Positions 1 to 54,606 of a DNA stretch of 54,606 bases are shown one piece after another. Position 1 is the stretch's first letter. Each line of letters begins with the position of its first letter. This DNA comes from Prevotella sp. (GTDB lineage: Bacteria > Bacteroidota > Bacteroidia > Bacteroidales > Bacteroidaceae). The stretch lies in contig JAFPTC010000132.1 in the NCBI GenBank assembly GCA_017400455.1, positions 1-54,606 on the forward strand, given 5' to 3'. The position numbers and the translations under genes are program-made. The notes beneath the pieces were generated by a model. That model worked only from the letters and a program-made list of their open reading frames with translations. It had not been told where the DNA came from and ran no database searches.

Positions 1-2592
1 GAGGGGCTTGGGGAGGCCCTTCCCCCTGAAGTGCTCGATCGCATCCGCTTCGAGCTCCACATCATGAAGACCATGGGCTTCCCCGGCTACTTCCTCATTG
101 TGCAGGACTTCATCAACTCCGCCCGCGACGAGCTCGATGTGTGGGTAGGCCCTGGCCGAGGCTCGGCGGCCGGCAGCGTGGTGGCCTACTGCCTGGGCAT
201 CACCAAGATAGACCCCCTGAAGTACGACCTGCTGTTCGAGCGTTTCCTTAACCCCGACCGTATCTCGCTGCCCGATATCGACACCGACTTCGACGACGAC
301 GGCCGCGGACGCGTTCTGAAGTGGGTCGAGGACAAGTATGGCCACGAGAACTGCGCCCACATCATCACCTACGCCTCCATGGCCACGAAGAATAGCATCA
401 AGGACGTGGCCCGCGTCGAAAAAGTGCCCCTGGCCGTGAGCAACGCCCTGTGCAAGGCCATCCCCGACCGCCTGCCCGACGTTGACGGCAAGACGCCGAA
501 AATGAACCTCGTCAACGCCATCAAGGCCGTGCCCCAGCTGCGCGAGGCCGAGGCCAGCAACGACCCCGCACTGGCCAACACCATCAAGTATGCCAAGATG
601 CTCGAAGGCACCGTGCGCGGCACCGGCATCCATGCCTGCGGCTTCATCATCTGCCGCGACCCCATCAGCGACTGGGTGCCCGTCTCCACCGCCGACGACC
701 CCGACTTCAAGGACACCAAGACCAACTGCACCCAGTACGACGGCCACGTCATCGAGTCTACCGGACTCATCAAGATGGACTTCCTTGGCCTGAAGACCCT
801 CTCTGAGCTGAAGGAGGCCTGTGCCAACATCAAGCTCACCCGAGGCATCGACGTGGACCTCGACCACATACCCATCGACGACCCCAAGACCTACGAGCTC
901 TACCAGCAGGGCCGCACCGTGGGCACCTTCCAGTTCGAGTCGGCAGGCATGCAGAAGTACCTGCGCGAGCTGCGCCCCACCGTCTTCGAGGACCTCATCG
1001 CCATGAACGCCCTCTACCGCCCGGGCCCCATGGGCTACATCCCCGACTTCATCAAGCGCAAGAACGGTCAGGCCCCCATCACCTACGACATTCCCATCAT
1101 GGAGAAATACCTGAAGGACACCTACGGCATCACCGTCTATCAGGAGCAGGTCATGCTGCTCAGCCGCCTGCTGGCCGACTTCACCCGTGGCGAGAGCGAC
1201 GCCCTGCGCAAGGCCATGGGTAAGAAGAAGAAAGACATCGTCGACGCCATGAAGCCCAAGTTCATCGAGGGCGGCAAGAAGAACGGCCACGACCCGAAGG
1301 TGCTCGAAAAGATATGGGCCGACTGGGAGAGCTTCGCCTCCTACGCCTTCAACAAGAGCCATGCCGCCTGCTATTCCTGGGTGGCCTATCAGACGGCCTA
1401 CCTCAAGGCCAACTATCCCGCCGAGTACATGGCCGCCATCATGACGCGCCGCCGCGACCAGATCACCGAAATTACCAAGCTCATGGACGAGTGCAAGCAG
1501 ATGGGCATTGCCACCCTGGGCCCCGACGTGAACGAGTCGTACCTGAAGTTCGGCGTCAACCACCACGGCGAGATTCGCTTCGGCCTCGCCGCCATCAAGG
1601 GCATGGGCGACGGCGCTGCACAGGCCATCATCGACGAGCGCAACGCCAACGGACTCTATAAGGACATCTTCGACTTTGCCCAGCGTGTCAGCTCCTCCAA
1701 CGTCAACCGCAAGGCCTACGAGAGCCTCGCCCTCAGCGGCGGCTTCGACAGCTTCGGCATCCGCCGCGAGGTGTTCTTCGCCCAGAATAGCAAGGGCGAG
1801 CAGTTCCTCGACACCCTCGTGCGCTACGGTCAGATGTACCAGCAGGCCAAGAACGAGGCCCAGAACTCGCTCTTCGGCGGCTTCGACAGCATCGAGATTG
1901 CCACGCCCGCCATTCCCAAGACCGACGTGCGCTGGAGCGACATCGAGCGCCTCAACAAGGAGCGCGACCTCGTGGGCATCTACCTCTCGGCCCATCCGCT
2001 CGACGAGTATAGAATCATTCTCGAATCCAAGCTCTGCAACACCCGCTGCGACGAGCTGGCCGACAGGTGTGCCGCCCTGATGAACCGCGAGGACGTCACC
2101 TTTGGCGGCATCGTCACCGCCGTCACCCAGAAGTTCAGCAAGAACGGCCAGCCCTTCGGCATCGTCACCCTGGAGGACTTCAACGGCCAGGGCGAGCTGG
2201 CCCTCTTCGGCGAGGAGTGGGGCCGCTGGAACGGGTGGTTCGTCGTGGGCGCCGCCGTCTACGTCAGCGGTAAGATGGTGCAGCGCTTCCGCGACAACTC
2301 CTCCAAGCAGCTGCGCATCACCAACGTCGAGTACATGCAGACCGTGAAGGAGAAGGCCATCGACCGCATCACCATCACCCTCGTCAGCGACCTGATAGAC
2401 GAGAAGATAGTGAACGAGCTGAGCGAGATTGTCGACATGCATCCCGGCAACACGAAGCTCTACTTCGAGCTGCGCGACTCCTTGAATCGCAACCACGTGC
2501 TGCTGCGCTCGCGCACCCAGGGCGTCGACGTCGTCTTCTCGCTCACCGACTTCATCGACCAGACCAAAGGCATGGACTACAGCATCAACTGA
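1..2592 (+). CDS. dnaE: DNA polymerase III subunit alpha, 3' part (5' truncated by window edge)
   Basis: This is the C-terminal 863 residues of the replicative polymerase catalytic subunit, which extends primers at the fork in the cytoplasm. The reading frame is open from base 1, so the N-terminal PHP domain and the true start lie outside the window. The acidic catalytic motif PDIDTDFD is at 271-294 and the third metal-binding Asp sits in KMDFLGLKTL (Asp codon 778-780). Also visible are VGPGRGSAAGS, FQFESAGMQKYL and FNKSHAACYSW. A helix-hairpin-helix region (GLAAIKGMG) follows near residue 525, then an OB-fold (FGGIVTAV) near residues 700-790. Family length is roughly 1,200 residues, so about a third is missing. 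It is followed by a repeat-bearing spacer and trxA, an arrangement I associate with Bacteroides/Prevotella. Confidence 0.97.
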   Translation, partial: EGLGEALPPEVLDRIRFELHIMKTMGFPGYFLIVQDFINSARDELDVWVGPGRGSAAGSVVAYCLGITKIDPLKYDLLFERFLNPDRISLPDIDTDFDDDGRGRVLKWVEDKYGHENCAHIITYASMATKNSIKDVARVEKVPLAVSNALCKAIPDRLPDVDGKTPKMNLVNAIKAVPQLREAEASNDPALANTIKYAKMLEGTVRGTGIHACGFIICRDPISDWVPVSTADDPDFKDTKTNCTQYDGHVIESTGLIKMDFLGLKTLSELKEACANIKLTRGIDVDLDHIPIDDPKTYELYQQGRTVGTFQFESAGMQKYLRELRPTVFEDLIAMNALYRPGPMGYIPDFIKRKNGQAPITYDIPIMEKYLKDTYGITVYQEQVMLLSRLLADFTRGESDALRKAMGKKKKDIVDAMKPKFIEGGKKNGHDPKVLEKIWADWESFASYAFNKSHAACYSWVAYQTAYLKANYPAEYMAAIMTRRRDQITEITKLMDECKQMGIATLGPDVNESYLKFGVNHHGEIRFGLAAIKGMGDGAAQAIIDERNANGLYKDIFDFAQRVSSSNVNRKAYESLALSGGFDSFGIRREVFFAQNSKGEQFLDTLVRYGQMYQQAKNEAQNSLFGGFDSIEIATPAIPKTDVRWSDIERLNKERDLVGIYLSAHPLDEYRIILESKLCNTRCDELADRCAALMNREDVTFGGIVTAVTQKFSKNGQPFGIVTLEDFNGQGELALFGEEWGRWNGWFVVGAAVYVSGKMVQRFRDNSSKQLRITNVEYMQTVKEKAIDRITITLVSDLIDEKIVNELSEIVDMHPGNTKLYFELRDSLNRNHVLLRSRTQGVDVVFSLTDFIDQTKGMDYSIN

Positions 2593-2615
2593 GTCCCCGC
2601 CGCAGCATTATATTT

Positions 2616-2737
2616 CAACACAGAGATACAGAGGCACAGAGTTTTTTCTTAAACCCTCTGTGTCTCTGTGCTTGTTGGTTGGGCTGGGGCTTGTAATTTG
2701 AAGAAATAACCCTCTGTGTCTCTGTATCTCTGTGTTG
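2616..2737. repeat. CTCTGTGT octamer repeat with 18-base inverted arms
   Basis: The spacer after dnaE (2593-2933) holds this repeat and the trxA promoter. The arm at 2616-2633 is a perfect 18-base inverted copy of 2720-2737, and a further CTCTGTG copy lies at 2655-2671. The arms are built from 8-base CTCTGTGT or CTCTGTAT units. A third related copy lies at 5188-5213. Spurious short ORFs ending in KLCASVSLC come from this repeat and are not taken as genes. Confidence 0.7.
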
Positions 2738-2817
2738 TATTTCCCCACGGCATCGCCCCGCGAAAAAACTCAGGATGCGACAAACTGACACTGCGTCAGC
2801 AAAAAAAGAAGAAATCC

Positions 2818-2849
2818 TTGCCGTGTGTCGCATTTTTTTTGTATCTTTG
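2818..2849 (+). promoter_or_regulatory. Promoter of trxA
   Basis: TTG at 2818-2820 and TATCTTTG at 2842-2849 are separated by 21 bases, matching the Bacteroidetes TTG-n19-21-TAnnTTTG consensus. The start codon is about 85 bases downstream. Confidence 0.65.
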
Positions 2850-2933
2850 TCGCGAAAAACAAGTGGCACGCCATTTGCTTTTCCCAATAAGGAAACCATA
2901 GTTTATAAACCATTTAACGAGTAAAACAGCACA

Positions 2934-3251
2934 ATGGAAGTAACAGTAACAAGCGAGAACTTTGAGAGCCTGAAGAACGGTAAGAATCCCCTGGTCATTG
3001 ACTTCTGGGCTACCTGGTGCGGCCCCTGCCGCATCGTGGCACCTATCATCAGCGAAATGGCTGAGAAATATGACGGCAAGATTGTCGTGGGCAAGTGCGA
3101 CGTGGAGGAGAGCGAAGACCTGGCAGCCCAGTTTGGCGTGCGCAACATCCCCACCGTGGTGTTCCTCAAGGACGGCGAGCTGGTAGACAAGCTGGTGGGC
3201 GCCGTGTCGAAGCAGAAGTTTGAAGAGAAGTTTGAAGCCCTGCTCGGATGA
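2934..3251 (+). CDS. trxA: Thioredoxin
   Basis: A 105-residue cytoplasmic thiol-disulfide oxidoreductase that keeps protein cysteines reduced, receiving electrons from thioredoxin reductase. The redox centre WCGPC sits in the usual FWATWCGPCR context near residue 27-31, and the cis-proline segment reads RNIPTVVFLKDG. The length equals a single-domain thioredoxin and there is no signal peptide. A TATCTTTG promoter lies upstream. The stop overlaps the start of the next gene (ATGA at 3248-3251), indicating translational coupling. Confidence 0.96.
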   Translation: MEVTVTSENFESLKNGKNPLVIDFWATWCGPCRIVAPIISEMAEKYDGKIVVGKCDVEESEDLAAQFGVRNIPTVVFLKDGELVDKLVGAVSKQKFEEKFEALLG

Positions 3252-3565
3252 ACATCGACGAGGAAATGCTGCTCGACGAGCAGGAGACACGCCGCGAGAT
3301 GGCGTTCATCCGCGAGCAGATGCCCGCAGGAATGGAAGACAGCTATGACGACGAGCGCCTCAGCTGGGTGCTCGACGCCATAGCTGCCTATTATTACGAG
3401 AGCGGCATCCTGGAAAGCAGCTCCGACGAGGTAGATGTCGATATGGATGCCGTGTCCAGCTACGTATGCAGCCTGGCCGAACAGGAAGGCCAGCCCCGGC
3501 TGGACGCACAGGAGGTGCGCATCATTGCCGAGGCCGACCTGGACTTTCAGGAGAGCCTGCTTTGA
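3248..3565 (+). CDS. Small acidic protein coupled to trxA, function unknown
   Basis: A 105-residue, very acidic protein rich in Asp and Glu. It starts at the ATG inside the ATGA overlap with the trxA stop, so the two are probably translated together. There is no signal peptide, membrane segment or cysteine pair, and I recognise no domain. Most of it is predicted-helical in appearance (MAFIREQMPAG, LSWVLDAIAAYYYESG). It ends 3 bases before the convergent pyrH stop, so no intergenic terminator separates them. The coupling is the only functional hint: it may act with thioredoxin or simply share its expression. Confidence 0.8.
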   Translation: MNIDEEMLLDEQETRREMAFIREQMPAGMEDSYDDERLSWVLDAIAAYYYESGILESSSDEVDVDMDAVSSYVCSLAEQEGQPRLDAQEVRIIAEADLDFQESLL

Positions 3566-3568
3566 GGC

Positions 3569-4279
3569 CTACGGGTGAACCAGGGTGCCAATGTTCTCGC
3601 CCTGCATCACCTTCATCAAGTTGCCCACTATGTCCATGTTGAAGACGTAGATGGGCAACTTGTTGTCTTGGCACATGCAGATGGCCGAGAGGTCCATCAC
3701 CTTCAGGTTGCGGCTGAGCACCTCGCTATAGCTGATGTCGTTGAACTTCGTGGCCGTGGGGTCTTTCTCCGGGTCGGCGGTGTAGACGCCGTCCACGCGG
3801 GTGCCCTTCAGCATCACGTCGGCCTCAATCTCCACGCCGCGCAGCGACGAGCCCGTGTCGGTGGTGAAATAGGGCTGGCCGGTGCCGGCCGAGAAGATGC
3901 ACACCATGCCCTGCTCCATGGCCTCGATGGCCTTCCATTTCGAGTAGAACTCGCCGATGGGCTCCATGCGGATGGCCGTGAGCACCTTGTTCTTTACGCC
4001 CACGGCGTCCAGGGCCGAGCTGAGCGCCAGCGAGTTGATCACCGTGGCGCACATGCCCATCTGGTCGCCCTTCACGCGGTCGAAGCCTTTCTGCGAGCCG
4101 CTGAGCCCACGGAAGATGTTGCCGCCGCCAATGACGATGCCTATCTGGACGCCCAGCTCGTGGACTTCCTTAATCTGGCGGGCATAGTCGCCCAGCCGTT
4201 CGGGGTCAATGCCGTGACCCTGCTTGCCCATCAGGCTCTCGCCCGACAGCTTCAGAAGAATTCGTTTGAATCGTGCCAT
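3569..4279 (-). CDS. pyrH: Uridylate (UMP) kinase
   Basis: A 236-residue amino-acid-kinase-fold enzyme that converts UMP to UDP with ATP, an essential step of pyrimidine nucleotide synthesis. The start is placed at MARFKRILLKLSGES; the frame is open further upstream, but that stretch overlaps birA and lacks family similarity. Visible signatures are KLSGESLMG at the N-terminus, IVIGGGNIFRG, and the C-terminal nucleotide-binding stretch GVEIEADVMLKGTRVDGVY followed by ADPEKDP. The length is standard for bacterial UMP kinases. It lies 22 bases downstream of birA on the same strand, so they form a two-gene operon read from the birA promoter. Confidence 0.96.
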   Translation of the reverse strand: MARFKRILLKLSGESLMGKQGHGIDPERLGDYARQIKEVHELGVQIGIVIGGGNIFRGLSGSQKGFDRVKGDQMGMCATVINSLALSSALDAVGVKNKVLTAIRMEPIGEFYSKWKAIEAMEQGMVCIFSAGTGQPYFTTDTGSSLRGVEIEADVMLKGTRVDGVYTADPEKDPTATKFNDISYSEVLSRNLKVMDLSAICMCQDNKLPIYVFNMDIVGNLMKVMQGENIGTLVHP

Positions 4280-4301
4280 TGTGTTTCTTTTTTTACTGTC
4301 A

Positions 4302-5036
4302 CTATATGATGAATTGTATTTCCTTGAATCCGAAGCGCAGCTCCTTGTGCTTATTGTCCTGAGGCACGAGCAGCAGCGAGCCCCCGTCCTCAACGCCCTT
4401 CAGCTTGGCCAGCAGGCGGCTGCCGTCAGGCAGCCGGAACCAGTGCGGTTGCCCGTCGCGGCGGTAGAGCGCCTGGCGGTAGCGGCCTCTGATGTCGTCC
4501 CACCGTCGCTGCTCCACCAGCTCCATATAGGCCGAAAGGTGGTGGGCAATGTGCTGCAGCAGTGCCTCGCGGTCGGTGCTGTGGCCCAGGATTTGGCAGA
4601 GCGACACCGGGTTGGGCGCATCGCTGTGGAACGCGCTTTGGTTCACGTTCAGCCCCGTGCCCAGGATGCAGGTCTTCACGTGGTTGCTGCTCAGGGTGGT
4701 CTCGATGAGCGTGCCGGCCAGCTTGCGGTCGTGCCAGTAGATGTCGTTGGGCCATTTCACCTCAATGCCGTCGGTCAGCTCGTCGAGCGCCGCCTTCAGC
4801 GCCATGGCGTTGGCCATGGACAGGATGAACTGGGCGTGAGCCTCCACGCCTCGGGGGTGGAGCAGCACCGAGAACAGCAGGTTCCGTCCCTGCTGGCTCT
4901 CCCAGTGGTTCGAGCCGCAGCCCCGTCCTGCCGTCTGGAAGTCGGTCCACACCAGCAGGTCCTCGTCGCCGCCGTGCTCCTTCAGCCAGCGGTTTGTAGA
5001 GTCGGTCTCGCTCAGGAAAATGATCTTGAAACTCAT
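4302..5036 (-). CDS. birA: Biotin--[acetyl-CoA-carboxylase] ligase, monofunctional
   Basis: A 244-residue biotin protein ligase that activates biotin with ATP and attaches it to the carrier domain of biotin-dependent carboxylases. It begins directly at the ligase fold (SETDSTNRWL) and has no N-terminal winged helix, so it is catalytic only and not a repressor. The biotinyl-adenylate loop reads QTAGRGCGSNHW, with Cys-Gly-Ser where E. coli has Arg-Arg-Gly. The active-site Lys segment KWPNDIYWHDRKLAG is intact, and GTGLNVN is present. The promoter TAACTTTG (reverse of 5045-5052) is so close to the ATG that the mRNA should have almost no leader. It is followed by pyrH. Confidence 0.95.
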   Translation of the reverse strand: MSFKIIFLSETDSTNRWLKEHGGDEDLLVWTDFQTAGRGCGSNHWESQQGRNLLFSVLLHPRGVEAHAQFILSMANAMALKAALDELTDGIEVKWPNDIYWHDRKLAGTLIETTLSSNHVKTCILGTGLNVNQSAFHSDAPNPVSLCQILGHSTDREALLQHIAHHLSAYMELVEQRRWDDIRGRYRQALYRRDGQPHWFRLPDGSRLLAKLKGVEDGGSLLLVPQDNKHKELRFGFKEIQFII

Positions 5037-5044
5037 TGCAGATG

Positions 5045-5052
5045 CAAAGTTA
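5045..5052 (-). promoter_or_regulatory. -7 promoter element of birA-pyrH (near-leaderless)
   Basis: The minus strand reads TAACTTTG, ending 9 bases from the birA ATG. Transcription is expected to begin only a few bases before the start codon. Confidence 0.6.
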
Positions 5053-5093
5053 CGAAAAAATAAGAGAAATGCAAAAGATAAGTGGTCTTTTTT

Positions 5094-5374
5094 CTTGCAC
5101 CACTTGCACCTGATTATTTCTACACAGAGTTTTCCCTTGCACCACTTGCACCTGTTTTTTCACCACAACGGGTTAAAAAAAAGAAAACTCTGTGCCTCTG
5201 TATCTTTGTGTTGAAATCAGATAAAAATCTGCGGAGGCTTCCCGTGAAAAAATCTCACGTGAGAAATTTTTCTGGGAGGCCTTCCCGTGAAAAAATCTCA
5301 TTGACTTTTTCGCAAGCGGCGTTGCCGGGTGAGGAAAAAAAGGGAAGGAGGTGCTTAGGTGCAAGAGGTGCAAG
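5094..5374. repeat. TTGCACC-bounded composite repeat element, copy 1
   Basis: This lies in the gene-free stretch 5037-5841. Two identical 19-base copies of cttgcaccacttgcacctg (5094-5112 and 5136-5154) face an inverted copy at 5356-5374 (taggtgcaagaggtgcaag). Inside are a CTCTGTGC octamer block (5188-5213) and a CACGTG palindrome block (5231-5330). A second element with the same bracketing lies at 23747-24051. No coding content is credible. Confidence 0.6.
5231..5310. repeat. CACGTG palindrome repeat, copy 1 (43-base period)
   Basis: The palindrome TCTCACGTGAGA at 5253-5264 is followed exactly 43 bases later by a degenerate copy starting TCTCATTGACTT (5296). The flanks read GGAGGCTTCCCGTGAAAAAA. 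The same unit recurs at 14253/14296 and 39454/39497/39540, with a variant near 23957. Confidence 0.7.
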
Positions 5375-5434
5375 TAAGGAATTCTGTTTCTAATAAGAAG
5401 ATTAATAATGGTTTGTATATTCAACAAAGGTAAC

Positions 5435-5606
5435 AACTCAGTCATGTGATATTTTAGACAAAAATCTTTCAAAAAAAGCTGCACGATTATCTATTTTTGA
5501 AGATTTGCGGGTGTGCCCAGGGCACACAATCTACAAAAATATGCCATCAGAAGAGATTTTTGTAAGATTTTTGAAGATTTTTGTCTAAAAAAACACATGA
5601 CTGAGT
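5435..5606. repeat. Large 172-base imperfect palindrome (structured RNA or MITE-like)
   Basis: The outer arms (5435-5475 and 5568-5606) begin with AACTCAGTCATGTG and its inverse and pair over about 40 bases with few mismatches. The centre is the perfect dyad GTGTGCCCAGGGCACAC (5511-5527), flanked by matching AGATT/AATCT and TATTTTTG/CAAAAATA segments. The whole element is one nested hairpin centred near 5520. Beyond it, to 5772, is AT-rich sequence with no gene I can support. Confidence 0.65.
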
Positions 5607-5800
5607 TAATTGGAAAGAAATTTTTTTCTGATTCTTGAACGTAATTTTTTCTAATTCTTTCTAATTCTTTTCCCAAATAAAAATCCATTTTCTTCATAAT
5701 TCTTTTCATAAAAAATTCATATTTTCTTCCTGTTTAATGTCCCCCAAAAGTGTGGAAATGATATAAATATAGGTGTTTTTTGTTAAAAGGAGAGGGCGGA

Positions 5801-5833
5801 TTGCGGCAGTTTGCGAAAAAAACACTATTTTTG
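5801..5833 (+). promoter_or_regulatory. Promoter of the regulatory-domain protein at 5842
   Basis: TTG at 5801-5803 and TATTTTTG at 5826-5833 resemble the Bacteroidetes consensus, with a slightly long 22-base spacer. The first in-frame ATG after it is at 5842, which decides the start. Confidence 0.5.
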
Positions 5834-5841
5834 CCAGTAAA

Positions 5842-6393
5842 ATGAATGGCATGACAGCTATGACTTCCCAGACAACAGGGTTACGACGAAGGGTGCTCGT
5901 ACTATTACTGATGATAGTAGGAGCAGGAGCGGCATTGGCGCAGAGACGCCTCGTGGTGGCCGACGTGGAGACGATGCTCCCCGTGGCGGGGGTGAACGTG
6001 CAGGGCAAGGACCAGGTGAGCGTGAGCGACTCGGCGGGCGTGTTCCAGGTGCCCGAGGGCAGCCGGTCGCTGCTGTTCTCGCACGTGAACTACGAAAGCC
6101 GCATCGTGAACATGGACGAGGTGGCGGGCGACACCGTCTACATCATCTCGAAACTGCTGGGCGTGAAAGAGGTGGTGGTCTTTGGCAAGGGAAAGCTCGA
6201 CGACCGCCTTGACGACCTGAACAAGAACCTGCGCAGGCAGATAAAAGAGGCGCAGCTGCTGGCCAACGACCCCAACAAGCCGGCCAGCCTGCCGCTGGGC
6301 CTGCTGGCCAAGCTGCTGCCCAAGAAGTGGCGGCCCGGCTACAAGGATGCGCAGCGGAAGAAACGTCATGACGACATTCTGAGGAGCTATTAA
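5842..6393 (+). CDS. Secreted carboxypeptidase-regulatory-like domain protein
   Basis: A 183-residue exported protein. The signal peptide VLVLLLMIVGAGAALAQ ends at about residue 34, and ATG codons at 5842, 5851 and 5860 could all serve as starts; 5842 is the first after the promoter. The mature part resembles the small beta-sandwich (CarboxypepD_reg-like) domain common in Bacteroidetes: VADVETMLPVAGVNV, then DSAGVFQVPEGSRSLLFSH, then the closing strand DTVYIISKLLGVKEVVV. After it comes a basic, helical tail rich in Lys and Arg with no membrane anchor. Such domains usually sit at the front of TonB-dependent receptors; here it stands alone. The function is unknown, probably periplasmic. Confidence 0.8.
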   Translation: MNGMTAMTSQTTGLRRRVLVLLLMIVGAGAALAQRRLVVADVETMLPVAGVNVQGKDQVSVSDSAGVFQVPEGSRSLLFSHVNYESRIVNMDEVAGDTVYIISKLLGVKEVVVFGKGKLDDRLDDLNKNLRRQIKEAQLLANDPNKPASLPLGLLAKLLPKKWRPGYKDAQRKKRHDDILRSY

Positions 6394-6423
6394 GTGACCG
6401 TTAAATAATAACTTGGTATGAAT

Positions 6424-6550
6424 CGAGGTACGAGGTACGAGGTGCGAGGTACGAGGTATGAATCGAGGTGCGAGGTACGAGATTACTCTGCTGTGGAGTA
6501 TTCTGCCTGCAAGGTATTCTCGTACCTCGCACCTCGTACCTCGTACCTCG
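6424..6550. repeat. Perfect 32-base inverted repeat made of CGAGGTR heptamers
   Basis: The left arm 6424-6455 and right arm 6519-6550 are exact reverse complements over 32 bases, each built from tandem CGAGGTA/CGAGGTG heptamers. The 63-base loop carries a further partial array (from 6464). It lies between the gene ending at 6393 and the histidine kinase. There is no T-tract, so it is not a classical terminator. Confidence 0.8.
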
Positions 6551-6600
6551 AAAATCCCAACTTATTTTTAGCATATTACTAAGACTACAGAGAGAGCGGC

Positions 6601-7740
6601 ATGAAACAGTGGACTGACAGGATTCGCCAGGTGAAGATATGGCTGGTGGCAGCGGCAGTGATGATTGCCGGCGCCTCGCTCTATGTGAGCCATCAGCTGG
6701 TGAACGACCTGAAGCAGGAGGAACGCACGAAGATGGACCTCTGGGCCAAGGCCATGAACTTCGTGCAGGAGGCCGACGGCGAGACCGACCTGTCGCTGGC
6801 CCTCGCCTTCATAGAGGGCAACACCACCATTCCCGTCATCGTGACCGACAAGGAGGGGCGCGTGCAGGAGTACCGCAACATTGAGGACTCGCTGGGCGTG
6901 GCCGACTATGCGCGGCGCATGCGCCAGGCCGGCGACACCATCAGCATCAGCCTGGGTGCCGGCGACTACCTGCTGGTGTGCTACGACGAGAGCACCCTGC
7001 TGAAACGCCTCACGCAGTATCCCTACTGGCAGCTGGGCATCGTGATGATTTTCGTGGTGGTGGCCATCTTTGCCCTGCTGTCGAGCAAGCGCGCCGAGCA
7101 GAACAAGGTGTGGGTGGGCCTGAGCAAGGAGACGGCCCACCAGCTGGGCACCCCCATCAGCAGCCTCATGGCCTGGACGGAGATGCTGAAGGAGAGCTAT
7201 CCGGAGGACGAGCTCATTCCCGAGATGGAGCAGGACGTGAGGCGGCTGGAGCGCATAGCCGAGCGCTTCTCGAAGATAGGATCGCTGCCCGAGCCCGTGG
7301 ACACCTGCATGCAGGAGGTGCTGGACCACGTCATAGCCTATATGGACAAGCGCACGTCGCAGAAGGTGACCATCCGTGGCCACTATCCCAACCACGACGT
7401 GGTGGTGAAGATCAACCCCTCGCTCTTCGAGTGGGTCATAGAAAACCTGTGCAAGAACGCCGTCGACGCCATGGAGGGCCAGTCGGGCCGTATCGACCTG
7501 TGGCTGCTGGAGGAGGACGACGTGGTGGCCGTGGAGGTGGCCGACACGGGCAAGGGCATACGCAAGAAGAACGTGAAGAACGTGTTCCGGCCGGGATTCA
7601 CCACGAAGAAACGCGGCTGGGGCCTGGGCCTGTCGCTGGCCAAGCGCATCGTAGAGGAATATCACCACGGCCACATTTTCGTGAAGCAGAGTGAAGTGGG
7701 GCGGGGCACCACTTTCCGAATAGAATTGCGGCAATCGTAA
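6601..7740 (+). CDS. Orphan sensor histidine kinase
   Basis: A 379-residue inner-membrane kinase. Transmembrane segments at about 12-30 and 141-161 bracket a periplasmic sensor of about 110 residues. The dimerisation/phospho-acceptor motif KETAHQLGTPISSL places the phosphorylated His at residue 180, directly after TM2 without a clear HAMP. The ATP-binding boxes are N (ENLCKNAVDAME), G1 (DTGKGI) and G2 (GWGLGLSLAKRI). No response regulator is encoded beside it, so its partner must be elsewhere. The ETAHQLGTP form of the H-box is one I associate with Bacteroidetes. It is preceded by the inverted repeat at 6424-6550. Confidence 0.93.
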   Translation: MKQWTDRIRQVKIWLVAAAVMIAGASLYVSHQLVNDLKQEERTKMDLWAKAMNFVQEADGETDLSLALAFIEGNTTIPVIVTDKEGRVQEYRNIEDSLGVADYARRMRQAGDTISISLGAGDYLLVCYDESTLLKRLTQYPYWQLGIVMIFVVVAIFALLSSKRAEQNKVWVGLSKETAHQLGTPISSLMAWTEMLKESYPEDELIPEMEQDVRRLERIAERFSKIGSLPEPVDTCMQEVLDHVIAYMDKRTSQKVTIRGHYPNHDVVVKINPSLFEWVIENLCKNAVDAMEGQSGRIDLWLLEEDDVVAVEVADTGKGIRKKNVKNVFRPGFTTKKRGWGLGLSLAKRIVEEYHHGHIFVKQSEVGRGTTFRIELRQS

Positions 7741-7810
7741 AAAAATCAAGTTTCGCATTCGCTTCGCTCGAGCTTGCTCGCTTCGCTTGCGAAGAACTTC
7801 TTGGTAGTTC

Positions 7811-7939
7811 AGGAGTTCTGGAGTTGCTGGAGTTCAGACGTTAGTCCTTTCTCTACACTTTTCAGGTGGTTATTATTGAAGTGCCATCGTAGCAGAACTA
7901 TTGTCTGCACTCCGGAACTTCTGTAACTCCAGAACTCCT
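7811..7939. repeat. Inverted GGAGTTC-rich repeat in the 7741-8052 spacer
   Basis: The 15-base segment aggagttctggagtt (7811-7825) is repeated inverted at 7925-7939. The surrounding spacer has further GGAGTTC copies and a TTCGCTTCGC-type stretch near 7755-7795. Apart from this and the promoter at 8001, nothing else is seen in 7741-8052. Confidence 0.55.
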
Positions 7940-8000
7940 ATAACTTGAGAAAGTCGAAAAAAAAACTGATTATTTCTTACTCTAATTCGTGGAAAATTTG

Positions 8001-8008
8001 TAATTTTG
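8001..8008 (+). promoter_or_regulatory. -7 promoter element of the 8053-13527 gene run
   Basis: TAATTTTG fits TAnnTTTG and lies 45 bases before the first start codon of the five-gene run. I do not see a convincing -33 TTTG. Confidence 0.5.
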
Positions 8009-8052
8009 CATCGTCGTACTCCTGCGACGTTACACATTATTATATATAATAT

Positions 8053-8694
8053 ATGGATAAGAACAAGCAATTTGTCATCACCATCAACCGCGAAGTGGGC
8101 TCTGGCGGACGAACCGTGGGCCGCAAACTGGCCGAGCGCCTGGGCGTGAAATACTATGACAAGGCCTTGGTGAAGGGCCTTACCCAGAAGTTCGGGCTCA
8201 CCCTTGAAGAGATTGAACGCATCAAGGGACAGAAGAAATCGTGGTGGAACGAGTTCAATATCTACTACAATGCCCGTGTGGGCAGCGCCCGCATGCCCAT
8301 GGAGGCCGAGGTGCAGCTGACCACCGCCTCGATGTTCGAGACCGAGAAGGCCATCCTCCAGGAACTGGCCAAGGAGGAATCGTGCGTGGTGGCCGGACGG
8401 TCGGGCTTCCTGGTGTTTCGCGACTGGCCCAACCACCTGAACGTCTTCATCCAGGCCTCGCAGCAGCACCGCGTGGAGCGCATCATGCGCAAGCAGGGCG
8501 TCAGCGAGCAGCAGGCCCTCGACATCATCGAGAAGATGGACTCCACCCGCGAGACCTACATCCAGAAGTATGACGACACCACCCGTTACGACACCCGTAA
8601 CTACCAGATTGTGCTCTCGATGGACGACATGACCCCCGACGCCGCTGCCGACGTGATCATGGCCTACATCAACGCCATGGGGTCTGAGAAATAG
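8053..8694 (+). CDS. Cytidylate-kinase-like family protein
   Basis: A 213-residue P-loop kinase-like protein. The N-terminal nucleotide loop reads INREVGSGGRTVGRKLAE, the GSGGRTVG form of the cytidylate-kinase-like (AAA_26-type) family rather than the GPAGSGKS of true Cmk. VVAGRSGFLVF and the arginine-rich lid segment QQHRVERIMRKQGVS follow. The phosphate acceptor is not known for this family. It is cytoplasmic with no signal peptide. It heads a same-strand run with a 7-base gap to the binding-protein gene, so it may be co-transcribed with the signalling genes behind it; whether it has a role with them is unknown. Confidence 0.85.
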   Translation: MDKNKQFVITINREVGSGGRTVGRKLAERLGVKYYDKALVKGLTQKFGLTLEEIERIKGQKKSWWNEFNIYYNARVGSARMPMEAEVQLTTASMFETEKAILQELAKEESCVVAGRSGFLVFRDWPNHLNVFIQASQQHRVERIMRKQGVSEQQALDIIEKMDSTRETYIQKYDDTTRYDTRNYQIVLSMDDMTPDAAADVIMAYINAMGSEK

Positions 8695-8701
8695 CAGAAG
8701 A

Positions 8702-9670
8702 ATGAGGAGGAACATGAAAATGTGGACTCTGAGGCTGGCGATGACGCTCATCGCCTGCCACCTGTCGCTGCCCGCGTCGCTGGCCCAGGTGGAGCTGGTG
8801 TTCACGCCCCAGTGGACGGCTCAGGCACAGTTTGCCGGCTTCTATGTGGCGCAGACCAAGGGCTTCTACCAGGAGGTGGGGCTGAAGGTGCACATTGTCC
8901 ATCCGTCGTCCTCGAACCCCTGCATCAACCGCCTGAAGGACGGCAGCAGCCAGATTATCACCCTTCAGCTGCCCGCCGCCATGCACCAAGTGGATCAGGG
9001 CATGCAGCTGGTGAACGTGATGCAGGTGCTGCAGAACAACTCGCAGATGATTGTGTCGCATAAGCCGCTGAAGACCATCCGCGACCTCGATGGCAAGAAG
9101 GTGGGCACGTGGCATGCCGGCTTCAGCGAGCTGGCCTTCGCCGTGGCCCACCAGCAGCAGATAAACATAGAGTGGGTGGAATTTGCGCAGAACGTAAACC
9201 TCTATGTGTCCAAGGCCGTCGACGCCACCATGGCCCAAAGCTACAACGAGTTCTTCCAACTTCAGTTGGCGGGCCAGCGCTTCCAGCCCAGCCAGCTCAT
9301 CTATCTGGCTGACATTGGCTGCAACGTTCCCGAAGACGGCATCTACGTCACGGCCGACTTCTACCGCGTCCACCACGTGGAGGTGGAGCGCTTTGCCGAG
9401 GCTACGCGCCGGGGATGGGAGTGGGCGGCCGAGCATCCCGAGGAGACCCTGGACATTGTGATGGAGATTACGCGCAGAAACGGCGTGAGCACCAACCGTC
9501 CGGCCCAGCGCTGGATGCTGAACCAGATTCTGGAGCTGGCCGAAGACCGCAAGAGCGGCCGCCGTACCTATCGCTTAGAGCCGGAAGCCGTGGCACTGGC
9601 CAATAAGCTGATGCGCCAGAACGGCTACCTGTCGAAAGATATTACTTACGAAATGCTTAGTAAACCATGA
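8702..9670 (+). CDS. THI5/NMT1-like periplasmic binding protein
   Basis: A 322-residue exported substrate-binding protein. The signal peptide runs to about SLPASLAQ (residue 29). The mature N-terminus VELVFTPQWTAQAQFAGFYV, then AQTKGFYQEVGL, is the hallmark of the SsuA/THI5/NMT1 family, and LDGKKVGTWHAGFSE is the usual second-lobe segment. These proteins normally deliver pyrimidine, thiamine-precursor, nitrate or sulfonate ligands to ABC permeases, but no permease or ATPase gene is nearby. Instead its stop overlaps the start of a Cache-SpoIIE signalling protein (ATGA at 9667-9670). A second possible start at 8714 follows AGGAGG with very short spacing. A sensory role is my inference. Confidence 0.85.
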   Translation: MRRNMKMWTLRLAMTLIACHLSLPASLAQVELVFTPQWTAQAQFAGFYVAQTKGFYQEVGLKVHIVHPSSSNPCINRLKDGSSQIITLQLPAAMHQVDQGMQLVNVMQVLQNNSQMIVSHKPLKTIRDLDGKKVGTWHAGFSELAFAVAHQQQINIEWVEFAQNVNLYVSKAVDATMAQSYNEFFQLQLAGQRFQPSQLIYLADIGCNVPEDGIYVTADFYRVHHVEVERFAEATRRGWEWAAEHPEETLDIVMEITRRNGVSTNRPAQRWMLNQILELAEDRKSGRRTYRLEPEAVALANKLMRQNGYLSKDITYEMLSKP

Positions 9671-12075
9671 AGCTTCCCGTTGCCCTGAACCCCTCGCGCT
9701 CGCTGGCGACGAAGATCACCGTTTGGGTCGTAATCACCATTCTGGCCGTCTTCTTAGTCCTTACACTGTTCATCCAGCGCACCACGGCCGAAGGCATCTT
9801 CCTTGAGGCCAACGCCCGCTACATGGGAATGCTGGCCGGCAACAACGAGCGGGTGAACGCCACGCTGAAGTCGGTAGAAGCAGCCATCGGCAACACCGTG
9901 CCGTTGGTGGAGGAAAACCTCGACCGCCCCGACCGCCTCTACGGTCTCGTGGAGCGGGTGGTGGCGCTGAACCCTGACATCGTGGGGTCGGCCATTGCCT
10001 TTGAACCCTACTACTATCCGGAGAAAGGCAAGCAGTTCTCGCCCTATGCCTACCGCATAGGCAACACCGTCGACAGCAAACAACTGGGATCGCCCGACTA
10101 TGAGTACCACTACATGGACTGGTATCAGATTCCCAAGCTTTTAGGCAAACCCTATTGGAGCGAGCCCTATTATGACACCGACGGCGGCAACACGATGATG
10201 ACTACCTACTCGCTGCCCCTGCGCAACAACGATGGCGAGCTTTACGCCATCTTCACCGCCGATGTCGCCTTGGAATGGCTCAGCAGCATGATGGAAGAAA
10301 CCGACAGCATCAACAACAGCGAGGGTGCCCTGGGTCAGGGCCACGCCTATAGCTTCATCATCGGGCGCGGCGGAACCTACATTGCCCATCCCGACCGCGA
10401 GCGCGTGCTGAACGAGACCTATTTCAGCCACGCCATGGAAACCGCCGATACGCTGGATGACTATGCTGGCTACCAGATGATTGCTGGCTGTCGGGGCAAC
10501 GCCCACTTAGACGGCTCCGACACGCTCAGCATCTACTACTCGCCCATCGAGCGTACGGGCTGGTCAATGGCCATCGTCGTACCCGACGCAGAAATCGTGG
10601 CCGGCGCCCGGCGGGCAGGCTATATCATCCTGGGCTTGATGCTGCTGGGCCTGCTTGCCGTCATCCTGGTGTGCCGCTATGCCATTGGGCGCATCACCAA
10701 GCCGCTGACACGCTTTGCCGCCTCGGCCGACGAGATTTCGCTGGGCCATTTCGACACACCACTGCCCGGCGTGAAGACCCACGACGAGATGCGCCACCTG
10801 CACGACTCGTTCCTCACCATGCAACATTCGCTGAACCAGCAGATACAGGAGACGGCACGCGTCACCGAACAGAAGGGCCGCATAGAAAGCGAGCTGCACA
10901 TTGCCCGCAGCATCCAGATGGCCATGCTGCCCAAGACCTTCCCGCCCTATCCCGACCGCGACGAGATATCCATCTACGGCCAGCTGACACCCGCCAAGGA
11001 GGTGGGCGGCGACCTCTACGACTTCTACATACGCGAGGACAAACTCTTCTTCTGCATAGGCGACGTCAGCGGCAAGGGCGTCCCCGCCTCGCTGGTGATG
11101 GCCGTCACCCGGGCCCTGTTCCGCACCATCTCCTCCCACGAGTCGCAGCCCGACCGCATTGTGAGCCTGCTGAACGACACGATAGCCGAGGACAACGAGA
11201 CCTGCATGTTCGTCACCATGTTCGTGGGCGTCATCGACCTGCCCACGGGCTACATGCAGTATTGCAACGCCGGCCACGACGCCCCGCTGCTCATCTCGAA
11301 GGGAGGGCGCCGCATAGGCCTGCTGCCCGTGGACAGCAATCTGCCCGCCGGCGTGATGTATGGCTGGAAGTTCAGCCTCCAGGAAACAAGCATAGACAAC
11401 GGAACGACCATCTTCCTCTATACCGACGGACTGACCGAGGCCGAGGACATCAATCACGGCCAGTTTGGCGAAGACCGCATCTTCGATTCGGCCCGTACCT
11501 GCTGCTTAAGCGGACAGATGACTCCCCGCCGGCTGCTGGAGCAGATGACCGACGACATCCATGCCTTCGTGGGCGAAGCCGAGCAGAGCGACGACCTGAC
11601 GATGATGGCCATCCAGTATGACCTGAAGCGGGATATTCACCACCACCACTCGCTGACGCTGCCCAACGACGTCGAGGCCGTGCCCCAGCTCCACGAGTTC
11701 ATCGAGGAAGTGGCCGAGGCAGCTCAGCTGGACGCCTCGCTCACCATGAGCCTGAACCTGGCCATCGAGGAGGCCGTGGTGAACGTGATGAACTACGCCT
11801 ATCCGCCAGGCACGCAGGGCACCATCAACCTCTTTGCCACCACCGACGACCACTGCCTGACCATGATCATCAGCGACACTGGCACCCCCTTCGACCCCAC
11901 CGCCAAGGAAGAGGTAGACACCACCCTCTCGGCCGAAGACCGGCCCATCGGCGGGCTGGGCATCCACCTGATTCGCCAGATTATGGACACCGTGGAATAT
12001 GAGTATGTAGACGGCAAGAACGTGCTCACGCTGAAGAAGACAATACTTCCCGCCGGGAATGAGAAAACCGAATAA
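9667..12075 (+). CDS. Cache-HAMP-SpoIIE phosphatase-HATPase (RsbU/RsbW-type fusion)
   Basis: An 802-residue inner-membrane signalling protein. TM1 (16-36) and TM2 (318-340) bracket a Cache-like sensor (about 40-310). HAMP follows (341-395), then a SpoIIE/RsbU-type PP2C phosphatase (412-655) with metal-site motifs VGGDLYDFY, GDVSGKG, YTDGLTEAED and SDDLTMM. Last is an RsbW/SpoIIAB-type HATPase (660-792) with NLAIEEAVVNVMNYAYP, SDTGTPFDP and GGLGIHLIR. It therefore carries both the phosphatase and the serine-kinase halves of a partner switch in one chain. The likely substrate, a STAS protein, is encoded 21 bases downstream, and a THI5-like binding protein is translationally coupled upstream. 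Whether both activities operate cannot be told from sequence. Confidence 0.93.
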   Translation: MKLPVALNPSRSLATKITVWVVITILAVFLVLTLFIQRTTAEGIFLEANARYMGMLAGNNERVNATLKSVEAAIGNTVPLVEENLDRPDRLYGLVERVVALNPDIVGSAIAFEPYYYPEKGKQFSPYAYRIGNTVDSKQLGSPDYEYHYMDWYQIPKLLGKPYWSEPYYDTDGGNTMMTTYSLPLRNNDGELYAIFTADVALEWLSSMMEETDSINNSEGALGQGHAYSFIIGRGGTYIAHPDRERVLNETYFSHAMETADTLDDYAGYQMIAGCRGNAHLDGSDTLSIYYSPIERTGWSMAIVVPDAEIVAGARRAGYIILGLMLLGLLAVILVCRYAIGRITKPLTRFAASADEISLGHFDTPLPGVKTHDEMRHLHDSFLTMQHSLNQQIQETARVTEQKGRIESELHIARSIQMAMLPKTFPPYPDRDEISIYGQLTPAKEVGGDLYDFYIREDKLFFCIGDVSGKGVPASLVMAVTRALFRTISSHESQPDRIVSLLNDTIAEDNETCMFVTMFVGVIDLPTGYMQYCNAGHDAPLLISKGGRRIGLLPVDSNLPAGVMYGWKFSLQETSIDNGTTIFLYTDGLTEAEDINHGQFGEDRIFDSARTCCLSGQMTPRRLLEQMTDDIHAFVGEAEQSDDLTMMAIQYDLKRDIHHHHSLTLPNDVEAVPQLHEFIEEVAEAAQLDASLTMSLNLAIEEAVVNVMNYAYPPGTQGTINLFATTDDHCLTMIISDTGTPFDPTAKEEVDTTLSAEDRPIGGLGIHLIRQIMDTVEYEYVDGKNVLTLKKTILPAGNEKTE

Positions 12076-12096
12076 TCAGAAAAACATTAAAACGCT

Positions 12097-12399
12097 ATGT
12101 TTTTTGAAGTAGAAGAAAAAGATGGAGGCATGTACGCCACGGTCAGTGGCCGCCTCGACACCCCGTCAGCCGCTAAGGCCCAGCAGGAGATTACCCCGCT
12201 GCTGGAGAATGCCGACAAGTTCATAACGCTCGACTGCACCAACCTGGAATATATCAGCAGCTCGGGCCTGCGCCTGCTGCTCACCATTCGCAAGGAGGCT
12301 GCCCGCAAGGGTGGAAACGTGGTGGTGGAGCACATCAGCGACGACATCAAGAAGGTGCTTATGATGACCGGCTTCATCAACCTGTTTGAAATAAGATAG
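12097..12399 (+). CDS. STAS-domain anti-sigma-factor-antagonist-like protein
   Basis: A 100-residue stand-alone STAS domain of the SpoIIAA/RsbV type. The phosphorylation loop reads LEYISSSGLRLLL; one of Ser54-56 corresponds to the serine phosphorylated by RsbW-type kinases and dephosphorylated by SpoIIE-type phosphatases. The N-terminal VSGRLDTPSA strand-turn also fits. It lies directly after the phosphatase/kinase fusion and 30 bases before a RelA/SpoT-type synthetase, in the same orientation. In Bacillus such proteins release a sigma factor, but no sigma or anti-sigma gene is visible here, so the downstream target may be something else. Confidence 0.93.
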   Translation: MFFEVEEKDGGMYATVSGRLDTPSAAKAQQEITPLLENADKFITLDCTNLEYISSSGLRLLLTIRKEAARKGGNVVVEHISDDIKKVLMMTGFINLFEIR

Positions 12400-12429
12400 T
12401 ACCAGGCCGCTGCCTGTTGGTGGAAGCCC

Positions 12430-13527
12430 ATGAAGAACTACGGTCTTGACCTGCACGCCGAAATGCTGCTCGACGACTATCGCGAGCAGCTGCCGCTGTT
12501 TCAGCTGCTGCAGCAGGTGGTGGAGGCCAAGCTGCGCGACGCCATAGGGCAGATGGGCATTGAGGTGAACACCGTCGAGACCCGCATCAAGGAAGAGGCG
12601 TCGCTGGCCGGCAAGCTGGCCCGAAAGGGCGACAAGTATGGCTCGCTGGATGACATCACCGACATCTTCGGGGCCCGCATCATCGCCTTCTACAACGAAG
12701 ACGTGGACCGCATCGCCTCGATGGCCGAGTCGCTCTTCGACATTGACTGGGCCAACTCGGCCGACCGCCGCAAGATGCACGAGTTCAACAGCTTCGGCTA
12801 CAACTCGCTCCATTACATCTGCCGCCTGCCGGCCACCGTCTATCACGACCCCGAACATCCCGAGCTGAACCAGATACGCTTCGAGCTGCAGATGCGCACC
12901 GTGCTGCAGCACGTCTGGTCGGCCATCTATCATGACATTGGTTACAAAAGCGCCATTGAGACTCCCGTGGAGTATCGGCGCAGCCTGAGCCGTCTGGCCG
13001 GCATGCTGGAGCTGGCCGACGACGAGTTCAGTCGCATACGTAACGCCATTACCGAGTATCGTCGCCGCACGCAAAGCCTGGTCCAGAGTGCACGCCTGGT
13101 AGAAGTGCCTCTCGACGGCGACACTTTTCATTCCTTCCTCAATCTACATCCTTTCGACAAGCTGAACCAGAAGATAGCCGCCATCACCCAGGCAGAGCTA
13201 TGCGAGGCCGACTTGTCGCGCTATTGCCGCGTGCTGCGCCACCTGGGCTTCAGCACGCTGGGCGATGTGGAGAAAATGATTCGTGAAGAGTCGGACGACG
13301 CCTATCAGCTGGCCCTCTACCAGCTGGGCAGTACCGACATCGACATTCTTGCCGCCACCGTGGGCATACAGAACCTTTGCAGCGTCTATATTCTCAAGCA
13401 TGGAGGCGGCGAGGAAGGCCTCCGTCAGATGTTCGACCTGCTCTACGGGCCCAGCCAGCACAACGGCGTGATGGCGGGCTTCATCATGCAGCAGGCCAGC
13501 CGCCTGGCATTTATGAATCGCGCATAA
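12430..13527 (+). CDS. RelA/SpoT-domain (p)ppGpp synthetase-like protein
   Basis: A 365-residue cytoplasmic protein with a stand-alone nucleotidyltransferase domain of the RelA/SpoT family. Visible in order are the RIKEEASLAGKLARKG substrate segment (52-67), DITDIFGARIIAFY with the metal-binding Asp (75-88), FGYNSLHYI (122-130) and FELQMRTVLQHVWSAIYHDI (151-170). There is no HD hydrolase and no TGS/ACT region, so it resembles a small alarmone synthetase, with an extra helical C-terminal half (about 200-365) I cannot assign. It ends the run begun at 8053 and overlaps by 17 bases the convergent Mesh1-like hydrolase gene. The product (ppGpp, pppGpp or a related nucleotide) is not predictable. 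Confidence 0.88.
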   Translation: MKNYGLDLHAEMLLDDYREQLPLFQLLQQVVEAKLRDAIGQMGIEVNTVETRIKEEASLAGKLARKGDKYGSLDDITDIFGARIIAFYNEDVDRIASMAESLFDIDWANSADRRKMHEFNSFGYNSLHYICRLPATVYHDPEHPELNQIRFELQMRTVLQHVWSAIYHDIGYKSAIETPVEYRRSLSRLAGMLELADDEFSRIRNAITEYRRRTQSLVQSARLVEVPLDGDTFHSFLNLHPFDKLNQKIAAITQAELCEADLSRYCRVLRHLGFSTLGDVEKMIREESDDAYQLALYQLGSTDIDILAATVGIQNLCSVYILKHGGGEEGLRQMFDLLYGPSQHNGVMAGFIMQQASRLAFMNRA

Positions 13528-14128
13528 GCGTTTCCAGCGCGTCCAGCATTTCCTGGGGCAGGGCGTAGCGCCTGTCGCTGCTCTTGGCGTCGATGGCCTC
13601 AAGGAAGTGGGGCATCTCCTCTGCGTACACCTTCTTCATCTGGTTGTTCGTCCCGTCGTCCGTGGAGAACGAGTAGGACGTGTTTGCCAGCCTGTCGGCC
13701 AGCTTCACCATCGGGGCGTAGGGCGTCAGCCTGATGCCCTGGTAGTAATGTTCGCCGGCGCGCTCGGCCCGCGTGCGCCCCTTGTCGTTGGTCAGGGCGT
13801 ACACTATCTCAGCCGCCATGAGCGCCTGGCGGTCGTCCATCCATTGGGTGGCCGTGCGCTTCACGTCGTTGTAGGTCAGGCGCGCATCCTCAATGCTGTC
13901 GTGGAAATAGGCCCCGAAGAGCAGGGGCAGCACGTCCTCCTCGGCCGCGCAAGCCTCGTGGCCATATCGGCTGACGACCTCGGCCACCATGTCGAGGTGG
14001 AAGCCGTAGGGGTGGTTCTTGCCATAGCGCTGGTTCACGCTGTCGTGCAGCTCATGGGCCGCCTGCTTCATCTGTTCTATGGTCTGGGCGTGCCTGTCCA
14101 TGGCCTGCTGGAATTCTTCTCGTGTCAT
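13511..14128 (-). CDS. HD-domain protein, Mesh1/SpoT-like (p)ppGpp hydrolase candidate
   Basis: A 205-residue cytoplasmic HD phosphohydrolase. His44 (YGFHLDMV), the doublet His76-Asp77 in AYFHDSIEDARLTYNDV with Glu80-Asp81, and VKLADRLAN (Asp145, Asn149) match the metal and guanine-site pattern of Mesh1 and the SpoT hydrolase domain. The start at 14128 was chosen because the TACCTTTG promoter (reverse of 14156-14163) overlaps the longer alternative start at 14158. It has its own promoter and converges on the synthetase gene, with the two stops interlocked (overlap 13511-13527). Antagonism to the neighbouring synthetase is inference; other HD nucleotidases remain possible. Confidence 0.85.
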   Translation of the reverse strand: MTREEFQQAMDRHAQTIEQMKQAAHELHDSVNQRYGKNHPYGFHLDMVAEVVSRYGHEACAAEEDVLPLLFGAYFHDSIEDARLTYNDVKRTATQWMDDRQALMAAEIVYALTNDKGRTRAERAGEHYYQGIRLTPYAPMVKLADRLANTSYSFSTDDGTNNQMKKVYAEEMPHFLEAIDAKSSDRRYALPQEMLDALETLMRDS

Positions 14129-14155
14129 GATCGTGTTTTTTCCGGAATCATGGTG

Positions 14156-14163
14156 CAAAGGTA
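14156..14163 (-). promoter_or_regulatory. -7 promoter element of the HD hydrolase gene
   Basis: The minus strand reads TACCTTTG. It lies 27 bases before the chosen ATG and argues against the upstream in-frame ATG at 14158. Confidence 0.55.
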
Positions 14164-14228
14164 CAAAATAAGTGGGAGGAAAGAGCAGAAAAGCCTAAGT
14201 TTTTCTAACGCTAAAGGTTGAAACTTTT

Positions 14229-14325
14229 CTGCGGCGCCTCCGCGTGAAAATTTCTCACGTGAGATTTTTTTCTGGGAAGGCCTCCCGTGAAAAAATCTCA
14301 CGTGAGAAATTTTCACGGGGCGCCC
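14229..14325. repeat. CACGTG palindrome repeat, copy 2 (43-base period)
   Basis: TCTCACGTGAGA occurs at 14253-14264 and again at 14296-14307, exactly 43 bases apart, with GGAAGGCCTCCCGTGAAAAA between. It lies between the divergent promoters of the HD gene and yceD. Apart from the two promoters, the rest of 14129-14453 shows no gene. Confidence 0.75.
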
Positions 14326-14425
14326 CCCTGCATTTGTAGGGAGTGAAACCCTGCACACGTCGGGCCTTAGTGTGCAGAAATGAAAAAAAGTAAGAAAAAA
14401 ATATCCGTATTAGAAAAAAAGTTTG

Positions 14426-14433
14426 TAACTTTG
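14426..14433 (+). promoter_or_regulatory. -7 promoter element of yceD-rpmF-fabH
   Basis: TAACTTTG fits the consensus and lies 21 bases before the ATG at 14454. No clear TTTG is seen at the expected upstream distance. Confidence 0.55.
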
Positions 14434-14453
14434 CAGCCCGTTAGAAAGTGTAT

Positions 14454-14987
14454 ATGTGTAGCTTAGAGCAGTTTAAGATTGATTTGAAGGCCCTTGCCGA
14501 GGACGTGACGCCCCTGGACTGGCAGCTGGACGACCAATTCTTTGGCCAGCTCGAAGGCGCGCAGCTGCAGCACGGCTCTGTGCATGTGTCGGGGACTATA
14601 CGCAAGTCCGTCGGCTTTTATGAACTGGTGCTGCGCGGCGAAGGCACGGTCAGCGTGCCATGCGACCGCTGCCTCGACCCCATGGATCAGCCCATAGAGG
14701 CCAACCTGAGGCTGGTGGTGAAGCTGGGCACGGAATACACCGAAGACGACGAGGTGATAACCGTGGACGAGGCAGACCCTGTGCTCGACACGGCTTGGCT
14801 CATTTACGAGTCAGTGGCCTTGGCGGTACCCATCCAGCACGTTCATCAACCTGGCGATTGTAACGTAGCTATGATGCGGAAGCTCCAGGAGCTTTCGGCT
14901 GCCCGAAGCAGTGATGCGGACGCCAACCAGGCTGTTGACCCCCGATGGGCAGCCCTGCAGAAATTAGTCAACAACAGTAACAATTAA
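14454..14987 (+). CDS. YceD-like DUF177 protein
   Basis: A 177-residue cytoplasmic protein of the DUF177/YceD family, encoded next to rpmF in most bacteria and linked to 23S rRNA maturation and ribosome assembly. The family cysteine pair is in VPCDRCLDPMDQPI, followed by the acidic stretch TEYTEDDEVITVDEAD. The ATG at 14454 is preferred to the GTG at 14448 because MCSLEQFKIDLKAL matches the usual beginning. It is 15 bases upstream of rpmF and the first gene of a yceD-rpmF-fabH operon. Confidence 0.9.
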   Translation: MCSLEQFKIDLKALAEDVTPLDWQLDDQFFGQLEGAQLQHGSVHVSGTIRKSVGFYELVLRGEGTVSVPCDRCLDPMDQPIEANLRLVVKLGTEYTEDDEVITVDEADPVLDTAWLIYESVALAVPIQHVHQPGDCNVAMMRKLQELSAARSSDADANQAVDPRWAALQKLVNNSNN

Positions 14988-15002
14988 AAATATCTAAAGA
15001 AA

Positions 15003-15194
15003 ATGGCACATCCTAAAAGAAGACAGTCGAAGACTCGTACCGCAAAACGTCGCACCCATGACAAGGCAGTAGCCCCCACGCTGGCCCTCTGCCCCAACTG
15101 CGGCGCCTACTACATCTACCACACCGTATGCCCCTCGTGCGGCTACTATCGTGGCAAGGTGGCTATCAAGAAAGACGAAGAAGTGGCTGAATAA
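15003..15194 (+). CDS. rpmF: 50S ribosomal protein L32
   Basis: A 63-residue large-subunit protein. [17 protein letters not shown] and two CxxC pairs (LCPNCGAY and VCPSCGYY) identify the zinc-ribbon-bearing form of bL32. The last base of its TAA is the first base of the fabH ATG (15194), so the two are translationally coupled, the classic link between ribosome and fatty-acid synthesis genes. Confidence 0.97.
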
Positions 15195-16195
15195 TGGGAA
15201 AGGTAAACGCGATCATTACTGGCATCGGCGGCTACGTGCCCGACTATGTGCTCACCAACGATGAGCTGTCGCGCATGGTTGACACCAACGATGAGTGGAT
15301 TATGACGCGTGTCGGAATCAAGGAGCGCCGAATCCTCACCGAGGAGGGCCTCGGCACTTCCTACATGGCGCGCAAGGCCGCCAAGGAACTCATCAAGAAG
15401 ACGGGCGTGGACCCCGACTCGATTGATGCGCTCATCGTGGCAACCTCGACGGCCGACTACCACTATCCCTCGACAGCCAGCATCGTTATTGGCAAGCTGG
15501 GCCTGAAGAACGCTATGGCGTTCGACTTCTGGGCAGCCTGCTGCGGCTTCATCTATTCGCTCGACGTCGCCACGTCGATGATTCAAAGCGGACGCTACAA
15601 GAAAATCATCCTCATCGGTGCCGACAAGATGTCGTCGGTCACGGACTATAAGGACCGCTCCACCTGTCCCCTCTTCGGCGACGGCGCAGGAGCAGTGCTG
15701 CTCGAAGCCACCGAGGAGGAAGGACTGGGACTGCAGGACTCCTACCTGCGCACCGACGGACTGGGACTGCCCTTCCTGCACATGAAGGCAGGCGGCTCGG
15801 TGAGCCCCGCAAGCCACTTCACCGTGGATCACCGCATGCACTACACCTATCAGGAGGGACGCACCGTGTTCCGCTATGCCGTGACCAACATGTCGGCCGA
15901 CAGTGCCCTCATCGCCGAGCGTAACGGCTTGACGAAGGACAACATCAACTGGATCATTCCCCACCAGGCCAACATGCGCATCATCGAGGCCGTGGCCAAG
16001 CGGCTGGAGATGCCCATGGAGAAGGTGATGGTGAACATCGAACGCTATGGCAACACCTCGGCAGGCACCATACCCTTGGCACTCTGGGAGTATGAGCCGC
16101 AGTTGCGCAAGGGCGACAACATCATCATGACGGCCTTCGGAGCCGGCTTCGTGCACGGAGCCAACTTCGTCCGCTGGGCCTACGACGGAAAATAG
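15194..16195 (+). CDS. fabH: 3-oxoacyl-[ACP] synthase III
   Basis: A 333-residue condensing enzyme that starts fatty acid synthesis by joining an acyl-CoA primer to malonyl-ACP. The catalytic cysteine lies in [13 protein letters not shown] (Cys116 by position), the His in [11 protein letters not shown] and the Asn in [15 protein letters not shown], giving the full Cys-His-Asn triad. The C-terminal loop [13 protein letters not shown] is standard. The start overlaps the rpmF stop by one base. A terminator-like hairpin follows at 16224-16260. plsX, often the neighbour in other phyla, is absent here. Confidence 0.97.
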
Positions 16196-16223
16196 CCCCA
16201 CGGGGCAAGACATCGGAATAATA

Positions 16224-16260
16224 AAAAAAGGGCGGATTGTTTGGCAGTTCGTCCTTTTTT
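16224..16260 (+). terminator. Terminator after fabH
   Basis: AAAAAAGGGCG (16224-16234) pairs with CGTCCTTTTTT (16250-16260), allowing one G-U pair, with a 15-base loop. It overlaps the upstream half of the next promoter. Confidence 0.6.
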
Positions 16261-16271
16261 CGTTATCTTTG
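16240..16271 (+). promoter_or_regulatory. Promoter of the small secreted protein at 16298
   Basis: TTTG at 16240-16243 and TATCTTTG at 16264-16271 are separated by 20 bases, a full match to the Bacteroidetes consensus. Confidence 0.7.
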
Positions 16272-16297
16272 TACCCGATAACAATAACTTTGAGCTT

Positions 16298-16498
16298 ATG
16301 AGGAGGTTTTTTTTGTTTTTGTTGTTCTGCATGTCTGCATCGGCCGTGCTGGCACAGTCGTACAAGCTCGTTATCAACAAGACCGACGGGCAGACGCTGG
16401 AGCTCAACACCAGCGACGTGAAGGAGATTCAGGTGGTGGCGGCAGACGGCATGCGCAGCCTCACCGTCAGCGATTTGACGAACAGCGGGTGTATCTAA
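16298..16498 (+). CDS. Small secreted protein of 66 residues
   Basis: The ATG at 16298 follows a strong promoter and opens with the signal peptide RRFFLFLLFCMSASAVLAQ. The mature 47 residues (YKLVINKTDGQTLELNTSDV, then KEIQVV) resemble the first beta-strands seen at the front of larger Prevotella surface proteins (KTDG followed by a DVKEI-type strand), and the frame then stops at 16498. It is therefore either a genuine mini-protein or the stub of a truncated larger gene. era starts 46 bases later with no clear promoter, so it may be co-transcribed. Confidence 0.6.
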   Translation: MRRFFLFLLFCMSASAVLAQSYKLVINKTDGQTLELNTSDVKEIQVVAADGMRSLTVSDLTNSGCI

Positions 16499-16544
16499 GC
16501 TGGTGTATGGTGGAACCGTACTTTCATTAGAAGAACTAAAATAA

Positions 16545-17441
16545 ATGAACAATCACAAGGCAGGATTCGTAAACATCGTTGGAAATCCCAACGTAGGCAA
16601 GAGTACGCTCATGAACCAACTGGTTGGTGAGCGTATTTCCATTGCCACCTTCAAGGCGCAAACCACGCGCCATCGCATCATGGGCATCGTCAACACGCCC
16701 GACATGCAAATCGTGTTCAGCGACACGCCTGGCGTGCTGAAACCCAACTACAAGCTGCAGGAGTCGATGCTGGCGTTCTCTGAGAGTGCACTGCAGGACG
16801 CCGACGTGCTGCTCTACGTCACCGACGTGGTGGAGAACCCCGAGAAGAACATGGACTTCCTGGAGAAGGTGCAGAAGATGGACATTCCCGTCATTCTGCT
16901 CATCAACAAGATAGACGAGCTGAAGACCTCCCCAGGGGAGGCTCTTGCCGCCATCGTCGACCGCTGGCATCAGCTGCTGCCCAACGCTGAGATACTGCCC
17001 ATCTCGGCAAAGAACAAGTTTGGCACTGACCTGCTGCTCAAGCGCATCCGGGAGCTGCTGCCCGAGAGTCCCGCCTTCTTCGACAAAGACCAGCTCACCG
17101 ACAAGCCCGCCCGCTTCTTCGTCTCGGAGATTATCCGCGAGAAGATTCTGCTCTACTACGACAAGGAGATACCCTACAGCGTGGAGGTCGTCGTCGAGCG
17201 CTTCAAGGAAGACGAGCGCCAAATCCACATCAATGCCGTCATCTACGTCGAGCGCGACTCGCAGAAGGGCATCATCATCGGCCATCAGGGCGTGGCCCTG
17301 AAAAAGGTGTGCACCGAAGCCCGCAAGGCGCTGGAGAAGTTCTTCGACAAGCACATCTACCTGGAAGTTTTCGTCAAGGTGGACAAGGACTGGCGCTCGT
17401 CGAAGAAAGAACTCGACAACTTCGGCTACAACCCCGAATAG
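16545..17441 (+). CDS. era: GTPase Era
   Basis: A 298-residue ribosome-assembly GTPase that binds the 3' end of 16S rRNA. The G1 loop GNPNVGKST spans residues 13-21; TTRHRIMGI is the switch region, DTPGV is G3 and INKID is G4. The C-terminal KH domain includes IIIGHQGVALKKV, the RNA-binding GxxG-type loop. The length is standard. A perfect terminator hairpin lies at 17476-17503. Confidence 0.97.
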   Translation: MNNHKAGFVNIVGNPNVGKSTLMNQLVGERISIATFKAQTTRHRIMGIVNTPDMQIVFSDTPGVLKPNYKLQESMLAFSESALQDADVLLYVTDVVENPEKNMDFLEKVQKMDIPVILLINKIDELKTSPGEALAAIVDRWHQLLPNAEILPISAKNKFGTDLLLKRIRELLPESPAFFDKDQLTDKPARFFVSEIIREKILLYYDKEIPYSVEVVVERFKEDERQIHINAVIYVERDSQKGIIIGHQGVALKKVCTEARKALEKFFDKHIYLEVFVKVDKDWRSSKKELDNFGYNPE

Positions 17442-17475
17442 GGCCGTGGCAAAAAATTCTTTTCACAAAAAAACT

Positions 17476-17503
17476 AAAAAAGTTCGGAGTTCCGAACTTT
17501 TTT
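17476..17503 (+). terminator. Terminator after era
   Basis: AAAAAAGTTCGGA and TCCGAACTTTTTT form a near-perfect palindrome ending in a T-tract. The clpP promoter begins 3 bases later. Confidence 0.8.
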
Positions 17504-17505
17504 AT

Positions 17506-17513
17506 TAATTTTG
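17506..17513 (+). promoter_or_regulatory. -7 promoter element of clpP-clpX-recQ
   Basis: TAATTTTG fits the consensus and lies 30 bases before the clpP ATG. Confidence 0.55.
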
Positions 17514-17543
17514 TATCTGCTTTAGCAAAGAAGAACTCAAATT

Positions 17544-18236
17544 ATGAACGATTTCAGAAAATATGCTACACAGCATCTGGGCATGAACGGCCTGGTGCTG
17601 GACGACGTGATGCGCTCGGCCAATGCCACTCTGCTTGCAGAGAAGGCTCAGGCACAGTATCTTAACCCCTACATCCTGGAGGAGCGCCAGCTGAACGTGA
17701 CGCAGATGGATGTGTTCAGCCGTCTGATGATGGACCGCATCATCTTCCTTGGAACACAGATCGACGACTACACTGCCAATACGCTCCAGGCGCAGTTGCT
17801 CTATCTCGACTCGGCCGACCCGGGTAAAGACATCTCTATCTATATCAACTCGCCGGGCGGCAGCGTCCACGCCGGACTGGGCATCTACGACACCATGCAG
17901 TTCATTTCGAGCGACGTGGCCACCATCTGCACGGGCATGGCCGCCTCGATGGCCGCCGTCTTGCTGGTGGCCGGTCAGGAGGGCAAGCGCTCGGCACTGC
18001 CCCACAGCCGCGTGATGATTCACCAGCCCTTAGGCGGCGTGCAGGGACAGGCCAGCGACATGGAGATTGAGGTGCGCGAGATTCAGAAACTGAAGAAGGA
18101 ACTCTACACCATCATCGCCGACCACTCGCATACCGACTTCGACAAGGTGTGGGCCGACAGCGACCGCAACTACTGGATGACGGCCGAGGAGGCAAAGGCG
18201 TATGGGATGATTGACCAGGTGTTGACGAAGAAGTGA
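17544..18236 (+). CDS. clpP: ATP-dependent Clp protease proteolytic subunit
   Basis: A 230-residue serine peptidase forming the barrel that degrades substrates unfolded by ClpX. The catalytic Ser135 is in GMAASMAAVLL, His160 in SRVMIHQPLGG and Asp207 (by spacing) in ADSDRNYW. INSPGGSVHAG forms the oxyanion region. The N-terminus is about 35 residues longer than in E. coli ClpP. It is followed by a heptamer array and clpX; the three genes clpP-clpX-recQ share one strand without internal terminators. Confidence 0.97.
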   Translation: MNDFRKYATQHLGMNGLVLDDVMRSANATLLAEKAQAQYLNPYILEERQLNVTQMDVFSRLMMDRIIFLGTQIDDYTANTLQAQLLYLDSADPGKDISIYINSPGGSVHAGLGIYDTMQFISSDVATICTGMAASMAAVLLVAGQEGKRSALPHSRVMIHQPLGGVQGQASDMEIEVREIQKLKKELYTIIADHSHTDFDKVWADSDRNYWMTAEEAKAYGMIDQVLTKK

Positions 18237-18295
18237 TAAGTGAGGAGTGATAAGTGATAAGTGATAAGTGATAAGCGAGGAGTGAGAAGTGAAGA
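18233..18295. repeat. GTGATAA heptamer array between clpP and clpX
   Basis: Nine consecutive 7-base units (GTGATAA, GTGAGGA, GTGATAA x4, GCGAGGA, GTGAGAA, GTGAAGA) run from the clpP stop through the clpX start codon. The clpX GTG is the first codon of the last unit. Confidence 0.85.
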
Positions 18296-19509
18296 AACAA
18301 TGTAATTTCTGCGGACGCAGCGAGCGGGAAGTGAAACTGCTCATCACGGGAGTGAATGGCTACATCTGTGAAGACTGTGCCAAGCAGGCATACCAGATAG
18401 TGAAGGAGTCGGGCTTCGACGACCAGCCGCAAAAGGACGACAACGAGAAGTTCGCCAAGCTGACGGTGCCCAAGCCCAAGGAGATAAAGGACTATCTGGA
18501 CCAGTACATCATTGGCCAGGACGAGGCCAAGCGCTTCCTGTCAGTGGCCGTGTATAACCACTACAAGCGCCTGCAACAGCCCAAGGACGAGAAGGACGGC
18601 GTGGAGATAGAGAAGTCGAACATCATCATGGTGGGCCCCACCGGCACAGGCAAGACGCTCATGGCCCGCACCATAGCCAAGCTGCTCGACGTGCCCTTCA
18701 CCATCGTCGACGCCACCGTCTTCACCGAGGCCGGCTATGTGGGCGAGGATGTGGAAAGCATACTGACCCGCCTGCTACAGGTGGCCGACTATAAGGTAGA
18801 TGCCACCGAGCGGGGCATCGTCTTCATCGACGAGATTGACAAGATAGCCCGCAAGGCCGACAATCCCAGCATCACACGTGACGTCAGTGGCGAGGGCGTG
18901 CAGCAGGGACTGCTGAAGCTGCTGGAGGGAACGGTGGTGAACGTGCCGCCCAAGGGCGGACGCAAGCATCCCGACCAGGATTATATACACGTCGACACCC
19001 GCAACATCCTGTTCATCTGCGGCGGAGCCTTCGACGGCATTGAGCGCAAGATTGCCCAGCGCCTGAACACCCACACTGTGGGCTACAACTCCGTGCAGAA
19101 TGTCAGGAAGATTGACAAGGACGACCTGATGAAATATGTGCAGCCGCAAGACCTGAAGTCCTTCGGCCTCATTCCCGAAATCATTGGCCGCCTGCCCATC
19201 CTCACCTATCTGAACCAGCTGGACCGGCCGGCCCTGAGACGCATACTGGTGGAGCCGAAAAACTCCATTGTCAAGCAGTATATCAAGCTGTTCAAGATGG
19301 ACGGCATCGAGCTGACCTTCACCGAGGAAGCGCTGGAAACCATCGTCGACAAGGCGGTGGAATACAAGCTCGGCGCCCGAGGACTGCGCTCCATCGTAGA
19401 GAGCGTGATGATGGACGCCATGTTCGACCTGCCATCGAAGAAAGTAAAGAAATTTGAAGTCACCGCAGACTATGTAAAACAACAAATAGACAATTCCCAT
19501 TTGGAATAA
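18289..19509 (+). CDS. clpX: ATP-dependent Clp protease ATP-binding subunit ClpX
   Basis: A 406-residue AAA+ unfoldase that feeds substrates into ClpP. The zinc-binding domain has Cys5, Cys8, Cys27 and Cys30 (CNFCGRSE and CEDC). Walker A is GPTGTGKT (116-123) and Walker B is [11 protein letters not shown]. The pore loop AGYVGED and sensor regions are present. The start must be the GTG at 18289: the next upstream in-frame triplets include TGA at 18283. That GTG is part of the heptamer array, which leaves no Shine-Dalgarno site. Confidence 0.97.
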
Positions 19510-19525
19510 GACAAGCCTAAAGCCT

Positions 19526-21712
<2,187 letters not shown>

Positions 21713-21765
21713 TAGACCTCCAGTCCGCATGGGATGAAGCACCTGCTCTCCTTCCTGCTGTTCCT

Positions 21766-21945
21766 GACTATCATTGGTATCGACAAGATAAAGGTGGGCT
21801 ATGGTCACAAAAGCATGGACGCAGTTATGTTACAAATGTAGATGGGGCTAACCATCTGATTAAGAATCCTACCAAAGCAAACCACAATTATGGCAAAAGA
21901 ATTAATTATAAAGATGGAGGAGTATTATTATGGGTAAGAAAGTAA
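21766..21945 (+). pseudogene. Polymorphic-toxin C-terminal tail remnant, copy 1
   Basis: A 59-residue open stretch without its own start, beginning DYHWYRQDKGGLWSQKHGRS and ending DGGVLLWVRK. The WYRQD, WSQKHG and VTNVDGANHLI pattern resembles the end of polymorphic toxins I recall from Bacteroidetes (WYRQD-WSHKPG-VTNVD), so this looks like the last part of a lost toxin gene fused behind recQ. Its final 73 bases (21874-21946) match 23124-23196 with two mismatches. Codon use is more AT-rich than recQ. A competing 35-codon frame (21734-21841) is less convincing. Confidence 0.6.
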
Positions 21946-21946
21946 T
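21874..21946 (+). repeat. 73-base toxin-tail repeat, copy 1
   Basis: It matches 23124-23196 with two mismatches (positions 22 and 49 of the repeat). The identity stops precisely at AGTAAT, right after the toxin stop codon and the first codons of the following gene. Confidence 0.85.
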
Positions 21947-21990
21947 TTAACTACATCCATTATAATTATTAACAGTAAACTTATCACGAC

Positions 21991-22665
21991 ATGAAAAGAA
22001 AGAAATATATTTCCTATGATCAAAGTATCATTGCCCTATTGGCCGAATACGGTTTTAGGAAGAAGAATAAGGATTTTTTCATCAGAGATATTAGTTTAGA
22101 TGTTTCTCAGGAAATCTCCTTCGGCCATTCTACCCAAGGTCAGGCACACGCCAAATACTATGCTATAAGAATTGCCATATTACTTCCAAAAGTATTAGAG
22201 CTCGCACAGAAACAAAATATTTTTATGCCCCTTACTGCCTTTTACACCTGCAATATAGGCGAACTAATGCCTAAACGCCAATATTTAGAGTGGTTTGTTA
22301 GTGAAGATACAGATGAGAAATACGACAAAAAAGTAGTTGAATCCATGCTTTTTCATATAAAGAAATATGCTATTCCTTTTTTAGATAAGTATAGCACACC
22401 AATGACTATAGTTAATGGAATAAAGAGTCGTGCGTATCCTAACCGCTATGGTGACAATTACCAAGCTTGTATCGCACTGTTTTTATATGGGGAAAAAGAG
22501 GACTTCGAATGGTTTGTAGAACAGAGAAGCTATGAGATTCAATTTAATGAATACGAAACGGAAGGACACTGGGACTACAAACATACGAAGGAACCCATAA
22601 AAAGGGGCTGTAGGGAGTTCCTCGAATGCGCAAATAAATTATCTTTGTTACTTAAAGAAAAATAA
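21991..22665 (+). CDS. Putative immunity protein (AT-rich), family not recognised
   Basis: A 224-residue cytoplasmic protein with no signal peptide or membrane segment. Base composition is clearly more AT-rich than the flanking recQ and guaB. It starts at MKRKKYISYDQSI and is followed by an unassigned mixed helix/strand sequence with many aromatic and charged residues. I do not recognise the family. It lies 45 bases after a toxin C-terminal tail in the same direction, which is the position of immunity genes in polymorphic toxin loci. The immunity assignment is therefore from context only; a stand-alone accessory gene of foreign origin is the alternative. Confidence 0.6.
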   Translation: MKRKKYISYDQSIIALLAEYGFRKKNKDFFIRDISLDVSQEISFGHSTQGQAHAKYYAIRIAILLPKVLELAQKQNIFMPLTAFYTCNIGELMPKRQYLEWFVSEDTDEKYDKKVVESMLFHIKKYAIPFLDKYSTPMTIVNGIKSRAYPNRYGDNYQACIALFLYGEKEDFEWFVEQRSYEIQFNEYETEGHWDYKHTKEPIKRGCREFLECANKLSLLLKEK

Positions 22666-22763
22666 ATACATAGTAGAGAGTAGAAGAAGGTCAACCATTA
22701 CTAATCCATAAAAAAAAGAGTAAATATCCCAATCTTTTCCCTGACCGTTTGGAAATTTAGTTG

Positions 22764-22771
22764 TACATTTG
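22764..22771 (+). promoter_or_regulatory. -7 promoter element before the Rhs fragment
   Basis: TACATTTG lies only 4 bases before the ATG at 22776, so any transcript from it would be nearly leaderless. No -33 element is evident. Confidence 0.4.
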
Positions 22772-22775
22772 CATA

Positions 22776-23195
22776 ATGAGACATATAATACTGTCATTTG
22801 TCCTACTGTTCCCAGCTTTCTGTCATTCGCGGTCGGCGATAGAAGACTACGACAACTGGGCCGCAATGACGCTGGACTACGGCCCTGACGGCAACCGTTG
22901 GGAAACCTCCGAAGGCTACTTCTTCGGTGACTATGAGGAGCGCTTCACCGGCAATGGAAGCTCGCAGCATACCTCCTACACCTACCTGGACGGCGGCGTA
23001 CTCTGCGTCACCAGCCCCACAGGCGCCCGCCAGTTCTACTACATGCAGCAGGACCATCTGGGCAGCATCTTCGAGATTGTCGATGCCGGGGGCAGTTCGG
23101 TCTTCACGGCCAGCTACGACTCAAAAGCAAACCACAATTATGGCCAAAGAATTAATTATAAAGATGGAGGAATATTATTATGGGTAAGAAAGTAA
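22776..23195 (+). pseudogene. Internally deleted Rhs-type toxin gene with toxin tail
   Basis: A 139-residue frame. A signal peptide (RHIILSFVLLFPAFCHS) is followed by the end of an Rhs/YD core: LDYGPDGNRWETSEG, YTYLDGGVL, then QQDHLGSIFEIVD and FTASYD. In full-length proteins the core would continue with a WG-rich segment and end at GRLYDP and RFLSPDN before the toxin. Here it jumps straight from ASYD to the last 24 residues of a toxin (KANHNYGQRINYKDGG onward). It looks like a deletion product joining core and tail, unlikely to be an active toxin. The immunity-type gene behind overlaps its last 16 bases. Confidence 0.7.
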
Positions 23196-23196
23196 T
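23124..23196 (+). repeat. 73-base toxin-tail repeat, copy 2
   Basis: Second copy of 21874-21946, encoding the same last 23 residues of a toxin. In this copy the embedded ATG (23180) opens a long gene; in copy 1 the same ATG meets a stop after six codons. Confidence 0.85.
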
Positions 23197-23701
23197 ATGT
23201 CTATTTATTTGTTTTTTGGTAATAATGTATTCTTTTGGACAAGATATGTATACGGACAGAATAAAGTGGGAGGAACATGTAGAAACTATTACATGCTCAG
23301 ATTCGAGTGACATTGTTTCAAAAATTCAACAAGAATGTACACATGAGTTGATTTTTCATAAAAAGTTGTTAACCATTGGTGACAAATCTTTTTATTGTGT
23401 CTTTGTTCCCATCGGTTCTGGTATTCCAAGATGGTTAATCTCCGTTTACTTGAAAAAAAAGGATAAATGGAATTTAGTCGCAAGGGGAACCGTAGTAAGA
23501 AATGTATTAGCCCTTACCGCACGAATTAATTCTAATAACGATAAAATTTTGTTTTATACAGATAATTGTATTGTTAGCAAGACGGCTGTAAAAGTGAAAG
23601 AAGAAGTGGAGGAAATTGGAGAGTTGTCGCTTTCTAAAATCATCAGGAAAATCAGATGTGACAATAAAGAAAAGGAATTTTCTGGCAAGAATGAACGGTA
23701 A
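23180..23701 (+). CDS. Putative secreted immunity protein, family not recognised
   Basis: A 173-residue AT-rich gene. It begins inside the toxin tail (ATG at 23180, 16 bases before the end of the upstream frame), the tight overlap typical of toxin-immunity pairs. The N-terminus GKKVICLFICFLVIMYSFGQ is a signal peptide, so the protein should act in the periplasm. The rest shows alternating strands (FYCVFVPIGSG, RWLISVYLKKKDKW, LVARGTVV) and a basic end, with no family I recognise. Immunity is inferred from overlap and position. Confidence 0.65.
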   Translation: MGKKVICLFICFLVIMYSFGQDMYTDRIKWEEHVETITCSDSSDIVSKIQQECTHELIFHKKLLTIGDKSFYCVFVPIGSGIPRWLISVYLKKKDKWNLVARGTVVRNVLALTARINSNNDKILFYTDNCIVSKTAVKVKEEVEEIGELSLSKIIRKIRCDNKEKEFSGKNER

Positions 23702-23746
23702 ATTATAATTTAAAGAAAACAAACCTATGGCAGCTGATTTGTAGTG

Positions 23747-24051
23747 CTTGCACCTCTTGCACCACGGCTGATTCACAGGGGGTTAGCTCTATATGAGCTT
23801 GCACCTTTGGCTGCACCGGCCATGAGCCTTGCCTGCACTTAGGTGCAACCAATGGTGCAAGCTCGAAAGCAGGCGATGGAACATAGAGAATAGTTTTCTA
23901 TATGTTCCAAAACCGATAACTCGGCCTCCCAGCAGAAAAACTCGGCCTCCCAGCAGAAAAAGTCAATGACTTTTTTTGCTGGGAAGCCTCCCCGTGAAAG
24001 GACTGACTATCCATTTCTTCGGGGTGGTGCAGGTAGGTGCAAGCGGTGCAA
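23747..24051. repeat. TTGCACC-bounded composite repeat element, copy 2
   Basis: This occupies most of the gene-free stretch 23702-24219. The left end is cttgcacctcttgcacc (23747-23763). An inner inverted pair, gcttgcacc (23797-23805) with ggtgcaagc (23854-23862), can form a hairpin. The right end holds ggtgcaggtaggtgcaagc and a further ggtgcaa (24026-24051). A CACGTG-family variant block sits inside. The layout parallels 5094-5374. Confidence 0.6.
23919..23998. repeat. Variant palindrome block of the 43-base family
   Basis: A 21-base unit beginning CTCGGCCTCCCAGCAG is tandemly repeated, then AAAAAGTCAATGACTTTTT (23957-23975) forms a palindrome, followed by GCTGGGAAGCCTCCCCGTGA. The flanks match the CACGTG family, but the palindrome core differs. 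Confidence 0.55.
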
Positions 24052-24138
24052 TTACTATGTGCAAACAAGTAAAAGTAAAAAAATAAGTCGGTATTGTTTT
24101 GTTTTCCTGTCATTGTGTTAAAAAAGGACAAGGCGTGA

Positions 24139-25701
<1,563 letters not shown>

Positions 25702-25787
25702 GGTCGTTAGGACTAAATAAAAAATATAAAATATAAAATAAAAAACTTGGCTGAGATAAATAACTAAATAATATAATAAAAACAATA

Positions 25788-26147
25788 GTGGTTGATAATA
25801 ATGTTTTGGCAGAGAAGACGCTGAACTTTGCTGTTCGTGTGGTTAAGTGTTGCCATTATTTGCAGGAGGAAAAGAAAGACTATATCATGTCAAATCAGTT
25901 ATTGCGGAGTGGTACAAGCATAGGAGCTAATGTTCATGAAGCAATATATGCTCAGAGCAAAGCTGACTTTATTAGTAAGTTAGGCATTGCTCTTAAAGAA
26001 GCAAGTGAGACGTCCTTCTGGTTGGTATTGCTATACAGAACTGATTATTTGGAAGAAAGAGTTTATTTGTCTTTGAAGTCAGACATAGATGAAATTATAA
26101 GAATAACTGTATCATCAATCAAAACAACAAGAAAAAATGAAAAATAG
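25788..26147 (+). CDS. Four-helix-bundle protein (23S rRNA intervening-sequence protein family)
   Basis: A 119-residue, AT-rich, all-helical protein starting at a GTG. QLLRSGTSIGANVHEA and FISKLGIALKEASETSFWL are the signature segments of the small four-helix bundle family first seen within 23S rRNA intervening sequences and related to the Avd proteins of diversity-generating retroelements. No rRNA or reverse transcriptase is nearby. It overlaps the start of the next gene by 11 bases (26137-26147), so it is co-translated with the chaperone genes. Its base composition suggests recent arrival. Function unknown. Confidence 0.88.
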   Translation: MVDNNVLAEKTLNFAVRVVKCCHYLQEEKKDYIMSNQLLRSGTSIGANVHEAIYAQSKADFISKLGIALKEASETSFWLVLLYRTDYLEERVYLSLKSDIDEIIRITVSSIKTTRKNEK

Positions 26148-27582
26148 AAGGAAGATCAAGCCGACAAGTTTGTTATTTATTATTTTTTCTTTATTCTTTA
26201 GCCGCGCAGCGGCGCAGTCCGACCCTGTAGTGATGACTGTCAACGGTGTGGACGTGCCGCGCTCGGAGTTTGAGTATTCCTACAACAAGAATAATTCCGA
26301 GGGCGTGATCGACAAGAAAAGCGTCGAGGAATATGTAGACCTGTTCATCAACTACAAGCTGAAGGTGCAGGCCGCCCTGGATGCCCGCTACGACACACTG
26401 ACGTCGTTTAAGAAAGAGTTTGCCCAGTATCGCGACCAGCAGGTGCTGCCCATGATGGTGACCGACGCCGACATGGATGCCGAGGCCAAGAAGATTTACG
26501 ACGAGACGGTGAAGCGCATCGGCCCCGACGGTCTGATAAAGACGGCCCACATCCTGATGCGCGCCGACCAGCAGGCCCCGCAGGCCGAATGGGACAAGGC
26601 CAAGGTGCGCATCGACTCCATCTACCAGGCGCTGAAAAACGGTGCCGACTTTGCCGAGCTGGCCACCCGCCTGTCGCAGGACCCCGGCTCAGCCCGTCAG
26701 GGTGGCGAGCTGCCCTTTGCCCAGCACGGACAGTTTGTGAAGGAGTTTGAGGACGCCGCCTTTGCCCTGCAGCCCGGCCAGATGTCGGAAGTGGTGAAGT
26801 CGCCCTTCGGCTATCACATCATCCTCATGAAAGAGCGGAAGCAGCTGGAGCCCTTCGACTATCACCACGAAGCCATACTGAAGTTCATGGAGCAGCGCAA
26901 CATGCGCGAGCAGATAGCCAAGCAGAAGGTGGAGCAGATGGCCAAGGACAGCAAGGACCAGCTGACCGTGGCCAAGATCATGGAGCAGAAGGCTTCCGAC
27001 TTCTCGGCCAAGGACACGGACCTGCGCTACCTCATCCAGGAATATCACGACGGACTGCTGCTCTATGAAATCAGCAACAACCTCGTCTGGGACAAGGCCA
27101 CGCGGGACGACGCCGGGCTGGCACAGTATTTCAAGAAGCACAAGAAGAACTATGCCTGGGACAAGCCCCGCTTCAAGGGCATTGCCTACCACGTGAAGGA
27201 CCAGGCCGACGTGAAGGCCGTGCGCAACTGCGTGAAGAAGCTGCCGTTCGACCAGTGGGCCGAGGCCCTGCGCACCACGTTCAACGGCGACTCCGTTATA
27301 CGCATCCGCGTGGAGAAAGGCATCTTCCGTGAGGGCGACAACGCCTATATAGACAGCGTGGTGTTCAAGAAGGACACCGCCGCCACCCACCTGAAGGACT
27401 ATCCCATCAACGCCCATTACGGCAAGGTGCTGAAGAAAGGCCCCGAGGACTATACCGACGTGCGCGGACTGGTGGTGGCCGACTATCAGGAGCAGCTGGA
27501 ACGCGAGTGGGTGGCCGACCTGCGCCGTAAATACGCCTTCAAAGTTAACGATGACGTCCTAAAGACCGTAAATAATCACTAA
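26137..27582 (+). CDS. Periplasmic parvulin-type peptidyl-prolyl isomerase
   Basis: A 481-residue exported foldase of the SurA/PpiC type. The signal peptide SLLFIIFSLFFSRAAAQ is followed by an N-terminal helical region, then one parvulin domain: KTAHILMRADQQAP, then DFAELATRLSQDPGSARQGG and FGYHIILM at about residues 135-230. A second half of mixed sequence follows. It overlaps the four-helix-bundle gene in front. The next gene, a SurA-like protein, starts at the last base of its stop codon (27582). The two presumably assist outer-membrane protein folding. Confidence 0.92.
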   Translation: MKNRRKIKPTSLLFIIFSLFFSRAAAQSDPVVMTVNGVDVPRSEFEYSYNKNNSEGVIDKKSVEEYVDLFINYKLKVQAALDARYDTLTSFKKEFAQYRDQQVLPMMVTDADMDAEAKKIYDETVKRIGPDGLIKTAHILMRADQQAPQAEWDKAKVRIDSIYQALKNGADFAELATRLSQDPGSARQGGELPFAQHGQFVKEFEDAAFALQPGQMSEVVKSPFGYHIILMKERKQLEPFDYHHEAILKFMEQRNMREQIAKQKVEQMAKDSKDQLTVAKIMEQKASDFSAKDTDLRYLIQEYHDGLLLYEISNNLVWDKATRDDAGLAQYFKKHKKNYAWDKPRFKGIAYHVKDQADVKAVRNCVKKLPFDQWAEALRTTFNGDSVIRIRVEKGIFREGDNAYIDSVVFKKDTAATHLKDYPINAHYGKVLKKGPEDYTDVRGLVVADYQEQLEREWVADLRRKYAFKVNDDVLKTVNNH

Positions 27583-28997
27583 TGATGCGGAAAAGTTTAT
27601 TATTTCTTCTTTTTTCATTGTCCTTTAGCCACGCAGTGGCGCAGACCGACTCCCTGGCCAGCATCGTCGACGAGGTGGTATGGGTAGTGGGCGACGAGGC
27701 TATTCTGAAAAGCGACATCGAGGTGACCCGCATCCAGGCCTCGATGGAGGGCGTGAGGTGGAGCGGCGACCCCGACTGCACCATTCCCGAGCAGATAGCC
27801 GTGCAGAAACTCTTCCTGCACCAGGCGGCCATCGACAGCGTGGACAAGGACGTGACGGAGAACGACATTGCTGCCGAGATTGAAGGCCGCATAGAGTATA
27901 TGATTGAGCAGATAGGGTCGAGGGAAAAGCTGGAAGAATATAAGAAGCAGAGCCTGAGCGAGATTCGCCAGTCGATGCACGACGACCTGCGCGACCAGCT
28001 GCTCATTCAGCAAATGAAGAAGAAGCTGGTGGAGAACATCACGGTGACGCCGGCCGAGGTGCGCCGGTTCTTCAAGGACATGCCCGAGGACAGCGTCCCC
28101 TATGTGCCCACCGCCGTGGAGGTGCAGATCATCACCCAGACGCCGAAGATTGCCATTGAGGAAATCAACCGCGTGAAGGAGGAACTGCGCGAGTATACCG
28201 ACCGTATCAACAAGGGCGAGACCTCGTTCTCCACGCTGGCCCGACTCTATTCCGAAGACCCGGGCTCGCGGCGCAGCGGCGGCGAGATGGACTACGTGGG
28301 GCGTACCATCCTCGACCCGGCCTTTGCCGCCGTGGCCTTCAACCTGACCGACCCCACGAAGGTGTCGAAGATTGTGGAGTCGGAATTTGGCTTCCACATC
28401 ATTCAGCTCATCGACAAGCGGGGCGACAAGATCAAGGTGCGCCACATCCTGCGCAAGCCCATCGTGGGCGACTCGGCCGTGAACGCCTCGCTGGCCCGGC
28501 TGGACACCATTGCTGCCGACGTGAGGGCTGGCGTGGTGCCCCAGCAGATTCAGCCGTTCTTCGACAAGAAGGACTTTACTTTCGAGGATGCCGTCTCGCT
28601 CTATTCCGACGATAAGGACACCAAGAGCAACCACGGACTGATGGCCAACAAGGCAGAGAACGGACAGCTGAAGTCGTCGCGCTTTGAGATGCAGGAGCTG
28701 CCCGCCGAGGTGGCCCGCGCCGTGGACACGCTCCAGGTGGGCCAGGTGTCGGCACCGTTCTCCATGATTAATGCTCGCGGCAAGACGGTGTGCGCCATCG
28801 TGAAGCTGAAGAACCGCATTCCTGGCCACAAGGCCAACGTCACCGAGGACTTCCAGCGACTGAAGGATGTGGTGCTGGAGAAGCGGCGCGCCGATTTCCT
28901 TCACGACTGGGTGGTGAACAAGATTAAGAGCACCTACGTCAGACTGAACGACCAGTATAACGACTGCGAGTTTGAGTATGAAGGATGGAAGAGGTGA
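27582..28997 (+). CDS. SurA-like periplasmic chaperone/peptidyl-prolyl isomerase
   Basis: A 471-residue exported protein. After the signal peptide (FLLFSLSFSHAVAQ), the segment VDEVVWVVGDEAILKSDIE is the characteristic SurA N-terminal domain. A complete parvulin domain follows (FSTLARLYSEDPGSRRSGGE, then FGFHIIQLIDKRG), plus a second, weaker one starting at VRHILRKP. This is the two-parvulin architecture of SurA. The ATG overlaps the upstream stop by one base (TAATG); ATG at 27585 is an equal alternative. The OstA-like protein follows 12 bases later, a grouping that fits outer-membrane assembly. Confidence 0.92.
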   Translation: MMRKSLLFLLFSLSFSHAVAQTDSLASIVDEVVWVVGDEAILKSDIEVTRIQASMEGVRWSGDPDCTIPEQIAVQKLFLHQAAIDSVDKDVTENDIAAEIEGRIEYMIEQIGSREKLEEYKKQSLSEIRQSMHDDLRDQLLIQQMKKKLVENITVTPAEVRRFFKDMPEDSVPYVPTAVEVQIITQTPKIAIEEINRVKEELREYTDRINKGETSFSTLARLYSEDPGSRRSGGEMDYVGRTILDPAFAAVAFNLTDPTKVSKIVESEFGFHIIQLIDKRGDKIKVRHILRKPIVGDSAVNASLARLDTIAADVRAGVVPQQIQPFFDKKDFTFEDAVSLYSDDKDTKSNHGLMANKAENGQLKSSRFEMQELPAEVARAVDTLQVGQVSAPFSMINARGKTVCAIVKLKNRIPGHKANVTEDFQRLKDVVLEKRRADFLHDWVVNKIKSTYVRLNDQYNDCEFEYEGWKR

Positions 28998-29009
28998 GAG
29001 AAGTGAGGA

Positions 29010-30629
29010 GTGAGAAGAAGAGTTTTTCATAATGGACGTGCGTGGTGGATAGTGCTTGCAGCACTGTTCACTATTCACTATTCGCTATTCTCCATGGCTT
29101 TGCCGGCCACAACCGGCGCCCAGCGCGACGAGAAGCGCGTGTACCTGGTGCATGCCGATGAGCTGACCTTCGACCGGTGGCGCAACAATGGCGCACAGGT
29201 GCTGAAGGGGTCGGTGCAGTTTGAACACGACGGGGCCAAGCTCTATTGCGACAGCGCAAACTTCTTTGAGTCGAGCAACTCGTTTGAGGCGTGGGGCCAC
29301 GTGCGCATGGTGCAGGGCGACACCCTCTCGCTCACCAGCGACCGGGGCTTCTATGACGGCAATCAGCAGATGATGGAAGCCCGCGAAAATGTGGTGCTGC
29401 GCCATCGCTCGACCACGCTCTATACCGACGAGCTCTATTACGACCGCATCTGGAACCAAGGCTATTTCCAGAACAGGGGTAAGCTGGTGGACAACGCCAC
29501 GACGCTGACCAGCGACTGGGGCGAGTATCACACCGACACGAAGATGGCCATCTTCTACTACGACGTGAAGATGGTTGACAAGCAGTTTACGCTCACCACC
29601 GACTCGCTCTACTATGACACGCAGGTGAAGAACGCCCACATCGTGGGACCTTCAGACATTATCTCGGGCAAGAGCCATATCTATTCAGAGCTGGGCTTCT
29701 ATAACACCGTCACCGAGGAGGCCGAACTGCTGAACCGCTCGCGGCTCGACAACCAGGGACGGACGCTGGTGGGCGACAGCCTGTGGCACAACGGGAAGTC
29801 GGGCATCAGCGAGGCTTTCGTGAATGTCGTTTTCACCGACTCAGTGAATAAAAGCATCCTGAAATGCGACTACGGCCACTATGAGGACAGCATAGGCTAT
29901 GCCATGTGTACCGACAACGCCCTGGCCATCGACTATTCGCAGCGCGACTCGCTCTTCATGCATGCCGACACCATCAAGGTCTTTACCTATAACATCGAAA
30001 CCGACTCGGTTTATCGCGTGCTACACGCGTATAATAAGGTACGTGCGTACCGTATTGATATACAGGCCGTGTGCGACTCACTGGTCTATTCGTCGCTCGA
30101 CTCCTGCATGACCATGTATAAGGACCCCATCACGTGGAACATGAACCAGCAGTTGGTGGGCGACGAGATACAGGTGTTCATGAAAGACTCGGTCATCGAC
30201 TATGCCCACGTCATCGACAATGCTTTCTCCATCGAGCAGCTGAAGGAAGAAAAGTGCTTTAATCAGGTGTCGTCGAAGGAGATGTTTGCCTATTTCACCG
30301 ACGGCCATATTCATGAAGCCCAGGCAAAGGACAATGTCATCTCCATCTACTACCCTGAGGACAAAGCCGACAGCAGCTATGTGGGCTTGGTGTATCTGGA
30401 GAATAACGAGATGCGCATGTTCATGGACAGCATCGGCCAGCTGAGCCGCATCTGGATGCCGAAGACCGAAGGCACCATGTATCCCATGTCGCAGATTCCT
30501 CCCAACAAGCGCTATCTCGATGGCTTCGCATGGTATGACTATGTGCGTCCCCTGTCGAAGGACGATGTCTTTGTATGGCGAAGTAAGAAGAAGGAGAGTG
30601 AAAATGATGATGAAGCCGCGTCCCTTTAA
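29010..30629 (+). CDS. OstA-like (LptA/LptD N-domain type) periplasmic protein
   Basis: A 539-residue exported protein with the repeating short beta-strands of the OstA fold used in lipopolysaccharide transport: VYLVHADELTFDRWRN, LYCDSANFFE, LTSDRGFYDG, LYTDELYYDR and so on through about residue 300. It begins with a GTG and the signal sequence RRRVFHNGRAWWIVLAALF. The hydrophobic core of that signal is encoded by TTCACTA-type heptamer repeats (29067-29094). There is no LptD beta-barrel, so it may be an LptA-like bridge. It follows the two foldases and overlaps the small membrane protein gene behind it. Confidence 0.88.
   Translation: MRRRVFHNGRAWWIVLAALFTIHYSLFSMALPATTGAQRDEKRVYLVHADELTFDRWRNNGAQVLKGSVQFEHDGAKLYCDSANFFESSNSFEAWGHVRMVQGDTLSLTSDRGFYDGNQQMMEARENVVLRHRSTTLYTDELYYDRIWNQGYFQNRGKLVDNATTLTSDWGEYHTDTKMAIFYYDVKMVDKQFTLTTDSLYYDTQVKNAHIVGPSDIISGKSHIYSELGFYNTVTEEAELLNRSRLDNQGRTLVGDSLWHNGKSGISEAFVNVVFTDSVNKSILKCDYGHYEDSIGYAMCTDNALAIDYSQRDSLFMHADTIKVFTYNIETDSVYRVLHAYNKVRAYRIDIQAVCDSLVYSSLDSCMTMYKDPITWNMNQQLVGDEIQVFMKDSVIDYAHVIDNAFSIEQLKEEKCFNQVSSKEMFAYFTDGHIHEAQAKDNVISIYYPEDKADSSYVGLVYLENNEMRMFMDSIGQLSRIWMPKTEGTMYPMSQIPPNKRYLDGFAWYDYVRPLSKDDVFVWRSKKKESENDDEAASL
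29067..29094 (+). repeat. TTCACTA heptamer array inside a signal-peptide coding region
   Basis: Four consecutive 7-base units (TTCACTA, TTCACTA, TTCGCTA, TTCTCCA) encode the hydrophobic part of the OstA-like signal sequence (FTIHYSLFS). The region just upstream (28994-29020) has GAAGTGA/GGAGTGA heptamers on the other strand sense. Confidence 0.7.
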
Positions 30630-30846
30630 TCATAAGCCCATCTTTATAGACGAGCGCAAGGAACGCCTGGCCCAGGTGGAGCAGCGTGCGCGTGGCGAGG
30701 CGTCGGCCGTCAAGCCGTCGGCCTTGGAGGGCGTTTTCACTTCAAGACAGCAGCGCAAGTCAGCTATCCAGCTGAGTGTCCCCATGCTGCTCTCGGTGCT
30801 GCTCATCCTCCTTGCCACAGTGCTGCTCATTGTTTTCTCACGCTAA
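30604..30846 (+). CDS. Small tail-anchored membrane protein between ostA-like gene and mutL
   Basis: An 80-residue protein with a soluble, basic N-terminal half (PRPFNHKPIFIDERKERLAQ) and a single C-terminal membrane helix (VPMLLSVLLILLATVLLIVF), so it is probably anchored in the inner membrane with its head in the cytoplasm. ATG codons at 30604, 30607 and 30610 are all possible starts; they overlap the end of the preceding gene. I have no function for it. mutL follows 18 bases after its stop. Confidence 0.75.
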   Translation: MMMKPRPFNHKPIFIDERKERLAQVEQRARGEASAVKPSALEGVFTSRQQRKSAIQLSVPMLLSVLLILLATVLLIVFSR

Positions 30847-30864
30847 GTCAACCGTTCGTACCGT

Positions 30865-32682
30865 ATGTCAGATATCATTCAACTCCTTCCCGACTCCGTA
30901 GCCAACCAGATAGCGGCTGGCGAGGTGATTCAGCGGCCGGCCTCCGTCATCAAGGAACTGATGGAGAACGCCATCGATGCCGGTGCGCATAACATACGCG
31001 TCATGGTGGTCGATGCGGGAAGAACCTCCATTCAGGTCATCGACGACGGTTGCGGCATGTCTGAGACGGACGCCCGACTGGCCTTTGAGCGTCATGCCAC
31101 CTCGAAGATACGGCAGGCCGACGATTTGTTTGCCCTCCACACCATGGGCTTCCGTGGCGAGGCGCTGCCTTCCATAGCCGCTGTGGCGCAGGTGGTGCTG
31201 ACCACCCGCACGGCAGACGACGAGATAGGCACCTGCCTTACCCTTCAGGGCTCACGCGTGGTGTCGCAGGAGCCTACAGCCTGTCCTGTGGGCTGCAATT
31301 TCAAGGTCGAAAATCTTTTCTTTAATGTGCCGGCGCGACGAAAGTTCCTGAAGACGAACGCTACGGAGCTGACCAATATCCTCACGGCCTTCGAGCGCAT
31401 CGTGCTGGTCTATCCCGACATCAGCTTTACCTTCTATAGCAATCAGCAGGAACTGCTGTCCTTGCGAGCCGCATCCCTGCACCAGCGCATTGTCGATGTG
31501 TTCGGGAAAAAGCTCAGCCAGGGGCTGTTGCCGCTGTCGGTCGATACCCCGATGTGCCGTATCTCGGGTTTCGTGGGGAAACCGGAAATAGCCCGTAAGA
31601 AGGGCGTGCAGCAGTATTTCTTCGTTAACGGACGCTATATGCGCCATCCCTATTTCCATCGGGCTGTCGTCAGCGCCTACGAGCGGCTGGTCCCTGAGGG
31701 CATGATGCCGCCCTATTTCGTCTACTTCGACGTCAGTCCGGCCGACATCGATGTCAACATCCATCCCACGAAGACGGAGATCAAGTTCGAGAACGAGCAG
31801 GCCATCTATCAGCTGCTGTCGGCTACGGTGAAGGACGCTATTGGCAAGTTCTGCGAGGTGCCAACCATTGACTTCGACACTGAGGGACGGCCCGACATTC
31901 CCGTCTTCGACCCTCAGCGCGACGCTGTGAGAATGCCGCAGGTGCACTATATACCATCCTACAATCCCTTTGAGAGCTCGTCTTCCAGGCGCTCGGCCGC
32001 CTTGCCCGAATCGGGTGGGGGAGCCGACCTGATGGGCTTGCCGCCTGCGCAGCCAGTGCCCGACATGCCCGGCCTCTTCGACGAGGAAGCATTGGCCCCG
32101 TCGCCCGTGGACTCTGAAATCTCGCCTATTCACTATCAGTATAAAGGGCGGTATATCATGACGGCTGTCAAGTCGGGCCTGATGATTATTGACCAGCATC
32201 GCGCCGATGTCCGCATTTGCTACGAGCGCAACATGGAGCGCTTCTCGCATCATCAGACCAGCACGCAGCGGCTCCTCTTTCCCGAGATGATCCAGTTCTC
32301 GCCGTCCGACAATGTCATGATGCAGCGCTTCCTGCCCGAACTCACTACCATGGGCTTCGACATCAGTGACTTAGGCGGCGGCAGTTACGCCATCGGCGGC
32401 ATCCCGTCGGGCATCGAGGGCGTTGACCCTTCTTCCCTGCTTCGCAACATCATCACCGATGCGGCAGCGCAAGGCACCAGCAGCGACGACGAGCTTCATG
32501 CCGCACTGGCCCTGGGCATGGCCCGCAATACGGCCGTCGCCTACGGTCAGGTGCTCTCCAACGAAGAAATGGAAAGGGTTGTCAATGAGCTGTTTTCCTG
32601 CTCAAACGCCAATTACACCCCCGATGGAAAGGCCATATTATGCATTCTCGCCCAAAGCGAAATAGAGCAATTGCTGGGTTGA
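30865..32682 (+). CDS. mutL: DNA mismatch repair protein MutL
   Basis: A 605-residue ATPase that couples MutS mismatch recognition to strand processing. GHKL motifs are clear: IAAGEVIQRPASVIKELMEN, DDGCGM and HTMGFRGEALPS. After a proline-rich linker (about 350-420), the C-terminal dimerisation domain begins near YQYKGRYIM. The position of the MutL endonuclease motif DQHAxxE reads DQHRADVRICYE, lacking the internal Glu. The canonical nuclease site is therefore degenerate. It follows the small membrane protein by 18 bases. Confidence 0.96.
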   Translation: MSDIIQLLPDSVANQIAAGEVIQRPASVIKELMENAIDAGAHNIRVMVVDAGRTSIQVIDDGCGMSETDARLAFERHATSKIRQADDLFALHTMGFRGEALPSIAAVAQVVLTTRTADDEIGTCLTLQGSRVVSQEPTACPVGCNFKVENLFFNVPARRKFLKTNATELTNILTAFERIVLVYPDISFTFYSNQQELLSLRAASLHQRIVDVFGKKLSQGLLPLSVDTPMCRISGFVGKPEIARKKGVQQYFFVNGRYMRHPYFHRAVVSAYERLVPEGMMPPYFVYFDVSPADIDVNIHPTKTEIKFENEQAIYQLLSATVKDAIGKFCEVPTIDFDTEGRPDIPVFDPQRDAVRMPQVHYIPSYNPFESSSSRRSAALPESGGGADLMGLPPAQPVPDMPGLFDEEALAPSPVDSEISPIHYQYKGRYIMTAVKSGLMIIDQHRADVRICYERNMERFSHHQTSTQRLLFPEMIQFSPSDNVMMQRFLPELTTMGFDISDLGGGSYAIGGIPSGIEGVDPSSLLRNIITDAAAQGTSSDDELHAALALGMARNTAVAYGQVLSNEEMERVVNELFSCSNANYTPDGKAILCILAQSEIEQLLG

Positions 32683-32769
32683 AACAATATGTTTTGACCG
32701 ATTTATCTTCTTTTTTTATAATAAATGATAGGAATATGCGTCTTTTTTGAAAGAAAATTTGACTTTTTC

Positions 32770-32800
32770 TTGTTTGATTGTGAAAAATTGCTTAACTTTG
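32770..32800 (+). promoter_or_regulatory. Promoter of the first stalk lipoprotein locus
   Basis: TTG at 32770-32772 and TAACTTTG at 32793-32800 are separated by 20 bases, matching the consensus. Confidence 0.65.
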
Positions 32801-32843
32801 CCCCGATTTTGCACATATAGTAAGTATTAATAATATAAAAATT

Positions 32844-35588
32844 ATGTTCATGAAAAAGAAATTTATTAATGGATTGCTCCTGGCAGCCCTCTTCCTGGGC
32901 TTCACGGGCTCAATGGTTTCTTGTAAGGACTATGACGACGAGAAAGTCGCCAACTTAGAAGGAAGACTGAATGATGAGTTGACCTTTCTGAAAGCTCAGA
33001 TCAACAGCTTGTCAACAAGCCTGAACGAGTGCAAGACTACTTGCGCAAACTTCCGCACGCTTGTTGAGCAGACTTATCTCACCATTGCTGAATTCAACAC
33101 CTTCAAGGACGGCCTGGGTAATACCTATTACACCAAGGCTCAGGTCGATCAGCGCATCGCCGATGAGCTGGCCAAGTGCTACACAAAGGCTGAGATTGAC
33201 GCTCTTTTCAACAAGTATTACACCAAGGAAGAGCTTGATGCCCTCTACTTCACCAAGGAGGAGATGGAGAGGCGCTTCGGTAACTATTACACCAAGGAGG
33301 AGATTGACGGCTTCTTCAAGAGCTACTACACAAAGACAGAGATTGATGAGATGCTGGAGAAGTTCCTCACCAAGGAGGCTGTGGCTAAGACTATCGCCGA
33401 CCTGCTGGACAAGGAGGACGAGGTCCTGACCACCGCTCTGAACAACTACTTCCTCAAGGATCCCGTGGTTGAGCAGTACCTGAGAGACGGTAAGGGTGGC
33501 GACATCATCAATGAGCACATCAACAAAGCCCTTGTCAATGTGAACAACAGCATCTCTGAGGCTAAGTCAATCGCTGAAGAAGCCCTTGATCTGGCTAAGA
33601 AAAATGGCGGCAAGATTACAACGTTGGAAACCAATTACAATACCCTTAGCAACACTGTTACCTCATTGAGCGGTGAACTTAACCAAGTGAGAGAGACGGC
33701 TAATGCTGCCAAGGCTGCTGCTGAGGCTAATGCCATTCTGATTTCCAATCTGACCGAGGCTTACACCGAGATGAATGAGCGCGTTGAGGACCTGGAAGAC
33801 GGCTATGCTGCCATGCTCATCACGCTTGCTGCTCTGGCTGACCAGGCTGAGGCCGACCGTCTGGCTGCCGACGCCCTCCACCGTCAGATGCTTGAGACCA
33901 TCAGCGGACTGGTTTCTGGCGTTGAGGAGCTGCAGGGTAAGATCGACCAGGCTCTTGAAGATATTGAAAACAACAAGACTGCCGTCAGTGATTTGCTTGC
34001 CAAATTCAATAACGTAATGGCTAAGTTCATCACTGGCATTGAGATCAACGGCACGCAGAATCCTGCCTTTGGCAGCATCTCGCTCCCCATTGACATGCGT
34101 TCTAACATTCTCATGGCCTACTACGGCCATCTGGATGACTATGGAATCCAGTTCCCCACCACTCGTCCTGCCTACTATGCACTTGAGGATGGTCAGGTGC
34201 TCACCGACGAAGATGTTGAAATGATTGGTGGTCTCGACAATAAGGCCATTAAGATTGCTGGCAACCAGGATATCGTGAGCAACATGGCTTCTGACGGCAC
34301 TGTGCCCAGCGGCAATGCTGGTAAGCTCTATCTGACCGTGAACCCCACCAACCGTGATTTCACTGGCACTGAGTTCCAGATCATCAACAGCCGCAACGAG
34401 GTGTCGGCTATCCAGCTGAGCGACCTCACCAAGAGCAACGACGTCCTCACCTTCGGTGTGACGCGTGCCGGTGTGGCTGAGCAGAGCGAGAATGGTTTCT
34501 ATGAGGCAAAGGCTACGCTGGCTCCTGCCGACCTGGCCAAGGCTGAGCGCCTGGAGCTGGACATGGACGCCGCTAAGGACATTGCCAACAAGATTCGCAA
34601 CAGCGAAGGTGGCATCAACGTCACTGGCATCCTGTCTTCTGTTCTGAACGGTACTTCTCTGAGCGTTGCTGCCAACGCCGTTAAGACCACTTGGACTGAT
34701 GAGCTGGGCACTCGCAGCGTGGTTTCTCAGTATGCTATCGCCGCTACTGCTGTGAAGCCTCTGTCCTATGCCTTCGCTAAGGATGTGGATTACAACCGCG
34801 TGCCCGGTCTGGGCGTTATTGAGGACATCGCCGACCGCTTCGTTGACAAGATGGCCGCTAAGTTCCCCGAGTTCGACAAGTACGAGATCAACGAGATTGT
34901 GCTGAAGGACTTCAACCCCGCTACATTGTCAGTTACTGTTTGGGTGACCGTCACCAAGGGTGAGACCACCAAGACCGAGGATGTTACGTTCAACCTCAAC
35001 TCTATCGTTTCTATCGATCCCGGCAAGGCTGTCTACTACGACGACGTTGTGACTCTGATGGACGACCTCAATGACTTCTTCGCTTCGTTCAACACCATCA
35101 GCGTGGATGCACTTTCTGTTAAGGTGAAGAACACCGTCAGCGAGTTCCTCGACATCGTCAACGAGCGCTTCGGCCGTTACTTCAACCCCAACAAGTTCAT
35201 GCAGCCTCTGATGCTCATCAAGGCCAACGGCAGCTTTGCCCGCCTGAGCGAGTCGGCTAAGTATCCTGCTCATGTCAACGCTACCCGTCTGAGCCTGCTG
35301 CCCACTTCTTACAATGCAGAAATCATTGCTCCTGCCTTCAAGAAGTTCATTGCAGTGACCAATGTTTCTAAGGACGGTGTCAGCGCCAAGGGTGGTGACA
35401 TGGATTGCAAGAGCGTTCTCGACGAGGCTAACAACCAGCAGAGCATCAACGAGGTTATCGATGGCGGCTACAACGGCTTTATCGGCTTCACCGGCAAGGC
35501 CGGCTACACCTACGAGATTCTGTACACGGCTGTTGACTACACCGGCAAGGTGGTCGTGAAGAAGTTCTATGTAACGTTTAACGCATAA
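32844..35588 (+). CDS. Large surface lipoprotein with YYTKEEID stalk repeats
   Basis: A 914-residue lipoprotein. The signal peptide ends at a lipobox (TGSMVSC, Cys27), followed by KDYDDE, which favours surface export in Bacteroidetes. Residues about 30-90 are coiled-coil-like. Residues about 93-175 carry seven or more short repeats of the form YYTKEEIDALF, a motif also seen in fibre stalks. A long coiled coil reaches about 390, then a beta-rich C-terminal region of about 500 residues. ATG at 32850 is an equal start. The OmpA-family gene follows 30 bases later. Annotation pipelines often label such N-termini as PL29-lyase-like, but I see no lyase domain. Confidence 0.85.
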   Translation: MFMKKKFINGLLLAALFLGFTGSMVSCKDYDDEKVANLEGRLNDELTFLKAQINSLSTSLNECKTTCANFRTLVEQTYLTIAEFNTFKDGLGNTYYTKAQVDQRIADELAKCYTKAEIDALFNKYYTKEELDALYFTKEEMERRFGNYYTKEEIDGFFKSYYTKTEIDEMLEKFLTKEAVAKTIADLLDKEDEVLTTALNNYFLKDPVVEQYLRDGKGGDIINEHINKALVNVNNSISEAKSIAEEALDLAKKNGGKITTLETNYNTLSNTVTSLSGELNQVRETANAAKAAAEANAILISNLTEAYTEMNERVEDLEDGYAAMLITLAALADQAEADRLAADALHRQMLETISGLVSGVEELQGKIDQALEDIENNKTAVSDLLAKFNNVMAKFITGIEINGTQNPAFGSISLPIDMRSNILMAYYGHLDDYGIQFPTTRPAYYALEDGQVLTDEDVEMIGGLDNKAIKIAGNQDIVSNMASDGTVPSGNAGKLYLTVNPTNRDFTGTEFQIINSRNEVSAIQLSDLTKSNDVLTFGVTRAGVAEQSENGFYEAKATLAPADLAKAERLELDMDAAKDIANKIRNSEGGINVTGILSSVLNGTSLSVAANAVKTTWTDELGTRSVVSQYAIAATAVKPLSYAFAKDVDYNRVPGLGVIEDIADRFVDKMAAKFPEFDKYEINEIVLKDFNPATLSVTVWVTVTKGETTKTEDVTFNLNSIVSIDPGKAVYYDDVVTLMDDLNDFFASFNTISVDALSVKVKNTVSEFLDIVNERFGRYFNPNKFMQPLMLIKANGSFARLSESAKYPAHVNATRLSLLPTSYNAEIIAPAFKKFIAVTNVSKDGVSAKGGDMDCKSVLDEANNQQSINEVIDGGYNGFIGFTGKAGYTYEILYTAVDYTGKVVVKKFYVTFNA

Positions 35589-35618
35589 CATCTAACATAG
35601 AAAAGGAGATTGACAATT

Positions 35619-36758
35619 ATGAATATTAAGAAATCAATACTTTCCTGCTTGCTGATGCTGGGCTTCGTCTCAGCATCGGCACAGGAACCAGAGATGAAGA
35701 CTGAGTATGTCTTCAATCCCCACTGGTACGTTCAGGTTCAGCCGCTGGGTGCTCAGTACACCCTGGGTGAGTTGTCGTTCAGCGATCTCATTTCTTACAA
35801 TGCCCAGGTGGCTCTTGGCTATCAGTTTGACAAGGTGTTCGGTGCTCGTCTGGCTGTCAACGCATTCCAGTCGAAGGGCGGTTCCGACTTCGGCAACGAC
35901 GGCGGTGAGTTCAGTTGGAAGTGGAAGTATGTTGCTCCCACCATCGACCTGACTGCCAACCTCTCGAACCTCTTCTGTGGCTACAATCCCAAGCGCGTTT
36001 TCAATCTTGGTATGTATATTGGCGTAGGTGCTAACATCGCCTTCGACAACGATGAGGCTGCTACAGCTGCAACTAACATCCTGGCTCGTCACGCCTACAA
36101 CAACGAGAATGCTCCCATGACTTATCTGTGGGACGGCACCAAGCCCCGCTTCGTGGGTCAGGGTGGTTTGACCGCCGACTTCCGTCTGAGCGACAAGGTC
36201 AGCCTCGGTCTGGAGGTGAGTGCCAACACCCTGAGCGACCGTTACAACTCGAAGAAGGCTCGCAATGCCGACTGGTACTTCAACGCACTGGCTGGTGTGA
36301 AGATCAACCTTGGTCAGACCTATACCACTCGTCAGGTGAAGGGCTGCGAGCCCCGCATCGTCGAGAAGGTCGTGGAGAAGATCGTTGAGAAGCCCGTCTA
36401 TATCGACAAGATTGTTGAGGTTGAGAAGAAGCCCGAGCCTCTGCGCCGCGACGTGTTCTTCACCATCAACAGCACCCGCATCGATCCCACTGAGACTCAG
36501 AAGATTCAGGACGTGGTGAACTATCTGAACGCCAACCCCAATGCCAAGGTGACCATCACTGGTTATGCTGACAAGGGCACGGGCAATGCTCAGATCAACG
36601 AGCGCCTGGGTAAGAACCGCGCCAAGGTCGTTACCGACCGTCTGGTGAAGAAGTTCAAGATTGATCCCGCTCGTATCACCACCGACAGCAAGGGTGACAC
36701 CGAGCAGCCCTTCGCTGAGAACGACAAGAACCGTGTGAGCATCTGCATTGCAGAGTAA
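35619..36758 (+). CDS. OmpA-family outer-membrane protein (first copy)
   Basis: A 379-residue protein. The signal peptide ends at SASAQ, followed by an eight-stranded-type barrel domain (VQPLGAQYTLGELSFSD, VALGYQFDKVFGARLAVNAF, WYFNALAGVKINLG). A repetitive linker follows (IVEKVVEKIVEKPVYIDKIV). The C-terminal OmpA peptidoglycan-binding domain reads DVFFTINSTRID, VTITGYADKGTGNAQINERL and KNRAKVVTDRL. The ATG at 35619 has AAAGGAG 11 bases upstream. It is about half identical by eye to the protein at 50611-51762. It lies behind the stalk lipoprotein and is closed by a terminator. Confidence 0.93.
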   Translation: MNIKKSILSCLLMLGFVSASAQEPEMKTEYVFNPHWYVQVQPLGAQYTLGELSFSDLISYNAQVALGYQFDKVFGARLAVNAFQSKGGSDFGNDGGEFSWKWKYVAPTIDLTANLSNLFCGYNPKRVFNLGMYIGVGANIAFDNDEAATAATNILARHAYNNENAPMTYLWDGTKPRFVGQGGLTADFRLSDKVSLGLEVSANTLSDRYNSKKARNADWYFNALAGVKINLGQTYTTRQVKGCEPRIVEKVVEKIVEKPVYIDKIVEVEKKPEPLRRDVFFTINSTRIDPTETQKIQDVVNYLNANPNAKVTITGYADKGTGNAQINERLGKNRAKVVTDRLVKKFKIDPARITTDSKGDTEQPFAENDKNRVSICIAE

Positions 36759-36787
36759 GCGCTCCACATGTGTCGTAACTTTCATAC

Positions 36788-36840
36788 CCTGCCTTGTGTT
36801 CCGCTTTCTCATGAAGTGGAATGCAAGGCAGGACTCTTTT
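36788..36840 (+). terminator. Terminator between OmpA copy 1 and the MBG protein
   Basis: CCTGCCTTG (36788-36796) pairs with CAAGGCAGG (36824-36832), with further inner TTCC/GGAA pairing, followed by ACTCTTTT. It lies upstream of the ATG at 36858 and argues against a start at 36768. Confidence 0.75.
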
Positions 36841-36857
36841 CATCAAACTATTATTCT

Positions 36858-39425
36858 ATGAAGCGATTTCTTTTATCCCTTTTTGCCACGGCGTTGTTCA
36901 TGCCTGCGCTGGCCCAGCTTGGTGCCGACGGCTATTATCGCGTGAAGAACTTCAAGTCACAGCGCTATATCATCATGATCGACAACAAGAGCAAAGGCGT
37001 CGATCCCAACTCTACCACCTACGACCTTGATGCCATGATGACCATCAAGCCGTTCAGCAAGGTGGCCGCCGAGGCTGGCTCCGTGGTCTACATCCAGAAC
37101 TGTGGCGGCAATCAGTACAATCTCATTGCCCAGGGCACCGACGTCCACGCCACCACTGGCCGCTACCTCACCCTCACCACGGGCAGCAGCTCGCAGCACA
37201 CCTATTTCGCCTCTGCTGTCGTTTCAGGTGTAACGGTCTATCTCTTCGACGAGCAGTACATGGGCACCGAAGGCCGTCTCTCCACAGCCAACAATGCCGG
37301 TGCCGGTGGCGATGTCTATCGTCATTGGCTCATCCAGCCCATCTCTGCAACCAGCGATGACAACTATTTCGGCATCAAGGCCGACGTCACCGCCGGTGAC
37401 AAGCATTATGCTGCCGCCTACTATTCCTTCCCCTACAGCTTCGCCTCTTCGGGCATGAAGGCCTATTCCGTCACCAAGCTCGACGGTGAGTATGCCGTCT
37501 GGCAGCCGGTCGACGGTGTGGTGGCCGGAGCGACGCCCGTCATCGTAGAGTGTCCAGGCACCGAGCCATCCGACAACCGACTCAACCTCCTGGCTTCCGG
37601 TGGCGTCAGTCCCGCTGGCAACCTGCTCAAGGGCGTTTATCTGAACAACTCCTGGGTCGATTTCATCAGCGAGACATCCTACCATTTCAATGCCACGCGC
37701 AACGATGCCTCCACCATGCGCCTGCTCGGCGTCACGTCCGAAGGCAAGCTGGGCTTTGTGAAGTCGAGCGAGAAATACATTCCTGAGAACACCGCCTATC
37801 TCACCGTTCCCGCTGGCTCGCCCGACGAGATTACGCTGGTCACCCAGGCCGAGTACGATGCCATCTTGGCAGCCGATGCCGTCACCGTGACGGCTCGCGA
37901 CTGCAGCCGTGAGTATGGCGAGGCCAACCCCACCTTCGAGTATGATGTCGAGGGCACCCTGAAGGGCCAGCCCAGCCTCAGCTGCTCGGCCACGCCGTCG
38001 TCGCCCGTGGGCACCTATCCCATTGTGGTCACTCAGGGCACGGTCACCAACCGCAGCTTCACCGCCCATAACGGCACGCTCACCGTCACCCAGGCCCCCC
38101 TCACCGTCACGGCCCGCAGCTTCACCATCAAGCAGAACGAGCCACTGCCGCAGTTTGTCTGCGACTATGCCGGCTTCAAGCTCGGCGAGACTGCCGCTGT
38201 GCTCTCTGCCAAGCCCCAGCTCGCCTGCGACGTGCCCGCCGACCGTACGCCTGGCACCTATCCCATCACCGTCAGCGGTGCTGAAGCCCAGAACTACAGC
38301 ATCACCCATGTTGCCGGCACGCTCACCATTCTTGAGGCCGATCCCATCACCGTCACCGCCACCAGCCTTTCCAAGGAGTATGGCGACGCCCTGCCCAAGC
38401 TGTCGTGGACGGTCGAGGGTGGTACCCTCACGGGAGAGCCAGTGCTCCAGTGCGAGGCCACCGAGTCGTCGCTGCCCGGTACCTACGCCATTACGCTGAG
38501 CAAGGGCACCATCGACTATCCCAACCTGATCCTCGTCGACGGCACACTCACCGTGACCAAGGCTCCGCTCACCATCTCGACCGGCACTTACACCATGAAG
38601 CAGACCGACGAGCTGCCCACCTTCGAGCCCATCTACGAAGGCTTCAAGCTGGGCGAGACCGAGTCCGTGCTCACCAGCAAGCCCCAGATGAACGTCGTGA
38701 TGCCCACTGAGGGTGCTTATGAGCCCGGTGAATACGAGATTGAGGTCAGCGGTGCTCAGGCCGACAACTACGACATCAGCTACCGTTCCGGCCGCCTCAT
38801 CATCACCGAGGCCGATCAGGTGGTGGTGGTCGCTGCCGATGCCACCATGGTCTATGGCGACCCGCTGCCCCAGTTCACCTATCAGATCAGTAGCGACGAC
38901 GTCGAGGGCCAGCCCGTGGTCAGTTGCGAGGCCACCAGCGCCTCGCCCGTGGGCACCTATCCCATTGTTGTCCAGGCCGGCACCATCAGCTATCCCAACC
39001 TGAAGCTGGTCAACGGCACGCTCACCATCACCAAGGCCCCGCTGAAGGCATCCGTGGCCGACTACTCTCGCGAGCAGGGCCAGGAGAACCCCGTTTTTGA
39101 GGTGCTCTACGAAGGCTTCCGCAATGGTGACGATGCCTCGGTGCTGATTGCCGCTCCCGTGGCCACCACTTCGGCCACCGCTGCCAGCCCCGCCGGCGTC
39201 TATGACATCACCGTTTCGGGTGGCGAGGCTCAGAACTACGCCTTCACCTATGTCGGCGGCAAGCTCACGATCACCGTGCCCAGCGGCATTGCCTCGCTGG
39301 TGCTCTCGGCCCCTGCCGACGTCTACTCGCTCACGGGCCGCAAGCTGCGCTCGCAGGTCACCAGCCTCCAGGGCCTTCCCCGTGGCGTTTATGTGGTCAA
39401 CGGTCGCAAGGTTGTGGTGAAGTAA
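36858..39425 (+). CDS. Secreted MBG-domain repeat protein with sorting-type C-terminus
   Basis: An 855-residue exported protein. The signal peptide is LLSLFATALFMPALAQ. Residues about 20-330 form an unassigned N-terminal region that begins ADGYYRVKNFKSQRYIIM. Residues about 340-810 hold about six MBG-type Ig-like repeats, alternating between the types VTVTARDCSREYGEANPTF and LTVTARSFTIKQNEPLPQF, each closing with NGTLTVT-like strands. The last 30 residues (VYSLTGRKL, then LPRGVYVVNGRKVVVK) resemble the C-terminal sorting signal of Prevotella type IX secretion substrates. The start at 36858 was chosen because a terminator precedes it. The likely role is cell-surface display or adhesion. Confidence 0.87.
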   Translation: MKRFLLSLFATALFMPALAQLGADGYYRVKNFKSQRYIIMIDNKSKGVDPNSTTYDLDAMMTIKPFSKVAAEAGSVVYIQNCGGNQYNLIAQGTDVHATTGRYLTLTTGSSSQHTYFASAVVSGVTVYLFDEQYMGTEGRLSTANNAGAGGDVYRHWLIQPISATSDDNYFGIKADVTAGDKHYAAAYYSFPYSFASSGMKAYSVTKLDGEYAVWQPVDGVVAGATPVIVECPGTEPSDNRLNLLASGGVSPAGNLLKGVYLNNSWVDFISETSYHFNATRNDASTMRLLGVTSEGKLGFVKSSEKYIPENTAYLTVPAGSPDEITLVTQAEYDAILAADAVTVTARDCSREYGEANPTFEYDVEGTLKGQPSLSCSATPSSPVGTYPIVVTQGTVTNRSFTAHNGTLTVTQAPLTVTARSFTIKQNEPLPQFVCDYAGFKLGETAAVLSAKPQLACDVPADRTPGTYPITVSGAEAQNYSITHVAGTLTILEADPITVTATSLSKEYGDALPKLSWTVEGGTLTGEPVLQCEATESSLPGTYAITLSKGTIDYPNLILVDGTLTVTKAPLTISTGTYTMKQTDELPTFEPIYEGFKLGETESVLTSKPQMNVVMPTEGAYEPGEYEIEVSGAQADNYDISYRSGRLIITEADQVVVVAADATMVYGDPLPQFTYQISSDDVEGQPVVSCEATSASPVGTYPIVVQAGTISYPNLKLVNGTLTITKAPLKASVADYSREQGQENPVFEVLYEGFRNGDDASVLIAAPVATTSATAASPAGVYDITVSGGEAQNYAFTYVGGKLTITVPSGIASLVLSAPADVYSLTGRKLRSQVTSLQGLPRGVYVVNGRKVVVK

Positions 39426-39440
39426 TAAAAGGGGGAAACG

Positions 39441-39573
39441 CCCCACGAAAAAATCTCACGTGAGAAATTTTCACGCGGAGCCTCCGCAGAAAAATTTCTC
39501 ACGTGAGATTTTTTTACGGGAGGCCTTCCCAGAAAAATTTCTCACGTGAGATTTTTTCACGCGGAGCCTCCTC
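39441..39573. repeat. CACGTG palindrome repeat, copy 3 (three units, 43-base period)
   Basis: TCTCACGTGAGA occurs at 39454-39465, 39497-39508 and 39540-39551, spaced exactly 43 bases, separated by GGAGCCTCC- and GGAGGCCTTCCC-type flanks. It lies between the convergent stops at 39425 and 39590 and could fold as hairpins with T-tracts, perhaps acting as a two-way terminator. Confidence 0.8.
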
Positions 39574-39589
39574 ATTGTTCGCTGCCCTC

Positions 39590-40735
39590 TTAAAAAATTC
39601 TTTTTGTGATTCTGAGGTTCAGCACGGGGAAGGCGCTGAACTTCTTAAACAGGTCGATGTATTCGCCCACCTTTCCCTGTACGTTCGTGATGTCGTTCAC
39701 CAGGTCCGTGCCGTCGTGGGTCACCACCTTCGGCACGCCGCCCCAGAACATCACGCCCAGGTCGAACGACAGGTGCCACGAGTCGTCGCCCTTCAGCAGC
39801 CGTCCGCCATAGCCGAAGCCCACATAGGGCTTCACGCGGTTGGCGTAGGCGTATGCCCTCACCATCGAGTTCTCGTCGGGTGTCATCCTGTAGGGCGTGC
39901 CCTTGGCTATTCTCACGTCGCCCTTGTGGTGAATCACGTCGCCCTCGGCATAGTATTCGTCGCCGATGAACTGGTCGTATTCCGCCACCACATCCTCCTC
40001 GTAGAGCTGGTCTTCCTTGTAGTCGCCCATGTAGATGCTCATCTTGCCGTAGTATTCCAGCCGGCTCTTCAGGTCCAGCTGACCCTGGGCGTCGTCCAGG
40101 TAGATGTCGGTGCCGTTCAGCCGCAGGATGGGCTCGCCGTTCATGGCTTTGTTGTAGAGCGAGTTATACATGTTCACCGCCATCAGCGACGGCATGTCCT
40201 TCATGCTGTTCACGGCCTTGCCTATCTGGCGATTGCCCAGGAAGACGCCCGCCGACAGGTGCCAGTGCTTGTTGCGGAAGGGCTTCACGTCCACCAGCAG
40301 CTTCCAGTTCCAGTAGGTGGGCCGTCCTTCCATCACCACCTGGTTGTCCACCGTGTTGCCCGTCAGGTCCTCCAGCAGGCTCGACAGCCGGTTGAATTTC
40401 GACTGGCTCAGCACGGGGTCGTCGCCCACGTCCACGCCGAAGTGCATGTCCTGCTTCACGTGGGGCATGAAGGCATAGCCGGCGCGCAGGTCCACCACCT
40501 TGCTCAGCGGCAGGGCCAGGTCCAGTCCTATGCCCGTCGTGCCGGCTGTCAGCGACACGTCCAGGTGGCTCGCGTCCAGTTTCAGCCAGCTGAAGGCATT
40601 CTTCAGTGTGGGATAGCTCTCGGGAATCGTCTGACGCCACGTAGGGGGCAGGCTGTCGGTGCCCAGGCCGTCGCCCAGGGCTCCCATGGCCGTCAGGGTC
40701 CATCCTGTGGCCAGGAAAAACAATAGTCGTCTCAT
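39590..40735 (-). CDS. Predicted outer-membrane beta-barrel protein, function unknown
   Basis: A 381-residue exported protein with a signal peptide (RLLFFLATGWTLTAMGA) and alternating amphipathic strands: HLDVSLTAGTTGIGLDLALP, VDLRAGYAFMPHV, LSFDLGVMFWGGV. It ends in VLNLRITKRIF, and a terminal Phe is typical of barrels inserted by BamA. The middle (about 90-300) carries DUF-like Bacteroidales sequence I cannot name. It has its own promoter on the minus strand and no operon partner. It converges with the MBG protein across a palindrome block. Confidence 0.8.
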   Translation of the reverse strand: MRRLLFFLATGWTLTAMGALGDGLGTDSLPPTWRQTIPESYPTLKNAFSWLKLDASHLDVSLTAGTTGIGLDLALPLSKVVDLRAGYAFMPHVKQDMHFGVDVGDDPVLSQSKFNRLSSLLEDLTGNTVDNQVVMEGRPTYWNWKLLVDVKPFRNKHWHLSAGVFLGNRQIGKAVNSMKDMPSLMAVNMYNSLYNKAMNGEPILRLNGTDIYLDDAQGQLDLKSRLEYYGKMSIYMGDYKEDQLYEEDVVAEYDQFIGDEYYAEGDVIHHKGDVRIAKGTPYRMTPDENSMVRAYAYANRVKPYVGFGYGGRLLKGDDSWHLSFDLGVMFWGGVPKVVTHDGTDLVNDITNVQGKVGEYIDLFKKFSAFPVLNLRITKRIF

Positions 40736-40766
40736 CTTTGTGAATTGCTCTCTTCTATAACGGCTG

Positions 40767-40774
40767 CAAAATTA
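40767..40774 (-). promoter_or_regulatory. -7 promoter element of the beta-barrel gene
   Basis: The minus strand reads TAATTTTG, 32 bases before the ATG at 40735. Confidence 0.55.
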
Positions 40775-40887
40775 CTCATTTCGCCCGACATGACCAAGCA
40801 ATAGGGCCGCTTTTTCCCCGTCACGGCCCATTTTTTGACCTTCCACGCCCCATTTTTCCACTTCCGGCGAAAAAAGTGACTAAAATA

Positions 40888-40919
40888 TTTGGCCGTTTGC
40901 TTTTTTCTCACTACCTTTG
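40888..40919 (+). promoter_or_regulatory. Promoter of tRNA-Val
   Basis: TTTG at 40888-40891 and TACCTTTG at 40912-40919 are 20 bases apart, a full consensus match. The tRNA begins 23 bases downstream. Confidence 0.7.
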
Positions 40920-40942
40920 CACCCGCTTAGTCAAAGGCTAAG

Positions 40943-41017
40943 GGGCGTTTAGCTCAGTTGGTTTAGAGCATCTGCCTTACAAGCAGAGGGTCGGCGGTTC
41001 GAATCCGTCAACGCCCA
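40943..41017 (+). tRNA. tRNA-Val (anticodon TAC)
   Basis: A 75-base cloverleaf. The acceptor GGGCGTT pairs with AACGCCC, discriminator A follows, and CCA is not encoded. The D-arm contains AGCTCAGTTGGTTTAGAGC, the anticodon arm is TCTGC-CTTACAA-GCAGA with anticodon TAC (reads GTA and related Val codons), and the T-arm contains GGTTCGAATCC. It stands alone just before purB. Confidence 0.96.
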
Positions 41018-41034
41018 CATAGAACGTTCAGTGT

Positions 41035-41053
41035 GTTGCGGCTCGGCCGCAAC
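41035..41053 (+). terminator. Hairpin between tRNA-Val and purB
   Basis: GTTGCGGC (41035-41042) pairs perfectly with GCCGCAAC (41046-41053) around a 3-base loop, followed by TTTCATTT. It may end tRNA transcription or attenuate purB, which has no promoter consensus of its own in the gap. Confidence 0.45.
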
Positions 41054-41071
41054 TTTCATTTCAAAGAAAAT

Positions 41072-42514
41072 ATGGAATTATCAGTATTGACAGCCGTTTC
41101 GCCTATTGACGGCCGTTACCGTGGAAAAACCCACTCGCTGGCAGAGTATTTTTCTGAATATGCGCTTGTACGCTATCGTGTACGCGTGGAAATCGAGTAT
41201 TTTATTGCCCTCTGCGAGCTTCCCCTTCCCCAACTGGCCTCCTTCCCCCATGATTTGTTCGACGCCCTGCGCGACATCTACCGTCGCTTCACCACCGCTG
41301 ATGCTCAGCGCGTGAAGGACATCGAGGCCATCACCAATCACGACGTCAAGGCCGTGGAATATTTCATCAAGGAGCGCTTCGACGCCATCTTCGCCGCCTC
41401 GTCGGCCGCCGCTGCCTCGTCGGCCCCTGCCGCCGTGCCCTCCGCCGCCTCGTCGGCCGCTGCTGCGCCTGCCGCTGTGCCCTCCGCTTCTCCGGAGGGC
41501 TACAAGAACTTCGTCCACTTTGGCCTCACCTCCCAGGACATCAACAACACCTCCGTTCCCCTGTCGCTGAAGGAGGCCGTGGCCGACGTCTACATCCCCC
41601 TGCTCGAAGAACTCATCGAGCAGCTCAACGACTACGCCCAGGAGTGGCGCAACGTGCCCATGCTGGCCCGCACCCACGGCCAGCCTGCCTCACCCACGCG
41701 GCTGGGCAAGGAAATCATGGTCTACGTCTATCGCCTCGAAGAGCAGCTGCGCACCCTGAAGGACTGCCCCTACACCGCCAAGTTCGGCGGCGCCACCGGC
41801 AACTTCAACGCCCATCACGTGGCCTATCCCGACATCGACTGGCGCCAGTTTGCCGACCATTTCGTCAGCGACTATCTCGGCCTGGAGCGCGAGCAGTACA
41901 CCACCCAAATATCGAACTACGACCACCTGGCCGCCCTTATGGACGCCCTGCGCCGCATCAACACCATCGTCATCGACCTCGACCGCGACTTCTGGATGTA
42001 CATCTCCATGGACTACTTCAAGCAGCGCATCAAGGCCGGCGAGGTGGGCAGCAGCGCCATGCCCCACAAGGTGAACCCCATCGACTACGAGAACTCCGAG
42101 GGCAACCTCGGCATGGCCAACGCCGTGCTGGCCTTCCTGGCCCAGAAGCTGCCCGTCAGCCGTCTGCAGCGCGACCTCACCGACTCTACTGTGCTGCGCA
42201 ACGTAGGCGTGCCCCTCGGTCATGCGCTCATCGCCTTCCAGAGCACGCTCAAGGGCCTGCGCAAGCTCATCCTCAACGAGGAGAAGCTCCGCCAGGACCT
42301 CGACGCCACCTGGCCCGTCGTGGCCGAGGCCATACAGACCATCCTGCGCCGAGAGGGCTATCCCAACCCCTACGAGACGCTGAAGCAGCTCACCCGCACC
42401 AACGAGAAAATCACCCACCAGTCAATCAAGGACTTCATCCAGACGCTGCAGGTGTCCGACCAGGTGAAGGCTGAGCTCGAACAAATCACGCCCGCCAACT
42501 ACACGGGCGTATAG
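41072..42514 (+). CDS. purB: Adenylosuccinate lyase with Ala/Ser/Pro-rich insertion
   Basis: A 480-residue enzyme of purine synthesis that cleaves SAICAR and adenylosuccinate, releasing fumarate. The start is at MELSVLTAVSPIDGRYRG. Signatures are GLTSQDINNT, ARTHGQPASPT and the mobile catalytic loop GSSAMPHKVNPIDYEN. Unusually, residues 108-143 (41393-41500) are an insert almost only of Ala, Ser, Pro and Val (PAAVPSAASSAAAAPAAVPS) between the conserved KERFD and YKNFVHFGL segments. Bacteroidales PurB is normally about 448 residues, so the extra length equals the insert. A related repeat lies in asnS nearby. Confidence 0.95.
   Translation: MELSVLTAVSPIDGRYRGKTHSLAEYFSEYALVRYRVRVEIEYFIALCELPLPQLASFPHDLFDALRDIYRRFTTADAQRVKDIEAITNHDVKAVEYFIKERFDAIFAASSAAAASSAPAAVPSAASSAAAAPAAVPSASPEGYKNFVHFGLTSQDINNTSVPLSLKEAVADVYIPLLEELIEQLNDYAQEWRNVPMLARTHGQPASPTRLGKEIMVYVYRLEEQLRTLKDCPYTAKFGGATGNFNAHHVAYPDIDWRQFADHFVSDYLGLEREQYTTQISNYDHLAALMDALRRINTIVIDLDRDFWMYISMDYFKQRIKAGEVGSSAMPHKVNPIDYENSEGNLGMANAVLAFLAQKLPVSRLQRDLTDSTVLRNVGVPLGHALIAFQSTLKGLRKLILNEEKLRQDLDATWPVVAEAIQTILRREGYPNPYETLKQLTRTNEKITHQSIKDFIQTLQVSDQVKAELEQITPANYTGV
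41393..41500 (+). repeat. In-frame Ala/Ser/Pro/Val coding insert in purB
   Basis: 108 bases of codons for Ala, Ser, Pro and Val, with two related copies of an AAVPSAxSx-like unit. It is flanked on both sides by conserved purB sequence and keeps the frame. It shares unit sequence (GCCGCTGTGCCC) with the array in asnS. Confidence 0.8.
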
Positions 42515-42622
42515 AGGCAAGTCAGTAAAAAGATTGTAACCTCGGGCGCCATGGCCAGCCATCGGCCGCCCACTCTTCAAATAGTAAAAACACCCAGCCG
42601 CGAGGCCTAATAAACGATCATT

Positions 42623-43996
42623 ATGGAAATGGAAAACGAAAAGACACAGGATCAGCTCCACGAGGAGCCTAAAGCAAGCCGCGAAGGCTATCAGAAAGAA
42701 TTCCGCCCGGTAGGACGCTCACCCCGTCCAAGGATTCACACCAACACACGTCCTGCCAACAACGCTTACGAACGCCCAGCTTATGGACGCCGCCCCTTCA
42801 ACGGAGGCGACGACGAGGGCGCCTTCCGTCCCGAAGGCTTTGGCTCGTCGCTGCAGAATACTCAGCAGCAGCGGCCCTATCGCCCGCGTACCAATTATAA
42901 TAATAACGGCGGCTACGGCCAGTCCCGTCAGCAGGGCGGCTATCAGCCTCGCCAGCAGGGCGGCTATCGTCCCCGCTACAATCAGGACGCCGACGGCCAG
43001 CAGGGCTACCAGCCCCGTCCGCGCTATAACCAGGATGCCGACGGCCAGCAGGGCTATCAGCCCCGTCAGCGCTATGGCCAGCCCCGTCAGCAGGGCTACG
43101 GTCAGCAGCAGGGCTACGGCCAGCGTCCCTACGGACAGAACAAGCCCTACGGGCCCCGTAAGCCCTACGGACAGCAGGGACAGAAACCCCGCCGTCCGCA
43201 TTCGGCCGACTACGATCCCAATGCAAAATACTCCATGAAGAAGCGCATCGAGTACAAGGAGCAGACCTTCGACCCCAATGAGCCTATCCGCCTGAACAAG
43301 TTCCTGGCCAATGCCGGTGTATGCAGCCGTCGCGAGGCCGACGAGTTCATCCAGGCTGGTGTTGTCACCGTCAACGGACAGGTGGTCACCGAACTGGGAA
43401 CCAAGGTCATGCGCACCGACGAGGTTCGCTTCCACGAGGAGCCCGTATCGCTGGAGAAGAAGGTCTACGTCCTGCTGAACAAGCCCAAGGACTATGTCAC
43501 CACCAGCGACGACCCCCAGCAGCGCAAGACCGTCATGGACCTCGTCAAGGATGCCTGCCCCGAACGCATCTACCCCGTGGGGCGTCTCGACCGCAACACC
43601 ACCGGCGTGCTCCTGCTCACCAACGACGGCGACCTCGCATCGAAGCTCACGCATCCTAAGTATCTGAAGAAGAAGATATATCACGTCTACCTCGACCGCA
43701 ACGTCACTGCTCACGACCTGCAGCAGATTGCCGAGGGCGTAACCCTCGACGACGGCGAGATCAAGGCCGACGACGTGCAGTATGCTTCGCCCACCGACAA
43801 GAAGCAGGTGGGCATCGAGATCCACTCTGGCAAGAACCGCATCGTGCGCCGCATCTTCGAGTCGCTCGGCTACAAGGTCACCAAGCTCGACCGCGTGCAG
43901 TTTGCAGGCCTCACCAAGAAAAACCTGCGTCGTGGCGACTGGCGATACCTCACCGAGGACGAGGTAGACCGCCTGCGCATGGGAGCATACGAATAA
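42623..43996 (+). CDS. RluB/RsuA-family rRNA pseudouridine synthase with prion-like N-terminus
   Basis: A 457-residue protein. The C-terminal about 240 residues are a complete enzyme: the S4 RNA-binding domain (IRLNKFLANAGVCSRREAD), then the catalytic Asp motif GRLDRNTTGVLLLTNDGDL, KLTHPKYLKKKIYHV and NRIVRRIFESLGYKV. It isomerises a uridine in ribosomal RNA. The first about 210 residues are disordered and strongly biased to Gly, Gln, Tyr, Arg and Pro, with direct repeats (QQGGYQPR; YNQDADGQQGYQPR twice), resembling prion-like or RGG RNA-binding tails. A long low-complexity N-terminus is common in Bacteroidetes RluB-like proteins. The exact rRNA target cannot be told. Confidence 0.93.
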   Translation: MEMENEKTQDQLHEEPKASREGYQKEFRPVGRSPRPRIHTNTRPANNAYERPAYGRRPFNGGDDEGAFRPEGFGSSLQNTQQQRPYRPRTNYNNNGGYGQSRQQGGYQPRQQGGYRPRYNQDADGQQGYQPRPRYNQDADGQQGYQPRQRYGQPRQQGYGQQQGYGQRPYGQNKPYGPRKPYGQQGQKPRRPHSADYDPNAKYSMKKRIEYKEQTFDPNEPIRLNKFLANAGVCSRREADEFIQAGVVTVNGQVVTELGTKVMRTDEVRFHEEPVSLEKKVYVLLNKPKDYVTTSDDPQQRKTVMDLVKDACPERIYPVGRLDRNTTGVLLLTNDGDLASKLTHPKYLKKKIYHVYLDRNVTAHDLQQIAEGVTLDDGEIKADDVQYASPTDKKQVGIEIHSGKNRIVRRIFESLGYKVTKLDRVQFAGLTKKNLRRGDWRYLTEDEVDRLRMGAYE

Positions 43997-44005
43997 TTAA
44001 TTAGG

Positions 44006-44118
44006 AATTAGTAATGAGTAATTATGATTAGACATACATCTAAAGTACCAGGCTATTGACGACTGTCTCATAGCAAAGCTAATCATCATTACTCATTACT
44101 CATTACTCATTACTAATT
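44006..44118. repeat. CATTACT heptamer array with inverted partner before asnS
   Basis: AATTAGTAATGAGTAATTAT (44006-44025) is inverted relative to 44079-44118, where CATTACT is repeated four times in tandem and ends in AATT. ATGATTAG and CTAATCAT extend the pairing. The array ends 10 bases before the asnS ATG. Confidence 0.8.
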
Positions 44119-44128
44119 TAATGAAGAA

Positions 44129-45661
44129 ATGAAAAGAACTAAGATTATCGACGTGCTTCAGTGCACGGAATACGGAAAGGAAGTCTGCGTGAAGGGATGG
44201 GTGCGCACCCACCGCTCGTCTAAGGCCGTTGACTTCATTGCCCTGAACGATGGCTCCACCATCAAGAACGTACAAATCGTGGCCGACCCCGCCGCCTTCG
44301 ACGAAGAACTGCTGAAGCAGATCACCACGGGCGCCTGCATAGGCGTCGAGGGAACGCTCGTCGAGAGCCCCGCCGCAGGTCAGCCCTCAGAGATACAGGC
44401 CGCAAACATCGTCGTCTACGGACTCTGCGACAATACCTATCCCATGCAGAAGAAAGGCCAGAGCTTCGAGGCCATGCGCAAAAACGCTCACCTGCGCCTG
44501 CGCACCAACACCTTCGGAGCCATCATGCGCATCCGCCACAACATGGCCATTGCCATCCACACCTATTTCCACGAGCATGGATTCTACTATTTCAACACAC
44601 CGCTCATCACCGCCAGCGACTGCGAAGGAGCTGGCAACATGTTCCAGGTGACCACCAAGAACCTCTACGACCTGAAGAAGGACGAGAAGGGTAGCATCAT
44701 CTACGACGACGACTTCTTTGGCGAGCAGACCAGCCTCACCGTCAGCGGTCAGCTCGAAGGCGAGCTGGGAGCCACTGCGCTGGGAGCCATCTACACCTTC
44801 GGTCCCACCTTCCGCGCCGAGAACAGTAACACCCCGCGCCATCTGGCCGAGTTCTGGATGGTAGAGCCGGAGGTGGCCTTCATCGACCAGGAAGAACTCA
44901 TGGACCTCGAAGAGGACTTCATCAAATACTGCGTGCGCTGGGCACTCGACCATTGCAAGGACGACCTGGAGTTCCTCAACAAGATGATCGACAAGACGCT
45001 CATCGAGCGCTTGCAGGGTGTCCTCAAGGAAACCTTCGTCCGCCTGACCTACACCGAGGGCATCAACATCCTCCAGAAGGCCATCGCCGACGGTCATCAC
45101 TTCGAGTTCCCCTGCCAGTGGGGCGACGACCTCGCCTCCGAGCACGAGCGCTACCTCGTGGAGGAGCACTTCAAGAAGCCCGTCATTATGACCGACTATC
45201 CCTCCGCCATCAAGTCCTTCTACATGAAGCAAAACCCCGCCGCTGTGCCCGCCTCCTCTTCGGCTGCCGCTGTGCCCGCCGCTTCTTCGGCTGCTGCTGT
45301 GCCCGACGCTTCTCCGGCTGCCGCTGTGCCCGCCGCTTCTCCGGCGGGTTCCATCGGCTATCGTGGCACCATCGCTCCCGGCCCCACCATGCAGGGCACC
45401 GACGTCCTCTTCCCCCAAATTGGCGAAATCATCGGTGGCTCCGTCCGCGAGGAAAGCTACGACAAGCTCATGGCCGAGGTTGAGCGCCGCCAGATGGACC
45501 AGACCCACCTCTGGTGGTATCTCGACACCCGTCGCTACGGCTCATGCCCCCATGCCGGTTTCGGCCTCGGCTTCGAGCGCCTCATCCTCTTTGTCACCGG
45601 CATGCAGAACATACGCGACGTCATTCCCTTCCCACGCACGCCAAAGAGCGCAGAATTCTAA
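44129..45661 (+). CDS. asnS: Asparaginyl-tRNA synthetase with Ala/Pro/Ser-rich tandem insertion
   Basis: A 510-residue class II aminoacyl-tRNA synthetase that charges tRNA-Asn. The N-terminal OB anticodon domain ([20 protein letters not shown]) is followed by motif 2 ([20 protein letters not shown]) and motif 3 ([15 protein letters not shown]). Between FYMKQN and [20 protein letters not shown] lie four tandem 9-residue units AAVPxxSxA (residues 371-406). Family length is near 465-470, so the excess matches the insert. The start follows a heptamer array. No promoter consensus is visible. Confidence 0.96.
45239..45346 (+). repeat. Four tandem 27-base in-frame units in asnS
   Basis: Units at 45239-45265, 45266-45292, 45293-45319 and 45320-45346 encode [27 protein letters not shown] and AAVPAASPA. 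The total is 108 bases in frame within an otherwise conserved synthetase. It shares the AAVP(A/S)AS unit with the insert in purB 3.8 kb upstream. Confidence 0.9.
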
Positions 45662-45677
45662 AAAAAACAAAGAAAAA

Positions 45678-45709
45678 TTTGCTCATTTAAAAGAAAACAA
45701 CTATCTTTG
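45678..45709 (+). promoter_or_regulatory. Promoter of the 35-residue small protein
   Basis: TTTG at 45678-45681 and TATCTTTG at 45702-45709 are 20 bases apart, an exact consensus. Confidence 0.75.
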
Positions 45710-45739
45710 CACCCAAATTCGTTAAAAGAAAGGAGATAT

Positions 45740-45847
45740 ATGGCTAGAAACGTAACTCGAAACGCTAGTATCTACAAGTATCAGCATCCCGCAAGCCGGA
45801 GAAAACAAAGGCTTAAACGGGAGCTGAATTATGGGAAATTGGCATGA
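45740..45847 (+). CDS. Small basic protein of 35 residues
   Basis: ATG at 45740, stop at 45845-45847. It encodes 35 residues, about one third Arg or Lys, ending RRKQRLKRELNYGKLA. Unusually for this organism it has a strong Shine-Dalgarno (AAAGGAG, 45729-45735) at good spacing and a perfect promoter 30 bases upstream. No family is recognised. High positive charge suggests binding to nucleic acid or the ribosome; a leader peptide for the following lipoprotein gene is less likely because that gene has its own promoter. Confidence 0.6.
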   Translation: MARNVTRNASIYKYQHPASRRKQRLKRELNYGKLA

Positions 45848-45902
45848 AAAGTCCTGCAAAAGATAATTTTTTGACGTTTTTCAAAAAAAATGTTCAAAAT
45901 TA

Positions 45903-45934
45903 TTTGCAAGATAAAGGATTTATGCCTATATTTG
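45903..45934 (+). promoter_or_regulatory. Promoter of the collagen-like lipoprotein locus
   Basis: TTTG at 45903-45906 and TATATTTG at 45927-45934 are 20 bases apart. The leader to the ATG at 46048 is about 107 bases and AT-rich, with no hairpin I can support. Confidence 0.7.
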
Positions 45935-46047
45935 CACCCGAATTGTAGCCCTGCGAAAGAGATACAAGAGAAAAATGTGAATGAAGTAGAATAGGAAAAA
46001 GAACGTTTAACAAATTTATTTTTATTATTAATTTTAATTTTAATCGT

Positions 46048-49000
46048 ATGAAAAAAGGATTAATTAGCACACTGCTTTTTGGGGCACTTGTCGTGTCCTC
46101 AACTAGCGTGTTTGTGGCTTGCCAGGACTACGATGACGACATCAATGGCCTGCAGTCGCAAGTGGATGCCCTCAAGGCATCGATTGCTTCAAACCAGGAG
46201 GTGATTAAGAATATCAACGACCTGGTGGCTAAAGGATCCGTTATTACCAGCGTGACCCAAAGCGGTACTGGTGTTACCGTTACCTTGAGTGATGGTAACA
46301 AGTTCGTCATCAACAATGGCGTCGACGGTGTTAACGGTAAGGACGGCAAGGACGGCGTCGATGGTAAGGACGGCGCACCTGGCGTTGACGGTAAGGACGG
46401 CAAGGATGGCGACACATGGACCATCATTGACGGCTACTGGTACAAGAACGGCGTCAACAGCGGCATCAAGGCTACTGGTGCTGATGGTAAGGACGGCCAG
46501 GATGGTAAGGACGGTAAGGACGGCGTTGACGGCAAGGACGGCAAGGACGGGGCTCCCGGCATTGACGGCAAGGACGGCAAGGACGGCGACACCTGGACCA
46601 TCATCGACGGCTACTGGTACAAGAACGGTGTGAACCAGGGCATCAAAGCCACTGGCGAGAACGGTAAGGACGGTAAGGACGGCGTTGACGGCAAGGACGG
46701 CAAGGACGGTAAGGACGGCGTTAACGGCAAGGACGGCAAGGATGCCGATGTCTGGTCGATTGGCGACGACGGTTACTGGTACCTTAATGGCGTGAAGACC
46801 GCTTACAAGGCTGTTGGCCAGGACGGTAAGGACGGCGCTGACGGCAAGGATGGCGTTGACGGCAAGGACGGCGCTGACGGCAAGGACGGCGTTGACGGCA
46901 AGGATGGCGTTGACGGCAAGGATGGCGTTGACGGCAAGGATGGCGTTGACGGCAAGAACGGCGTTGACGGCAAGGACGGCAAGGACGGCGTTGACGGCAA
47001 GGACGGTAAGGACGGCGTTGACGGCAAGGACGGCAAGGACGGTAAGGACGGAGCCAAGGGCGACAAGGGCGATGTGTACATCCCCAACTTCGAGACCGGC
47101 TTCTTCGACATCTATGTATGGAACGAGGAGACCAAGACTTACGTTTACAGCAAGCAGTCTGATGTCAAGATCATCACCGGCGCCGGTATCGACGCTGTTC
47201 TGACTGACACCCAGCTGATTCTCTTCGGTATCGAGGGCGGTGCAGGTCAGGAAGGCAAGGTTACCATCGACCGCTATGCCAAGCTTTCGCAGCTCATCTT
47301 CGAGCCCGACTTCTATTACAATGGTATCGAGGCATTCGAATTCGATTCTTACCTGTATAAGAAGTACACCGTGAAGGCTGTTAATGCTGACAAGGACTAT
47401 AAGGCTACCCCGAACGTGGCTGGTCATTATGATGCTATCTCTGGTGGTGGTTCGCAGATTAAGCTGTCTCCCGATGTGAAGGCTACTTATCACCTGAATC
47501 CCGCTACGGCTCACGTGTTCACCGATGCCAAGAAGTACAACTTCGTTGCTTACAACAAGAGATATACCCGTTCTACCGAGGGTAAGATGTCTGACAAAGT
47601 TTTCACAGTTTCCAATGTTGAACTGAATAAGGACAAGTCGAAGCTGACTGTAACCGCAGCCTATAACGAGGGAACCGGCAACGACGTCATTAAGAGCGTT
47701 GATCCCGATGAGAAGGTGACTGTTCTGGCTCTGCAGTATCATCAGGGTGACTCTATTATCACTTCTGATTATGCAGCAGTTCGTGCCAACATCTATAAGG
47801 ACTTCGTGCTGAATCTCACCAAGAAGGGTAACGATCATCACGCTGAGCACGACTATCACATGTGGGATACCGCCAAGGAGGCCATCGACCATGATCCTGA
47901 TGCCCAGGTGGTTTGGAATGGAACCATCGATCTGAAGACTCTGGTGAACACTCACCGCAAGTATCAGAAGGCCAACGGAACCACTGGCGACTGCGGCAAG
48001 TGGGATGACAATGCTGGCCAGGCTAACAATCCTGTCAATGCAAAGGGCTTTAACTACAATTTTGAGCTCGTTGGTTATACCGACGGTGTGAACGTTACCT
48101 CTCAGTCGGCTCATGCCGCCATCAACGAAGACTTCATCCTGCGTCCTCAGCTGACCAAGGATGGCAAGCAGCAGGCTTATGGCGCTGAGCAGAGCCAGGC
48201 CACTATCGGCCGTATGCCCGTGGTGCGCGTCACGCTGCACTATGGCGACATCACTAAGCTCGACAACATTGTTGCCGTTGGCTATATGAAGCTGGAAATC
48301 GTGAAGGAGACCGTTACTCCCACACCTGATGTGGCTTATGAGCTGCCGCTCACTCCGAATGAGACCGATGCTAAGATCCGTTGCGACGCTGCTCCTTACA
48401 AGTTCACTTGGAAGTGGCATGAGATTGAGGAGCACATCCTTGCTAAGATCATTGAGAATGGTACTGGTATGTCGAAGACTGACTTCGAGGCCAACTACAC
48501 ACTGGATACGCATGGAACTTACGAGGGTAAGCCGCTGGCTTCTCAGTTCGATAAGGCTGTGATTGGTGCTACTGCACGTACAACCGACCTGGGTAAGATC
48601 GTTCAGACTAATGTTGACATCGATGGAACAATGACTGAGGTCTTCGAGTGGACTGTCACTCGTCAGGAGGCTTACAGCTGGTTCAAGACCGGTACTACCA
48701 AGTCTGTCTATATCCGCTATGAAAAGACCGGTACTATCGCAGGCCCGCAGCAGTTCTATGTGAAGTTCACCTGGACTCCGAAGAACCGTTACTTCGATCC
48801 TAACACTAAGTTTGCTGATGGCAGCAAGATTAAGCTCTATTGGTACGGTCAGAATAATGCAACTGCAGGCACCGGTTATAATGACATCCATGGCAACGTG
48901 GAGGTAGTTGGTACCACTGCAGATGCTACTCTCCAGCCCGACCTCTATAACTACATCACTACTCAGAGCTTGCTCGACAAGACTGCAGCTGCTACCGACG

Positions 49001-49950
49001 AGTATGTGTTCGACGTGAAGGCTACTTTGGTTGGCAACAAGCTTAAGGTTGATGATATGGCTTCGCCCTACAACCAGCTGAACAGCTATCTTACTGCTAA
49101 GGTCTACTTCGTCGATGGCGATAACACCGAAGGAAACAACGGTAACGACCAGTTCTATGCAAGTGCTGATGGCAAACACCTCCACAGTGTGAAAGCTTTT
49201 GCCTCTCAGACCACTTATGAAACTGCAGGTGTAAATGCTAACGAAATTGCTCGTATTGATCCTGTGACTGGCATTGTGGAACTTGTTCCCACCAAGATTG
49301 CCAAGGAGAAGCTGAATAAGGTAGCTCATTCTGATCTCATTCAGGGTCTGACTGCACGTGTGAAGGTTAAGGCAACTGCATGTGAGTATGATATTCCTCT
49401 GACCGAGGGTGAGTACTTCGACATCAAGTTCCTCCGTCCTATCTCATTGACCAATGCTAAGGCAGACTTTGAGGATGCAGAAACCAACGGTTCTGTGAAA
49501 GCTATCTCGATGTCATTCATCGACTGGCGTAACCACAGCTTCACCAACGCTGCTCAGACCAAGGGTCACAACTACTGGATGTACTATGGTATCACCAGTA
49601 TAGCTGTCAACACAGCTGACGCTCTGACTGACCTGAATGGCGATGCAATGACCTTTGATGCCAATGGCAATTATGTCAGTGGTGGTAAGAAGCTGAGCTC
49701 CATCACCTCGCAGCTCCAGTTCGAATACATCGCTCCTACTGTGTTCGATACTCGTAACCAGTATGCTAACGATGGTATCCAGATCTTGAAGAACGGTCAG
49801 TATGGTTCGCTGAAGTATTCTAACAATGGTGTGACTGTGGGTCAGTTCCACATGGCATTCCCCGCCGAGATTACCTACGACTGGGGTACCTTGAAGACCT
49901 ATGTTACCTGCACCATTGGTAAGACACAGGCCAATGCTCGTAGACGCTAA
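46048..49950 (+). CDS. Giant surface lipoprotein with collagen-like Gly-x-y repeats
   Basis: A 1300-residue lipoprotein. The lipobox VFVAC gives Cys25, followed by QDYDDD, the acidic surface-export type of signal also seen in the first stalk lipoprotein. After a short coiled coil, residues about 93-345 are Gly-x-y triplets (GKDGVDGKDGKDG) in three blocks separated by a module with DTWTIIDGYWYKNGV, a triple-helix-like stalk. The remaining about 950 residues are beta-rich and unassigned; the C-terminus is basic. A perfect terminator follows. A small lipoprotein and an OmpA-family protein come next, mirroring the first locus. Likely role: an adhesive or spacer fibre on the cell surface. Confidence 0.88.
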   Translation: MKKGLISTLLFGALVVSSTSVFVACQDYDDDINGLQSQVDALKASIASNQEVIKNINDLVAKGSVITSVTQSGTGVTVTLSDGNKFVINNGVDGVNGKDGKDGVDGKDGAPGVDGKDGKDGDTWTIIDGYWYKNGVNSGIKATGADGKDGQDGKDGKDGVDGKDGKDGAPGIDGKDGKDGDTWTIIDGYWYKNGVNQGIKATGENGKDGKDGVDGKDGKDGKDGVNGKDGKDADVWSIGDDGYWYLNGVKTAYKAVGQDGKDGADGKDGVDGKDGADGKDGVDGKDGVDGKDGVDGKDGVDGKNGVDGKDGKDGVDGKDGKDGVDGKDGKDGKDGAKGDKGDVYIPNFETGFFDIYVWNEETKTYVYSKQSDVKIITGAGIDAVLTDTQLILFGIEGGAGQEGKVTIDRYAKLSQLIFEPDFYYNGIEAFEFDSYLYKKYTVKAVNADKDYKATPNVAGHYDAISGGGSQIKLSPDVKATYHLNPATAHVFTDAKKYNFVAYNKRYTRSTEGKMSDKVFTVSNVELNKDKSKLTVTAAYNEGTGNDVIKSVDPDEKVTVLALQYHQGDSIITSDYAAVRANIYKDFVLNLTKKGNDHHAEHDYHMWDTAKEAIDHDPDAQVVWNGTIDLKTLVNTHRKYQKANGTTGDCGKWDDNAGQANNPVNAKGFNYNFELVGYTDGVNVTSQSAHAAINEDFILRPQLTKDGKQQAYGAEQSQATIGRMPVVRVTLHYGDITKLDNIVAVGYMKLEIVKETVTPTPDVAYELPLTPNETDAKIRCDAAPYKFTWKWHEIEEHILAKIIENGTGMSKTDFEANYTLDTHGTYEGKPLASQFDKAVIGATARTTDLGKIVQTNVDIDGTMTEVFEWTVTRQEAYSWFKTGTTKSVYIRYEKTGTIAGPQQFYVKFTWTPKNRYFDPNTKFADGSKIKLYWYGQNNATAGTGYNDIHGNVEVVGTTADATLQPDLYNYITTQSLLDKTAAATDEYVFDVKATLVGNKLKVDDMASPYNQLNSYLTAKVYFVDGDNTEGNNGNDQFYASADGKHLHSVKAFASQTTYETAGVNANEIARIDPVTGIVELVPTKIAKEKLNKVAHSDLIQGLTARVKVKATACEYDIPLTEGEYFDIKFLRPISLTNAKADFEDAETNGSVKAISMSFIDWRNHSFTNAAQTKGHNYWMYYGITSIAVNTADALTDLNGDAMTFDANGNYVSGGKKLSSITSQLQFEYIAPTVFDTRNQYANDGIQILKNGQYGSLKYSNNGVTVGQFHMAFPAEITYDWGTLKTYVTCTIGKTQANARRR
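46820..47062 (+). repeat. 18-base tandem array encoding GVDGKD
   Basis: Tandem copies of GGCGTTGACGGCAAGGAT and one-base variants encode the collagen-like triplets. Near-identity between units at the DNA level suggests recent expansion and possible length variation. Confidence 0.85.
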
Positions 49951-49977
49951 TTTGAATTAGTAAACGATAGTATTTAG

Positions 49978-50012
49978 AATCGGCAGGCAGGTCATTGCCT
50001 GCCGATTTTTTC
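49978..50012 (+). terminator. Terminator after the collagen-like lipoprotein
   Basis: AATCGGCAGGCA pairs perfectly with TGCCTGCCGATT around GGTCAT and is followed by TTTTTC. It lies just before the small lipoprotein gene, so read-through would set the level of the downstream genes. Confidence 0.88.
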
Positions 50013-50025
50013 TAAGATTATATTT

Positions 50026-50586
50026 ATGTTTAGGAAATTTCCCTTTGTTGCGCTCCTTTTTTTCCTGTGTGTGTGCTTCACCATTGGCTGCAAGGACAAG
50101 GCGCCACAGGCTAAAGATAGCAATCTGACAGACTATGAACTGGCCATGACCAATCAGGATACAGCCGCTGTGACCAGTCTGGTGGATCAATTCTTTCAAT
50201 ATGTTGAGTCGGGCGATGTGGCCAGTGCTGCTGGAATGCTCTATTCAATAAATAGGCAAAACCCTTTGGAAGAACCTGAACTCCTGGATAATGAAGAGTT
50301 ACAGGATGTGATGAAATCCTTCTCTTCATTCCCTATCATTGACCATCATATTGATTATATCAAGTTTAACGAGGTATATTTGAATGAGGTTAAGGTCTCC
50401 GCTGTAATTGAGCATGCACATGATGGAATGCCTGAGATTGCTACCGTCTGTTTCTTTCGTCCCTATGACTTTCAAGGCGACTGGCGTCTTTGTTTGATGG
50501 AATCCTTAAGTGGTGATGAACGTATCATCAGCAATAATGATGTTGATTCCTTACAGCAGCATTATGCAGACATTCAGGATAAGTAG
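50026..50586 (+). CDS. Small lipoprotein between the stalk and OmpA genes
   Basis: A 186-residue lipoprotein. The lipobox CFTIGC gives Cys22, followed by KDKAPQ. The mature part is acidic and mainly helical (VTSLVDQFFQYVESGDVASA, then LDNEELQDVMKSF), ending with strands near EIATVCFFRPYDFQGDWRL. The N-terminal part of the mature region loosely resembles small NTF2-like helical domains, but I would not name it. No equivalent exists in the first stalk locus. The OmpA-family gene follows 24 bases later, so they are probably co-transcribed. Confidence 0.75.
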   Translation: MFRKFPFVALLFFLCVCFTIGCKDKAPQAKDSNLTDYELAMTNQDTAAVTSLVDQFFQYVESGDVASAAGMLYSINRQNPLEEPELLDNEELQDVMKSFSSFPIIDHHIDYIKFNEVYLNEVKVSAVIEHAHDGMPEIATVCFFRPYDFQGDWRLCLMESLSGDERIISNNDVDSLQQHYADIQDK

Positions 50587-50610
50587 CGGTATTAATAAGA
50601 TTTTGAGAAT

Positions 50611-51762
50611 ATGAATAAATTGAAGTCCATCATGGCCGTGTTGTTGCTTTCCGTTTGCACGACGGCCTTTGCACAGGCTACTTATGTAGCTAAAGACGGC
50701 ACTCGCTATGAGTTTAAGAAGCATCTCTTCCTGAACGTGGAAGGTGGTGCTCAGTACACCCTTGGCGAAGCTAAGTTCATCAAGTTACTTTCACCAAATG
50801 CCCAGTTGGGCCTGGGCTACCAGTTCTCTCCTGTACTGGCCGTCAGGCTGCAGGCCAACGCTTGGCAGTCGAAAGGCGGATGGAAGAACTACCGCAGCAA
50901 TTCAACATCGTACACTTTTGACCGCGACTACGCTTTCAACTATGTTGCCCCCGGTCTCGACGTGATGGTGAACTTGAGTAACCTGATCTGTGGCTATAAC
51001 CCCACGCGTGTGTTCAGCTTCTCTGCTTTTCTGGGTGGCGGTGCTAACATCGCCTTCCGCAACGGAGAGGTAAATCGCATTGCATCGCACATGCGCAGCA
51101 TGGATGGCTATAATGGTTTGCTGCTTGAGTATCTGTGGAGTGGTGAGCGCGTGCGTCCCTTCGGACGCGGTGGCCTGGAGGCTGCTTTCCGACTGAACGA
51201 CTATGTGTCGCTTACCATTGAGGGCAACGCCAACGTACTCTCTGACAAGTATAACTCAAAGAAGGCTGGTAACCCCGACTGGTACTTCAATGCACTTGCT
51301 GGTCTGCGTGTGAACCTGGGTAAGACCCATCACAAGACTGTACCCATGGTGAACGTATTGCCTACTGCCGGTCGCACCGACACTGTGTATGTGACGAAGA
51401 CCGAGGTGAAGCGTGATACCGTATATGTGGAGAAGCCTGAGCAGCTTCGCCGCGATATCTTCTTCGAGATTAACAAGTGGGAGATTCGCCAGAGCGAGCA
51501 GCAGAAGGTGAAGGACGTGGCTGACTTCTTGCAGCGCTATCCGACGATGAAGGTGAGCCTCTGTGGCTATGCCGACGTTCAGACTGGCAACAATGAGATT
51601 AACGACCGCCTGGGTAAGAACCGCGTGGAGGCCGTTAAGAAAGCCTTGATGACTCAGTACGGTATCCCCGAGAGCCGCATTTTGACCGACTCTAAGGGAT
51701 CGAGGGTGCAGCCCTTCCCCGTGAACGAGGACAACCGTTGCACTATCTGTATCTGCGAGTGA
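50611..51762 (+). CDS. OmpA-family outer-membrane protein (second copy)
   Basis: A 383-residue paralogue of the protein at 35619-36758. The signal peptide ends at TTAFAQ, followed by the barrel domain (LNVEGGAQYTLGEAKFIKL, LGLGYQFSPVLAVRLQANAW, WYFNALAGLRVNLG). A linker contains VYVTKTEVKRDTVYVEKPE. The OmpA C-terminal domain reads DIFFEINKWEI, VSLCGYADVQTGNNEINDRL and KNRVEAVKKAL. Both paralogues share NSKKAxNxDWYFNALAG almost exactly. It closes the second stalk locus and is ended by a perfect two-way terminator. Confidence 0.93.
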   Translation: MNKLKSIMAVLLLSVCTTAFAQATYVAKDGTRYEFKKHLFLNVEGGAQYTLGEAKFIKLLSPNAQLGLGYQFSPVLAVRLQANAWQSKGGWKNYRSNSTSYTFDRDYAFNYVAPGLDVMVNLSNLICGYNPTRVFSFSAFLGGGANIAFRNGEVNRIASHMRSMDGYNGLLLEYLWSGERVRPFGRGGLEAAFRLNDYVSLTIEGNANVLSDKYNSKKAGNPDWYFNALAGLRVNLGKTHHKTVPMVNVLPTAGRTDTVYVTKTEVKRDTVYVEKPEQLRRDIFFEINKWEIRQSEQQKVKDVADFLQRYPTMKVSLCGYADVQTGNNEINDRLGKNRVEAVKKALMTQYGIPESRILTDSKGSRVQPFPVNEDNRCTICICE

Positions 51763-51784
51763 TTGACTACTGAATATAATCTAT

Positions 51785-51825
51785 AAAAAGACGCTCCATT
51801 CGTCATGAATGGAGCGTCTTTTTTG
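51785..51825. terminator. Bidirectional terminator
   Basis: A 17-base perfect stem (AAAAAGACGCTCCATTC with its inverse) around GTCAT, with A and T tracts on both sides. It serves the OmpA gene and the convergent phosphatase gene. Confidence 0.92.
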
Positions 51826-51843
51826 ATACCTAAAACCTTCTGT

Positions 51844-53130
51844 TTACTCTGCCCGGTAGGCATTGAGCTTCTGCACGTAGTATTCGCGCAGGTCCTGCCA
51901 GCGGTAGTAGGGTGGGGTGGTGGTGGCGATGGGAAGGGTGGCCTCGCGCTCGTTGAGCAGAGCCTTCACCAGGATGTCGCCATTGCCCTTTTGGGGACGG
52001 TAGAAGATGAGCTGAATGTTGCAGGCCATGGGGAAGATGCGGTAGTTGCGCCAGTGCTGATCGAGGTCCTCCATGCGCTCGACGACTACGCCGCAGGAGT
52101 CGAGTTCGAGCAGGCAGGCCAGCGGCATGACACACACCTCGTGGCCGAAGCGCAGGGTGGCCTGAGGCTTGCCCAGGGCGACGCAAGTGTCGGCCGTCTG
52201 GATGATGTTCTCCAGCAGGTTAGCCTGCGAGAAGGGCATGACGCTGCCAGTGAGGGGCGACGGGCCGTAGTTCTGATACCATCCGGCGTTCTGTATGCGC
52301 CACATGTCGTAGATCTCGTCCTTGGTGAAGAGGTGGAGCAGGTCGGGCGCGTTGTCATGGCTCTGCATGTTGATGGCCACCTCAAAGAGCTGTCGCATCA
52401 GGTTGCCCGTGTCAACCTCGTCCATGGCCCACGGCAGGTCGTTGAACAGGACGCCCATCAGTCGGCTGGGCTTGGTGAGCTGCTGGCTGAAGGCCCGGTG
52501 CTGGCGGTCGCCCTTGCCCGAGTTTTCGCGCACCTTTCCCTCCCAGGGGGCGTTGAGGTAGTATTGCAAGGCCTCGCTCACGTCGTTGTGGATGCGCGCT
52601 GTGGGGTTGGCGGCCATGAGCTCCTCGCATTCGGCTATCATCGAGAGGATGCAGCGGTTGACCACGGTGGAGCGGGCATCGATGGCCACGCCTTTAGCCT
52701 TGAATATCTCGGGGAAATGCTCGGTCAGTCGCCGGCCGATGCCGTGGTGCTGGCGTTCGCCCACGGTGGTGAGGTCGCCCAGTCGCTTCACGGTGGTGCG
52801 GTTGAACACCTCCAGCTGTCGCAGCGTCTCCTCGCCCGTGCGGGTCAGCTTGCCCTCTTTGCGAGCCTTGCGCAGGGGCCTGATGACGCGCTCATAGTCG
52901 TTCTCGCCAATGAGCCAGCGTGAGCCGTGGCGGCCGTAGTGTGAGAGGTAGAAGGGCACGTAGCCCTTCGGGGCCTTGGTGTACTGGAACGAGGGCAGCT
53001 GGCGGTCGTAGTCCAGGTAGTTTGAGCCCGCCAGCCAGGGGTTCTGGTCTATTTCCTCACGAGCGGTCTGGGCATCGACGGCGCTGATGACGGCCAGGCC
53101 CATGAGCAGGGTAGCAAAGCGTTTTTTCAT
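51844..53130 (-). CDS. Secreted histidine phosphatase (acid phosphatase/MINPP-like)
   Basis: A 428-residue exported phosphomonoesterase of the histidine phosphatase clade 2. The signal peptide is TLLMGLAVISAVDAQ. The catalytic segment SHYGRHGSRW carries the RHGxR nucleophile His, and the C-terminal LRFGHEVCVMPL supplies the acid/base HE pair (HAE in many relatives). TTVGERQHHGIGRRL is the usual clade-2 arginine/His helix. In other Bacteroides this family includes enzymes that hydrolyse inositol phosphates such as phytate, so that is a possible substrate. It lies 11 bases downstream of mscS on the same strand. Confidence 0.9.
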   Translation of the reverse strand: MKKRFATLLMGLAVISAVDAQTAREEIDQNPWLAGSNYLDYDRQLPSFQYTKAPKGYVPFYLSHYGRHGSRWLIGENDYERVIRPLRKARKEGKLTRTGEETLRQLEVFNRTTVKRLGDLTTVGERQHHGIGRRLTEHFPEIFKAKGVAIDARSTVVNRCILSMIAECEELMAANPTARIHNDVSEALQYYLNAPWEGKVRENSGKGDRQHRAFSQQLTKPSRLMGVLFNDLPWAMDEVDTGNLMRQLFEVAINMQSHDNAPDLLHLFTKDEIYDMWRIQNAGWYQNYGPSPLTGSVMPFSQANLLENIIQTADTCVALGKPQATLRFGHEVCVMPLACLLELDSCGVVVERMEDLDQHWRNYRIFPMACNIQLIFYRPQKGNGDILVKALLNEREATLPIATTTPPYYRWQDLREYYVQKLNAYRAE

Positions 53131-53141
53131 TTCCTTTCAGT

Positions 53142-53990
53142 TTATTTGTTGATGATGTTAACGTCCATGCGCTGGTAGGGGAACATGAATCCGCGCTCCT
53201 TCAGCTCCTGATAGACGGTCTCGTTCATGTAGAAGTAGACGGTCCAGTAGTCGCTGCCCTTGCACCACGAGCGGGTGTTGACCACTACGCCGCTCCCGCC
53301 CAGCTGGGTGAGTCCTATCCAGGGTGCTGCCACCACGGGGCTGTCCTTCACCGGAGCCTGCAGGATGAGCGGGTTGCGCTGCTGAATCTCCTGTATGGCC
53401 TGCTTCACCTGGCCGAGGTCGGTGCCGTAGGCAAACTGGAAGTCCACGTCCACGCGGCGGTAAGGCTCCGTGCTGTAGTTCTTCAGCGAGCCGGTAGAGA
53501 GTCCGCCGTTGGGGATGATGATGGTCTGTGCGTCGTTGGTGCGGATGATGGTGTTGAAAATCTGGATTTCCTTCACCGTGCCGGCATATCCCTGAGCCTC
53601 AATGTAGTCGCCCACCTTGAAGGGCTTGAACAGCAGAATCATCACGCCTCCGGCAAAGTTCTGTAGCGTTCCGCTGAGGGCCATGCCGATGGCCACGCCA
53701 GCCGAAGCGAAGAGGGCGATGAACGAGCTGGTTTCGATGCCAAGGATAGAGATGATGATGATGATGAGCGTGAACCACAGCACCACGCTGACGATGCTGG
53801 TGAGGAAGGTGTAGAGCGAGGTGTCGACCTTGCTGCGCTCAAGCATTTTCACGAACAGCTTCTTGGCCCATTTGATGAGGAAGCTGCCGACGATGTAGAC
53901 GATGATTGCCACGAGGAGGTTCTTGCAGAACCCCAGTGCCCACTGACCCAGTACGCTGTAGGTCTCGGGCGAAAAGAATTTTTCCATCAT
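53142..53990 (-). CDS. MscS-family mechanosensitive ion channel
   Basis: A 282-residue inner-membrane channel that opens under hypo-osmotic stress. Three membrane helices are visible: LLVAIIVYIVGSFLI, VVLWFTLIIIIISILGI, and the pore-lining helix starting FIALFASAGVAIGMALSGTL, with Gly/Ala packing typical of MscS TM3. The cytoplasmic beta domain follows (FKPFKVGDYIEAQGYAGTV, then IIIPNGGLSTGSLKNYS). The length is that of E. coli MscS. A second ATG is at 53987. It heads a two-gene unit with the histidine phosphatase. Confidence 0.94.
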   Translation of the reverse strand: MMEKFFSPETYSVLGQWALGFCKNLLVAIIVYIVGSFLIKWAKKLFVKMLERSKVDTSLYTFLTSIVSVVLWFTLIIIIISILGIETSSFIALFASAGVAIGMALSGTLQNFAGGVMILLFKPFKVGDYIEAQGYAGTVKEIQIFNTIIRTNDAQTIIIPNGGLSTGSLKNYSTEPYRRVDVDFQFAYGTDLGQVKQAIQEIQQRNPLILQAPVKDSPVVAAPWIGLTQLGGSGVVVNTRSWCKGSDYWTVYFYMNETVYQELKERGFMFPYQRMDVNIINK

Positions 53991-54040
53991 GATGTTTGTG
54001 ATAATTATTGTTTCTGTTTATTATCCTATAAATTGCAGCG

Positions 54041-54048
54041 CAAAGTTA
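54041..54048 (-). promoter_or_regulatory. -7 promoter element of mscS
   Basis: The minus strand reads TAACTTTG, about 50 bases before the mscS ATG. It is divergent from the promoter at 54090-54120. Confidence 0.6.
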
Positions 54049-54089
54049 GCACTTTTCCCCGAACTGTGAAAGAAAAGCAGCCGTTTTTT

Positions 54090-54120
54090 TTTGCCGAATG
54101 GAAATAAATACTTAACTTTG
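54090..54120 (+). promoter_or_regulatory. Promoter of the saccharopine-dehydrogenase-like gene
   Basis: TTTG at 54090-54093 and TAACTTTG at 54113-54120 are 19 bases apart, matching the consensus. Confidence 0.7.
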
Positions 54121-54152
54121 CAACGATATAAACCTTAAAAAACGACAAGTAC

Positions 54153-54606
54153 ATGTCAAGAATACTGATGATTGGCGCCGGAGGCGTCGCTACCGTGGCA
54201 GCGTTCAAGATTGCACAGAACGCTGACGTGTTTACCGAGTTCATGATTGCCTCGCGCCGCAAGGAGAAGTGCGACCGGCTGGTGGAGGCCATCCACCAGA
54301 AGGGCTACAACATGCCCATCCAGACGGCACAGGTAGATGCCGACGACGTGGAGCAGCTGAAGGCGCTGTTCTCAAGCTACAAGCCCGAGCTGGTGGTGAA
54401 TCTGGCCCTGCCCTACCAGGACCTCACCATCATGGAGGCCTGTCTGCAGTGTGGCTGCTCCTATCTGGACACGGCCAACTATGAGCCCAAGGACGAGGCT
54501 CACTTTGAATACTCCTGGCAGTGGGCCTATCGCGAGCGCTTCGAGCAAAGAGATCATGGCGGCACCTCTTATCTACAGATGCGTAAAGCCGCTATGGTTC
54601 ACAAGA
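54153..54606 (+). CDS. Saccharopine dehydrogenase-like (carboxynorspermidine synthase type) protein, 3' truncated
   Basis: The first 151 residues of a NAD(P)-dependent dehydrogenase running off the window end. The Rossmann loop is LMIGAGGVATVAAFK (residues about 5-19), followed by MIASRRKEKCDRLV and ELVVNLALPYQDLTIMEACL, then YLDTANYEPKDEAHFEYSW. This matches Bacteroidales proteins annotated as saccharopine dehydrogenase or carboxynorspermidine synthase, the latter making a polyamine precursor. After RERFEQ (about 54550) the sequence no longer resembles the family, where I would expect AGLTAILGCGFDPG. It may be a frameshift, insertion or assembly edge. Confidence 0.85.
   Translation, partial: MSRILMIGAGGVATVAAFKIAQNADVFTEFMIASRRKEKCDRLVEAIHQKGYNMPIQTAQVDADDVEQLKALFSSYKPELVVNLALPYQDLTIMEACLQCGCSYLDTANYEPKDEAHFEYSWQWAYRERFEQRDHGGTSYLQMRKAAMVHK

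Follow-up and report, generated by a model that had tools for sequence, protein, structure and literature searches.

STAS or STAS-like proteins control the diguanylate cyclases SiaD, HsbD and BgrR, as described in passages of PMC8457831 and PMC7647112. In SiaABCD of Pseudomonas aeruginosa, a PP2C-type phosphatase and a kinase set the phosphorylation of a STAS-like protein, which directly activates a co-transcribed nucleotide second-messenger synthase (passages of PMC7647112 and PMC8457831); PMC7278518 is a further paper on this system. In HsbA-HsbD of P. aeruginosa and BgrV-BgrR of Sinorhizobium, too, control of a diguanylate cyclase depends on the phosphorylation state of a STAS-domain protein (a passage of PMC8457831). 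The operon described here is likely an alarmone counterpart of SiaABCD. For stand-alone alarmone synthetases, RelP and RelQ among them, the usual account is one of control by expression and allosteric ligands. In searches of the open-licence PMC literature, no title among the papers listed pointed to a STAS protein or partner switching controlling an alarmone synthetase, and TIGR02172 yielded no paper; the terms ppGpp, diguanylate and SiaC are absent from the text of PMC8256260.

The window, i.e., the whole stretch of DNA analyzed, is the 54,606 nt Prevotella sp. contig JAFPTC010000132.1 (GCA_017400455.1), with the operon region at 8053..14128. ORF calling yielded five plus-strand genes spaced, in order, by 7, -4, 21, and 30 nt, and a minus-strand HD ORF of 205 aa, measured from the ATG, that ends within the gene for the small alarmone synthetase (SAS), with a 17-nt overlap (Table 1). 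The gene order, overlaps, and motifs claimed in the initial annotation were borne out by these coordinates, by the Pfam domains, and by gaps of -4 to 30 nt. No ABC permease gene was found beside the NMT1 gene in the window.

Table 1. Features of the operon region, with positions in the window.
Feature	Position	Strand	Evidence or remark
Cytidylate_kin2-family (CMK-like) kinase	8053..8694	+	Pfam 6.6e-44
NMT1/THI5-like periplasmic binding protein	8702..9670	+	Pfam NMT1 3.9e-37; 4-nt overlap with next gene
Cache(PDC)-HAMP-SpoIIE(PP2C)-HATPase_c_2 fusion	9667..12075	+	Pfam PDC/Cache 2.6e-28, HAMP, SpoIIE 2.8e-46, HATPase_c_2 1.7e-27
RsbW-type HATPase domain	11659..12039	+	Part of SpoIIE fusion
Single-domain STAS protein	12097..12399	+	Pfam STAS 2.3e-17
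Small alarmone synthetase (SAS)	12430..13527	+	Pfam RelA_SpoT 4.1e-16, domain at 12580-12954
C-terminal helical domain of SAS	13036..13524	+	Predicted structure, pLDDT 93.1, pTM 0.86
HD-domain small hydrolase (predicted), remote Mesh1 relative	13511..14128	-	Convergent with SAS gene; weak HD match

Judged by domains and residues, the operon holds all the parts of a partner switch: a PP2C phosphatase, an RsbW-type kinase, and a STAS protein with a phosphorylatable Ser. The Cache-HAMP-SpoIIE-HATPase fusion would unite sensor, STAS phosphatase, and kinase in a single chain, these activities being predicted from sequence. The SSSG loop of the STAS protein occupies residues 54-57, and its Ser55, encoded at 12259-12261, corresponds in alignment to the first Ser in the DSSG loop of SpoIIAA; this position was Ser in 73/73 STAS sequences. 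The N-box E/N and G-box D/G residues of the HATPase were invariant in all 71 copies in SAS loci. Likewise, SAS residues R52, K54, S58, K62, D78, G81, R83, Y124, H128, E152, and Q154 were kept in 95/95 aligned sequences (L052 and L181 left out). RelA_SpoT was the sole domain found in SAS by Pfam, without hydrolase, TGS, or ACT domains, and G000 carries a separate long Rel, seen as a second RelA_SpoT match together with HD_4 in a 762-aa frame. The expected product of SAS is (p)ppGpp, a signal of starvation.

The three biochemical parts and their conserved catalytic residues match those of RsbU-RsbW-RsbV and SpoIIE-SpoIIAB-SpoIIAA; in contrast to those systems, the linked gene here encodes an enzyme. 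Like YjbM and YwaC (RelQ and RelP), SAS has a stand-alone RelA_SpoT domain with catalytic motifs, but it adds a C-terminal helical domain of about 160 aa and has partner-switch neighbors. Several differences separate the operon from SiaABCD. The output is a RelA/SpoT-type synthetase instead of a GGDEF cyclase, and the substrate is a Pfam STAS protein with a conserved Ser, matching STAS and STAS_2 alone in Pfam, instead of the DUF1987 protein SiaC with Thr68. On the kinase side, the window has an RsbW-type HATPase_c_2 domain within the phosphatase chain, a description drawn from the window protein alone, and the sensor can be preceded by an NMT1 binding protein. The SpoIIE protein of the window matched the NCBIfam SiaA model at 1.8e-17, yet its score of 63 bits was below the cut-off of 700. 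HsbA-HsbD and BgrV-BgrR, likened here by their published description, differ in acting on c-di-GMP rather than an alarmone.

Partner-switch genes are clustered with SAS in many gut and rumen Bacteroidales. We collected 97 SAS loci, of which 86 remained after dereplication at 90% SAS identity. At this level, the SAS directon contained STAS in 65/86 loci (27/38 at 70% and 8/13 at 60% identity), an RsbW-type HATPase in 63/86, and any partner-switch part in 69/86. Such a part was present in 64 of the best 80 SAS matches and in 8/15 evenly drawn loci (4/9 drawn by family and 4/6 by order), indicating that the best matches overstate the linkage rate. It was missing from the SAS directon in 24/97 loci, just 5 of which were cut by the locus end, and in 12 distant SAS relatives, the flanking genes checked (at most four per side) included no STAS, HATPase, SpoIIE, or HD_4. 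STAS and SAS were immediate neighbors in 45/97 loci, with gaps of -14 to +45 nt. In the neighborhood check proposed in the initial annotation, the partner switch stayed linked with SAS across four families of drawn genomes (f1, f81, f42, and f2), with the gene order reshuffled between loci.

The distribution of SAS among genomes was patchy. A free-standing STAS gene lay within 6 kb of SAS in 8 of 16 strong-SAS genomes (6/9 by genus), compared with 0.12 genomes expected by chance. This estimate assumes independence of genomes or genera, an assumption that does not fully hold, and leaves out the weak-SAS genomes G012, G030, G078, G088, and G148. In G180, G283, and G343 (100% complete) and in G000 (71% complete), the sole free-standing STAS was the SAS neighbor. 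A SpoIIE relative was detected in 10/10 strong SAS carriers versus 24/91 other family genomes (n=101; Fisher P 7e-6 with no correction for relatedness).

We consider it somewhat probable (roughly 57%) that this is a partner-switching signaling operon with alarmone synthesis as its output, in which STAS acts on SAS. The linkage evidence strengthens this reading, short of proof. The input would be a periplasmic ligand that is either delivered by the NMT1 binding protein or competes with it, and that is sensed through the Cache domain of the membrane-bound SpoIIE-HATPase protein. The NMT1 gene directly preceded a Cache-SpoIIE gene in 16/16 NMT1 genes counted, which supports the previously claimed route from binding protein to Cache sensor as a plausible one. 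The balance between the PP2C phosphatase and the RsbW-type kinase would set the phosphorylation of STAS Ser55. One phospho-form of STAS, by analogy with SiaC the unphosphorylated one, may then bind the helical C-terminal domain of SAS and switch (p)ppGpp-type synthesis, probably on; the ligand route, the contact, its site, the sign of regulation, and the identity of the alarmone are inferences. The C-terminal domain, our candidate STAS docking domain, matched no PDB entry by sequence, and none of the aligned chains clearly shared its fold. A mirror-tree signal favored this domain (partial r 0.43 versus 0.18), and the HATPase gave a similar pattern (0.37 versus 0.11), implying that the signal is not specific. 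If the reading is true, a periplasmic-sensor phospho-switch would make the alarmone level of these rumen and gut bacteria directly ligand-gated. Partner switching of second messengers, so far on c-di-GMP, would then reach alarmones as well, in a compact, recurrent module open to in vitro study with two purified proteins.

An unlikely alternative, ranked first of four, is that the HATPase itself sequesters SAS as RsbW does sigma-B, and dephosphorylated STAS sets SAS free. This would agree with the presence of the HATPase in 61/65 STAS-bearing SAS directons and with HATP-STAS-SAS being the commonest signature (13/97 loci). However, the HATPase was fused into the SpoIIE chain in 39/54 SpoIIE genes of SAS loci, 38 of which also carry a Cache domain, indicating that the HATPase sits at the membrane sensor. 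Moreover, in the operons of L089, L100, and L109, a single HATPase gene serves two STAS genes and each output has its own STAS neighbor, suggesting that specificity resides in STAS. In favor of the main reading, the permease-side STAS proteins of these three loci formed one group (100/99) in a 15-row set (99/91) holding 5 permease-linked STAS, and the SAS-side ones belonged to a set (92/90) made up of 25 SAS-adjacent rows plus 1 further row. Against the main reading, the SAS-adjacent STAS proteins were not a single clade, and 7/12 permease-linked ones lay outside the 15-row set.

Next in rank, and likewise improbable, is a co-expressed starvation or stress island, in which genes share a promoter and a need, STAS acts on a permease or other protein, and SAS obeys its own ligands. 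Many of the SpoIIE-HATPase-STAS modules examined adjoin a permease-sized ORF of about 595 aa, including modules without SAS; two of these ORFs, each taken from a locus that also holds SAS, were tested and proved to be CitMHS with TrkA_C. SpoIIE relatives occurred in 34/101 family genomes, 24 of them without strong SAS, and together with the permease-side modules this indicates that SAS is not the sole associate. The 13 loci in which SAS is paired with HD_4 alone also fit an island. Against it, the STAS-SAS link survives the shuffling of gene order, the only free-standing STAS adjoins SAS in three complete genomes, and three loci keep a separate STAS gene by each output.

The HD gene facing SAS had been called Mesh1-like, a label that is fair by its weak matches to Mesh1-type PDB chains (E 8.5e-4 to 0.013) yet remote, its Pfam HD match being sub-threshold (0.0015). 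Its suggested role as the resetting hydrolase was not supported: the family occurred in 19/101 family genomes, and G000 and G021 were the only ones to have it together with strong SAS (Fisher P 0.6), in the latter on a different contig from SAS. The position of this gene is not conserved, and it probably lies outside the module. Another hydrolase family, HD_4, recurred in 44/86 SAS directons, was the only recognized SAS partner in 13/97 loci (3 of these cut by the locus end), and was present as a fusion in L052. These HD_4 data, the patchy distribution, and a match of SAS to the PADLOC candidate PDC-S33 (1.8e-15) would suit a toxSAS-like toxin-antitoxin or anti-phage unit, with SAS as the growth-stopping toxin and the HD hydrolase neutralizing it. 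We regard this as very improbable, because partner-switch genes are found in 69/86 loci, HD_4 is absent from the window operon and from the SAS-flanking genes checked in its closest Prevotella relatives (L087-L110), and the PADLOC match spans just residues 27-164.

A single Sigma70_r3 gene was present in 14/16 strong-SAS genomes, a count confined to sigma factors with region 3, which ECF sigma factors lack; G180, G283, and G343 had one each. In this count of 16 carrier genomes, with the window assembly 71% complete, no cognate sigma-B/F-type sigma factor was found with the partner switch. Together with the genomic linkage, this supports the original proposal that the switch is linked to SAS rather than to a sigma factor. 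Least probable of all is an ordinary anti-sigma switch with its sigma factor elsewhere and SAS as a bystander. In its favor, the STAS protein passes the cut-off of the NCBIfam anti-sigma antagonist superfamily model TIGR00377, the HATPase matches the RsbW and SpoIIAB models below their cut-offs, and a second Sigma70_r3 gene is present in G383 and G200. Against it, both of these genomes are without STAS by SAS, and all other carriers have one Sigma70_r3 gene.

Returning to STAS acting on SAS, we give even odds to a broader version, an alarmone switch portable among Bacteroidales. Here STAS would dock on the newly recognized helical SAS domain, the HD_4, APH-type kinase, and tyrosine-phosphatase-family genes would be reshuffled accessories, and the binding-protein/Cache pair would be one of several inputs. 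Such a switch would open (p)ppGpp to ligands outside the cell by a path that needs neither ribosomes nor Rel. The Cytidylate_kin2 kinase is an occasional SAS-operon neighbor, also adjoining or near SAS in L053, L134, and L163.

The five genes that the initial annotation placed on the plus strand were confirmed, as was its convergent HD gene on the minus strand, at the coordinates and with the overlaps it gave, and their domain names held in domain searches; the Mesh1-like label of the HD gene stood as a relationship to Mesh1, but a remote one only. The window's assembly, in which the window is contig C123, is 71% complete and also carries a long Rel-type frame (762 aa, HD_4 and RelA_SpoT), indicating that the small synthetase (SAS) is an additional enzyme.

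SAS was searched for independently of its neighbouring genes. Matches were found in 14 of 101 genomes of the family sample (at least 50% identity in 10, window included) and in 8 of 295 of the order sample (the window's own included; one match weak). Named genome contigs held at least 557 relatives, and the best 80, taken for locus analysis, placed the closest ones in Prevotella and other Bacteroidales. Together, the window, 9 family, 80 named and 7 order loci made 97, including L181, whose weak SAS lacks this C-terminal domain. SAS motif residues were kept in 95 of 95 aligned sequences (L052 and L181 lay outside the alignment). Neighbourhoods were annotated with a simple ORF caller and phmmer, using window and relative proteins, and same-strand genes with gaps of at most 200 nt were treated as a directon.

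Dereplication by SAS identity left 86 loci at 90% and 13 at 60%. Among the 86, the SAS directon contained STAS in 65, HATPase in 63, SpoIIE in 45, HD_4 in 44, an APH-family kinase in 34, Y_phosphatase3 in 20, NMT1 in 11, and at least one partner-switch part in 69; among the 13, the counts were 8 for STAS, 9 for HD_4 and 9 for any part. The best 80 named matches lean towards window-like loci (a part in 64/80); with the window and L181 excluded, 4/9 family and 4/6 order loci, which were evenly drawn, had one. SAS directly adjoined STAS in 45 of the 97 loci (spacing -14 to 45 nt), and partner-switch parts were absent from 24, five of which run off the locus end. The linkage of STAS with SAS recurred in four families of the drawn genomes, and gene order was shuffled into 41 signatures among the 97 loci.

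We compared this proximity with chance in the 16 strong-SAS genomes, which held 26 free-standing STAS hits (frames below 200 aa; larger, SulP-sized frames excluded). STAS lay within 6 kb of SAS in 8 genomes, against 0.12 expected (P ~1e-10 or less, assuming independence), and in 6/9 genera. G006 was uninformative because its SAS is at a contig end; adjacent STAS and small HD_4 hits lie on another of its contigs, and the two pieces are possibly one operon broken by assembly. In the family sample, a SpoIIE relative was present in 10/10 strong SAS carriers vs 24/91 other genomes (P 7e-6, relatedness ignored). In twelve divergent SAS relatives, all from other groups of Bacteroidota and with no C-terminal domain of this kind found by phmmer, the up to four genes listed per side included no STAS, HATPase, SpoIIE or HD_4; in one (G666), the SAS profile alignment spans positions 15-328 and reaches the C-terminal part, so a diverged version of the domain may persist in it. 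G012 has a separate SAS subfamily that adjoins STAS and HATPase; its two relatives had neither beside SAS (one at a contig end). In L056, a SAS subfamily other than the window's follows a CitMHS/TrkA_C permease beside STAS and HATPase; its two relatives are without such neighbours.

The switch residues were conserved. STAS Ser55, which we take to be the phospho-acceptor, was kept in 73/73 relatives. In the alignment with SpoIIAA, it matches the leading Ser of the DSSG loop, where PDB entry 1tid has Ala. Residue 56 is Ser in 56 relatives and Gln in 15. The N-box and G-box residues of HATPase were kept in 71/71, SpoIIE aspartates in all but 0 to 2 copies aligned per position (4 to 11/54 gapped), and HDxxED in 55/55 HD_4.

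ECF sigma factors lack region 3, and they are not counted among the Sigma70_r3 genes, of which 14 of 16 SAS carriers had one and G383 and G200 two. The STAS-SAS linkage and the 14 single-sigma carriers favour the claim that the switch serves SAS rather than a sigma factor; a classical sigma partner switch is possible in G383 and G200. In these two genomes, a STAS-HATPase pair lies apart from SAS, which is accompanied by HD_4 only. In G180, G283 and G343, the sole other STAS hit belongs to a 554- to 582-aa frame, making the SAS neighbour the only free-standing STAS.

The best reading of the operon is an alarmone analogue of SiaABCD, the Pseudomonas aeruginosa partner switch, which the window module is proposed from its genes to resemble in operation. 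It has neither the DUF1987 substrate nor the GGDEF output of that system and was therefore classed as a partner-switch variant with SAS output. No STAS-controlled alarmone synthetase appeared among the matches listed from open-licence PMC literature; in a 2011 RSH survey, Bacteroidia entries are Rel and RshB only. The evidence cut both ways: SpoIIE co-occurrence counts for the alarmone-switch reading, and the weaker STAS-tree picture counts against it.

SAS-free SpoIIE-HATPase-STAS modules often have a ~595-aa permease-sized ORF adjoining STAS (L061-L064, L068-L070, L073-L076), suggesting that transport may be a second non-sigma output. The two ORFs of this size tested in Pfam, from SAS-bearing L056 and L089, were CitMHS with TrkA_C. 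Both outputs occur together in L089, L100 and L109, each of which has two STAS genes. The STAS tree was built from 94 rows and 100 columns, and many of its forks were weak. In it, the permease-side copies of these loci grouped together (100/99), nested in a 15-row set (99/91) whose other members are 5 permease-linked, 3 SAS-adjacent and 4 unlinked STAS; their SAS-side copies lay among 25 SAS-adjacent rows and 1 unlinked row (92/90). SAS-adjacent STAS were not one clade in this tree (8 changes; shuffled mean 31), L116, L117 and L161 use STAS drawn from the 15-row set, and 7/12 permease-linked STAS fall outside it. A simple picture of output specificity is thereby weakened. In Prevotella L087, a LuxR-type regulator (GerE domain) directly follows SAS; similar-sized ORFs follow it in other Prevotella loci (only L087 was tested for GerE), and the window, unlike these close relatives, has no such regulator after SAS.

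On the input side, a Cache-bearing SpoIIE gene lay directly 3' of NMT1 in 16/16 cases (gaps -11 to 49), 11 in SAS loci and 5 in SpoIIE loci without SAS; one more NMT1 ORF (L070), missed by the ORF caller, is outside the 16. This arrangement supports the suggested input route, in which the binding protein would feed the Cache sensor.

The facing HD gene, proposed as the resetting hydrolase, showed no association with SAS (HD family in 19/101 genomes, strong SAS in 10, both in 2; P 0.6). The dedicated hydrolase in relatives' SAS loci is HD_4, the sole recognised partner in 13/97 loci (3 of the 13 cut by the locus end). In L054, HD_4 and SAS are separate genes that share a 4-nt overlap; in L052, from another species of the same genus, they are fused in a 562-aa ORF, a putative re-formed hydrolase-synthetase. 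HD_4 was absent from the window operon and from the printed genes around SAS in the closest Prevotella relatives (L087-L110); in the window's incomplete assembly, it was found only in the long Rel frame. In Fibrobacter-labelled L112 (which runs off its locus end), L119-L121, L123, L124 and L127, HD_4 is paired with SAS and partner-switch genes are absent, representing either transfer or mis-binned contigs.

Elsewhere in the window, a ~108-nt dispersed intergenic repeat with a long internal inverted repeat occurs in four copies, and an 80-nt direct repeat lies close to a DUF4304 gene and to two ORFs that had no Pfam match.

Coordinates of features in the window and in related loci
Feature	Location	Detail
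Dispersed intergenic repeat copies	window 5220-5327, 14220-14327, 39421-39571	
885-aa protein	window 36768-39425	six MBG_2 matched stretches
1300-aa protein	window 46048-49950	collagen triple-helix repeats
80-nt direct repeat	window 21874-21953 and 23124-23203	94% identical
HD_4 and SAS genes	L054:8611-10307	
HD_4-SAS fusion	L052:8224-9912	
LuxR-type regulator	L087:11100-11708	
SAS subfamily with STAS and HATPase	L056:9837-11554	
STAS and small HD_4 hits	G006:C106:10207-11093
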